Positions 1 through 41,049 of a stretch of 41,049 bases of DNA are shown here, piece after piece. Location: positions 1 to 41,049 of the forward strand of contig NZ_JSXC01000041.1 of the NCBI RefSeq assembly GCF_000803215.1. The letters run 5' to 3'. A model generated the notes under the pieces. It made no database searches. It saw only the letters and a program-made list of their open reading frames with translations, and had not been told where the DNA came from. The DNA is from Pectobacterium fontis (lineage in GTDB: Bacteria; Pseudomonadota; Gammaproteobacteria; Enterobacterales; Enterobacteriaceae). A program made the translations under genes and the position numbers. Numbering within the stretch: position 1 is the stretch's first letter; each line of letters starts with the position of its first letter.

Positions 1-3000
1 AAACAGCCCCGACGGTAGCGCAAAGTTCAGGCTGCCGCCCTGTGCCAGCGTCTGTGGCGGAACGGTGCCGGAGATCACGGGCGCATCGTTGATGTTACTC
101 ACCGCCAGTGTAGCCTGGACACTGTTGGTGGAAAACGCGCTGGTGCCTCCAGTCGTTGAGGTATCCGCTAGCCCTCTGGTCGCACCAGACGTCGCTGTGC
201 CACTGGTTTGATCCCACGCTCTGAAACCTAACGTTGCGGTTTCGCTGTTAGCGCCGTCCGGCACATAGCGAATCTGTGTCGTTGAACTGAGCAGCAACGC
301 CGACGAATTGGATACTGCACCGATGCTAAACCAGTCGGCACCGCTGTTCGTCGAGTATTGCCACGTCCCGTTACCGGTCAACGCCGTCAGCGCGATCCCA
401 CTAACGGCACCGCCGTCCACATCTGCATAACCTGTAGCACTCAACAACGACGACACCGCAGTGGTCGGTGAGACGGCGTTCTCCGTTGTGGCGGTCAGCG
501 TAACGGTGGTGCCGGAGACCACGGGTGCATCGTTGACCGGAATAATAGTGGATACTGACTGGTTACTGCTGACACTGTTCATCGAACCGTCATTAAAGGT
601 CCAGTTCAGGGTGACACTGGACGGCGGATTGTCGGAACTGTTCGCATAGGTTAGGGATTGCATCACGGCATCGACAATAGCCGAGGTCGCGTTGCTGTTG
701 AACGTCAGCACCAACGTTCCGTTTGCATTGGTGGTGACGCTGCCTACCGCTGTACCGTTGTACGTGAAATTTTGCCCCTGCGTCAGCGCTCCCAGTAAGC
801 CGCTGTTGCCAAATATATCATTGCTGTTGGTACCACCGTTGCGAACGAGGGTAATTGATGCGCCATTATAGTTACCAAGCCCGCTATTGAGCGTATCAAG
901 CTCAACATCGGCGACCGTGACATTGCTGTCTATCACCACGGCACTGCCATTTTCGGTATAGGTGGATCCGCCGTTCAGGTTGCTGAATGTCGGCGGGGTA
1001 TTGGCGGTTGAGGTTGTCGTGGCATCAACCTTGACCACACTGATCGTATTGTTACCTGCACTGTCCCTGGCCACCACGTACACATCATACGCAGTACTGG
1101 CGGCAAGGCCGGTCAAGGTAAAGTTAAAGTCGAATGGAGAAGAACCCAGCACCTGATTGCCCGAAGCAGGGGCAACGCCACCAGCGGCATTTTGCCCGGC
1201 GATCACTTGCGTCGCGGTTGGAGCACTGGCACCGTCAGCCACCACCACATAATACACATTGCCAGTTTCAGTGAGGCTGCCACTCAGCTTAAAACCGCCC
1301 GCGGTGGCGTTGGACACGCTAGGTGACTGGTCAAACGTAGGGGCGATATCATCCACCACCACCAACGACACTACTTTGTCATAGGTGGCGGCACCGTCAG
1401 ACACCTGGAGACGCACGGAATAGGTCCCGGCTGCCATGGTTGCAGCATTGACCGCTTTCAGCGTGTTGCCACTAATGGTGAACAGCGCGTTATCGGTACT
1501 GCCGCTGCCACTCACCAGACTGTAGGTAAACGCCGAGGAATCCACATCGGTCGCTGTCAGGGTGGCGACAGTGCCGTTGCTGCCGAGTGATTGCGCAAAG
1601 GCGGTGGCAGAGAGCGTAATATCGGTTGGTGCATCGTTCACCGCCGTCACGTTGAGCGTCATGGTGCCCACGTTGGCGGACGACGCGGTGCCATCGCTGA
1701 CCGTCCAGGTGAAGGCGGCGTAGCCCGCGCCGTTAGCGTTATCGGCAGGACGGAAGGTCAGTTTGTCGATATTAGCCGCGGTGACCACCGTACCATTGCC
1801 GATCAGCGTATCCCCTACGCCACGCACGCCGTCACCATTCACATCGATAAACAGTTCACCCGCTGTCGGTGCAGCCACGATAGTGATGGATTGCAGCGTG
1901 TCGCCGCTGTCCACATCACTAAAACCAAAATCCGTCGCGGAGAATGTCTGAGAGGTATCCTCATTGAATGTTTTGCTCACCGTTGTGTTGCTGATGATCG
2001 GCGCATTGTTGACCGATGGGACAATGGCTTTAACGTCAGAAATATCGAAATTATTGGTGCCGAAGTCAAAGGCGCCAAAGCCGTTGACGGAGGCGATCAC
2101 TACCTTGATGACATCGTTGGCTGAAGCTGACAACGCATTGTTTGAGGCATCGAGAAAGACGGAAAAATTGCTAAGGGTTATATCCGCATTTGCTGTGGCC
2201 GTCAGTGTTCCAGTGACCGTTGTATTATTAGCATAGGTAAAGGTCAGCGTAATGGTGTCTTCAAGAGAAGTACGGTAGCTGAAGCTGGTCAAGTCGAAGG
2301 TATAGCCCGACGCAATGGCGATGGTCAGCCTGGTGCCGTCACCGGTAGAATTGCTCCCACTATCTGGGAAGACGTTATAGTTGCTGCCGAGGTTATTGGC
2401 AAACGAATATCCATCGACCCCACTAAAGGTAATATCGATGCCAGTGACCGGTTTGGTGTAGGTCGCAGCGTTGCTGCTAAAGTCATTCGAGTCAAAGGAG
2501 ACGAGCGTCAGCAACTGGTTATAATCGCTGAACGCCAGTGCGTCAGCCTGTATCGCATCTGAACCGACGCGTTGTTCCAGTGTCCAGTTTCCGCCTTTAA
2601 CCGTATCGCCTGTCAGGTCGCTGGATGCGGCCACATCTGCTCCCGTTGCGGTAGCGATAGCATTGATAAAACTCATTCCCTCACCTGATGCCACCGAGCA
2701 TCCGTAAAGCAGAATGTCGCCATTTTCGGTTAATGCAGCGCCGAGCGTGCTCAAATCGCTTTGGCGTGACGCCACATTATCGGAGTCCAGCGTGATAGCC
2801 CCCAGATGGAGACGGCCTTCTGAACCATGACTGATGATATGGATGGTGTCATAGCCGCTGTGCGTCTTCGCCCACTCCGTCATTTGGCTCAGGCCGTCTG
2901 CGCTGCTATCTAACAGTACCACTTCTGTTCCTGAGGGCACTTGATTGAGCAGTGTCTGATAATCGGCTACCGAGGTATCGATGAAAACCACGTCTTTGGA

Positions 3001-3297
3001 CGATGTAGTCGGATCGCTTGCTACCGCCACAGTGGTGTCATCGGCGGCGTTATCACTAGAAGTATCGGTTTGGTGCGTGCTGTTTTCTGTGTGGCTGGCG
3101 GCTGTGGCAGTTTGAGCCGCGCTATCCTGTGTGGTCGTCGTTTGATCCGCAGTGGCCGCAATGGCTCCATCAAACAACATGCGCGCCTCAAGCGCATACC
3201 CTAATGGAGTATTGCTCGTCAGCGTTACAGCATGCGGGACGGTATTATGTTGCTTGTTTGATGGGTGACGATTTCTGAACAGATGGAGCCATAACAT
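1..3297 (-). CDS. Giant LEPR-XLL-like / DUF4347 repetitive surface protein, N-terminal 1099 residues (runs off left edge)
   Basis: One uninterrupted minus-strand frame starts with ATG at 3297, preceded by a GAGGG ribosome binding site, and leaves the window at base 1. No cleavable Sec signal is visible. Residues 34-44 contain LEARMLFDGA, close to the LEPR-XLL motif found near the start of very long surface proteins. A low-complexity Thr/Ser/Ala/Asp linker (about 48-100) follows. A DUF4347 domain (about 101-265) has an SHGSEG motif with His157 and YGCSVASGE with Cys200. After that come repeated beta-sandwich modules with NDAP boundaries (cadherin or Ig-like, VCBS-type), for example NAPIISNTTV, VNDAPTDITL and INDAPVISGT. 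The family is associated with large secreted adhesins. The C-terminus, and therefore any type I secretion signal, is outside the window. The export route is inferred from the neighbouring operon at 4940-9161. Confidence 0.88.
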   Translation of the reverse strand, partial: MLWLHLFRNRHPSNKQHNTVPHAVTLTSNTPLGYALEARMLFDGAIAATADQTTTTQDSAAQTATAASHTENSTHQTDTSSDNAADDTTVAVASDPTTSSKDVVFIDTSVADYQTLLNQVPSGTEVVLLDSSADGLSQMTEWAKTHSGYDTIHIISHGSEGRLHLGAITLDSDNVASRQSDLSTLGAALTENGDILLYGCSVASGEGMSFINAIATATGADVAASSDLTGDTVKGGNWTLEQRVGSDAIQADALAFSDYNQLLTLVSFDSNDFSSNAATYTKPVTGIDITFSGVDGYSFANNLGSNYNVFPDSGSNSTGDGTRLTIAIASGYTFDLTSFSYRTSLEDTITLTFTYANNTTVTGTLTATANADITLSNFSVFLDASNNALSASANDVIKVVIASVNGFGAFDFGTNNFDISDVKAIVPSVNNAPIISNTTVSKTFNEDTSQTFSATDFGFSDVDSGDTLQSITIVAAPTAGELFIDVNGDGVRGVGDTLIGNGTVVTAANIDKLTFRPADNANGAGYAAFTWTVSDGTASSANVGTMTLNVTAVNDAPTDITLSATAFAQSLGSNGTVATLTATDVDSSAFTYSLVSGSGSTDNALFTISGNTLKAVNAATMAAGTYSVRLQVSDGAATYDKVVSLVVVDDIAPTFDQSPSVSNATAGGFKLSGSLTETGNVYYVVVADGASAPTATQVIAGQNAAGGVAPASGNQVLGSSPFDFNFTLTGLAASTAYDVYVVARDSAGNNTISVVKVDATTTSTANTPPTFSNLNGGSTYTENGSAVVIDSNVTVADVELDTLNSGLGNYNGASITLVRNGGTNSNDIFGNSGLLGALTQGQNFTYNGTAVGSVTTNANGTLVLTFNSNATSAIVDAVMQSLTYANSSDNPPSSVTLNWTFNDGSMNSVSSNQSVSTIIPVNDAPVVSGTTVTLTATTENAVSPTTAVSSLLSATGYADVDGGAVSGIALTALTGNGTWQYSTNSGADWFSIGAVSNSSALLLSSTTQIRYVPDGANSETATLGFRAWDQTSGTATSGATRGLADTSTTGGTSAFSTNSVQATLAVSNINDAPVISGTVPPQTLAQGGSLNFALPSGLF

Positions 3298-3551
3298 AGA
3301 CAATACCCTCGAGACACAGAACACATTGCGATATTTACTCTTGCCACCAAGAAAAAGTCTTTTTAAACAAACAAATAGTGTTAATTAAGTGACAGTAGAT
3401 GATTAAAACATAGGTACAAGCGTTAAATTTATTGCCTTTTTGTATAAATAATTGTTTTTTACATTTTGTTCTTCTTTTTGGCGTATGGCGACGAAACTAC
3501 GCCACCATACGTAACGGTGAAACCCATTTTACTATCAGTCAGTTATGGCAA
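3298..3551. other. AT-rich intergenic leader of the giant protein gene, with a hairpin
   Basis: The spacer between the collar-domain gene and the giant protein gene is AT-rich. An inverted repeat CGTATGG / CCATACG (3482-3488 and 3505-3511) lies just after the collar-gene stop codon. It lacks a clear U-tract on either strand, so I call it only a hairpin. The promoter of the giant gene presumably lies in 3300-3450, but I could not identify convincing boxes. Confidence 0.35.
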
Positions 3552-4454
3552 TCAGTTAGGGTTGACAGGATAAAGACCTTGGGTGGCAATACACGCGGTA
3601 AGTACTAATGATGGATCCCTAACCTGTACTGCTACCGACACAGGAGTCACCACTGGCGCAGGCTGCGTGACATTCGCGTTTACGCTGACCGAACCCGTCA
3701 CTGGCAAAGTCAGCGGGCCCGTTGCATTCCCTGCTAACTGGCCGCCACTTGCGGTGCTGCTGATATTGCCCGTGGCGGTGCCGGTTACACTGCCATCCGG
3801 TCCTAGCTGCCTGTCATTGGTTGCACCAGCGGGTGCGTAGATTAATGCACTTGGACCGCCGACAGAAGTTAATAACGCTTTGTCAGTCAGGTTGATGTTT
3901 CTGCCAGTCGTGGTTGACGAGCCAATTTTTGCAATCCCAGTCACACTGAGGCTGGCTGCGGCATTAAACGGCAGATTGGTGATACTGCCGCTCAGCGGAA
4001 GGGATACTGAGGTGCTGGCAGCGTTCAACGAAAATGTTGCCGGATGAGTATGCGGGGGGATCTGTGGAGCAGTCAGTGTCACCGAACTGCTACCGGTTCC
4101 GACTGCAATTTCCTGACCAACCGTTTTCGCAACGGGGTATGCTGTGCTGTTAAACGTACCTGAGCCAACAACTGTTCGGCCCTGTAGGTTTGGTAAGGCG
4201 AACGTCGAGGGCGCGGTGCCGCCATATAGGTTGCCAATCAACGAATAAAGCGCCTGGTTACTGTTTGTATTTAGTGTGCGACCATCTGCAATTATGTAAC
4301 CTTCAGGACAATATTTGGTAGCCATGTAACACACGCTGCCAATGTATTGGCTACTTGGTTCGCTGCAGGCAAGTGCAGATTGTGGCAGGAAAAAACCGAC
4401 ACCCAACACAGCAGCAATAGCTGATTTGGCAAACAGACGTTGAACGCATTTCAT
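3552..4454 (-). CDS. Secreted protein with phage tail collar domain
   Basis: The protein has 300 residues from the ATG at 4454 (MKCVQRL). I chose this start because AAGGAG lies at good spacing from it; the ATG at 4460 and a longer frame to 4490 are possible. Residues 1-29 form a Sec signal ending in ALA before Cys30. A tail collar domain (about 37-100) shows CPEGYIIADGRTL and FALPNLQGRTVVGSG, as in microcystin-dependent MdpB-like proteins. The rest is Ser/Thr/Ala/Gly-rich and predicted beta, like short-tail-fibre material. No other phage gene is present, so it is not a prophage remnant. It lies between the giant DUF4347 protein gene and the HlyD/M50 operon on the same strand. It may be a co-exported partner or surface component, but its function is unknown. 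Confidence 0.85.
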   Translation of the reverse strand: MKCVQRLFAKSAIAAVLGVGFFLPQSALACSEPSSQYIGSVCYMATKYCPEGYIIADGRTLNTNSNQALYSLIGNLYGGTAPSTFALPNLQGRTVVGSGTFNSTAYPVAKTVGQEIAVGTGSSSVTLTAPQIPPHTHPATFSLNAASTSVSLPLSGSITNLPFNAAASLSVTGIAKIGSSTTTGRNINLTDKALLTSVGGPSALIYAPAGATNDRQLGPDGSVTGTATGNISSTASGGQLAGNATGPLTLPVTGSVSVNANVTQPAPVVTPVSVAVQVRDPSLVLTACIATQGLYPVNPN

Positions 4455-4939
4455 AAACATCTTCTCCTTGGAATGAGGGGAACTCCACATTGTGTGAAAT
4501 GTATCTGATGATTTTTATGCACGATCTTGAGACGCCTTACTTCGCTTGCTTATCAAATTGTAATTTTATGTAAACACCAGGAACAAAATTACACATAAAA
4601 ATCAAACTGGCAACAAGCTTTTGCATTGGCTGAAAAGAAAAAAAGTTTATTTTTTAACTTTTTGATTATTTTAAATTTTACTAATCAAAGTTTTTCTTAT
4701 TTGAGTTAAAGAAATGATGGAGATGCTGTGAAATTTGCGTTTTATCAGCGTAACTAAAGTCAGTGAATGATTTATTTGTTGCGGAGATGTGAAATGTTGC
4801 CAGTGCAATAGACAGGCAAGTGATCTTATTCAACATTAGAGAATTTTATTGTTTATGAAATGTACGGCACTTTTTCAATGTGGGGTATGGCCTGCTCCAG
4901 ATACCAGAAAGCAGGCATATATGCTGATGAATAAACTGG
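4455..4939. other. AT-rich intergenic region upstream of the collar-domain gene
   Basis: About 485 bases carry no credible gene. The stretch 4550-4720 is strikingly AT-rich, with A and T runs, compared with the flanking genes. That suits a promoter region and possibly H-NS binding (inference). A GCCTGCT / AGCAGGC inverted repeat (4890-4896 and 4910-4916) lies just past the M50 gene stop and could end or attenuate the upstream operon, but it has no U-tract. Confidence 0.4.
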
Positions 4940-7045
4940 CTAAAATCCACTCTCTCTAATACCCAGTGCAGCCACTTTGCGCCATAACGCCCCGAGTAGA
5001 GATTCTCTTTCTCCTTCGAGTATCACGCTGCCCCGAAGAGGTTGGGGCGGCAAGGCCTGCTTGTCCTGTATGACAAAACGGACGCGATACTGCGCTTGTA
5101 TCGGTTGGGGATGATTGTCCCGGTCGCGGCGTACCGCGATAGGCCCGTGGCGATCGGAGGCCAGCATTTCTTGTTGCAGGTAGGCTACACCGGTTGGAGC
5201 AATCTCTTTGAGTTCCACCGTAAGAGGGGGATAGGCGGGGTCGTCAGCAATAAACTGACCCGTCATGCCCGTTTTTGCCCGTTTGAGCGCATCTTCCGGT
5301 AGGTAGCCTTGTACTTTCCCTGCGCCTTGCTCCACCACGCGGAGTAGAGGCATATCCGTGACCAACCAGCGGCCTTCGGTCATACTGCGTACAATATCTC
5401 TCACTTCACCGTCATGCGGGGCGGTAATGGACAATCGTTGTCGCTGTGCTGACAGCCCTCGATAGCGAGCCAGCGATTGTGCCAGTTGACGGTCGATGAC
5501 CTGAATTTCACTGGCGGTTTCCTGACGTGTTGCGCCGCGCAGCAACCGTTGTTGCAGTATCGCGATTTGCTGACGTTCAATCGCCAGGCGGTAATCCAGA
5601 TCGGATGACGTTAATTCCAGTAAAACCTCACCCGTCTTGACTCGCTGGCCGTCAATCACATGCAGCGTTTTGACCTGTGCGGAAAGGGGCGCATAGAGTA
5701 CACCGACGTTTTCTGCTTCCAGTACGGCAGGAATACGCATGTTGCCGCGCCAGGGAAACAGCAAGAGCAGCAGTATGGCCGCCAGTATTAAGCCTGAACG
5801 TAGCAACTTTAAAGGATGAGCCGTTTTTCGCATGGACCACCAGATATGTATCTCTTTAACGATCGGCAGCACAATAAACCAGCCGATTTCCACCAACATC
5901 AGTGCAATACCGACAACCTTGATAAAAAAGTGATACACCACCAGTGCGATACCGAAAAAGAGAAAAAAGCGCCATACCCACGAGGCATATCCCCATATCA
6001 GCAGCTTGCGTTGCATGGCGGGTGACCAAACCTGTGGTGCCGCGCGACCATAGCCAAATAACGCCTCACGCAGTCGCCAGCGGCACAGAGTGTAGGCGCG
6101 TTCCTGTAGGTTCTCCACCCGCCAGAAATCACTCAGCAGAAAGTAGCCGTCAAAGCGCATTAAGGGATTGAGGTTAACGATCAGCGTCGTGACCCAGGTC
6201 ACGCTAGAGAGCATAAATGCGGCGGTTCGCATGGGGCCGTCGGGCAACAGTGACCAGGCTAACAGGGCGATGCAGGCCAGCATCAATTCAGCCAGAATAC
6301 CGCCAGCACTGATCAGCAATAGCGCTCTCCGGTCTTTCAATTTCCAGGCATCGGTAACATCGGTATAAAACAGGGGAAACAACACGATAAATGCCACGCC
6401 CATATTTTGCACCCGGCAACCTGCCCGCTTGGCCATAAAGGCGTGACCCAGTTCGTGCACGAATTTGGCGAAGACGAGTGCAACACCGAATGCTGCCATC
6501 CCCTGTAGGCTGAAAAGATGAGGAAAGGCATGGGTATAGCTGACCCAATCTCGGCTGACCAGAAAAGCGCCCAGTAACAGGATGATTGGGAGCGCGATGC
6601 GTAGAAAAGGCAGACCGTAGCGTGCCAGCCATGGCCAAGTGTGACTAAGCCAAGGATCTGGGCGCCATAGCGGGATACGGAAAAACAGGTACTGATGCAG
6701 CAGTGTTTTCCACAGACTGACACGAGATGCCAGCGCTTTAACGGCATAGCTGTGACGTTGCTTTGGATCGTTGGCGGCGATCAGGTCATGGCTGCGTAAA
6801 AAGTGCAGTAGCATCTCTAGATCTTTAACCTGCAACGGCAGGCCTGGCTCCCTATTGGCGGCTTCCAGCACCTGTTTGGGGTGGCGCAGCGGCCAGTGTC
6901 GCAACAAGCGTATTGCCGATGGCACGAGTTTAAAATAGCGCCCGGTGACCGGATCGACCAATACCCATTGCGGCGCGCCATCCAGGCCTGCCGCAGATTC
7001 TGTCAACTGTAGGTCGGTTCTTAGTGTGGGTAAAAACTCGCTCAT
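4940..7045 (-). CDS. PqqD-like / M50 site-2 protease / HlyD fusion membrane protein
   Basis: The protein has 701 residues in three parts. Residues 1-95 resemble a PqqD-like winged helix (WVLVDPVTGRYFKL, then helices), the fold used to recognise leader peptides. Residues about 145-430 are multi-spanning, with the M50 zinc motif HELGH (197-201) and the second ligand motif NPLMRFDGYF (293-302), so the metal site looks intact. Residues about 436-690 form a HlyD-type adaptor: a split biotinyl/lipoyl-like domain (VLEAENVGVLYAPLSAQV, then ITAPHDGEV) around a short coiled coil. Similar M50-HlyD proteins are annotated as peptide zinc metalloproteases, but the substrate here is unknown. The start ATG overlaps the stop of the upstream GAF-HlyD gene by 4 bases, so the two are coupled. 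It probably sits in the inner membrane with the adaptor part in the periplasm, and may process or export the giant protein or the collar protein (inference). Confidence 0.85.
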   Translation of the reverse strand: MSEFLPTLRTDLQLTESAAGLDGAPQWVLVDPVTGRYFKLVPSAIRLLRHWPLRHPKQVLEAANREPGLPLQVKDLEMLLHFLRSHDLIAANDPKQRHSYAVKALASRVSLWKTLLHQYLFFRIPLWRPDPWLSHTWPWLARYGLPFLRIALPIILLLGAFLVSRDWVSYTHAFPHLFSLQGMAAFGVALVFAKFVHELGHAFMAKRAGCRVQNMGVAFIVLFPLFYTDVTDAWKLKDRRALLLISAGGILAELMLACIALLAWSLLPDGPMRTAAFMLSSVTWVTTLIVNLNPLMRFDGYFLLSDFWRVENLQERAYTLCRWRLREALFGYGRAAPQVWSPAMQRKLLIWGYASWVWRFFLFFGIALVVYHFFIKVVGIALMLVEIGWFIVLPIVKEIHIWWSMRKTAHPLKLLRSGLILAAILLLLLFPWRGNMRIPAVLEAENVGVLYAPLSAQVKTLHVIDGQRVKTGEVLLELTSSDLDYRLAIERQQIAILQQRLLRGATRQETASEIQVIDRQLAQSLARYRGLSAQRQRLSITAPHDGEVRDIVRSMTEGRWLVTDMPLLRVVEQGAGKVQGYLPEDALKRAKTGMTGQFIADDPAYPPLTVELKEIAPTGVAYLQQEMLASDRHGPIAVRRDRDNHPQPIQAQYRVRFVIQDKQALPPQPLRGSVILEGERESLLGALWRKVAALGIRESGF

Positions 7046-8361
7046 AACCCCACCGATTGGCGTATTGCAGCAAGTGGACGACGAAACAGGTAGATCGCTA
7101 GTGGTACATACTCGCCGGATACCTTGGCGGTTCCGCGTAATCCGATTCGCGGAGGTTCTCCGGTAAAGCGTGCATCCAGACGATAGGCCAGATTACCGGC
7201 GGGGGTTTGCTCCGATTCATAAGCGATGCGTTCCAGCACCGCCGCATGTGGCGTCATTGGATCGCTGTCCAGAAAGAGCGTGATTGGCGCATCGGGTTCC
7301 AGATGGATGGCGTCGCCAACATCCAGCTCAATACGCAGCGCGACTGATGACGGATCGGCCATCTCCATCAAACGTTCCCCAGTGCGTACGGGTTTGCCTG
7401 TCCAGCGTTCAGCGTCGGCAAACACCGCGATACCGTCACGATCGGCACGAATTTCAGTGCGGCTCAACAAGGCATTGGCGTACTCATATTCAGTACGTTT
7501 TTGTGCCGTTTGCGCCGCAAGTAAATCCAGTCTTGCTTTGGAATCGGCATCCTGAAACGCACGTTGTGAATTGGCTCGGTGCTCTGCTTCGGCTACGTTC
7601 AGTGCTCTTTCAGCTACGTCTGCCTGCGCCTTCAGTGTGGTAGCGTCGAAGCGCACCAGAAGATCGCCTTTTCGCACGCGTTGATTTGGCTGAACAGCGA
7701 ATGCTTCAACGACACCATCCAGAGGGGCGGTGACCACCCGGCCGTTATATGGAATCACTTCGGCAGGGGCAAGTACGGACTGACGAACGGGTATAAACAA
7801 GCAGGCGAACGCGAGTAGGCAAGGGATCGCCAACTTCCACCGCCAACGTGTGCGTTGCCATGAGCGCTGTGGCTCCATCGCCAACCAGGCATGGCTATAT
7901 GCATGTGCAAGCTGCGCTATTAGTAATTGATCGGCATGTTGCCAGATGGATTCTCTGGCATACCAGATGCCACCAAACGTGTCTCCCTGGCGATCTTTCA
8001 GCGGCGACCACAGCACCTCGGGGGCCGATAGCGCCTGCCAGTCACTGCGGCTTTGCTGATCCAGCGACATTGCCGCCACTACCGCGCACTGTTCATGCTG
8101 TTGGTTGCTCTGCAACTGTGCACTGGCTCGTTCAACAAAGGCGACAAAGGGAGCGTGCGGTGCGGGTTGTGTTACACCCGTTACAGCACGCACTTTACCG
8201 TTAATCACGAGTGCGGCATGGCGAAACCCGAACAATTCCTGAGCATCGTTAACAATGCAATAGGCCAACTCTTCGATGTTGTGAGCCGATCGTGCCTGAC
8301 GCTCAATATCCAAAAAATGGGCAAAGATACGCTCGGAAGAAGGTTGAGGCTGTGTACTCAC
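7042..8361 (-). CDS. Membrane adaptor with cytosolic GAF-like domain and periplasmic HlyD part
   Basis: The protein has 439 residues. Residues 1-165 look like a GAF domain (FAHFLDIERQ, an LFGFRHAALVING core, WSPLKDRQGDTFGGIWY). A single membrane helix (about 177-191) follows, then a HlyD/membrane-fusion-protein portion. That portion has a lipoyl half-motif at about 205-240 (VTAPLDGVVEAFAVQPNQRVRKGD), a coiled coil, a second lipoyl half (IRADRDGIAVFAD) and beta-barrel domains to the end. The topology puts the GAF domain in the cytoplasm and the adaptor in the periplasm. It overlaps both neighbours by 4 bases (ATGA type), the middle gene of a coupled three-gene operon. A sensory or partner-binding GAF on a secretion adaptor is unusual. 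The transported substrate is not known. Confidence 0.84.
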   Translation of the reverse strand: MSTQPQPSSERIFAHFLDIERQARSAHNIEELAYCIVNDAQELFGFRHAALVINGKVRAVTGVTQPAPHAPFVAFVERASAQLQSNQQHEQCAVVAAMSLDQQSRSDWQALSAPEVLWSPLKDRQGDTFGGIWYARESIWQHADQLLIAQLAHAYSHAWLAMEPQRSWQRTRWRWKLAIPCLLAFACLFIPVRQSVLAPAEVIPYNGRVVTAPLDGVVEAFAVQPNQRVRKGDLLVRFDATTLKAQADVAERALNVAEAEHRANSQRAFQDADSKARLDLLAAQTAQKRTEYEYANALLSRTEIRADRDGIAVFADAERWTGKPVRTGERLMEMADPSSVALRIELDVGDAIHLEPDAPITLFLDSDPMTPHAAVLERIAYESEQTPAGNLAYRLDARFTGEPPRIGLRGTAKVSGEYVPLAIYLFRRPLAAIRQSVGL

Positions 8362-9161
8362 AGTTTCTCCGGAAAGTGTGCTGTGCCGCTCATACCGGCC
8401 ATCAGGCTGTTGTCTTTGCTTTCGATAACGCCAGTCAGGCTTAGCGTTTGGCTGCTTTCATCAATACGTGCGCCTAATCGGGATACGCTAGCCTGTAGCG
8501 GTTTACCGGTTTCATCTGGCGTAAACGTAAAGCTTAACCCAGGTTTTAATACTGACAGGAGTCGCGATGGTACGAGTAGGTTGATCTCTAAATGGCGATT
8601 ATTAACAATGTCGAGTATTGGCGCACCAAGACCGACACTCTCGTGTGTCTGGGCTCGCCGTTTGACGACTTGCCCGTCGAACGGTGCCAGCAGTCGGCAG
8701 CGATTGACCTGGATCTGATAGACCTGGCTTTCTGCCTGAGACTGCGCAAAGCGCGCGGCGGATAATGATACTGCGTGTCTTCCCACGGATTTCATTTGTG
8801 CCAGTTGCTGATTTTGGCTTAACTCTGCTTCTGCGGCGCGCATGGCGGCCTGAGCAGCCGCCAGTTGAGCCTGATAAATCGAACAGTCAAACCGCACCAA
8901 TAGATCGCCTTTCTTGAAAGACTCCCCTTCTCTAAACGGGAGTTCCACAATACGTCCAGCCAGATCGCTGGACAGCGTGGCTTGATCGACGGCGATCAAA
9001 ATTCCACGCGCCTGGCTGTCGGCGGATGCAGAAGGGGGAGTATCATGAGAGGACAACGTCAATAGCGGATCGTGAGTTTGGGCATGGACGTTAAACGTCA
9101 ATAGGCAAAAGGCCAGAGACGTAAAAGCGCGACGAAGTGCTGGGTGATTGAAACGATCCAC
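8358..9161 (-). CDS. Periplasmic HlyD/RND-type adaptor subunit
   Basis: The protein has 267 residues from a GTG at 9161. I preferred that start because it puts a clean Sec signal at the N-terminus (MDRFNHPALRRAF, a hydrophobic core, then VHA/QT at 27/28) and AAGG lies upstream. The frame stays open to a GTG at 9230, which would give 290 residues. The mature part is a compact membrane-fusion protein. It has a lipoyl half (LSSDLAGRIVELPFREGESFKKGD), a short alpha-hairpin, a second half (CRLLAPFDGQVVKRRAQTHE) and a beta-barrel domain. It is first in the operon with the GAF-HlyD and M50-HlyD genes. No inner-membrane pump or outer-membrane TolC-like channel is encoded in the window, so it must recruit a channel from elsewhere or from left of the window. 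Confidence 0.84.
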   Translation of the reverse strand: MDRFNHPALRRAFTSLAFCLLTFNVHAQTHDPLLTLSSHDTPPSASADSQARGILIAVDQATLSSDLAGRIVELPFREGESFKKGDLLVRFDCSIYQAQLAAAQAAMRAAEAELSQNQQLAQMKSVGRHAVSLSAARFAQSQAESQVYQIQVNRCRLLAPFDGQVVKRRAQTHESVGLGAPILDIVNNRHLEINLLVPSRLLSVLKPGLSFTFTPDETGKPLQASVSRLGARIDESSQTLSLTGVIESKDNSLMAGMSGTAHFPEKL

Positions 9162-9347
9162 ACTAACCTGCCTTAATTTCGTTGAGGTGCGTGACAAGTC
9201 AGAAAGCGTGGTGACTCCCTGAATTTTCACCCATTAATGGTTCCTATCTTGGAAGATATCATGGTACAGAATGGATCAAACTGACAATATCAATCGTGTT
9301 CCGTCGAACAATTCCTTCATGTATTTGTATTAATAAAAGGATTTACC
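9162..9347. promoter_or_regulatory. Divergent promoter region, adaptor operon / DUF4153 gene
   Basis: A short intergenic region separates the leftward three-gene adaptor operon from the rightward membrane-protein gene, so both promoters must lie here. The DUF4153 gene has a clear AAAGGA ribosome binding site just before its ATG at 9348. I could not assign -35/-10 boxes with confidence. Confidence 0.4.
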
Positions 9348-11000
9348 ATGCCTACCGCCAACGCCCTATCGTTAAAGTTTTATCTGGTTATTGGTCTGCT
9401 TCAGGGACTTTTATTTGTCACCGCTTTGGAAATGAAAGAGGGCATGTTTCAGACGTTGTTGATCGTGATGGCGGCGGTTGGCGGCATCAGTCTGCAATTG
9501 CAGAAATGTTCTCACTTTTTGAAAAAAGTAGGCGTGTGGTGTGGCGCGTTGACGGCGATGATAACGGCAGTCAGCGGTTGGCTTCTCTACGATAATGGGA
9601 AATCCTCGCTGCCCCCTTCCTGGATATTGTGTAGCATTCTCCTTGGGTATATCTGCTGTACTTTCATTAGCAGTTGGCCGAGCCGTGAAGGGCGATGGCC
9701 GTCTTATGACTCTCTCTGTAAACATGCCTGGATCAATATTTTTACCGTGCTATTAGCATGGCTCTTCGTTTTAGTCGTCGTGTTGTTGCTCGTACTGTGC
9801 GGTATGTTGTTCAGCATGCTGGGGTTCCCGCAGGTGGGTAAAGTTCTCGATCATCATCGGTTCTACATGCTACTTCTGCCGATAGTGTTTTCTATTGGCA
9901 TCTATATCGGAATGACGAAAGAAATTGTTGTCGGGTTGTTGCGTGGGATCCTGCTATCGGCCTGTCGTTTCCTCTTGCCGCTCAGTGCGCTGATCACGCT
10001 GCTTTTCGTCTTAACGCTGCCTTTTAGCGGCCTGGCACCGATATGGAGGACGGGGCATTCCACGGCCATTTTATTATGTCTGGTTGGCGTGAATATCTTT
10101 TTGATTAATTGCGCATCTCAGGACGATAACGATGCACGACCTTATCCTGCGGTGTTCCGTGGGTTGGTCAGTGCGAGTGTGCCCTGTTTGCCGATTCTTG
10201 TGGGATTGGCGGGATATTCCAGTTGGCTGCGTATTGAACAATACGGCCTGATGCCTTTCCGGTTTCAGGCGATCTTCGTGATAGCGGTCGTCATGCTTTA
10301 CAGCCTGGCTATGCTGTGGGCCGTTATTCGTCGCTCTGGTGTCTGGTTAAAGCCTCTACGGATGAGTAATCCGCTGCTCGCGGTTTTCACCTGTATTCTG
10401 ATGGTGTTGTTACATACTCCGGTGTTGAACCCAGAGGCATTCAGCGCAAGAAATCAGGTTCAGCGCCTGCTTAGCGGAAAGACGCCAATCGATACGTTTG
10501 ATCTGTGGGTGCTACGCGATGAACTGGGGAGAGCGGGTAGGCAACAATGGGTTTGGCTGGTTGAAGAACTGGCGCAAGATCGAATACTGGATACCGCAGG
10601 ACGGCAGGCATTGCGTGAACTGTTGCAGGGGAAATCCGTTAAAATTCGTCCTGTTCAGAGCGAATGGGTGGGGCCATCAGAAGAAGGTATTGAAGGCCTG
10701 TTGCAAGGAGATAATCTGGGTAATCAATGCAGGGAAGCGACTTGTCTGCTTTTCGCGATTGACTTGACCAGTGACGGTCATAATGAAGTGCTCATTTTCC
10801 CTAAATCGGGTTGGGGGAGTGGTGGAAAGATCCTCGTCCGTGATGACAAAGGACAATGGCAAATTGCGGCCAGCATATATGGCACGATGAGTATGGAACA
10901 GTTGATCGCGTCGGTAACGGACGGAAAAATTGAGGCCGTTGAGCCGCGTTTCAAGACAATCAGAATCGGTGGCACCGATATGGAGATCTCGTATCCCTGA
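9348..11000 (+). CDS. DUF4153-family multi-spanning membrane protein
   Basis: The protein has 550 residues. The first ~370 are mostly hydrophobic, with about ten predicted membrane helices (for example LKFYLVIGLLQGLLF, WLFVLVVVLLLVLCGMLF and LLPIVFSIGIYIG). The final ~170 are hydrophilic and contain LLSGKTPIDTFDLWVLRDELGRAGRQQW and VRDDKGQWQIAASIYG. I recognise the general layout of DUF4153 proteins, which are common in Enterobacterales and have no established function. AAAGGA precedes the ATG. It is transcribed away from the HlyD operon and towards ahpC, but ahpC has its own spacer, so I regard it as a single-gene unit. No catalytic motif is visible. Confidence 0.8.
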   Translation: MPTANALSLKFYLVIGLLQGLLFVTALEMKEGMFQTLLIVMAAVGGISLQLQKCSHFLKKVGVWCGALTAMITAVSGWLLYDNGKSSLPPSWILCSILLGYICCTFISSWPSREGRWPSYDSLCKHAWINIFTVLLAWLFVLVVVLLLVLCGMLFSMLGFPQVGKVLDHHRFYMLLLPIVFSIGIYIGMTKEIVVGLLRGILLSACRFLLPLSALITLLFVLTLPFSGLAPIWRTGHSTAILLCLVGVNIFLINCASQDDNDARPYPAVFRGLVSASVPCLPILVGLAGYSSWLRIEQYGLMPFRFQAIFVIAVVMLYSLAMLWAVIRRSGVWLKPLRMSNPLLAVFTCILMVLLHTPVLNPEAFSARNQVQRLLSGKTPIDTFDLWVLRDELGRAGRQQWVWLVEELAQDRILDTAGRQALRELLQGKSVKIRPVQSEWVGPSEEGIEGLLQGDNLGNQCREATCLLFAIDLTSDGHNEVLIFPKSGWGSGGKILVRDDKGQWQIAASIYGTMSMEQLIASVTDGKIEAVEPRFKTIRIGGTDMEISYP

Positions 11001-11048
11001 TTGCGCATTACGTTAGGTATTGCTTATTGATTCGATAAAGATAACAGA

Positions 11049-11078
11049 TTGGTGATAACGATCACATTTCTGTACTTT
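11049..11078 (+). promoter_or_regulatory. Probable ahpC promoter
   Basis: TTGGTG (11049-11054) and TACTTT (11073-11078) are separated by 18 bases and lie just upstream of ahpC. Two GATA-starting repeats 20 bases apart (11034 and 11054) overlap and precede the -35. ahpC is an OxyR target in E. coli, so an OxyR site is expected here, but I could not match the full OxyR consensus convincingly. Confidence 0.4.
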
Positions 11079-11110
11079 AGCCACATACGAAAACACATGA
11101 GGATAAAGTG

Positions 11111-11674
11111 ATGTCAGTAATCAATACCCAAGTTAAACCATTCAAAAACATGGCGTTCAAAGACGGTCAATTCATCGAAGTAACGGAGAAGAATATCGAA
11201 GGAAAATGGAGCGTATTCTTCTTCTATCCGGCTGACTTTACGTTTGTCTGCCCGACCGAACTGGGTGATGTTGCTGACTACTACGACGAATTCCAACAGC
11301 GTGGCGTGGAAATCTACTCTGTGTCTACCGACACCCATTTCACGCACAAAGCGTGGCACAGCAGCTCTGAAACCATTGGCAAAATCAAATACACCATGAT
11401 CGGTGACCCAACGGGCCAACTGACACGTAACTTTGAAAACATGCGTGAAGCAGAAGGTCTGGCTGACCGTGGTACGTTTATCGTTGACCCACAGGGCATC
11501 ATCCAGGCTGTGGAAATCACGGCAGAAGGGATTGGTCGCGATGCTTCCGATCTGCTGCGTAAAGTTAAAGCGGCTCAATACGTTGCTTCTCATCCGGGCG
11601 AAGTATGCCCAGCCAAGTGGAAAGAGGGCGAGGCTACGCTGGCACCGTCTTTGGATCTGGTTGGTAAAATCTAA
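11111..11674 (+). CDS. ahpC: Alkyl hydroperoxide reductase subunit C (2-Cys peroxiredoxin)
   Basis: The protein has 187 residues, the usual length, and is nearly identical in layout to E. coli AhpC. Peroxidatic Cys47 lies in [12 protein letters not shown] and resolving Cys166 in GEVCPAKW near the C-terminus. It reduces H2O2, organic peroxides and peroxynitrite in the cytoplasm and is re-reduced by AhpF, encoded just downstream. I chose the ATG at 11111 ([11 protein letters not shown]) over the preceding GTG at 11108 because it matches the family start. The gene is followed by a terminator-like hairpin before ahpF, which would set ahpC expression above ahpF. Confidence 0.98.
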
Positions 11675-11705
11675 GCTAACACCAGGAAAAACAGCAATGT
11701 TTTGT

Positions 11706-11729
11706 CGGGTGCCTTGCACCCGATTTTTT
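11706..11729 (+). terminator. Attenuator-type terminator between ahpC and ahpF
   Basis: CGGGTGC (11706-11712) pairs with GCACCCG (11716-11722) around a three-base CTT loop and is followed by ATTTTTT. It lies 31 bases after the ahpC stop. It would release most transcripts after the peroxiredoxin gene and allow partial readthrough into ahpF. Confidence 0.75.
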
Positions 11730-11810
11730 GTGGTTCGCACTTTTCGCGACCGTGCCGCATCTTGTTCGATTTCTACCTTTGTACCCACTTGCCTAATTAA
11801 GGGATGACCC

Positions 11811-13373
11811 ATGCTCGACAATACGATGAAAGTCCAGTTGAAAGCCTATCTGGAAAAATTAACCAAACCTGTTGAGTTGATTGCGACTCTGGATGACTCT
11901 GCGAAATCCGCGGAAGTCAGAACGTTGCTGACGGAAATTGCTGAGCTGTCCGATCGGGTCAGTGTTATTGAGAATAACAGCCTGTCAGTACGCAAACCGT
12001 CATTCCTGATTACCAACCCAGATTCCCAAAGTGGCCCGCGTTTTGCCGGTGCGCCGATGGGACATGAATTTACTTCCTTAATTCTGGCGCTATTGCAGGT
12101 GGGCGGTCACCCGTCGAAAGAAGCAAAAGAATTACTCGATCAAATCCGCCATCTTGATGGTTCCTTCCATTTTGAGACCTATTACTCATTGTCCTGCCAT
12201 AACTGCCCGGATGTGGTGCAGGCGCTGAATTTAATGGCGGTGTTGAATCCGAATATCACTCATACCGCGATTGACGGCGGCGTGTTTCAGGATGAGATCC
12301 AAAGCCGTAATGTCATGGGCGTTCCTACCGTTTTCCTGAATGGTGAGCATTTCAGTCAGGGGCGAACCAGCCTTGCGGAGATTGTGACGAAAATCGATAC
12401 TGGCGCGGGCGCTAAACAGGTTGAGAAGCTGAATCAGCGTGACGTCTATGATGTGTTAATCATCGGTAGCGGCCCGGCGGGAGCAGCCGCAGCAGTCTAT
12501 TCTGCGCGCAAAGGTATTCGTACTGGCTTGGTCGGCGAACGCTTTGGCGGCCAGGTATTGGATACCGTCGATATCGAAAACTACATTTCCGTGCCGAAAA
12601 CAGAAGGCGCCAAACTGGCGACGGCGCTGAAGAGCCATGTTGATGACTATGATGTGGATGTCATCGACGCACAGAGTGCAGAAGCCTTAATTCCTGGCGG
12701 CGAACCGGGTAAACCGCATCAGATCATTACCGTATCCGGCGCGACGCTGAAAGCACGTAGCGTGATCATCGCGACGGGCGCACGCTGGAGAAACATGAAT
12801 GTCCCCGGTGAAGATCAATACCGTACGCGCGGCGTCACGTACTGCCCGCACTGTGATGGCCCGCTGTTCAAAGGCAAGAGCGTCGCGGTGATTGGCGGCG
12901 GGAACTCTGGTGTGGAAGCGGCTATCGATCTGGCTGGCGTGGTGAAACATGTGACGCTGCTGGAATTTGCACCAGAGCTGAAAGCGGATTCCGTATTGCA
13001 GGATAAAGTCCGTAGTCTGCCAAACGTTGACATCATTCTGAATGCGCAAACCACGGAAGTGAAAGGCGATGGACAGAAGGTGACGGGGCTGAGCTACAAA
13101 GATCGCATGACCGATACGCTGCACGATTTAGCGCTGGAAGGGATCTTTGTACAGATTGGCCTGCTGCCTAACACGCACTGGCTGGAAGGCACGGTTGCCA
13201 GAAACCGCATCGGTGAAATTGAGATTGATGCCAAGTGTGAAACCAGCGTGAAAGGCGTCTTTGCTGCCGGCGACTGTACGACGGTGCCGTACAAGCAGAT
13301 CATTATCGCGACAGGGGAAGGCGCAAAAGCATCATTGAGTGCGTTTGATTACCTGATCAGAACCCGCGCATAG
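11811..13373 (+). CDS. ahpF: Alkyl hydroperoxide reductase subunit F (NADH:peroxiredoxin reductase)
   Basis: The protein has 520 residues, against about 521 in E. coli. The N-terminal double thioredoxin-fold domain carries the Cys129-His-Asn-Cys132 active site (SCHNCPD). The thioredoxin-reductase-like part has the FAD-binding [10 protein letters not shown] motif (219-228), the redox pair Cys345-Pro-His-Cys348 (YCPHCDG), a nucleotide-binding GGGNSG, and the closing [18 protein letters not shown] motif. It passes electrons from NADH to AhpC. It shares a transcription unit with ahpC across the attenuator hairpin. The start [17 protein letters not shown] matches the family. Confidence 0.98.
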
Positions 13374-13384
13374 CATTAACCTGT

Positions 13385-13411
13385 GGGGGAAAATCGATGA
13401 TTTCCCCCTTT
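13385..13411 (+). terminator. Hairpin after ahpF (first)
   Basis: GGGGGAAA (13385-13392) pairs with TTTCCCCC (13401-13408), followed by a short TTT. It lies 12 bases beyond the ahpF stop and is probably the first of two tandem terminators. Confidence 0.6.
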
Positions 13412-13439
13412 GTTGCTCTGGCGATGAGCTTAACTTTCC

Positions 13440-13482
13440 ACGCAGCGATCTCTCATAAAAAGAGACATCGCTGCGTTTTTTG
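13440..13482 (+). terminator. Strong intrinsic terminator after ahpF (second)
   Basis: A 15-base arm (ACGCAGCGATCTCTC, 13440-13454) pairs with one mismatch to 13462-13476 around a short A-rich loop and runs into a T-tract. It insulates ahpCF from the DnaA-box region and from convergent queG. Confidence 0.8.
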
Positions 13483-13668
13483 TTTTCGATCGTAAAAATT
13501 GGATCTCAGCCCTTGCCAAGTGGCGATAACAAATCCATAATGCTGGCCGCTCTGTGCTATTGCCCGTTTTTACTATCTACAACGCACCGTATTACGAGCG
13601 CTAACATTACCTCAATCCACATCATTTTTTATCAGTTAATACAAAACGTCATATTCTTTTTAACAGAC

Positions 13669-13677
13669 TTATCCACA
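13669..13677 (+). promoter_or_regulatory. Perfect DnaA box 1
   Basis: TTATCCACA, an exact match to the high-affinity DnaA consensus TTATNCACA, in AT-rich DNA. Confidence 0.75.
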
Positions 13678-13828
13678 GATTGTTTGTTGGCGATTTATTA
13701 ATCATGCTATGTGATTGATAAAAGACGCCATGGTATCTTATTGATATTTATTCATAAAATTTAGTTATAAAATGTTATAACGATCGCTTGTACTTTTTGT
13801 GACAGTTGATTGGCAACGGTTTTTTTAT

Positions 13829-13837
13829 TTATCCACA
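13829..13837 (+). promoter_or_regulatory. Perfect DnaA box 2
   Basis: TTATCCACA, the same orientation as box 1 and 160 bases from it, just before the queG stop codon region. Together with the weaker boxes it makes a cluster. Confidence 0.75.
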
Positions 13838-13874
13838 GCGTGTGCGACAAACCGATGACAACCGTTTGAACGGC

Positions 13875-15014
13875 TCATGCATCGCGCGGTAATCCTTTCT
13901 CTACTGCACGAATAAGTCGTTTTTTCTGAGTGGATTGGACGTCAATTTCCAGTGACGCTCGACGTTCCAACTGCTGACGAATCGCCCAGTGGATATGTTC
14001 ATCCAACAGTTCGCTGTCACCCAGACGGGCTTGCAGTGCGAGTACGATGCTATCCTGATAAGGGGCATTTCCCAGCGCGACGGCAATATTGCGTAGCCAG
14101 CGGAGATGACCGATGCGCCTTATCGGCGACCCTTCCGTGATCCGCAGAAATTTCTCTTCATTCCAGCCGAATAGCGCCACCAGCTCTGGCGTATGCAGAG
14201 CGGCGCGTGGGCTGAAATCCGCCTCGTCGGTAAGCTGTGAAAACCGATTCCATGGACAAATAAGCTGACAGTCATCGCAGCCATAGATGCGATTGCCCAT
14301 GAGTGGACGGAATTCTTCAGGGATCGCCCCTTCCAATTCAATGGTTAGGTAGGAAATGCAGCGGCGGGCATCGACAGTATACGGGGCAACGATCGCGCCT
14401 GTGGGGCAGGTGGTCATGCAGGCGACACATCGGCCACACTGTTCCTCCTGTGGTTGATCGACAGGCAGAGGTAAATCGATCAACAGTTCACCAAGAAAGA
14501 ACCAGGAACCCGCCTCTCTGTTCAGAATGAGTGAATGTTTGCCAACCCAGCCAAGTCCGGCTTTCGCAGCCAAAGGACGCTCCATAATCGGTGCGGAATC
14601 GACGAAGGGGCGAAAATTCAACTCACCGCAGTATGCCTGAATCTGCTCGCCGAGTTTTTTCAGACGCTGGCGCAATAGCTTATGGTAGTCACGGCCCAGC
14701 GCATAACGGCTAACATAGCCGAGCTGTGGATTCTTTAACGTACTGGCGAAGGCAGCCTTGGCGGGCAAATAGTTCATACGCACACTGATGACACGCAGCG
14801 TACCGGGCAACAATTCGTGTGGACGCGCTCGCAGCATACCGTGGCGCGCCATCCAGTCCATTTCCCCGTGGTATTGCTTATCCAGCCAGGCCTGAAGCCG
14901 AGGCTCTTCTGTGGACAAATCGGTATCGCAGATACCGACCTGCTGGAACCCCAATGCCTGTCCCCATTGTTTGATATGTTGCGCTAATTCATTGAGATCG
15001 TAGGGGTATGACAT
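13875..15014 (-). CDS. queG: Epoxyqueuosine reductase
   Basis: The protein has 379 residues, the E. coli length. It catalyses the last step of queuosine biosynthesis, reducing epoxyqueuosine to queuosine at the tRNA wobble position, using cobalamin and two [4Fe-4S] clusters. Cluster cysteines are visible at 193, 196, 199 and 203 (CGRCVACMTTCPTGA) and at 219, 246, 249 and 253 (CDDCQLICPWN). The N-terminal half holds the cobalamin-binding domain, with FVDSAP around Asp139. It is divergent from nnr, as in E. coli, where queG also borders datA. Confidence 0.97.
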   Translation of the reverse strand: MSYPYDLNELAQHIKQWGQALGFQQVGICDTDLSTEEPRLQAWLDKQYHGEMDWMARHGMLRARPHELLPGTLRVISVRMNYLPAKAAFASTLKNPQLGYVSRYALGRDYHKLLRQRLKKLGEQIQAYCGELNFRPFVDSAPIMERPLAAKAGLGWVGKHSLILNREAGSWFFLGELLIDLPLPVDQPQEEQCGRCVACMTTCPTGAIVAPYTVDARRCISYLTIELEGAIPEEFRPLMGNRIYGCDDCQLICPWNRFSQLTDEADFSPRAALHTPELVALFGWNEEKFLRITEGSPIRRIGHLRWLRNIAVALGNAPYQDSIVLALQARLGDSELLDEHIHWAIRQQLERRASLEIDVQSTQKKRLIRAVEKGLPRDA

Positions 15015-15159
15015 GATGGGCCACAGAAATAAACAAGACGTGTTGATATTACCATATTCGTGCCGCAGAGCCGATGCCTACCGGGAGGCATAGAATGCTG
15101 GCGGTGGTTTAGGTTGCTTGCTAATTTTAAGTCATTGTAATGAAAAACAAGAGCACATC

Positions 15160-16689
15160 ATGACGGGTTACGTTCGGAAGCGAGGGGATGAATTGCCGGA
15201 TGCGGTGTTTCACGCCGAGTGGGTGCGCCGTGAAGAAGCCAGAGCCGCTAATGAGTCGGGGCTTTCGCTGTGGGAACTGATGCAGCGTGCGGGAGAAGCC
15301 GCATTTCAGGTGGCGCGCCAATGCTATCCCTCGGCTCGGCGCTGGCGGGTGTTAGCCGGGCACGGCAATAACGGCGGCGATGGGTATGTGGTGGCCAGTT
15401 TGGCGCTGGCGGCAGGGATTGATGTGGATGTGATAGCCTGCACCAGCGACAAATCGCTGCCCGATGAGGCTCGTCTGGCTCGACTGCGCTGGCTGGAGCA
15501 GGGTGGCCAGGTTCACGACATTCATGTGCAGGATATGGAGACCGCGTGGCCGGATGGGATCGAACTGATTGTGGATGGGTTACTGGGAACGGGACTGTCT
15601 GCTGCACCGCGTGCATCCTATGCGGCGTTAATTACGCAGGCGAATGCCTATCCCGCTCCCATCGTATCATTGGATATTCCCTCCGGCTTACAGGCTGAAA
15701 CGGGGGCCTGTGCTGGCGTCGCGATTGGTGCGGCGCAGACGGTGACGTTTATCGCGCTCAAACCGGGGCTGCTGACAGGCCGTGCCCGTGAGCAGGTTGG
15801 AAAACTACATTATCACTCGCTGGGGCTGCAAACCTGGCTAGACGACCAAACGGCACCGATACGACGCCTGACTGTGGCGCAGCTTTCCACATGGTTGTTG
15901 CCCCGTACGGCTGGGCAGCACAAAGGGGATAACGGCAGGCTGCTGGTAGTCGGTGGCAATGCGGGTTTAGGTGGCGCGGTAGTGATGGCGGCTGATGCAG
16001 CATTACACAGTGGTGCTGGATTAGTGCGAGTACTTACTCACAAACAGTATCAATCCGCCTTTCTGACGGCGCGGCCTGAGTTAATGGTACAGGAACTGAC
16101 GGCAGATACGCTGCGACAGGGGCTGGAGTGGGCCGATGTTGTGGTGATTGGACCCGGTTTAGGGCAGGATGACTGGGGTAAAAGTGCCTTGCGTCTGGCA
16201 GAAAATTGTAACAAACCCATGTTATGGGATGCGGATGCACTTAACCTGCTGGCAATCAACCCGCATAAGCGGCAGAATCGCGTGCTGACACCTCATCCCG
16301 GTGAAGCGGCACGTTTACTGAATTGCCGCGTTGCTGATATCGAAAGCGATCGCTTACTTGCGGCCACAAGGCTGGTAAAACGCTATGGCGGTGTGGTCGT
16401 CTTAAAAGGTGCGGGAACGGTGATTGCCAATGAGCGAGGCGAGACTGCCATTGCTGATGTGGGAAATCCCGGTATGGCGACCGGTGGCATGGGGGATGTG
16501 CTGTCAGGTATTGTCGGCGGTTTGCTGGCGCAAAAGCTCTCGCTGTATGATGCGGCCTGTGCAGGATGTGTCGTACACGGTGCGGCGGCTGATTGGTTGG
16601 CGACGCGACGCGGCACTCGCGGTATGCTGGCAACCGATTTACTACCCGTATTGTTCCGGTATGTTAATCCCGAGCGAATGTATTTATAG
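15160..16689 (+). CDS. nnr: Bifunctional NAD(P)HX epimerase / ADP-dependent NAD(P)HX dehydratase
   Basis: The protein has 509 residues from the ATG at 15160 (MTGYVRKRG); a TTG at 15118 would add 14 residues but fits the family less well. The N-terminal YjeF epimerase domain has GHGNNGGDGY and LDIPSGL. The C-terminal ribokinase-like dehydratase has HKGDNGRLLVVGG, IGPGLG, TPHPGEAARLL and GGMGDVLSGI. Together they repair hydrated NAD(P)H: the epimerase interconverts R- and S-NAD(P)HX and the dehydratase restores NAD(P)H. It heads the nnr-tsaE-amiB-mutL-miaA-hfq-hflX-hflK-hflC series. Confidence 0.97.
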   Translation: MTGYVRKRGDELPDAVFHAEWVRREEARAANESGLSLWELMQRAGEAAFQVARQCYPSARRWRVLAGHGNNGGDGYVVASLALAAGIDVDVIACTSDKSLPDEARLARLRWLEQGGQVHDIHVQDMETAWPDGIELIVDGLLGTGLSAAPRASYAALITQANAYPAPIVSLDIPSGLQAETGACAGVAIGAAQTVTFIALKPGLLTGRAREQVGKLHYHSLGLQTWLDDQTAPIRRLTVAQLSTWLLPRTAGQHKGDNGRLLVVGGNAGLGGAVVMAADAALHSGAGLVRVLTHKQYQSAFLTARPELMVQELTADTLRQGLEWADVVVIGPGLGQDDWGKSALRLAENCNKPMLWDADALNLLAINPHKRQNRVLTPHPGEAARLLNCRVADIESDRLLAATRLVKRYGGVVVLKGAGTVIANERGETAIADVGNPGMATGGMGDVLSGIVGGLLAQKLSLYDAACAGCVVHGAAADWLATRRGTRGMLATDLLPVLFRYVNPERMYL

Positions 16690-16691
16690 CC

Positions 16692-16721
16692 GATGTTTTT
16701 AGAACTGATGTTTTTTAGAAC
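16692..16721 (+). repeat. 15-base tandem duplication in front of tsaE
   Basis: GATGTTTTTAGAACT (16692-16706) is followed at once by GATGTTTTTTAGAAC (16707-16721). It fills the nnr-tsaE gap, where no Shine-Dalgarno sequence is visible. Confidence 0.8.
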
Positions 16722-16727
16722 AATAGA

Positions 16728-17210
16728 ATGAAAAAAATAGCCTTACTTCTGCCCGATGAGGCAGCGACTATCTCTTTAGGCACGGCGCTGGCGCAAGCCT
16801 GCGACGGTGCTTGTGTCATTCACCTGTATGGCGATCTCGGCGCAGGGAAAACGACGTTTAGTCGTGGGTTCCTACAGGCACGCGGCCATCAGGGCAATGT
16901 CAAAAGCCCCACTTATACGCTGGTCGAGCCTTATGCGTTATCGCCACTGGCGGTTTACCACTTTGATCTCTATCGACTGGCCGACCCGGAAGAGTTGGAG
17001 TTTATGGGGATCCGCGATTACCTGACGCAGGATGCCATCTGTCTGATTGAATGGCCGCAACAGGGCGACGGCGTGTTACCGAATGCGGATATTGAACTGC
17101 ACTTGCGCTATCAGGATCAGGGACGACAGGCGGAGCTACTCGCAGTCTCTGCGACGGGAGACGCAATGTTACAACGTTTTTCTCTTCAGCCAGGAACAAC
17201 AGAATCATGA
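16728..17210 (+). CDS. tsaE: t6A tRNA modification ATPase TsaE
   Basis: The protein has 160 residues, slightly longer than the E. coli protein. The Walker A motif GDLGAGKTT is at 35-43, followed by [19 protein letters not shown] and the conserved IEWPQQG. It is the ATPase of the TsaBCDE complex, which makes threonylcarbamoyladenosine at position 37 of ANN-decoding tRNAs. The start matches the family, but no good Shine-Dalgarno sequence precedes it (GAACAATAGA), so translation may depend on coupling with nnr or a structured leader. Its stop overlaps the amiB start (ATGA). Confidence 0.96.
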
Positions 17211-18880
17211 TGAATCGTATGGTTAAGCTGTTCATCGGTGTATGGTTGTTGCTGGCAGGCACGGCGTGGGCAGCCAATCTGTCAGACATCAAGGTGGATA
17301 ATGCGTCAGGTCAGGCGACGGTGCGCTTGAGCTTTAGCGGCCAGCCTATTTATGCTTTTTTCCCGCTCAGCAACCCCGCCAGAGTCGTGATCGATATTCG
17401 GCAGACTGGCGTCATTCAGGGGCTGCCGCTGGATTTTAGCGGGCAAAATCTGATTAAACGTGTGCGCACCAGCAATGCGCAAGACGCACAAAGTCTGCGT
17501 TTGGTACTGGATTTGACTCAGGCGGCTAAAACGCGAGCGGTGACGCAAAAAGAAGGATCGGGTTACGTTGTTGTCTTCACTATCACTGGCGATCAGGCGA
17601 AAGCGGTACAGGTCTCAGCGCCTCCGGCGTCACGTCAACAAAATCGTGCACCGGTAGAACCCGCGAAGAATCCGTTTACTAACAAACCCGCGGTTGCTGT
17701 GAATACTAGCCAAGTTCCGGCACGACAGAGTAATGAGCGGATTGTTGTGGCGATTGATGCCGGCCACGGGGGGCAGGATCCCGGCGCCATTGGCACGAAC
17801 GGATTACGCGAGAAAAATGTCACCATTTCTATCGCCCGCAAGCTACAGGTCTTGCTGAATAGCGATCCGGCCTTTAAAGGTGTGCTGACGCGCGATGGCG
17901 ACTACTTTATCTCCGTTATGGGGCGTTCGGATGTGGCGCGTAAACAGGGCGCGAACCTGTTAGTGTCGATTCATGCGGATGCCGCGCCGAACCGCAATGC
18001 CAAAGGGGCGTCGGTTTGGGTACTGTCCAACCGCCGTGCGAACAGCGAAATGGCAAACTGGCTGGAGCAGCATGAGAAACAGTCTGAGCTGTTAGGCGGC
18101 GCAGGCGATCTGCTGGCGAACAGCAGCGCGGATCCTTACCTCAGTCAGGCGGTGCTGGATTTACAGTTTGGTCATTCCCAGCGCGTCGGGTATGACGTAG
18201 CGACTAAGGTGCTGCGTGAGCTACAGCGCGTCGGCGGGTTGCATAAGCGCCGCCCTGAACACGCCAGTCTGGGCGTCTTGCGCTCGCCAGATATTCCTTC
18301 TCTGCTGGTGGAAACCGGGTTTATCACTAATGTTTCAGAAGAACGGTTATTGGGGAGTGACGACTATCAGGAAAAACTCGCCAATGCGATTTATCAGGGA
18401 TTGAGAAGCTATTTCCAGACGCACCCGATGCAATCTGTTCCCAAAAATCCCCTCCCAAAGCAGGAAAACCGCCCACAACAGTCGGCGGCAAGTGATAGAG
18501 AAGCTCCCGGCCGTAACATCACCGGTGCGAAAGCGAGTGCCGGTAGCTCGCGTCATACGGTTGAACGTGGAGAAACGCTTTCCTCCATTGCCAGACGTTA
18601 TGGCGTCAGTCTCGCAGCCATGCGTGAGGTGAATAAGCTGAACAAGGATATCGTCTGGGTGGGGCAACGGTTGAATATTCCCGCGACAGGCGTGAAGCAA
18701 ACAGCATCAACGCCTGTGCCCAAAAAGGCAGCACCGGTGAAGCATAAGGTCGTAAAGGGTGATAGCCTGAGTGCGATTGCTACGCGTTACGGTGTCAGTA
18801 TGAAAGAGATTCAGCAGGCGAATAATATGCGTTCCGGTACGGTACAACTGGGGCAAACGCTGATTATTCCATCCGCTTGA
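17207..18880 (+). CDS. amiB: N-acetylmuramoyl-L-alanine amidase AmiB
   Basis: The protein has 557 residues, longer than the roughly 445 of E. coli AmiB. A Sec signal (1-22, ending TAWA) is followed by an AMIN domain (about 24-130) that directs it to the septum. A linker leads to an Amidase_3 catalytic domain with zinc ligands His187 ([10 protein letters not shown]), Glu202 and His256 (SIHADA) and catalytic Glu369 (LVETGF). Two LysM peptidoglycan-binding repeats follow at about 449-492 and 512-555. It cleaves septal peptidoglycan during daughter-cell separation and in E. coli is activated by EnvC. The ATG at 17207 overlaps the tsaE stop; a second ATG at 17210 is possible. Confidence 0.96.
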
Positions 18881-18931
18881 TGTTTCATGCTGATGATGTC
18901 GATAGATTGAGGATAGCAAGAGGGATACGCC

Positions 18932-20896
18932 ATGCCGATTCAGGTGCTGCCCCCGCAGTTGGCTAACCAGATCGCCGCCGGAGAAGTGGTTGAACGCCCA
19001 GCTTCGGTCGTGAAAGAGCTGGTGGAAAACAGTCTGGATGCAGGCGCGACCCGGATTGATATCGATATTGAACGCGGCGGCGCGAAGCTGATCCGCATTC
19101 GTGACAATGGGTCTGGCATCGGCAAGGATGAACTCACGCTGGCGCTGGCGCGTCATGCGACCAGTAAAATCGCCACGCTTGACGATCTGGAAGCCATCGT
19201 CAGTATGGGGTTTCGCGGCGAAGCGCTGGCGAGTATCAGTTCCGTTTCCCGTTTAACCCTGACATCACGCACTGCCGAACAATCCGAGGCCTGGCAGGCT
19301 TACGCCGAAGGGCGCGATATGGCGGTGACGGTCAAGCCTGCCGCCCATCCTGTCGGCACCACGCTGGAAGTGCTGGATCTGTTTTATAACACCCCCGCCC
19401 GCCGTAAATTTATGCGCACGGAAAAAACCGAATTCACTCATATTGATGAGGTGGTGCGCCGCATCGCGTTGGCGCGTTTCGATGTCGCCATTACGCTGCA
19501 TCATAACGGTAAGCTGATGCGGCAGTATCGTGCGGCACCGGATAAAAGCCAATATGAGCGTCGCTTGAGCAGCATTTGCGGTACGACATTCTTACAGCAT
19601 GCGCTCGCGGTGTCATGGCAGCACGGCGATCTCACCATCCATGGCTGGGTGGCCGATCCGGTTGGCGCGAAACAGTTACCCGATATGCAGTACTGCTATG
19701 TGAATCAGCGTATGATGCGCGACCGGCTGATTAATCATGCGATCCGTCAGGCTTATCAGGACCAGCTTAGCGACGAGCAGCAGCCCGCCTATGTCTTGTA
19801 TTTGGAAATCGATCCGCATCAGGTTGATGTGAATGTACATCCTGCCAAACATGAGGTGCGGTTTCATCAGGCGCGGTTGGTACATGATTTTATCTATCAG
19901 GCCGTGATGACCGTTTTGCAACAGGCATCTGCGCCGGGGCTGGGGATGTCGGAGCCGGAAACCGGGAAATCCGTGCAATGGCAGCAGGAAAATCGTCCGG
20001 CCGCAGGGGAAAACCATTTTGCCCAACCCTCACGTACCAGCAATAGTGGTAACGCGCCGCGTACTGGTCAGGCGCGGGAATCTGCGTATTCCGGCTATCA
20101 GCCGGAGAATCCGTATCAGAAAAAGCAGGGCGATCTGTATAAGGCGTTGCTGCAACCGACGGATAACGTACCCGATACAACCCCGCCGTCGGGCGAACGG
20201 GTTCCTGTGTCACCGAATATCGCTACTGTGTCGGATGTGGCTGTGCCACCCACGGCATTGCATGATGTATCCCCGAATCGGACTACTCAGCCACGCCCGT
20301 TGGCTGAGTCACCGCTGGAAAGCCAATCGAATGGTTTTGGTCGGGTATTGGCGGTGTATCCACCGTGCTACGCGCTGTTGGAGTTCCATAAGGGGTTAGC
20401 GATGTTATCGCTCTGCGTCGCTGAACGTTATCTGAAAGCGGTACAACTGACTCCGACGGAAGAGGGATTACGGGCGCAACCGTTACTGATTCCCCAGCGC
20501 CTGACGCTGAGTAAATCTGAACTAAACATTTTGTTGACCCATCACGCTTTGCTAGCGCGTTTTGGTATTGATGTCTTGGTGGAGTCACAGCGTGCCACGT
20601 TGCGTGCCGTACCTTTACCATTGCGCCAACAAAATTTACAAAACTTGATCTCCGAACTGATAGGCTATCTGGCCGATTATCAGACGGTTGAGACACAGCA
20701 GGTGGAACCCGGCGCGTTGGCGTCGTGGATGGCGACGCGATTGCAGAGCGATCAGGAACACTGGAACCATTCTCAGGCCATACAATTACTGGCGGATGTT
20801 GAGCGGCTTTGCCCGCAACTGGCGAAAGCGCCGCCGTCTGAACTTTTATATATGATGGACATCCATGATGCCATCCAGGCTTTACAGCATGAATGA
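18932..20896 (+). CDS. mutL: DNA mismatch repair protein MutL
   Basis: The protein has 654 residues, somewhat longer than E. coli MutL (615), mostly because of a long Pro/Ser/Gln-rich linker (about 335-455). The N-terminal GHKL ATPase has [34 protein letters not shown] and FYNTPAR. The C-terminal dimerisation domain lacks the DQHA endonuclease motif, as expected for a species using MutH and Dam. MutL couples MutS recognition to MutH and UvrD. AGAGGG precedes the ATG. The last 8 bases overlap miaA. Confidence 0.98.
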
Positions 20897-21839
20897 TGTA
20901 GAAAACGTGTCGTTGCCGCCCGCCATTTTTATCATGGGGCCGACGGCGTCAGGAAAAACGGCATTGGCGATGGCGTTACGAGAATATTTGCCCGTAGAGT
21001 TGATTAGCGTGGATTCCGCCCTCATCTATAAAGGGATGGATATCGGGACGGCGAAGCCCAGTGCGGAAGAGCTAGCGCAGGCGCCGCATCGGTTAATCGA
21101 CATTCTCGATCCGGCTGAATCTTATTCTGCGGCCGATTTTCGCCGCGATGCGCTACGTGAGATGGCAGACATTACTGCTGCCGGGCGTATTCCCCTGCTG
21201 GTAGGGGGGACGATGCTGTATTTTAAGGCACTGCTGGAGGGGCTTTCTCCTCTGCCTTCAGCCGATGCTGCTGTGCGTCAACGCATTGAAGAACAGGCAA
21301 AAGACATCGGCTGGGAAGCGATGCATCGACAGCTTAGCGAGATTGATCCCGTTGCGGCAATTCGGATTCATCCAAATGATCCGCAGAGACTCTCGCGAGC
21401 ACTGGAAGTTTTTTTCGTTTCAGGTAACACTTTAACTGAACTGACAAAAACGTCTGGCGACGCGCTGCCTTATCAGGTTCATCAGTTTGCTATCGCCCCG
21501 GCGACGCGTGAATTGTTGCATCAGCGAATTGAACAGCGTTTTCACCAGATGTTGGCGGCGGATTTTGAGACAGAAGCCCGGTTATTGTTTGCCCGGCGCG
21601 ACCTTCATACGGATATGCCCTCTATTCGTTGCGTTGGTTATCGCCAGATGTGGTCATATTTATCCGGTGAAATTGATTACGATGACATGGTTTATCGGGG
21701 AATTTGCGCGACGCGTCAGTTAGCGAAGCGGCAAATGACCTGGCTACGCGGTTGGGATGATGTCTGCTGGCTGGATAGCGAAAAACCGACTGAAGCACTC
21801 GACAAGGTGATACAAGTCGTTCGTGCACAGCTTTGTTAG
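20889..21839 (+). CDS. miaA: tRNA dimethylallyltransferase
   Basis: The protein has 316 residues from the ATG at 20889 ([24 protein letters not shown]). I chose this over the upstream frame extension to 20865 because it matches the family start and gives an 8-base overlap with the mutL stop. The P-loop [39 protein letters not shown] and the C-terminal [14 protein letters not shown] are present. It transfers dimethylallyl to A37 of UNN-decoding tRNAs (i6A), the precursor of ms2i6A. Confidence 0.98.
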
Positions 21840-21957
21840 TGCATAGGTTGGGTGATTGTGTACAATCGGTGAGTCTCAGCGTGCAAGTTTTTACACCGTT
21901 ATTTTAGAACCGCAGGGTTCTTTGTTACAAACAACATACAAATAAGGAAAATATAGA

Positions 21958-22257
21958 ATGGCTAAGGGGCAATCTTTGCAAGATCCGTTCTTGAACGCTT
22001 TGCGTCGTGAACGTGTTCCGGTTTCGATTTATTTGGTGAACGGTATTAAGCTGCAAGGTCAGATCGAATCTTTCGATCAGTTCGTGATTTTGTTGAAAAA
22101 CACAGTCAGTCAGATGGTTTATAAGCACGCCATCTCTACCGTTGTTCCCTCTCGCCCAGTGTCTCACCATAGCAACAATCCAGGCGGCAGCAACAATTAT
22201 CACGGTAACAACACGACAGCTTCACAGCAGTCGCAGGATGCTGATGACGCCGAATAA
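21958..22257 (+). CDS. hfq: RNA chaperone Hfq
   Basis: The protein has 99 residues. The Sm-like core (1-66) is essentially identical to E. coli, with [29 protein letters not shown] and the Sm2 motif [14 protein letters not shown]. The C-terminal tail is Asn/Ser/His-rich and ends in acidic DADDAE, the auto-inhibitory acidic tip. It binds U-rich 3' ends and ARN motifs to pair small RNAs with mRNAs. AAGGAAAA precedes the ATG. The 118-base spacer after miaA contains a -10-like TACAAT at 21861-21866, so a promoter internal to the long operon is likely. Confidence 0.98.
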
Positions 22258-22272
22258 GGCGTATTGTCAATT

Positions 22273-22329
22273 CACCACGGCGCGGGAGATCTGGACGCCT
22301 TGCTCGGCTCCTTCGCTGTGGTGTTTTTT
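22273..22329 (+). terminator. Terminator/attenuator between hfq and hflX
   Basis: CACCACGGCG (22273-22282) pairs (one G-T) with CGCTGTGGTG (22314-22323), with a GGAG/CTCC inner helix, followed by TTTTTT (22324-22329). It should release many transcripts after hfq while allowing readthrough into hflXKC. Confidence 0.7.
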
Positions 22330-22351
22330 GCTCGTTTGAGAGGTTACTCGC

Positions 22352-23632
22352 TTGTTTGACCGTTATGAATCAGGTGAACGGGCCATATTAGTTCATATTT
22401 TCTTTTCGCAAGAAAGAGATACGGAAGATCTGCTGGAGTTCGAATCTCTGGTTTCTTCTGCGGGTATCGAATCTTTGCAGGTGGTTACGGGGAGCCGAAA
22501 GGCACCTCACCCCAAGTATTTTGTCGGGGAAGGCAAAGCCGAAGAAATTGCTCAGGCAGTAAAAGAAACGGGTGCGTTTGTTGTGCTGTTTGATCATGCG
22601 CTGACGCCTGCTCAGGAACGTAATCTGGAGCGGTTGTGTGAGTGCCGGGTGATTGATCGTACCGGACTGATTTTAGATATTTTTGCCCAACGTGCGCGTA
22701 CTCACGAGGGGAAATTACAGGTAGAACTGGCACAGTTGCGCCACCTCGCGACCCGACTGGTTCGCGGCTGGACGCACCTTGAACGCCAGAAAGGCGGGAT
22801 CGGTTTGCGTGGCCCGGGTGAAACCCAGCTTGAAACCGACCGTCGTTTATTACGTAACCGTATCACTCAGATACTGTCGCGTCTCGAACGGGTAGAAAAA
22901 CAGCGTGAACAGGGGCGACGGTCGCGGGTTCGCGCCGATGTTCCTACCGTGTCGCTGGTGGGCTATACCAATGCGGGTAAATCCACGCTGTTTAACACGA
23001 TTACATCGGCGGGTGTTTATGCTGCCGATCAGTTATTTGCCACACTGGATCCAACATTGCGCCGCATTCAAGTGGATGATGTCGGAGATACGGTGCTGGC
23101 GGATACCGTAGGTTTTATCCGGCAGTTACCCCATGATTTGGTGGCTGCGTTTAAGGCTACACTACAGGAAACACGCCAGGCCTCGTTGTTGTTGCACGTT
23201 GTTGATGCCGCCGATCCTCGTCTTGACGAGAACATCGAGGCGGTCAATGACGTACTGGCGGAAATTGAGGCGGATGAAATACCTGCGCTGTTGGTAATGA
23301 ACAAAATTGATATGCTGGATGATTTCGTTCCGCGTATCGATCGCAACGAAGAGAATCTACCGGTACGGGTCTGGCTTTCAGCACAGACTGGCGACGGTAT
23401 TCCGTTGCTATTTCAGGCATTGACTGAGCGGCTTTCCGGGGAAATCGCGCAATATACCTTGCATCTTCCCCCGCAGGCAGGACGCTTGCGTAGTCGTTTT
23501 TACCAGCTTCAGGCAATAGAAAAAGAATGGATTGAAGAGGATGGGCAAATTGGTTTGGTTATCCGTATGCCGATTGCTGACTGGTGCCGCCTCTGCAAAA
23601 AAGAGCAGGAACTGATGGACTATATTGTCTGA
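22352..23632 (+). CDS. hflX: Ribosome-splitting GTPase HflX
   Basis: The protein has 426 residues with a TTG start (MFDRYESGE), preceded by GAGAGG. The encoded N-terminus matches E. coli HflX. An N-terminal HflX domain carries [14 protein letters not shown] and the nucleotide-binding-site region [26 protein letters not shown] GTPase domain follows with G1 [15 protein letters not shown] and NKID. It splits stalled or hibernating 70S ribosomes, notably after heat shock. It lies between hfq and hflKC, the conserved enterobacterial order. Confidence 0.97.
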
Positions 23633-23729
23633 TTTGACTGGCAGAAACAGTCTGGCTGGCCGAAATAGTCTAACGGACTCTGGGATATTGAACCTGAAGA
23701 ACACCTATCATAAAGAATGGAGCTAAAAC

Positions 23730-24986
23730 ATGGCGTGGAATCAGCCCGGTAATAACGGACAAGACCGCGACCCGTGGGGGAGCAGCAATAATGGCGGCAA
23801 CTCTGGCGGAAATAATAATAAAGGTGGCCGAGATCAGGGGCCGCCGGATCTGGACGACATCTTCCGTAAACTGAGCAAAAAACTCGGCGAACTGGGTGGC
23901 GGAAAAGGTTCTGGCTCGAACAACAGCGGAAATCCTGGCGGCCCGGCACTGGGTGGTCGGATCGTCGGTATCGCTGCCGTCGCTGCGGTTGTCATCTGGG
24001 CTGCGACGGGTTTCTATACCATTAAAGAAGCGGAACGCGGTGTCGTCACGCGCTTTGGTAAATTCAGCCATTTAGTCGGGCCTGGTCTTAACTGGAAACC
24101 GACCTTCATTGACTCTGTTCGCGCGGTGAACGTCGAGTCGGTGCGTGAACTGGCAACGTCGGGCGTGATGCTGACGTCAGATGAAAACGTCGTGCGCGTT
24201 GAAATGAACGTGCAATACCGAGTTACTCAGCCAGAACAATATCTATTCAGTGTCACCAATGCTGATGACAGCCTGCGTCAGGCGACTGACAGTGCGCTGC
24301 GTGGCGTGATTGGTAAGTACACGATGGATAAAATTTTGACTGAAGGTCGTACCATTGTGCGTACGGATACCCAGCGCGTACTGGAAGAAACCGTTCGTCC
24401 GTACAACATGGGGATTACGCTGCTGGACGTCAACTTCCAGACCGCACGCCCCCCGGAAGAAGTGAAGGCCGCGTTTGATGATGCGATTGCCGCGCGTGAA
24501 AACGAACAGCAATATATTCGTGAAGCGGAAGCCTACGCGAACGAAGTGCAGCCGCGTGCCAACGGTCAGGCGCAACGTATTCTGGAAGAGTCACGCGCTT
24601 ATAAAACCCGTACTGTTCTGGAAGCTCAGGGTGAAGTTGCTCGCTTTGCTCGCGTCTTACCGGAATATAAAGCCGCACCGGAAATTACCCGTGAGCGTCT
24701 GTATATCGAAACGATGGAACGCGTGCTGAGCCAAACCCGTAAAGTGCTGGTCAATGACAAAGGGAGCAACCTGATGGTGCTGCCATTGGATCAGATGCTG
24801 CGTGGGCAAGGCGGTGAGAATACGCAAAACAATAATAGTGCCAGCGCGAGTCCACTGCGTTTGCCTAATAACAGCAGCGGTGCGCTCAATAGCAACCAGA
24901 CGCGCAGTAGCAACAATGGAAATATCATGGATCAGCGCAGAGCTAATGCGCAGCGTGATGACTTCACTCGAGTAGGGAGAGAATAA
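23730..24986 (+). CDS. hflK: FtsH-modulating membrane protein HflK
   Basis: The protein has 418 residues. The first ~75 are Gly/Asn-rich and cytosolic (NNGGNSGGNNNKGG). A single membrane helix (about 80-98) follows, then an SPFH/Band-7 domain (FYTIKEAERGVVTRFGKF) and a long periplasmic coiled coil (IREAEAYANEVQPRANGQAQRI). The C-terminal tail is Asn/Ser-rich. With HflC it forms the large cage around FtsH hexamers and restrains proteolysis of membrane proteins. GGAG precedes the ATG, and hflC follows after three bases. Confidence 0.98.
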   Translation: MAWNQPGNNGQDRDPWGSSNNGGNSGGNNNKGGRDQGPPDLDDIFRKLSKKLGELGGGKGSGSNNSGNPGGPALGGRIVGIAAVAAVVIWAATGFYTIKEAERGVVTRFGKFSHLVGPGLNWKPTFIDSVRAVNVESVRELATSGVMLTSDENVVRVEMNVQYRVTQPEQYLFSVTNADDSLRQATDSALRGVIGKYTMDKILTEGRTIVRTDTQRVLEETVRPYNMGITLLDVNFQTARPPEEVKAAFDDAIAARENEQQYIREAEAYANEVQPRANGQAQRILEESRAYKTRTVLEAQGEVARFARVLPEYKAAPEITRERLYIETMERVLSQTRKVLVNDKGSNLMVLPLDQMLRGQGGENTQNNNSASASPLRLPNNSSGALNSNQTRSSNNGNIMDQRRANAQRDDFTRVGRE

Positions 24987-24989
24987 TCG

Positions 24990-25985
24990 ATGCGTAAGCC
25001 CTTACTATTTATCCTGATTCTGGTACTGATGGTGGTCTATGCGTCACTGTTTGTGGTGCAGGAAGGCCAGCGCGGCATTGTGATGCGTTTTGGCAAAGTA
25101 TTGCGTGATGATGACAATAAACCGCTGATTTATGCGCCGGGATTGCAGTTCAAGATTCCGTTTATCGACTCAGTGAAAATGCTGGATGCACGTATCCAGA
25201 CGATGGAAAATCAGGCTGACCGTTTTATTACTAAAGAGCAGAAAGACCTGATTGTCGATTCCTATCTGAAATGGCGTATCAGCGACTTCAGCCGTTACTA
25301 TCTGGCTACGGGCGGTGGCGACATTTCTCAGGCTGAAGTCCTGCTGAAACGTAAATTCAGTGACCGTCTGCGTTCCGAGATTGGTCGTCTGGATGTAAAA
25401 GGCATTGTGACCGACTCGCGTGGACAACTGATGTCTGACGTGCGCGAAGCGCTGAATACCGGTACGGGGGAAACGACCGAGGCCGATAATGCGATTGCTT
25501 CTGCTGCGGCACGCGTTGAGAAAGAGACGACGAGTAACGAGCCTCACATCAACCCTAACAGTATGGCTGCGCTGGGTATTCAGGTTATCGATGTGCGTAT
25601 CAAGCAAATCAACCTGCCAACTGAAGTCTCTGACGCTATTTATCAACGTATGCGTGCAGAGCGTGAAGCGGTAGCGCGTCGCCACCGTTCGCAAGGTCAG
25701 GAAGAAGCGGAAAAACTGAAAGCGACGGCAGACTATGAAGTGACCCGTACGCTGGCCGAAGCGGAACGCCAGGGGCGTATCACTCGTGGTGAAGGGGATG
25801 CCGAAGCGGCGAAACTGTTTGCTAACGCATTCAGCGAAGATCCTGATTTCTACGCTTTCGTTCGTAGCCTGCGCGCGTACGAAAGCAGCTTCAATAATAA
25901 TCAGGACGTCATGGTTCTTAGCCCGGATAGTGACTTCTTCCGCTACATGAAGTCACCAGACAGCAGTATGGCACCACGTCGCTGA
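24990..25985 (+). CDS. hflC: FtsH-modulating membrane protein HflC
   Basis: The protein has 331 residues (E. coli 334). An N-terminal membrane anchor (about 4-22, LLFILILVLMVVYASLFVV) is followed by the SPFH domain (EGQRGIVMRFGKVLRD) and a coiled coil rich in Ala/Glu (RTLAEAERQGRITRGEGDAEAAKLFA). It is the partner of HflK in the FtsH complex, in the same operon 3 bases downstream with a GGGAGA ribosome binding site inside the end of hflK. It is the last gene before a strong terminator. Confidence 0.98.
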   Translation: MRKPLLFILILVLMVVYASLFVVQEGQRGIVMRFGKVLRDDDNKPLIYAPGLQFKIPFIDSVKMLDARIQTMENQADRFITKEQKDLIVDSYLKWRISDFSRYYLATGGGDISQAEVLLKRKFSDRLRSEIGRLDVKGIVTDSRGQLMSDVREALNTGTGETTEADNAIASAAARVEKETTSNEPHINPNSMAALGIQVIDVRIKQINLPTEVSDAIYQRMRAEREAVARRHRSQGQEEAEKLKATADYEVTRTLAEAERQGRITRGEGDAEAAKLFANAFSEDPDFYAFVRSLRAYESSFNNNQDVMVLSPDSDFFRYMKSPDSSMAPRR

Positions 25986-26010
25986 TCGTCATTAGCTGAC
26001 ATCGTTATCA

Positions 26011-26038
26011 AGCCCGGGTTATTCTCCGGGCTTTTTTT
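26011..26038 (+). terminator. Intrinsic terminator after hflC
   Basis: AGCCCGG (26011-26017) pairs with CCGGGCT (26026-26032) and is followed by a run of seven T. It closes the long nnr-hflC series. Confidence 0.9.
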
Positions 26039-26110
26039 GTGCCGTTTTCTGGCAGAGATCATGTAAAGGGTTTAGCCCCGTTTGTGCTTAGCGCGCGAAA
26101 AGAGGTTGTT

Positions 26111-26311
26111 ATGAATTCAACGATTTGGCTGGCGATTGGGCTGGTTTTGGTACTCGAAGGGCTGGGACCGCTGTTGTTTCCCCGTCTCTGGCGGCGGATG
26201 ATTTTGGGTATGGCGCAGTTGCCGGATACTATTTTGCGCCGTTTTGGCGGCGGAATAGTTGTTGCCGGCTGCGTGATCTACTACATGTTGCGTAGCCGCA
26301 TGGGCGGCTAA
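26111..26311 (+). CDS. yjeT: DUF2065 small inner-membrane protein YjeT
   Basis: The protein has 66 residues from the ATG at 26111 (MNSTIWLAIGLVLVLEGLGPL), which matches E. coli YjeT; the frame stays open upstream to 26039 but that part falls in the terminator region. There are two hydrophobic segments: residues 4-24, and 45-58 around RFGGGIVVAGCVIYYMLR. AGAGG lies upstream. It always sits between hflC and purA in enterobacteria. Its function is unknown. Confidence 0.93.
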   Translation: MNSTIWLAIGLVLVLEGLGPLLFPRLWRRMILGMAQLPDTILRRFGGGIVVAGCVIYYMLRSRMGG

Positions 26312-26329
26312 AATTAAGCAGAAAAATGT

Positions 26330-26345
26330 GCGCAATCGTGTGCTA
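26330..26345. promoter_or_regulatory. Weak PurR-like site upstream of purA
   Basis: GCGCAATCGTGTGCTA matches 11 of 16 positions of the PurR consensus ACGCAAACGTTTGCGT and lies 65 bases before the purA ATG. purA is a known PurR target in E. coli, which supports the assignment, but the match is modest. Confidence 0.4.
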
Positions 26346-26377
26346 AAAGTACTGAAAGCATCCAAGTGAGATGTTAG

Positions 26378-27709
<1,332 letters not shown>

Positions 27710-27737
27710 TTGCGTCCTAACGGTTGCGGCACAGATG

Positions 27738-27764
27738 AAAAAGGACGGGAATCCCGTCCTTTTT
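27738..27764. terminator. Bidirectional terminator between purA and mpl
   Basis: AAAAAGGACGGGA (27738-27750) pairs with TCCCGTCCTTTTT (27752-27764). The A-run on one side and T-run on the other let it end transcripts from both convergent genes. Confidence 0.9.
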
Positions 27765-27813
27765 GCTATTGAGGTTTAGCCGCCGCGGTGTGCATAACAA
27801 CGTCGTCCCCTCG

Positions 27814-29199
27814 TTATTCTTGCGCATGTTCCGCCTTCTGCGCTTTCTTCCTCAGGCCATCCAGTAGCTTATTGTGAATGTTGCTGAATCCGCCGTTGCT
27901 CATGACCAAAATGTGATCGCCAGGCTGCGCGGTCTTGACGATGTTTTCTACCAACGTGTCAATATCTGCACTCCAGTGAGCGGGCTGTACGCAGGCTTCC
28001 GCGACGTCTACCACCTGCCATGGAATATGCGCGGGCTGGAATAGGAAAACTTCATCGGCGCGGCCTAATGACGGTGCCAGTTCGTTTTTGCACATACCCA
28101 ATTTCATGGTGTTAGAACGAGGCTCAAGTACGGCCAGAATACGTGCGGTGCCGCCAACTTTGCTGCGTAACGCTGACAGCGTTGCCAGAATTGCGGTAGG
28201 GTGATGGGCAAAATCGTCATAAACGGCGACGCCATGCTCTGTACCACGTAGCTCAAGGCGACGGCGCGCGTTGATAAACCCGCCCAGCGCGCGGCAAGCA
28301 TCGGCGGGTAGCACGCCGACGTGGTGTGCCGCAGCAATCGCCATCAGTCCATTGTGCATGTTGTGTTCACCCACTAGCTTCCAGTGGACTTCACCGACGA
28401 GTGCATTGTTTAGGTAAACCTGATATTGGCTGGCATCGATCGCGACTTTCTGAGCACGCCACACGCCTTCTTCACCGACCAATTCCTGCTCGCTCCAGCA
28501 TCCCATTCCCATCACCTGTTTGAGGTTAAGATCGTTGGTGGGCAGGATGATCTTTCCACTGCCTGGCACCAGTCGTACAAGGTGGTGGAACTGTTTCTGA
28601 ATGGCTTTCAGATCGTCAAAGATATCGGCGTGATCGAACTCAAGATTGTTGAGCACCAGCGTTCTTGGGCAGTAATGGACGAACTTAGAGCGTTTGTCGA
28701 AGAACGCACAGTCATATTCATCGGCTTCGAGCACCATGAATGGGCTGTCACCCAGTCGTGCAGAAACGGTGAAATTGCCGGGAACGCCACCGATCACAAA
28801 GCCGGGCTGGTAGCCGCAATCTTCCAGGATCCAGGTAACCATTCCCGCCGTGGTGGTTTTGCCATGCGTTCCCGCGACGGCAATCACCCAGCGATCGCGT
28901 AGGACATAATCGTGCAACCACTGTGGGCCGGAAACATAAGGTAACCCCTGTTCCAGTACGGCCTCGACGCACGGGTTGCCACGCGTCATCGCGTTACCGA
29001 TGATGACTAAATCAGGAGCGGGGGTAAGCTGTGCCGGATCGTACCCCTGAATCAGCGTGATTCCCTGCTCTTCAAGTAAGGTACTCATGGGGGGATAAAC
29101 ATTTGCATCTGAGCCTGTGACGTCATGCCCCAGTGAGCGAGCCAGCAGGGCAAGGCCACCCATAAAGGTGCCACAGATACCTAAAATATGAATACGCAT
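27814..29199 (-). CDS. mpl: UDP-MurNAc:L-Ala-gamma-D-Glu-meso-DAP ligase (murein peptide ligase)
   Basis: The protein has 461 residues from the ATG at 29199 (MRIHILGICGTFMGGLALL). An upstream in-frame extension to 29232 is open but not conserved. It is a Mur ligase: N-terminal Rossmann GICGTFMGG, ATP-binding GTHGKTTT, the central EADEYDCAFFDKRSKF, and the C-terminal YDDFAHHPTAI and MSNGGF. It reattaches recycled murein tripeptide to UDP-MurNAc. It is divergent from fbp, as in E. coli. Confidence 0.97.
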   Translation of the reverse strand: MRIHILGICGTFMGGLALLARSLGHDVTGSDANVYPPMSTLLEEQGITLIQGYDPAQLTPAPDLVIIGNAMTRGNPCVEAVLEQGLPYVSGPQWLHDYVLRDRWVIAVAGTHGKTTTAGMVTWILEDCGYQPGFVIGGVPGNFTVSARLGDSPFMVLEADEYDCAFFDKRSKFVHYCPRTLVLNNLEFDHADIFDDLKAIQKQFHHLVRLVPGSGKIILPTNDLNLKQVMGMGCWSEQELVGEEGVWRAQKVAIDASQYQVYLNNALVGEVHWKLVGEHNMHNGLMAIAAAHHVGVLPADACRALGGFINARRRLELRGTEHGVAVYDDFAHHPTAILATLSALRSKVGGTARILAVLEPRSNTMKLGMCKNELAPSLGRADEVFLFQPAHIPWQVVDVAEACVQPAHWSADIDTLVENIVKTAQPGDHILVMSNGGFSNIHNKLLDGLRKKAQKAEHAQE

Positions 29200-29306
29200 A
29201 CATTTTCCATCTTCACAGTGAGTCTGCGTCACATTCTAACGCTATGAATCCGCCATAAGAAATGGATTTGACTAGGTACTCACTTTCTCTTTGGGCTACA
29301 CTGCAT

Positions 29307-29322
29307 GCGCAAACGTTGGCGG
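29307..29322. promoter_or_regulatory. PurR/LacI-family-like operator upstream of fbp
   Basis: GCGCAAACGTTGGCGG has the palindromic core AACGTT and matches 13 of 16 positions of the PurR consensus ACGCAAACGTTTGCGT. It sits 46 bases before the fbp ATG, just downstream of a -10-like TACACT (29297-29302), which would suit repression. It could also serve another LacI-family regulator. Confidence 0.5.
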
Positions 29323-29368
29323 TGTAGAAACGAAACCGCTTTTCATCCGTAGATTCTGGAATAGTGTT

Positions 29369-30373
29369 ATGAAAACGTTAGGCGAATTTATCGTCGAAAA
29401 ACAGCACGATTTCTCTCACGCCACAGGTGAGCTTACCGCGCTGCTGTCTGCTATTAAACTGGGTGCCAAGATTATTCACCGTGATATCAATAAAGCGGGT
29501 CTGGTTGATATCCTGGGAGCCAGCGGCATTTCTAATGTTCAGGGCGAAGTGCAGATGAAACTCGATCTGTATGCCAATGAAAAACTGAAAGCAGCATTAA
29601 AGGCGCGTGGTGAAGTGGCAGGTATTGCCTCTGAAGAAGAAGACGAGATTGTCATCTTCGAAGGGGATAAGGCGGAAAATGCCAAGTATGTGGTGCTGAT
29701 GGATCCGCTGGATGGCTCGTCGAATATCGATGTGAACGTCTCTGTCGGTACGATTTTCTCTATTTATCGTCGTATCACGCCGCTGGGCACCTCAGTCACA
29801 GAAGCTGACTTCTTGCAGCCGGGTAGCCAGCAGGTCGCGGCGGGCTACATTGTGTACGGATCTTCAACCATGCTGGTGTATACCACGGGTCACGGCGTGC
29901 ATGCCTTTACCTACGATCCGTCGCTCGGTGTATTCTGTCTCTCGCATGAAAAAGTTTGCTTCCCAGAAAAAGGGAATATGTATTCCATCAACGAAGGGAA
30001 CTACATCAAGTTTCCTGCTGGCGTGAAGAAATACATTAAATACTGTCAGGAACAGGATGAAGAAACGCAGCGTCCTTACACGTCGCGTTACATCGGTTCA
30101 CTGGTGGCGGATTTTCACCGTAATCTGCTGAAAGGCGGAATTTACCTGTATCCGAGCACGGCGAGCTATCCGAAAGGGAAACTGCGTTTGCTGTACGAAT
30201 GCAACCCGATGGCGTTTCTGGCGGAGCAGGCGGGCGGTAAAGCCAGTGACGGTAAAAACCGTATTCTGGATATCACGCCGGAGAAATTGCATCAGCGCTC
30301 ACCGTTCTTTGTCGGAACGGAATCGATGGTGAATGATGTCGAACGTTTCATCCGTGAATTCCCCGACGCGTAA
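29369..30373 (+). CDS. fbp: Fructose-1,6-bisphosphatase class I
   Basis: The protein has 334 residues. I chose the ATG at 29369 ([15 protein letters not shown]) because the family starts there; the upstream frame from 29291 runs through the promoter. Metal-binding and catalytic motifs are [16 protein letters not shown] and, near the end, [18 protein letters not shown]. It hydrolyses fructose-1,6-bisphosphate to fructose-6-phosphate, the gluconeogenic step opposing phosphofructokinase. It is divergent from mpl across a 169-base promoter region with a PurR-like palindrome. Confidence 0.98.
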
Positions 30374-30406
30374 TTAGCGTATTCCCGTGTTGTCAGGCTC
30401 TTTGCC

Positions 30407-30475
30407 AACGCGGGATGACGGAATGGCGTGCTATCCAGTACGCCATCCTTGTGCTCCGTCGTCACCCGCGTTTTT
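30407..30475 (+). terminator. Branched hairpin terminator between fbp and ruvX
   Basis: The outer arms, 30407-30422 (AACGCGGGATGACGGA) and 30455-30472, pair almost completely with a small bulge. They enclose a second hairpin ATGGCGT / ACGCCAT (30423-30429 and 30440-30446), and the right arm runs into TTTTT. It ends fbp transcription and touches the stop codon of convergent ruvX. Confidence 0.7.
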
Positions 30476-30893
30476 AGTGCTGTGCCTCGAACCAACTCTC
30501 CAGAATAATCACCGCAGAAGCCGCGTCTACACTACCTTTATCCAGCGCTTTAAAGCCGCCGCGTTCAAAGAGATCGGCACGGGCTTCCACCGTACTCAAG
30601 CGTTCGTCGTGTAGCGCAATCGCGACGCCAAAGCGGCCATGCAGTCGGTTAGCGAATTTACGCGCCCTTGCCGTTAGCGGCTGTTCGGTGCCATCCATAT
30701 TGAGCGGCAGGCCGACGACGACCAAATCGGGTTGCCATTCTGACAACAGCTTCTCCACTTTTTGCCAGTCGGGTATCCCTTCCTGCGCCTTAAAAGATGT
30801 CAATGGGCGCGCCGTACCGGTAATTTCCTGACCGATCGCAACGCCGATACTTTTTGTCCCAAAATCAAAGGCAAGAAGGGTTCTGCTGCTCAT
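30474..30893 (-). CDS. ruvX: Pre-16S rRNA nuclease YqgF/RuvX (RNase H-fold)
   Basis: The protein has 139 residues. Its RNase H/RuvC-like fold has [45 protein letters not shown] and the closing [13 protein letters not shown]. It is essential in E. coli and trims the 5' end of pre-16S rRNA; an anti-termination role has also been proposed. The start overlaps the yqgE stop (TAATG), so the pair is translationally coupled, as in E. coli. Confidence 0.96.
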
Positions 30894-31456
30894 TAGGCAT
30901 GTCCTGCTTCGGTGGAGATATTATGAATGTCGATGCCCAATTTTCTGGCCGCCGCCCGCCAGCGCTCGGCAATCGGGGTATGGAACAGGATGTTTTCATC
31001 GGCCGGCGTTGTCAGCCAGGCGTTTTCCAGCAGTTCCTCTTCCAACTGGCCGTTTTCCCAGGCGGAATAGCCTAAGGCGACCAGCGTGTTTTTCGGCTGT
31101 TTGGACGTGCCCAAGGTTTCCAGCACGTCTTTTGAGGTGGTGATCATGGTGTCTTCAGAAATACTGATACTGGAGCCAAAGCCGGAGCAGGGCGTATGCA
31201 GGATAAAACCACGATCGTCTGCCAGCGGGCCACCCATGAAGACGGGCTTATCCAATCGGATGGCCGGATCGCGCGGTGTCGGATCTATTTTCAGCTTTTT
31301 CAGCACATTTTCCACGGAAAACTGATCCATCGGTTTGTTGATGATCAGCCCCATCGCTCCGTCTTCATTATGTTCGCAGATATAGACCACCGAACGTTTA
31401 AATACAGAGTCTTGTAGTGCTGGCATAGCAATGAGGAAGTGATGCTGTAAATTCAT
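30893..31456 (-). CDS. yqgE: UPF0301 / DUF179 protein YqgE
   Basis: The protein has 187 residues. It has the conserved [38 protein letters not shown] start (positions 5-42) and [16 protein letters not shown]. It is coupled to ruvX in most gammaproteobacteria. No function is firmly established. The Shine-Dalgarno sequence is weak. Confidence 0.95.
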
Positions 31457-31493
31457 TATGTATTTTTATCGATATCCGTCAGCGTTGGAGAAA

Positions 31494-31514
31494 CGGCCCG
31501 TATTGCGCGGGCCG
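31494..31514 (-). terminator. GC-rich hairpin between gshB and yqgE
   Basis: On the minus strand CGGCCCG (31514-31508) pairs with CGGGCCG (31500-31494), followed by only TTTC. It could be a weak terminator or attenuator for gshB transcripts. Confidence 0.5.
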
Positions 31515-31539
31515 GGTGGTGTGTCGGGTATTTTTTGTG

Positions 31540-32499
31540 TCAGCGAGTACGTGCAGCCAGACGTCTTTCGATGGCGTCCATCAGCATTCCGGTGATGGAA
31601 ACATCCGGGTAGGCCGCTTCGATTTCACGCACGCAGGTTGGGCTAGTGACGTTAATTTCTGTCAGGCGATCGCCGATGATGTCCAGACCGACGAAAATCA
31701 GACCTTTCGCTTTTAACGTCGGTGCGACATCGCGGGCGATTTTCCAATCGCTTTCGGTCAGAGGACGTGCTTCACCACGACCACCGGCGGCCAGATTGCC
31801 GCGCGTTTCACCGCTCTTGGGAATGCGCGCCAGGCAGTAAGGGACGGGTTCACCATCGACCACCAGCACGCGCTTGTCGCCCTCTTTAATGGCAGGCAGA
31901 TAGTTTTGCGCCATGCAGTAACGGGTCGCGTGTTCGGTCAGCGTTTCGATGATGACCGAGACATTGGCGTCATCCTGCTTCAGGCGGAAAATAGATGCGC
32001 CGCCCATGCCGTCCAGCGGTTTGAGAATGACGTCGCCGTGTGTTTCATGGAACTGACGCAGTTTGTCTGCACGACGCGTGACCAACGTGTCGGGGGTCAG
32101 GTGCGGGAACCAGGCGGTGAACAGCTTCTCATTGCAATCGCGCAGGCTTTGCGGCTTGTTGACGATCAGCGTGCCTTTCTCTTCCGCGCGTTCCAGAATA
32201 TAGGTGGCGTAAATGAACTCCGTATCGAACGGTGGATCTTTACGCATCAGCACGACATCCAGATCTTCCAGCGCGATATCCTGCTCGCCGGAGAAATCGT
32301 ACCAGCCGTCGTAATCGTATTGGACGCTCAGGCGACGTGTTGTGGCGCGTGCAACGCCGGCGTGCATATAGAGATCGTTCATCTCCATATAATGCAGTTC
32401 CCAACCACGGCGCTGTGCTTCCAGCAGCATGGCAAAGCTGGTGTCTTTCTTGATATTGATGGTGTCAATCGGGTCCATCACGATACCGAGCTTAATCAT
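31540..32499 (-). CDS. gshB: Glutathione synthetase
   Basis: The protein has 319 residues (E. coli 316). It is an ATP-grasp enzyme with MIKLGIVMDPIDTINIKKD, RKDPPFDTEFIYATYIL, ILKPLDGMGGASIFR, ETRGNLAAGGRGEARPLTE and the closing INVTSPTCVREIE. It ligates glycine to gamma-glutamylcysteine in the cytoplasm. AAAGGAGAA precedes the ATG at close spacing. It lies 11 bases after rsmE, so they are likely cotranscribed. Confidence 0.98.
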   Translation of the reverse strand: MIKLGIVMDPIDTINIKKDTSFAMLLEAQRRGWELHYMEMNDLYMHAGVARATTRRLSVQYDYDGWYDFSGEQDIALEDLDVVLMRKDPPFDTEFIYATYILERAEEKGTLIVNKPQSLRDCNEKLFTAWFPHLTPDTLVTRRADKLRQFHETHGDVILKPLDGMGGASIFRLKQDDANVSVIIETLTEHATRYCMAQNYLPAIKEGDKRVLVVDGEPVPYCLARIPKSGETRGNLAAGGRGEARPLTESDWKIARDVAPTLKAKGLIFVGLDIIGDRLTEINVTSPTCVREIEAAYPDVSITGMLMDAIERRLAARTR

Positions 32500-32510
32500 T
32501 CTTTTCTCCT

Positions 32511-33245
32511 TTACCCCACATCGCCGAAACGTACCTGTAAGGCGGTGATGGCGGTGAGTGCAGTAGTTTCTGTTCGCAAGACGCGTGGCCCCAACAGGAT
32601 ATCAGTGAATCCGTGTTCTGAGGTCATGGTAATTTCATCGGCGGTGAGTCCACCTTCCGGGCCAATCAGCAGCCGCACTCGTTCGACGGGCAGCGGCAGC
32701 GTATTAATACTGTGTGTCGCGCGCGGGTGCAGATTCAATTTCAACGCGTTGTCTTGCTCTGCACACCAGGCCTCCAGCGTCATCGCTGGCCGTACCAGCG
32801 GCACACAGTTGCGGCCAGATTGTTCACAGGCGGCAACTGCGATTTTCTGCCACTGAGCAATTTTTTTCTCCATACGCTCGGCATCCAGTTTTACCCCACA
32901 GCGTTCAGAAAGCAGCGGGGTAATCACATTAACACCCAGCTCGATGGATTTCTGGACAGTGAATTCCATCTTTTCGCCGCGTGACATCACCTGCCCCAGA
33001 TGCAGATGTAAGGGCGATTCTCTATTTTCCAACTTACCTGCTGTGAAACGAACGCGCACACTCTTTTTTCCAGCCTCGAGGATGTCTGCATCAAAGACAT
33101 GATTACTGCCATCAAACAACTGCAATGGCTGGCCTGGATTCATGCGTAACACACGACCCACATGATTAGCAGCATCGTCGCTCAGTTCGACTTCACCACC
33201 GTTAGGGGAAAGCGCTTCGGGATGAAAAATGCGTGGTACTCGCAT
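32511..33245 (-). CDS. rsmE: 16S rRNA (uracil-1498-N3)-methyltransferase
   Basis: The protein has 244 residues. An N-terminal PUA-like domain ([13 protein letters not shown]) precedes a SPOUT methyltransferase domain with [32 protein letters not shown] and the knot motif [17 protein letters not shown] (as [16 protein letters not shown]). It methylates U1498 in the decoding site of 16S rRNA. It stands between endA and gshB, the conserved enterobacterial order. Confidence 0.97.
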
Positions 33246-33294
33246 ACTGAATTAAGACCTTTGAAGCGGCGCAGGAACGCCAGAAATAAATGAA

Positions 33295-33316
33295 ACCACC
33301 GTCATTTGACGGTGGT
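33295..33316 (-). terminator. Hairpin between endA and rsmE
   Basis: ACCACCGTCA (33295-33304) and TGACGGTGGT (33307-33316) form a near-perfect palindrome. On the minus strand it is followed by TTTCATTTATTT. It is probably the endA terminator, perhaps leaky. Confidence 0.6.
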
Positions 33317-33353
33317 GACGCTTGAAACCAATTCGTTATAGTAGGTAGAGGAA

Positions 33354-34052
33354 TTAGCGCTGGCAAGCGTGTTGAACATAGGGATTCGGGTTTCCCTGTT
33401 TTGCGGCGATGCGCTGATTGCGGGTACATTCCCAGGGGGTGACTGGGTATTGCTTATCCCAGGCTTCGAATAGTTGAGTCTGCTGGCTGGAAAGACGTAA
33501 CTGGTAGCGATCGCGCATGTAGAAATAAGTACGGGCGATCTGGCCGCGGGCGTGCGCAGGCGGCTCTGCCAGATTGTTTTTGAAATCGACCTTCATCTCG
33601 CATTGACCGTATTGAGCGGCACCGCCGTTCCACTGGCCATACATGGCATTGCCACGATCGCCGTTGACCTCGCCGATAGCGGGTTGCAGGTTATGCAAAT
33701 CGGTTTCCATCTCACGGTAGACCGGGTCGGCGCTACAGTTCTTTCTGCCGCCATCTTGCCAGCATTGGCGCTGGTGCCCGAACTGCCAGGCAGGCACGAC
33801 ATGTTCCCACTCGATACGGCTGGCACGCTGTTCATTTTTTCTGACCTGATAGCCGCAGGATTCAAGATCGGGCGTGCCTTTCTTGCCTTGCCACGTAATT
33901 TTGCAGCCGCAGTAGAATGAGCCGGGCGCATCCCGGTTAATCTCGACAGCGGCGGCTTTTGCCTGCGAAAAATTATTGATGTTTTGACCCAGCGCAGCGG
34001 CTGAAAATAGACCCGCGCCAACGGCGGAGATAGCGAAAATTTTGCGTAGCAT
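33354..34052 (-). CDS. endA: Periplasmic DNA-specific endonuclease I
   Basis: The protein has 232 residues (E. coli 235). A Sec signal (1-22, [22 protein letters not shown]) targets it to the periplasm. The beta-beta-alpha metal nuclease domain has [11 protein letters not shown] (catalytic His) and [17 protein letters not shown]. Four pairs of cysteines (such as CGCKITW and [10 protein letters not shown]) suggest disulfides, as in E. coli EndA. It cleaves double-stranded DNA entering the periplasm. Confidence 0.97.
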
Positions 34053-34148
34053 ATTCCAAATAATCCACAGGCGGTAAAGCTGGCAGACTACCGGATGTCT
34101 CGTCAGCAGGCAAATGCAAAAGTAGTTTTTAAAACTGGAAATTCCCCT

Positions 34149-34661
34149 TTAAATAGAACTTTTTACATCATAACGTAAGGTTTTTCCGCAGCGACGGCAG
34201 CGATATTCTGTTTCGCCGCGCAGCACGCGATTGTGGCGACGGACAGTAAGCTCATGCTGTTGGCAATCGCACAGATAGGTGAACGTTTTCCCTTGTACAG
34301 ATTGCACCGCAAACCGATGGGTACGTTTCGCGGGAACAAGCAGGACGTTTTCCATCATCCAACGCCACTCTTTGCCATGGGGGGCGACACGACCAAAACG
34401 CGCGTAGACCAAAAGATGGGCGAGTTCATGGGGAACCACTTCATCGATAAAGGCCTGCTGATTCTCCTGCAACAACACGGGGTTTAGCCGAATTTCCCAG
34501 TGTTGCAGCCAGGCCGTTCCAGCCGTCGCGCCACGCTGCTGATAATTCACCGTTGGCTCGGTGTAGTGGGTCTGCAAGGTGAGGTTAGCCTGCTGCAATT
34601 TATCACGCAGGCAGCGCATCACAGCCTGATGGCTGGCAATGGGGATTCGAGGTGTGTTCAT
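34149..34661 (-). CDS. sprT: SprT family zinc metalloprotease-like protein
   Basis: The protein has 170 residues from the ATG at 34661 ([18 protein letters not shown]), which matches the E. coli start; the frame continues to 34751 through the metK terminator. The SprT/SPRTN-like HELAH zinc motif is at 78-82 with a downstream His95 (VAPHGKEW). A zinc-ribbon with paired cysteines (YLCDCQ and YRCRRCG) follows. The biological role in bacteria is not settled. E. coli has galP between sprT and metK; here metK is directly adjacent. Confidence 0.94.
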
Positions 34662-34725
34662 ATTCTGTGAGAATAAAGTGAGTGGCAGGGAGACGCAATA
34701 GGCGAAGCGGAGGGAAATCAGAATG

Positions 34726-34752
34726 AAAAACGGCGAATTCTCATTCGCCATT
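34726..34752 (-). terminator. Intrinsic terminator after metK
   Basis: On the minus strand GGCGAAT (34749-34743), a GAGA loop and ATTCGCC (34738-34732) are followed by GTTTTT. It lies 22 bases beyond the metK stop. Confidence 0.8.
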
Positions 34753-34773
34753 TGTCTTTATTGCATTGCCGGA

Positions 34774-35925
34774 TTACAGACCCGCAGCTTCACGCAACTG
34801 AGCGGCTTTGTCGGTTTTTTCCCACGGGAAATGCTCGCGGCCAAAGTGACCGTAGGCTGCCGTTTCCTGATAAATCGGGTGCAGCAGATCCAGCATCTGG
34901 ATTAAGCCGTAAGGACGCAGATCGAAGAATTCACGCACCAGCAGCGTCAGTTGTTCGGTGGATACTTTCTCTGTGCCGAACGTTTCGATCATGATAGACG
35001 TTGGCTCCGCCACGCCAATCGCGTAGGACACCTGAATCTCGCAGCGATCGGCCAGGCCAGCGGCGACGATGTTCTTGGCAACATAGCGTGCAGCATAGGC
35101 AGCAGAGCGGTCTACTTTAGACGGATCCTTACCGGAGAACGCGCCACCACCGTGACGCGCCGCGCCGCCGTAGGTATCCACGATGATTTTACGACCGGTC
35201 AGGCCGCAGTCACCCATTGGGCCGCCGATAACAAAGCGTCCGGTTGGGTTGATGAAATACTTGGTGTTGGCAGACAGCCACTCTGCGGGCAGAACCGGTT
35301 TGATGATCTCTTCCATCACCGCTTCATGCAGATCTTTCTGGCCGATCTCTTCTGAATGCTGAGTAGACAGTACCACGGCATCAATACCGGCAATCTTGCC
35401 ATCGTCGTACAGGAACGTAACCTGACTTTTCGCATCCGGGCGCAGCCACGGCAGCGTGCCACTCTTGCGCACTTCCGACTGGCGTTGGACCAGACGGTGT
35501 GCATAAGTTACGGGCGCTGGCATCAGCACGTCAGTTTCATTGGTCGCGTAGCCGAACATCAAACCCTGATCGCCCGCGCCTTGTTCCAGCGGGTCGGTGC
35601 GGTCAACGCCCTGATTGATGTCAGGCGACTGTTTGCCAATCGCGCTCAGTACGGCGCAAGAGTTGGCATCAAAGCCCATTTCAGAATTGACATAACCGAT
35701 ATCACGCACGGTACGACGGGTAATTTCTTCAATATCGACCCAGGCGCTGGTGGTAATTTCACCACCGACTAACACCATTCCGGTCTTGACATAAGTCTCA
35801 CAAGCGACACGCGCTTTTGGGTCTTGCTCCAGAATGGCGTCGAGAACCGCATCGGAAATCTGGTCAGCAATTTTATCAGGATGTCCTTCAGAGACTGACT
35901 CGGACGTAAAAAGGTGTTTAGCCAT
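34774..35925 (-). CDS. metK: S-adenosylmethionine synthetase
   Basis: The protein has 383 residues from the ATG at 35925 ([18 protein letters not shown]); the upstream in-frame ATG at 35943 is not conserved. It has [32 protein letters not shown], the P-loop-like [18 protein letters not shown] (as [16 protein letters not shown]) and the closing FGREHFPWE. It makes S-adenosylmethionine from methionine and ATP. It is divergent from speA, with candidate MetJ boxes upstream. Confidence 0.98.
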
Positions 35926-36633
35926 GGGTTTTTTTACCTTCAAATCAAAGCCGTTAAGCAGTGTATCAGTTAATCAGTATAGACGGATTAACATCTGGAT
36001 GGCTATTCTAGGTTACCTTTCGGCCTGAGTGCCAGTAGTTTTTCGCATTAGCCGCCCTCATCCTTCTATCATCAGCCGTTTTTTCTTTTACAAGAGATGA
36101 CAGGGGGCATTTTCATTTTGCTTTTCCAGCAGCATGTCGGTATAAACGGCGAGCTGTGATGCAACCCGTGACATCTTGAAATGTCTTATTGATAGCTGAC
36201 CGCATAGCCTGCGGCGCATGTGGAGGTGGTTGGATTAATGATCCGTTGTTTACTGAGTATATTGCGTTCGCAATATGTCCCTTTTGACGCGACCGCGTCC
36301 GTGACTCAACCCTTCTTTTCCGTCTCTCGACGTGGCCTGTCTTTAAATTCAGCACAGGACTCCAGGGCTGGCTAATCTGCCTGTTATTCTTTCTGCCAGA
36401 AGCGGTTAACGCCTTTCTGGTCATGTTCGCCTGGTGGTTTTCACGACGAGTTTTATCGACCCGTAACACGGAGTCCGACAACGTGTTTTACACTAATAAG
36501 AGTCATAATGTGGCGGCATACTTCACTACGCCGGTTTTTTCACTGTCGATGCCGCATGTTGCAGGTATGCTCATGTGGACGGTTTATGCAGGAACTGATG
36601 TGATCAGCAGTCCAGAAAAAGAAGAGGTTCGTT
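35926..36633. other. Divergent metK-speA regulatory region
   Basis: About 700 bases have no well-supported gene. The metK-proximal end holds candidate MetJ boxes. The speA-proximal end is a long potential leader. It contains a 72-codon frame (36423-36641) whose stop overlaps the speA start by 8 bases; it resembles no protein I know. I did not find the E. coli yqgB leader-region gene here. Confidence 0.4.
35973..36004. promoter_or_regulatory. Candidate MetJ operator (tandem met boxes) upstream of metK
   Basis: Contiguous 8-base units resemble the MetJ box AGACGTCT: AGACGGAT (35981-35988, 6 of 8), TAACATCT (35989-35996, 5 of 8) and GGATGGCT (35997-36004, 5 of 8), with a poorer unit before them. 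metK is a MetJ target in E. coli, so a site is expected here, but each box is imperfect. Confidence 0.4.
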
Positions 36634-38616
36634 ATGTCTGACGACATGATTCATCACGGCTCGTCAGCGACGGGTAAACATGAAAATTTGCGCTCAATGC
36701 AGGAGGTTGCCATGAATGACCGTAATGCCAGCGAAATGCTTCGTACCTACAATATTGCCTGGTGGGGCAATAATTACTATGACGTCAATGAGCTTGGCCA
36801 CATTAGCGTGTGCCCGGATCCAGACGTACCAGAAGCTCGCGTCGATCTGGCCAGATTGGTCAAAGATATGCAGAAAGAGAACCATCAGCGCTTGCCTGCG
36901 CTGTTCTGCTTTCCGCAAATCCTTCAGCATCGCCTGCGTTCTATTAACGCTGCGTTTAAACAGGCGCGTGAATCATTTGGCTATGAAGGTGGGTATTTTC
37001 TGGTTTATCCGATCAAGGTTAACCAGCATCGACGCGTCATTGAATCACTGGCTAACTCCGGTGAGCCTTTGGGGTTGGAAGCCGGTTCCAAAGCGGAACT
37101 GATGGCCGTGCTGGGCCATGCTGGCATGACGCGCACGGTGATTGTATGTAACGGTTATAAAGACCGTGAATACATCCGTCTGGCACTCATCGGTGAAAAG
37201 CTGGGCCACAAGGTGTATCTGGTCATCGAAAAGATGTCCGAAATCCGGCTGGTGCTGGAAGAAGCTGAGCGTCTGAATGTGGTGCCGCGTCTTGGCGTTC
37301 GCGCGCGTCTGGCTTCTCAGGGGTCAGGTAAGTGGCAATCCAGCGGCGGCGAAAAATCCAAGTTTGGCCTGGCGGCGATTCAGGTGCTACAACTGGTTGA
37401 GATGCTGCGTGAAGCGGGGCGGTTGGATAGCCTGCAACTGCTGCATTTCCACTTGGGATCGCAGTTGGCGAATATCCGTGATATCGCGACGGGTGTGCGT
37501 GAATCGGCGCGTTTCTATGTCGAGTTGCATAAGCTGGGTGTAAATATTCAGTGCTTTGACGTCGGTGGCGGTTTGGGTGTGGACTACGAAGGAACGCGCT
37601 CTCAGTCCGATTGTTCGGTGAACTATGGCCTGAATGAATACGCCAACAACGTAATTTGGGGCATCGGCGATGCCTGTAACGAACACGGATTGCCGCATCC
37701 AACGGTGATCACTGAATCTGGCCGTGCGGTAACTGCCCACCATACGGTCTTGGTTTCCAATATTATCGGGGTGGAACGCAACGAGTTCAGCGAACCTACC
37801 GAGCCAGAAGAAGGCGATCCACGCGCACTGGAAAGCCTGTGGTCAACCTGGAAGGAAATCAAACAGCCGGGGAAACGCCGTTCGCTGCGTGAGTGGCTGC
37901 ACGACAGCCAGATGGATTTGCACGATGTGCATACCCAGTACACGCACGGCATGCTGGATCTGACACAGCGTGCGAAAGCAGAGCAGCTTTATCTGAGCAT
38001 CTGCCAGATGATTCAGGAGCAGTTAGATCCCAGTAATCGTGCGCATCGGCCAGTGATTGATGAGTTACAGGAGCGTATGGCTGACAAGCTGTATGTCAAC
38101 TTCTCGCTGTTCCAATCGATGCCGGACGCATGGGGGATCGATCAACTGTTCCCGGTTCTGCCGCTGGAAGGGCTGGATAAGCCGCCTGAGCGTCGCGCTG
38201 TACTGCTGGACATCACTTGTGATTCCGATGGTACGATCGATCATTATGTCGATGGTGACGGAATCGCGACGACGATGCCCATGCCGCCTTACGATCCAGA
38301 AAACCCGCCGCTGTTGGGCTTCTTTATGGTTGGTGCCTACCAGGAAATCCTGGGGAATATGCATAACCTGTTCGGCGATACATCGACGGTTGACGTGTTT
38401 GTCTTCCAGGACGGCACCGTTGAGATTGAAGAGTCCGACGAAGGAAATACGGTTGCCGACATGCTGGAGTATGTACAGCTTGACCCTAAAGTACTGATGA
38501 CCCGTTTTCGCGATCAGGTGAAAGAAACCGACCTGGATGCCGAACTTCAGGCGCAGTTCTTGGAAGAGTTTGAGACCGGGCTGTATGGTTATACGTATTT
38601 GGAAGATGAAGAGTAA
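36634..38616 (+). CDS. speA: Biosynthetic arginine decarboxylase
   Basis: The protein has 660 residues (E. coli 658). It is a PLP-dependent fold III decarboxylase with [16 protein letters not shown] (the PLP lysine region), [27 protein letters not shown], the HFHLGSQ motif and [13 protein letters not shown]. It converts arginine to agmatine for putrescine synthesis. AAGAGG lies seven bases before the ATG. In E. coli speB (agmatinase) follows; here a terminator and a regulator gene follow instead, so agmatine must be processed by products encoded elsewhere. Confidence 0.98.
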
Positions 38617-38628
38617 GTGTGACTGAGT

Positions 38629-38660
38629 AAAAAGGGATGCTCGTGAGCATCCCTTTTTTT
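38629..38660. terminator. Bidirectional terminator after speA
   Basis: AAAAAGGGATGCT pairs with AGCATCCC followed by a run of seven T, around a CGTG loop (38629-38660). It separates speA from the convergent LuxR-type gene. Confidence 0.9.
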
Positions 38661-38670
38661 CCCTTATCGG

Positions 38671-39288
38671 TCAGATAAGGGAATGATTCATGTTGATATC
38701 GTTTGCTGGTTTAGGCAGGGAATCAAATTCTTCAATGACGCTGTCTTTGAAGAGAATTTTAGCAATAAGCAGTAAAGAGTTTTTATCCTGAACGCCATAT
38801 TTATTCAATAATCGTGATTTACTGTTCAGTACCGATTTTTTATTTAATCCGATGCGATCCGCGATTGCCTCTGCTGAGTAGCCCGCACTCCAATACTGAA
38901 ACACCGAATATTCAGATTTTGACAGCCTGACAGGACTGAATAAACGGCGATCGTGAAGATGGACGAAATCGAACAATTTATAAAGAGAATTAATGTCTGC
39001 TGACTTTGAAATAAGAATCGTTTTTTCGTCAATAGATACCGGAGGGTGATAGGGCGAATTATTGATGATAACAAACGATAACGCCATATTATAAAAATGA
39101 GTTCTTATCGACTCATAGTAGTCCTCAAAGCCCTCACTGCTGCCATCAATAATGAAAATACATTTATTCTTTCCTTGTTGCAGCGTAAACCTGTTGACGG
39201 GCTTTATCGAAAGCATAGGAATACTAGATAGGATTTCCCGTAATCCTACCGTGGTAAAATTGCATTTACTGAAAATTCTCACATCCAT
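38671..39288 (-). CDS. LuxR-type HTH orphan transcriptional regulator (RcsA/BglJ-like layout)
   Basis: The protein has 205 residues from the ATG at 39288 (MDVRIFSKCNFTTVGL); a TTG at 39336 would add 16 residues. Neither start has a strong ribosome binding site. I preferred the ATG because the start then resembles RcsA-type proteins. The N-terminal ~125 residues look like a degenerate receiver domain without an evident phosphoryl-acceptor pattern. The C-terminal LuxR/GerE helix-turn-helix (about 138-190) reads LSKSEYSVFQYWSAGYSAEAI, then DRIGLNKKSVLNSKSRLLNKYGV. Base composition is more AT-rich than the flanking genes, suggesting acquisition or relaxed selection. Targets are unknown. It occupies the place where speB lies in E. 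coli. Confidence 0.82.
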   Translation of the reverse strand: MDVRIFSKCNFTTVGLREILSSIPMLSIKPVNRFTLQQGKNKCIFIIDGSSEGFEDYYESIRTHFYNMALSFVIINNSPYHPPVSIDEKTILISKSADINSLYKLFDFVHLHDRRLFSPVRLSKSEYSVFQYWSAGYSAEAIADRIGLNKKSVLNSKSRLLNKYGVQDKNSLLLIAKILFKDSVIEEFDSLPKPANDINMNHSLI

Positions 39289-39683
39289 GATTTTTAACAC
39301 ATATGAGTTTATTGTCTGAAAGTAGTGACAAACCAATAATCGCTGCTGATGTTATCCAGTTATTAAAAAAACGCGGTCTGGAAATACCCTGACATCGCCA
39401 AAAAGTTAAGCATCGAGAGAAATCTGCTAAAGCGAAAACGCGTTTTATCATATATCTACATGATCAAACTGGAAAATTTTTATCGGTTTGACATAGTATG
39501 CTTGATTTACTGCTTTATTTCTATTTTTAAGTACACAGGGGTATCCCATTTTTCTTGCTTATTGGGTGCTATGTCTGCATTGATCGTGCCTGTTTGCCAC
39601 TCCTTTCATTCATTTTGTGTCGCTTTCCGGTATCTGGAAATCTACACTGTATCGTTTCTTAAAAAGACAACGAAACAGCAAAT

Positions 39684-39712
39684 TTGATTGGAAATAACTA
39701 TTTTTTTATATT
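39684..39712 (+). promoter_or_regulatory. Sigma-70-like promoter of the candidate small RNA
   Basis: TTGATT (39684-39689), a 17-base spacer and TATATT (39707-39712). The spacing is ideal and both boxes are close to consensus. Confidence 0.55.
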
Positions 39713-39718
39713 TATTGA

Positions 39719-39860
39719 TTCTTTATTCCTATCATGGCGAGGGAATGACGATGAAATACCGCTGTTATGTAACAGCTTACCGTGAATGTGTCGGGGATGA
39801 TAGTGGTCGGATGACACGCGGGCAATTGAGATTTTTTCAATTGCCCGCGTGTATTTTTTG
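39719..39860 (+). ncRNA. Candidate small RNA (about 140 nt) upstream-antisense to the loiP end
   Basis: A good promoter at 39684-39712 and a strong plus-strand terminator at 39814-39859 would define a roughly 140-base transcript with a U-rich 3' end, the form of an Hfq-dependent RNA. A small frame starts with ATG at 39751 behind GAGGGA (MKYRCYVTAYREC), but it reads through the terminator stem and is probably not a gene. No known RNA family is recognised. Confidence 0.45.
39814..39859 (+). terminator. Strong plus-strand terminator
   Basis: A perfect 16-base stem (39814-39829 with 39837-39852), a 7-base loop and ATTTTTT. The U-tract is on the plus strand, so it ends a rightward transcript, although no plus-strand gene is annotated before it. 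Confidence 0.85.
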
Positions 39861-39880
39861 CGATTGATTAGAGCGTGGGA

Positions 39881-40633
39881 TTACTTCTCGGTAGCGATAC
39901 GGTCACGGATGTGTTTCGCACGCCCTTCAGAGGAAGGGTGAGAATCAAACATGCTGCTTTCATGGCCCGCATCAAGTTTGGCCAGTTTCTCAAAGCTGGT
40001 TGCCAGACCTTCTCGTTTGATGCCACGTTTTTTCAGCAAATCAAAGGAGTAGTCATCAGCCTGTGTTTCCTGAGCTTGAGAGAATTGAGAATTAATCAGC
40101 GCTTCACCCAGATCGGCCAACTGAGATTGTGACAGTGATGCCGCTACGCCGCCCGCAGAGGCAGCGGCAGTACGTGCTGCCGTCGCCGCATAGGCAACTT
40201 GCATCGCTTTACGCGTGTGGCCCAGCGCAACGTGACCAATTTCATGGCCGAGAACACCTTCCACTTCATTGTCGTTCATCATATCCATCAGGCCGCTGTA
40301 GACGCGGATGCAGCCGTTCGCCATCGCCCAGGCGTTAACGTCTTTTGTCAGATAAACTTTGTAGTTCGCTGGTGTACCGTTGATGTCATGACCCAGTGCA
40401 TCTGCAATTTTATTCAGGCGCTGTGTGTATTTGCTGTCGGCGGGGGCAATTTTTGCCTCTTTATCCATTTGCTCACAGGACTGATTGCTGAGGGATTTCA
40501 CATCGGCATCACTGAGCGTTGCCGCCTGGAAAGCTTGTGCGCCGGATTGCATTAAGGTACTGGTGTTTAAGTTCTGGCAGCCGGTCAGCAAAGTTGCGAC
40601 ACACAGAGCCAGTACAGAAGAACGAATAGCCAT
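39881..40633 (-). CDS. loiP: Outer-membrane M48-family metalloprotease lipoprotein LoiP/YggG
   Basis: The protein has 250 residues from the ATG at 40633 (MAIRSSVLALCVATLL), chosen because GGAG lies 9 bases upstream; the frame extends to 40648. The lipobox LTGC has Cys19 as the lipidated residue. The M48 zinc motif HEIGH is at 130-134 with a third ligand Glu189 (AQETQADDYSFD). In E. coli LoiP is a low-osmolarity-induced outer-membrane protease that works with BepA. It is divergent from tktA, as in E. coli. Confidence 0.96.
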   Translation of the reverse strand: MAIRSSVLALCVATLLTGCQNLNTSTLMQSGAQAFQAATLSDADVKSLSNQSCEQMDKEAKIAPADSKYTQRLNKIADALGHDINGTPANYKVYLTKDVNAWAMANGCIRVYSGLMDMMNDNEVEGVLGHEIGHVALGHTRKAMQVAYAATAARTAAASAGGVAASLSQSQLADLGEALINSQFSQAQETQADDYSFDLLKKRGIKREGLATSFEKLAKLDAGHESSMFDSHPSSEGRAKHIRDRIATEK

Positions 40634-41040
40634 AAAAATCATCTCCATACGATTAGTGTTTATTTTTTAATACCTAAAAAGCGGCTATAAGCTACCTGAA
40701 AACGACATTGATAAATAGATCGGAAAATCTGATTCTTGGTTTTTTCTAGCCTGGTGGCGATGAGTTTGGTTTCTGCGGTGCACTAAAAAGGTGTAGCGGA
40801 TAAAGGCGAATGCACTGAAAAATAGGGGAGATAGCGTTGTAATCAACTGCACAATCGATAAAAGAACCGTCATTGATTCGTCAGCCGATAAATCCCTGTT
40901 TTTTGCTCACGGTTCCATGTGCATTCCCTCTACTTTTCATGTACATTTGTAATCATATTTATTTTGTCATTCTTGTTTAACTTGTTGATTTTAATGGTTA
41001 TACAGGGAAGATATTTGTTCAATCCGATCTGGAGTCAAGC
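40634..41040. promoter_or_regulatory. Divergent loiP-tktA intergenic region
   Basis: About 400 bases. A 62-codon minus-strand frame (40685-40873) with one hydrophobic segment has no ribosome binding site, and I do not call it a gene. A candidate tktA promoter lies at 40976-41004: TTTAAC, 17 bases, TATACA. Confidence 0.5.
40976..41004 (+). promoter_or_regulatory. Candidate tktA promoter
   Basis: TTTAAC (40976-40981) and TATACA (40999-41004) with a 17-base spacer, 36 bases before the tktA ATG. Confidence 0.5.
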
Positions 41041-41049
41041 ATGTCCTCT
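41041..41049 (+). CDS. tktA: Transketolase, first three codons only (cut by right edge)
   Basis: ATGTCCTCT (Met-Ser-Ser) is preceded by a GGAG ribosome binding site at 8 bases. E. coli TktA starts MSSRKEL and lies divergent from loiP in the same place, so I read this as the start of tktA. The evidence is position plus three codons. Confidence 0.7.

Follow-up and report, generated by a model that had tools for sequence, protein, structure and literature searches.

The five minus-strand genes at the start of the window (the whole stretch of DNA analysed, 41,049 nucleotides of a Pectobacterium fontis contig) belong to a six-gene operon whose remainder lies past the contig end. On balance, we favour the view that this operon encodes a dedicated exporter for giants of the LEPR-XLL type, which would be guided by a leader and would resemble type I secretion except that it has no ABC transporter and is built on another inner-membrane core. 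A more specific version is put forward tentatively: an RRE-fused intramembrane protease might be the core of a one-step exporter, in which the leader logic of RiPPs is reused, an LExRxx(F/L)[D/S] leader is recognised and cut, HlyD and OEP proteins form the conduit, and a SecA-like ATPase supplies the power in one branch and is absent from the other. The features are as follows, in window coordinates.

1..3324, minus strand: giant protein, N-terminal 1108 aa, putative cargo; the gene runs past the contig end
2515..2991, minus strand: DUF4347 domain of the giant (PF14252), candidate caspase-like cysteine protease
3169..3192, minus strand: LEPR-XLL-like leader motif LEARMLFD at residues 36-43 (numbering from 3297)
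3552..4490, minus strand: collar-domain protein, 312 aa, with an N-terminal hydrophobic segment (PF07484, 2.8e-19)
4940..7045, minus strand: fusion of a PqqD/RRE-like region, an M50 intramembrane protease and HlyD, 701 aa (Pfam Peptidase_M50, HlyD_3)
6779..6967, minus strand: PqqD/RRE-like region, about residues 27-89 of M50-HlyD (hhalign)
7042..8361, minus strand: GAF-HlyD protein, 439 aa, one hydrophobic segment (174-192) (HlyD_3)
8358..9230, minus strand: HlyD-type periplasmic adaptor, 290 aa (HlyD_3, HlyD_D23; TIGR01730 over cut-off)

The window holds most of a six-gene operon

The original prediction placed five clustered genes here, and the ORF listing (to base 14,000) agreed, with five minus-strand ORFs at 1..9230. 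Three HlyD-type adaptor architectures coupled by 4-base overlaps had also been proposed; HlyD_3 was matched in all three, and the coupled genes overlap by ATGA and GTGA. The operon set comprises HlyD, GAF-HlyD, M50-HlyD, the collar protein, the giant DUF4347 protein and an OEP channel. The channel gene is on contig C64, together with the C-terminal part of the giant (677 aa, truncated by the end of that contig; locus L346). The C64 OEP is 86% identical to that of a relative, the copy used as query for the C64 search and matched by Pfam OEP (5.9e-36), and intact operons with OEP were found in relatives. The proposal that ABC or RND pump and TolC are all lacking was correct for the pump, no ABC or RND gene being present inside the operons inspected (window genome and relatives), but not for the channel. 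Leftward of the window, where a type I set could have been encoded, the OEP is found, and neither an ABC gene nor an RTX array was observed; a hidden ABC or RND gene just left of the window was rejected on the evidence of the relatives' operons and C64.

Contig C15 of the same genome carries a second, full, paralogous module, and relatives also hold such paralogs. The hydrophobic segment of the collar protein spans residues 24-42, and a collar-like ORF lies between the M50 and giant genes at 51 of 61 named loci, frequently on the opposite strand. The operons occupy several different chromosomal places among genomes; neighbouring genes, as read from the sequence, we take to be ahpC, rpiA, lepA, NRPS-like, Tad and RhiE-like. 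Rfam gave 0 matches at gathering scores, and the 14 pattern matches obtained when viral contigs were scanned with the M50-HlyD protein included no relative.

Giants and M50-HlyD proteins co-occur across genomes

The link between these genes had been proposed from adjacency; a survey of 369 gammaproteobacterial genomes extends it further. M50-HlyD was found in 26 of the 28 genomes with a LEPR-XLL match (LEPR-8K, E<=1e-3), compared with 57/369 overall (p=7e-22), and the co-occurrence spans 19 family codes. Among genomes with DUF4347, 35/46 had M50-HlyD (p=1.7e-24) and 11/46 did not. LEPR-8K is a short model (24 positions), weak for the motif type of the window; at E<=1 it matched 170/369 genomes and 7/14 control genomes, so the headline association is limited to E<=1e-3.

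That the adaptor genes may also occur without the giant was borne out in part. Genomes with a LEPR-XLL match nearly always have M50-HlyD, and those with DUF4347 mostly do, but the reverse association is weaker: a LEPR match was present in 26/57 M50-HlyD genomes and missing from 31/57 at E<=1e-3 (21/57 at 0.04). In the diverse set, 29 of 60 loci had neither a LEPR giant nor a cut 5' end; many of these giant-less loci are on short contigs and several on long ones (e.g. L204, L206, L211, L230, L232). In conclusion, these comparisons support the grouping of the genes in one conserved export/processing module, by a link that exceeds adjacency.

The giant carries an invariant N-terminal leader motif

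A start at 3297 agrees better with relatives than the GTG at 3324. In an alignment of 31 giants, LExRxxFD was the sole invariant segment early in the proteins (L36, E37, R39, F42 and D43), the next invariant column being F105. The last motif residue tracks the subtype, with D in 66/66 window-type loci and S or A in 9/9 GAF2-type loci, counts that are uncorrected for relatedness. The motif pattern used for loci was broadened after relatives had been inspected, and two loci (L178, L183) have non-giant ORFs that bear the broadened motif by chance. The predicted likeness to LEPR-XLL proteins holds for the motif, LEARMLFD, but not for the family model: the first 175 aa of the window giant gave no NF012209 match at E<=10. 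The C15 paralog giant scored 15.3 and 18.1 bits in two scans with this model (cut-off 17).

DUF4347 was matched strongly (PF14252, 178.6-184.2 bits versus a cut-off of 24.6; E 1.1e-52 with Pfam). Numbered from 3297, its Cys 200, near-sole Cys after the leader, is invariant in the 31 giants, and His 157 is conserved in at least 90% of them. A likeness to CHAT is suggestive at most (hhalign 15.4%, score 28.6, versus 18.6 for the best of 60 shuffles and 18.8 for the reversed profile), and the weak matches of a PDB search with the N-terminus of the giant were designed TIM barrels and 9qpe_G, which is named as a DUF4347 protein. DUF4347 was rejected as the defining mark of the cargo: because the C15 giant and 22/57 M50-HlyD genomes have no DUF4347 match, the domain is not universal to the cargo, and the leader is more so.

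A simple hydropathy scan of the visible 1108 aa detected no hydrophobic segment, in agreement with the predicted lack of a Sec signal. Among 30 giants, 0 to 2 RTX-like patterns were present per protein. Many giants share a conserved non-RTX C-terminal tail, common to Pectobacterium- and Pseudomonas-type proteins, which could equally be a T1SS-like signal.

The M50-HlyD protein has a candidate RRE-like N-terminus and an intact protease site

M50-HlyD has HELGH at 197 and FDG at 298, and both HExxH and DG are present in 91/91 window-type M50 proteins. Upstream of this site, the family profile matched PqqD by hhalign (95.3%, E 2.2e-8), compared with at most 1.4% for the controls (reversed and 60 column-shuffled profiles). 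With Pfam, PqqD scored below the cut-off in the window protein (14.6 versus 23.4) and above it in 2/6 M50-HlyD genomes among 56 (G106 and G149, distant-type); a PDB search with the N-terminal profile (A2) matched no PqqD. The daptide protease model NF041824 aligned to residues 26-391 (4.6e-40), with a score of 137.9 that is below its cut-off of 300. On these profile comparisons, the N-terminal part of M50-HlyD appears to resemble PqqD/RRE domains such as those of daptide leader peptidases.

The GAF fusion was upheld by one method and not by the other. The 439-aa protein had no direct Pfam match to GAF, but profile to profile it matched a distant-branch region (93.8%, E 1.7e-7). Pfam was run on two members of that branch and assigns GAF to the region in one.

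A SecA-like ATPase often accompanies the distant branch

A second SecA (1e-20) was found in 11/16 type B (distant) genomes, 0/16 type A (window-type) genomes and 0/10 genomes without M50-HlyD. In the diverse set, a SecA-like gene was present at 21/39 distant-type and 0/21 window-type loci, with one further distant-type case (G405) after extension. Absent from 21/21 window-type loci and 16/16 window-type genomes, it was rejected as a universal part. At 1e-20, window-type genomes have a single strong SecA match (16/16). In the window genome the one strong SecA_DEAD match is a 910-aa frame on C17, and the window operon has no secondary SecA_DEAD gene; contig C34 shows a short match in a 735-aa frame (model positions 98-164 of 290, 31.4 bits versus a cut-off of 24.6). 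The C-terminal part of SecA holds the two-helix finger. The alignment of the SecA-like protein with the 900-aa SecA stops near residue 655, so the two-helix-finger part seems to be missing.

Relation to known systems

The original prediction knew of no published description of such a machine, which does not stand for the hardware: a locus encoding SecA_DEAD, Peptidase_M50-HlyD, GAF-HlyD and HlyD has been described as a predicted secretion machine, with M50 proposed as the pore and SecA_DEAD as the ATPase (Kamneva, Poudel and Ward 2015; PMC4452313). The role of the locus was called completely unknown there, and the main text of that article contains neither 'lepr' nor 'giant'. As described there, the 2015 locus resembles the window in encoding the same three HlyD-bearing proteins together, sometimes with OEP and with no ABC gene; unlike it, the window operon lacks SecA_DEAD and includes a collar gene and an OEP of its own. 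By gene content, the window is a SecA-less variant of the 2015 hardware, with its own channel. A published export route for LEPR-XLL giants was not found in the open-access library searched.

LEPR-XLL proteins (NF012209) share with the window giant an N-terminal LExRxx(F/L) on giant repeat proteins, whereas the latter has LEARMLFD and falls outside the model at the threshold given above. For daptides, leader removal is attributed to a site-2 protease with an RRE fused at its N-terminus, the leader bearing ELExMEAP (PMC10036551). MpaP of that system (NF041824) resembles the window in its short conserved leader motif, but it serves peptide maturation, and the available part of PMC10036551 mentions no HlyD domain. 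Type I secretion (HlyB-HlyD-TolC; LapA/MRP-type adhesins) likewise combines an adaptor and an OEP with a giant Cys-poor repeat protein and a C-terminal tail; in contrast, the window operon has no ABC transporter, an N-terminal leader and an M50 fusion, and no RTX array was seen.

A proposed export pathway and its alternatives

The M50 protein had been suggested to recognise and cut the giant or the collar protein; for the giant we infer the same, and a domain that could do the recognising can now be named. In the cytoplasm, the LExRxxFD leader at the N-terminus of the giant would be bound by this PqqD/RRE-like domain. The intramembrane protease, whose HExxH...DG site is intact, would remove the leader, and a single step would take the passenger through the HlyD adaptors and the OEP channel. 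Export may be gated by the GAF domain through some signal, and DUF4347, perhaps a caspase-like cysteine protease, may then trim or release the giant outside. The motor of the related branch is probably the SecA-like ATPase. The SecA-less window variant would have to rely on some other force or borrow a motor, for which housekeeping SecA is the prime candidate.

Alternatively, housekeeping SecA/SecYEG could carry the giant over the inner membrane, with M50-HlyD and GAF-HlyD anchoring, cutting and releasing it into the OEP. The SecA-like partner of the sister branch and the single strong SecA match of window-type genomes are consistent with this, but we hold it doubtful in view of the lack of a hydrophobic segment in the visible part of the giant and of the apparently missing two-helix-finger part of the SecA-like protein.

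Ordinary type I secretion, in which an ABC ATPase from elsewhere reads the C-terminal tail and M50 merely processes, is unlikely. It would account for the tail shared by Pectobacterium- and Pseudomonas-type giants and for the OEP and HlyD in the operon; Pectobacterium has several T1SSs (PMC6963963, in the part available), a C39-like ABC and HlyD pair adjoins the module in one relative (G046), and an ABC-like gene, by pattern only, lies upstream in L126, L136 and L138. However, ABC genes of this kind adjoin few modules and none lies within an operon inspected, and this reading does not account for the SecA-like partner, the RRE-like domain or the invariant leader at the N-terminus.

A role in signalling, with M50 acting in regulated intramembrane proteolysis, GAF as sensor and the giant as neighbour or sensor, is very improbable. 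GAF and M50 domains often serve in signalling, and the L204 module has a hybrid kinase and a GGDEF/EAL response regulator as neighbours, but the operon has three HlyD modules and an OEP, and giants are tied to it genome-wide. Chance proximity of an adhesin gene to an unrelated exporter is hardly credible and was rejected: the operons do lie at several chromosomal sites and many M50-HlyD loci have no giant in view, but co-occurrence extends over 19 family codes, C15 holds a paralogous module, and in G021 the giant, HlyD, GAF-HlyD and M50-HlyD have decayed jointly.

Among the LEPR-XLL giants are bacterial proteins of very large size, with open frames of up to 14,112 codons. Joining them to the SecA_DEAD/M50/HlyD locus pairs a cargo with a predicted machine that, going by its description, has lacked a named cargo since 2015. 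The pairing yields testable partners, namely a short leader, a recognition domain and a protease, and, if true, it would represent a secretion route without an ABC transporter.

The window operon and its outer channel

The proposed five-gene cluster was recovered as five ORFs, all on the minus strand, with Pfam domains in the order DUF4347, Collar, M50+HlyD, HlyD, HlyD and with four-base overlaps (GTGA and ATGA).

1-9230, minus strand: the five putative export/processing genes
1-3324, minus strand: the giant (putative cargo protein), open at the contig end

The window is an entire contig (C43, 41,049 bases) of a 4.15 Mb genome in 105 contigs, and the giant gene continues past its end. At the end of a separate contig, C64, a giant C-terminal part (677 aa, open) is followed by a 510-aa OEP-type (outer channel) gene, in the order found in relatives. 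The original prediction of an export/processing system is partly supported and sharpened, and is corrected as to the channel. Presumed NRPS-like genes adjoin the OEP gene on C64 (L346:1-3859), as in G004, G010, G011 and G012.

Eleven loci of the window type (as distinct from the distant branch of M50-HlyD loci, here the distant type) were inspected from ORF lists with a minimum of 120 or 150 aa (G004, G009, G010, G011, G012, G013, G020, G021, G023, G038, G068). An OEP gene was present in all nine in which the OEP side was visible and the operon undecayed. Complete giants of 1881-3220 aa were found in seven of the 11; the giant was apparently frame-broken in G012, cut by the contig end in G009 and visible only in part in G020, where the order was giant-OEP-HlyD-GAF-M50-collar. 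In G021, the giant, HlyD, GAF-HlyD and M50-HlyD genes were broken together, with the OEP and collar frames open; remnants were also seen in G052 (L057; L070). No ABC or RND gene was found inside the operon in the loci inspected. The operon occupies several different chromosomal places, next to genes that we take to be ahpC-like in the window genome, rpiA-like in G009, lepA-like in G023 and NRPS-like in G004, G010, G011 and G012. Of 61 named loci with this gene order, 51 have a collar-like ORF separating M50 from the giant. In G038 the collar gene is a tandem pair (L043:10348-12591).

A paralogous module in the same genome

A second module, on contig C15, comprises a giant, OEP (Pfam OEP match), HlyD, GAF-HlyD and M50-HlyD, the last 40% identical to the window protein. 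Its giant (2660 aa) starts near VLEPRMMFDAA. The module adjoins what we take to be Tad-type pilus genes; the giant (L007:12538-18999) lies downstream of these presumed Tad/Flp-type genes on the same strand, with a gap of about 80 bases, and joint transcription is possible. OEP, HlyD, GAF-HlyD, M50-HlyD and giant sequence stood together in all six C15-type loci inspected (G000, the window's own genome, G002, G013, G021, G043, G046); outside G000 the view of the giant was limited to its C-terminal part, and the G021 giant was in pieces. In the genus sample, the C15 type was present in 25/25 genomes and the window type in 19/25, with a decayed copy in one (G021). In G046, a C39-like ABC exporter paired with an HlyD gene (L064:5651-9081) is convergent to M50-HlyD, at a position occupied in other C15-type loci by a presumed RhiE-like gene.

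Spread of M50-HlyD and link to the giants

At 1e-30, M50-HlyD was detected in 57/369 class-level and 85/299 phylum-level genomes. Among the 595 pattern-bearing stretches listed from named genomes, at least 578 encode relatives; several of these genomes are Pectobacterium, a plant soft-rot genus. The 80 named loci kept were mostly from Pseudomonas, with Kosakonia, Pantoea, Azospirillum, Nitrosomonas and others. A diverse set of 60 stretches covered 61 of 64 class-sample match rows outside the window genome, plus extensions (G281, G353 and the second G425 row were left out).

LEPR-8K, a short (24-position) leader profile that fits the window's motif type poorly, matched 28/369 genomes at E<=1e-3, 26 of them with M50-HlyD (the exceptions being G173 and G309), and 34 at 1e-2, 30 with M50-HlyD. 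DUF4347 gave 35/46. The p values (7e-22 for LEPR-8K at 1e-3, Fisher; 1.7e-24 for DUF4347) treat genomes as independent, which they are not, but the 26 genomes are spread over 19 family codes. In the reverse direction, a LEPR match was found in 26/57 M50-HlyD genomes at 1e-3 and 36/57 at 0.04. The expected co-occurrence was seen from LEPR or DUF4347 to M50-HlyD, and was weaker from M50-HlyD to LEPR.

By locus, a LEPR-type giant was seen in 62/80 named (one, L178, spurious) and 16/60 diverse loci, and a large 5'-truncated ORF in 13 and 15 more, respectively. For four of the truncated ones (G203, G204, G336, G374) the contig does carry the motif within a long frame, of 14,112 codons in G336. The motif was absent from 653 other ORFs of >=250 aa and present in two non-giant ORFs. 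No giant was visible in 5/80 named and 29/60 diverse loci, often on short contigs; because long stretches (L204, L206, L211, L230 and L232 among them) are included, part of the sample may have M50-HlyD without an adjoining giant.

Three Pseudomonas loci (L126, L136, L138) have an ABC-like gene (by pattern) upstream of the module, accompanied by a 455-aa HlyD- or GAF-HlyD-like gene. At L204:12466-17312, the module's neighbours are a response regulator carrying GGDEF/EAL and a hybrid histidine kinase. Similar-looking long ORFs recur near the module in stretches of G405, G390 and G418.

Putative leader and conserved features of the giants

In an alignment of 31 giants (A3; residues counted from the probable start 3297), only L36, E37, R39, F42 and D43 were invariant before position 105. 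All 66 window-type loci have D as the residue after the motif core, and all nine loci of the GAF2-type subtype have S or A (relatedness uncorrected); the residue is also D in L205 and L207, two OEP-carrying intermediates.

The DUF4347 cysteine was conserved in 30/30 complete DUF4347 giants (L118 and L148, apparently frame-broken, were left out), and was the sole cysteine after the leader in 27, the exceptions being L149, G068 and G416. Giants lacking DUF4347 had none (C15, G320, G390) or one (G150). This pattern is consistent with DUF4347 being a candidate cysteine protease; its likeness to CHAT is only suggestive. PDB 9qpe chain G, named DUF4347 domain-containing protein, gave a weak profile match.

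As for a C-terminal secretion signal, RTX-like patterns numbered 0 to 2 per giant (n=30); a tail, ..QQL......LA.AL, is common to Pectobacterium- and Pseudomonas-type giants, with no clear sign of it in G320 and G418.

Candidate recognition domain and protease site of M50-HlyD

In single profile alignments, the N-terminal region of M50-HlyD matched PqqD at 95.3% (E 2.2e-8) for the window type and 96.7% (E 3.3e-10) for the distant type; reversed and 60 column-shuffled controls reached at most 1.4%. Among six M50-HlyD genomes sampled, two distant-type proteins (G106, G149) scored above the Pfam PqqD cut-off and that of G150 below; the window protein also missed it. Protease motifs are intact: HExxH and DG were found in 91/91 window-type proteins, HExxH in 37/37 distant-type proteins and both in 30/37. 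In daptide clusters, according to PMC10036551, an intramembrane site-2 protease fused to a recognition domain (RRE) is taken to remove a leader with the motif ELExMEAP. The window protein joins a PqqD-like region to M50, and the NCBIfam daptide protease model matched its residues 26-391 (4.6e-40) under the cut-off.

A SecA-like partner, the putative motor, in the distant type

In the diverse set, a SecA-like protein was encoded beside M50 in 21/39 distant-type versus 0/21 window-type loci; the window operon has no SecA-like gene, and its own OEP is present instead. Two such proteins matched SecA_DEAD (6.1e-99 and 6.4e-68), SecA_PP_bind and P-loop_SecA in Pfam. Twenty were 26-42% identical to the genome's own SecA, with alignments reaching residue 655 of 900 at most, and all carried a Walker-A-like and a DE(A/V)D motif. 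A second SecA_DEAD match occurred in 11/16 distant-type genomes, in none of the 16 of the window type (G474, G504 and G628 being assigned to it by score alone) and in none of 10 genomes without M50-HlyD. The window genome has a short second match on contig C34 (G000:C34:13748-13948, 31.4 bits, 735-aa frame). In G416, a weak SecA-like match lies within an ORF of ~3,140 aa near the module (joined stretch, about 4787-14206).

Relation to described systems

The original prediction knew of no published description of such a machine; a locus of SecA_DEAD, M50-HlyD, GAF-HlyD and HlyD is in fact described in PMC4452313 (2015), which proposes that the pore is formed by the M50 protein and that SecA_DEAD is the ATPase, and calls the role completely unknown. 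The window variant differs from it in being SecA-less and OEP- and collar-bearing. The Pectobacterium type I systems named in the portion of PMC6963963 consulted are PrtDEF, HasA and MRP, none described there as the window's operon. Beyond PMC4452313, the present analysis contributes the link to a cargo, the leader, the RRE-like domain and the window variant. The window operon is a variant within this predicted kind of secretion system, the cargo and mechanism of which are now open to testing.
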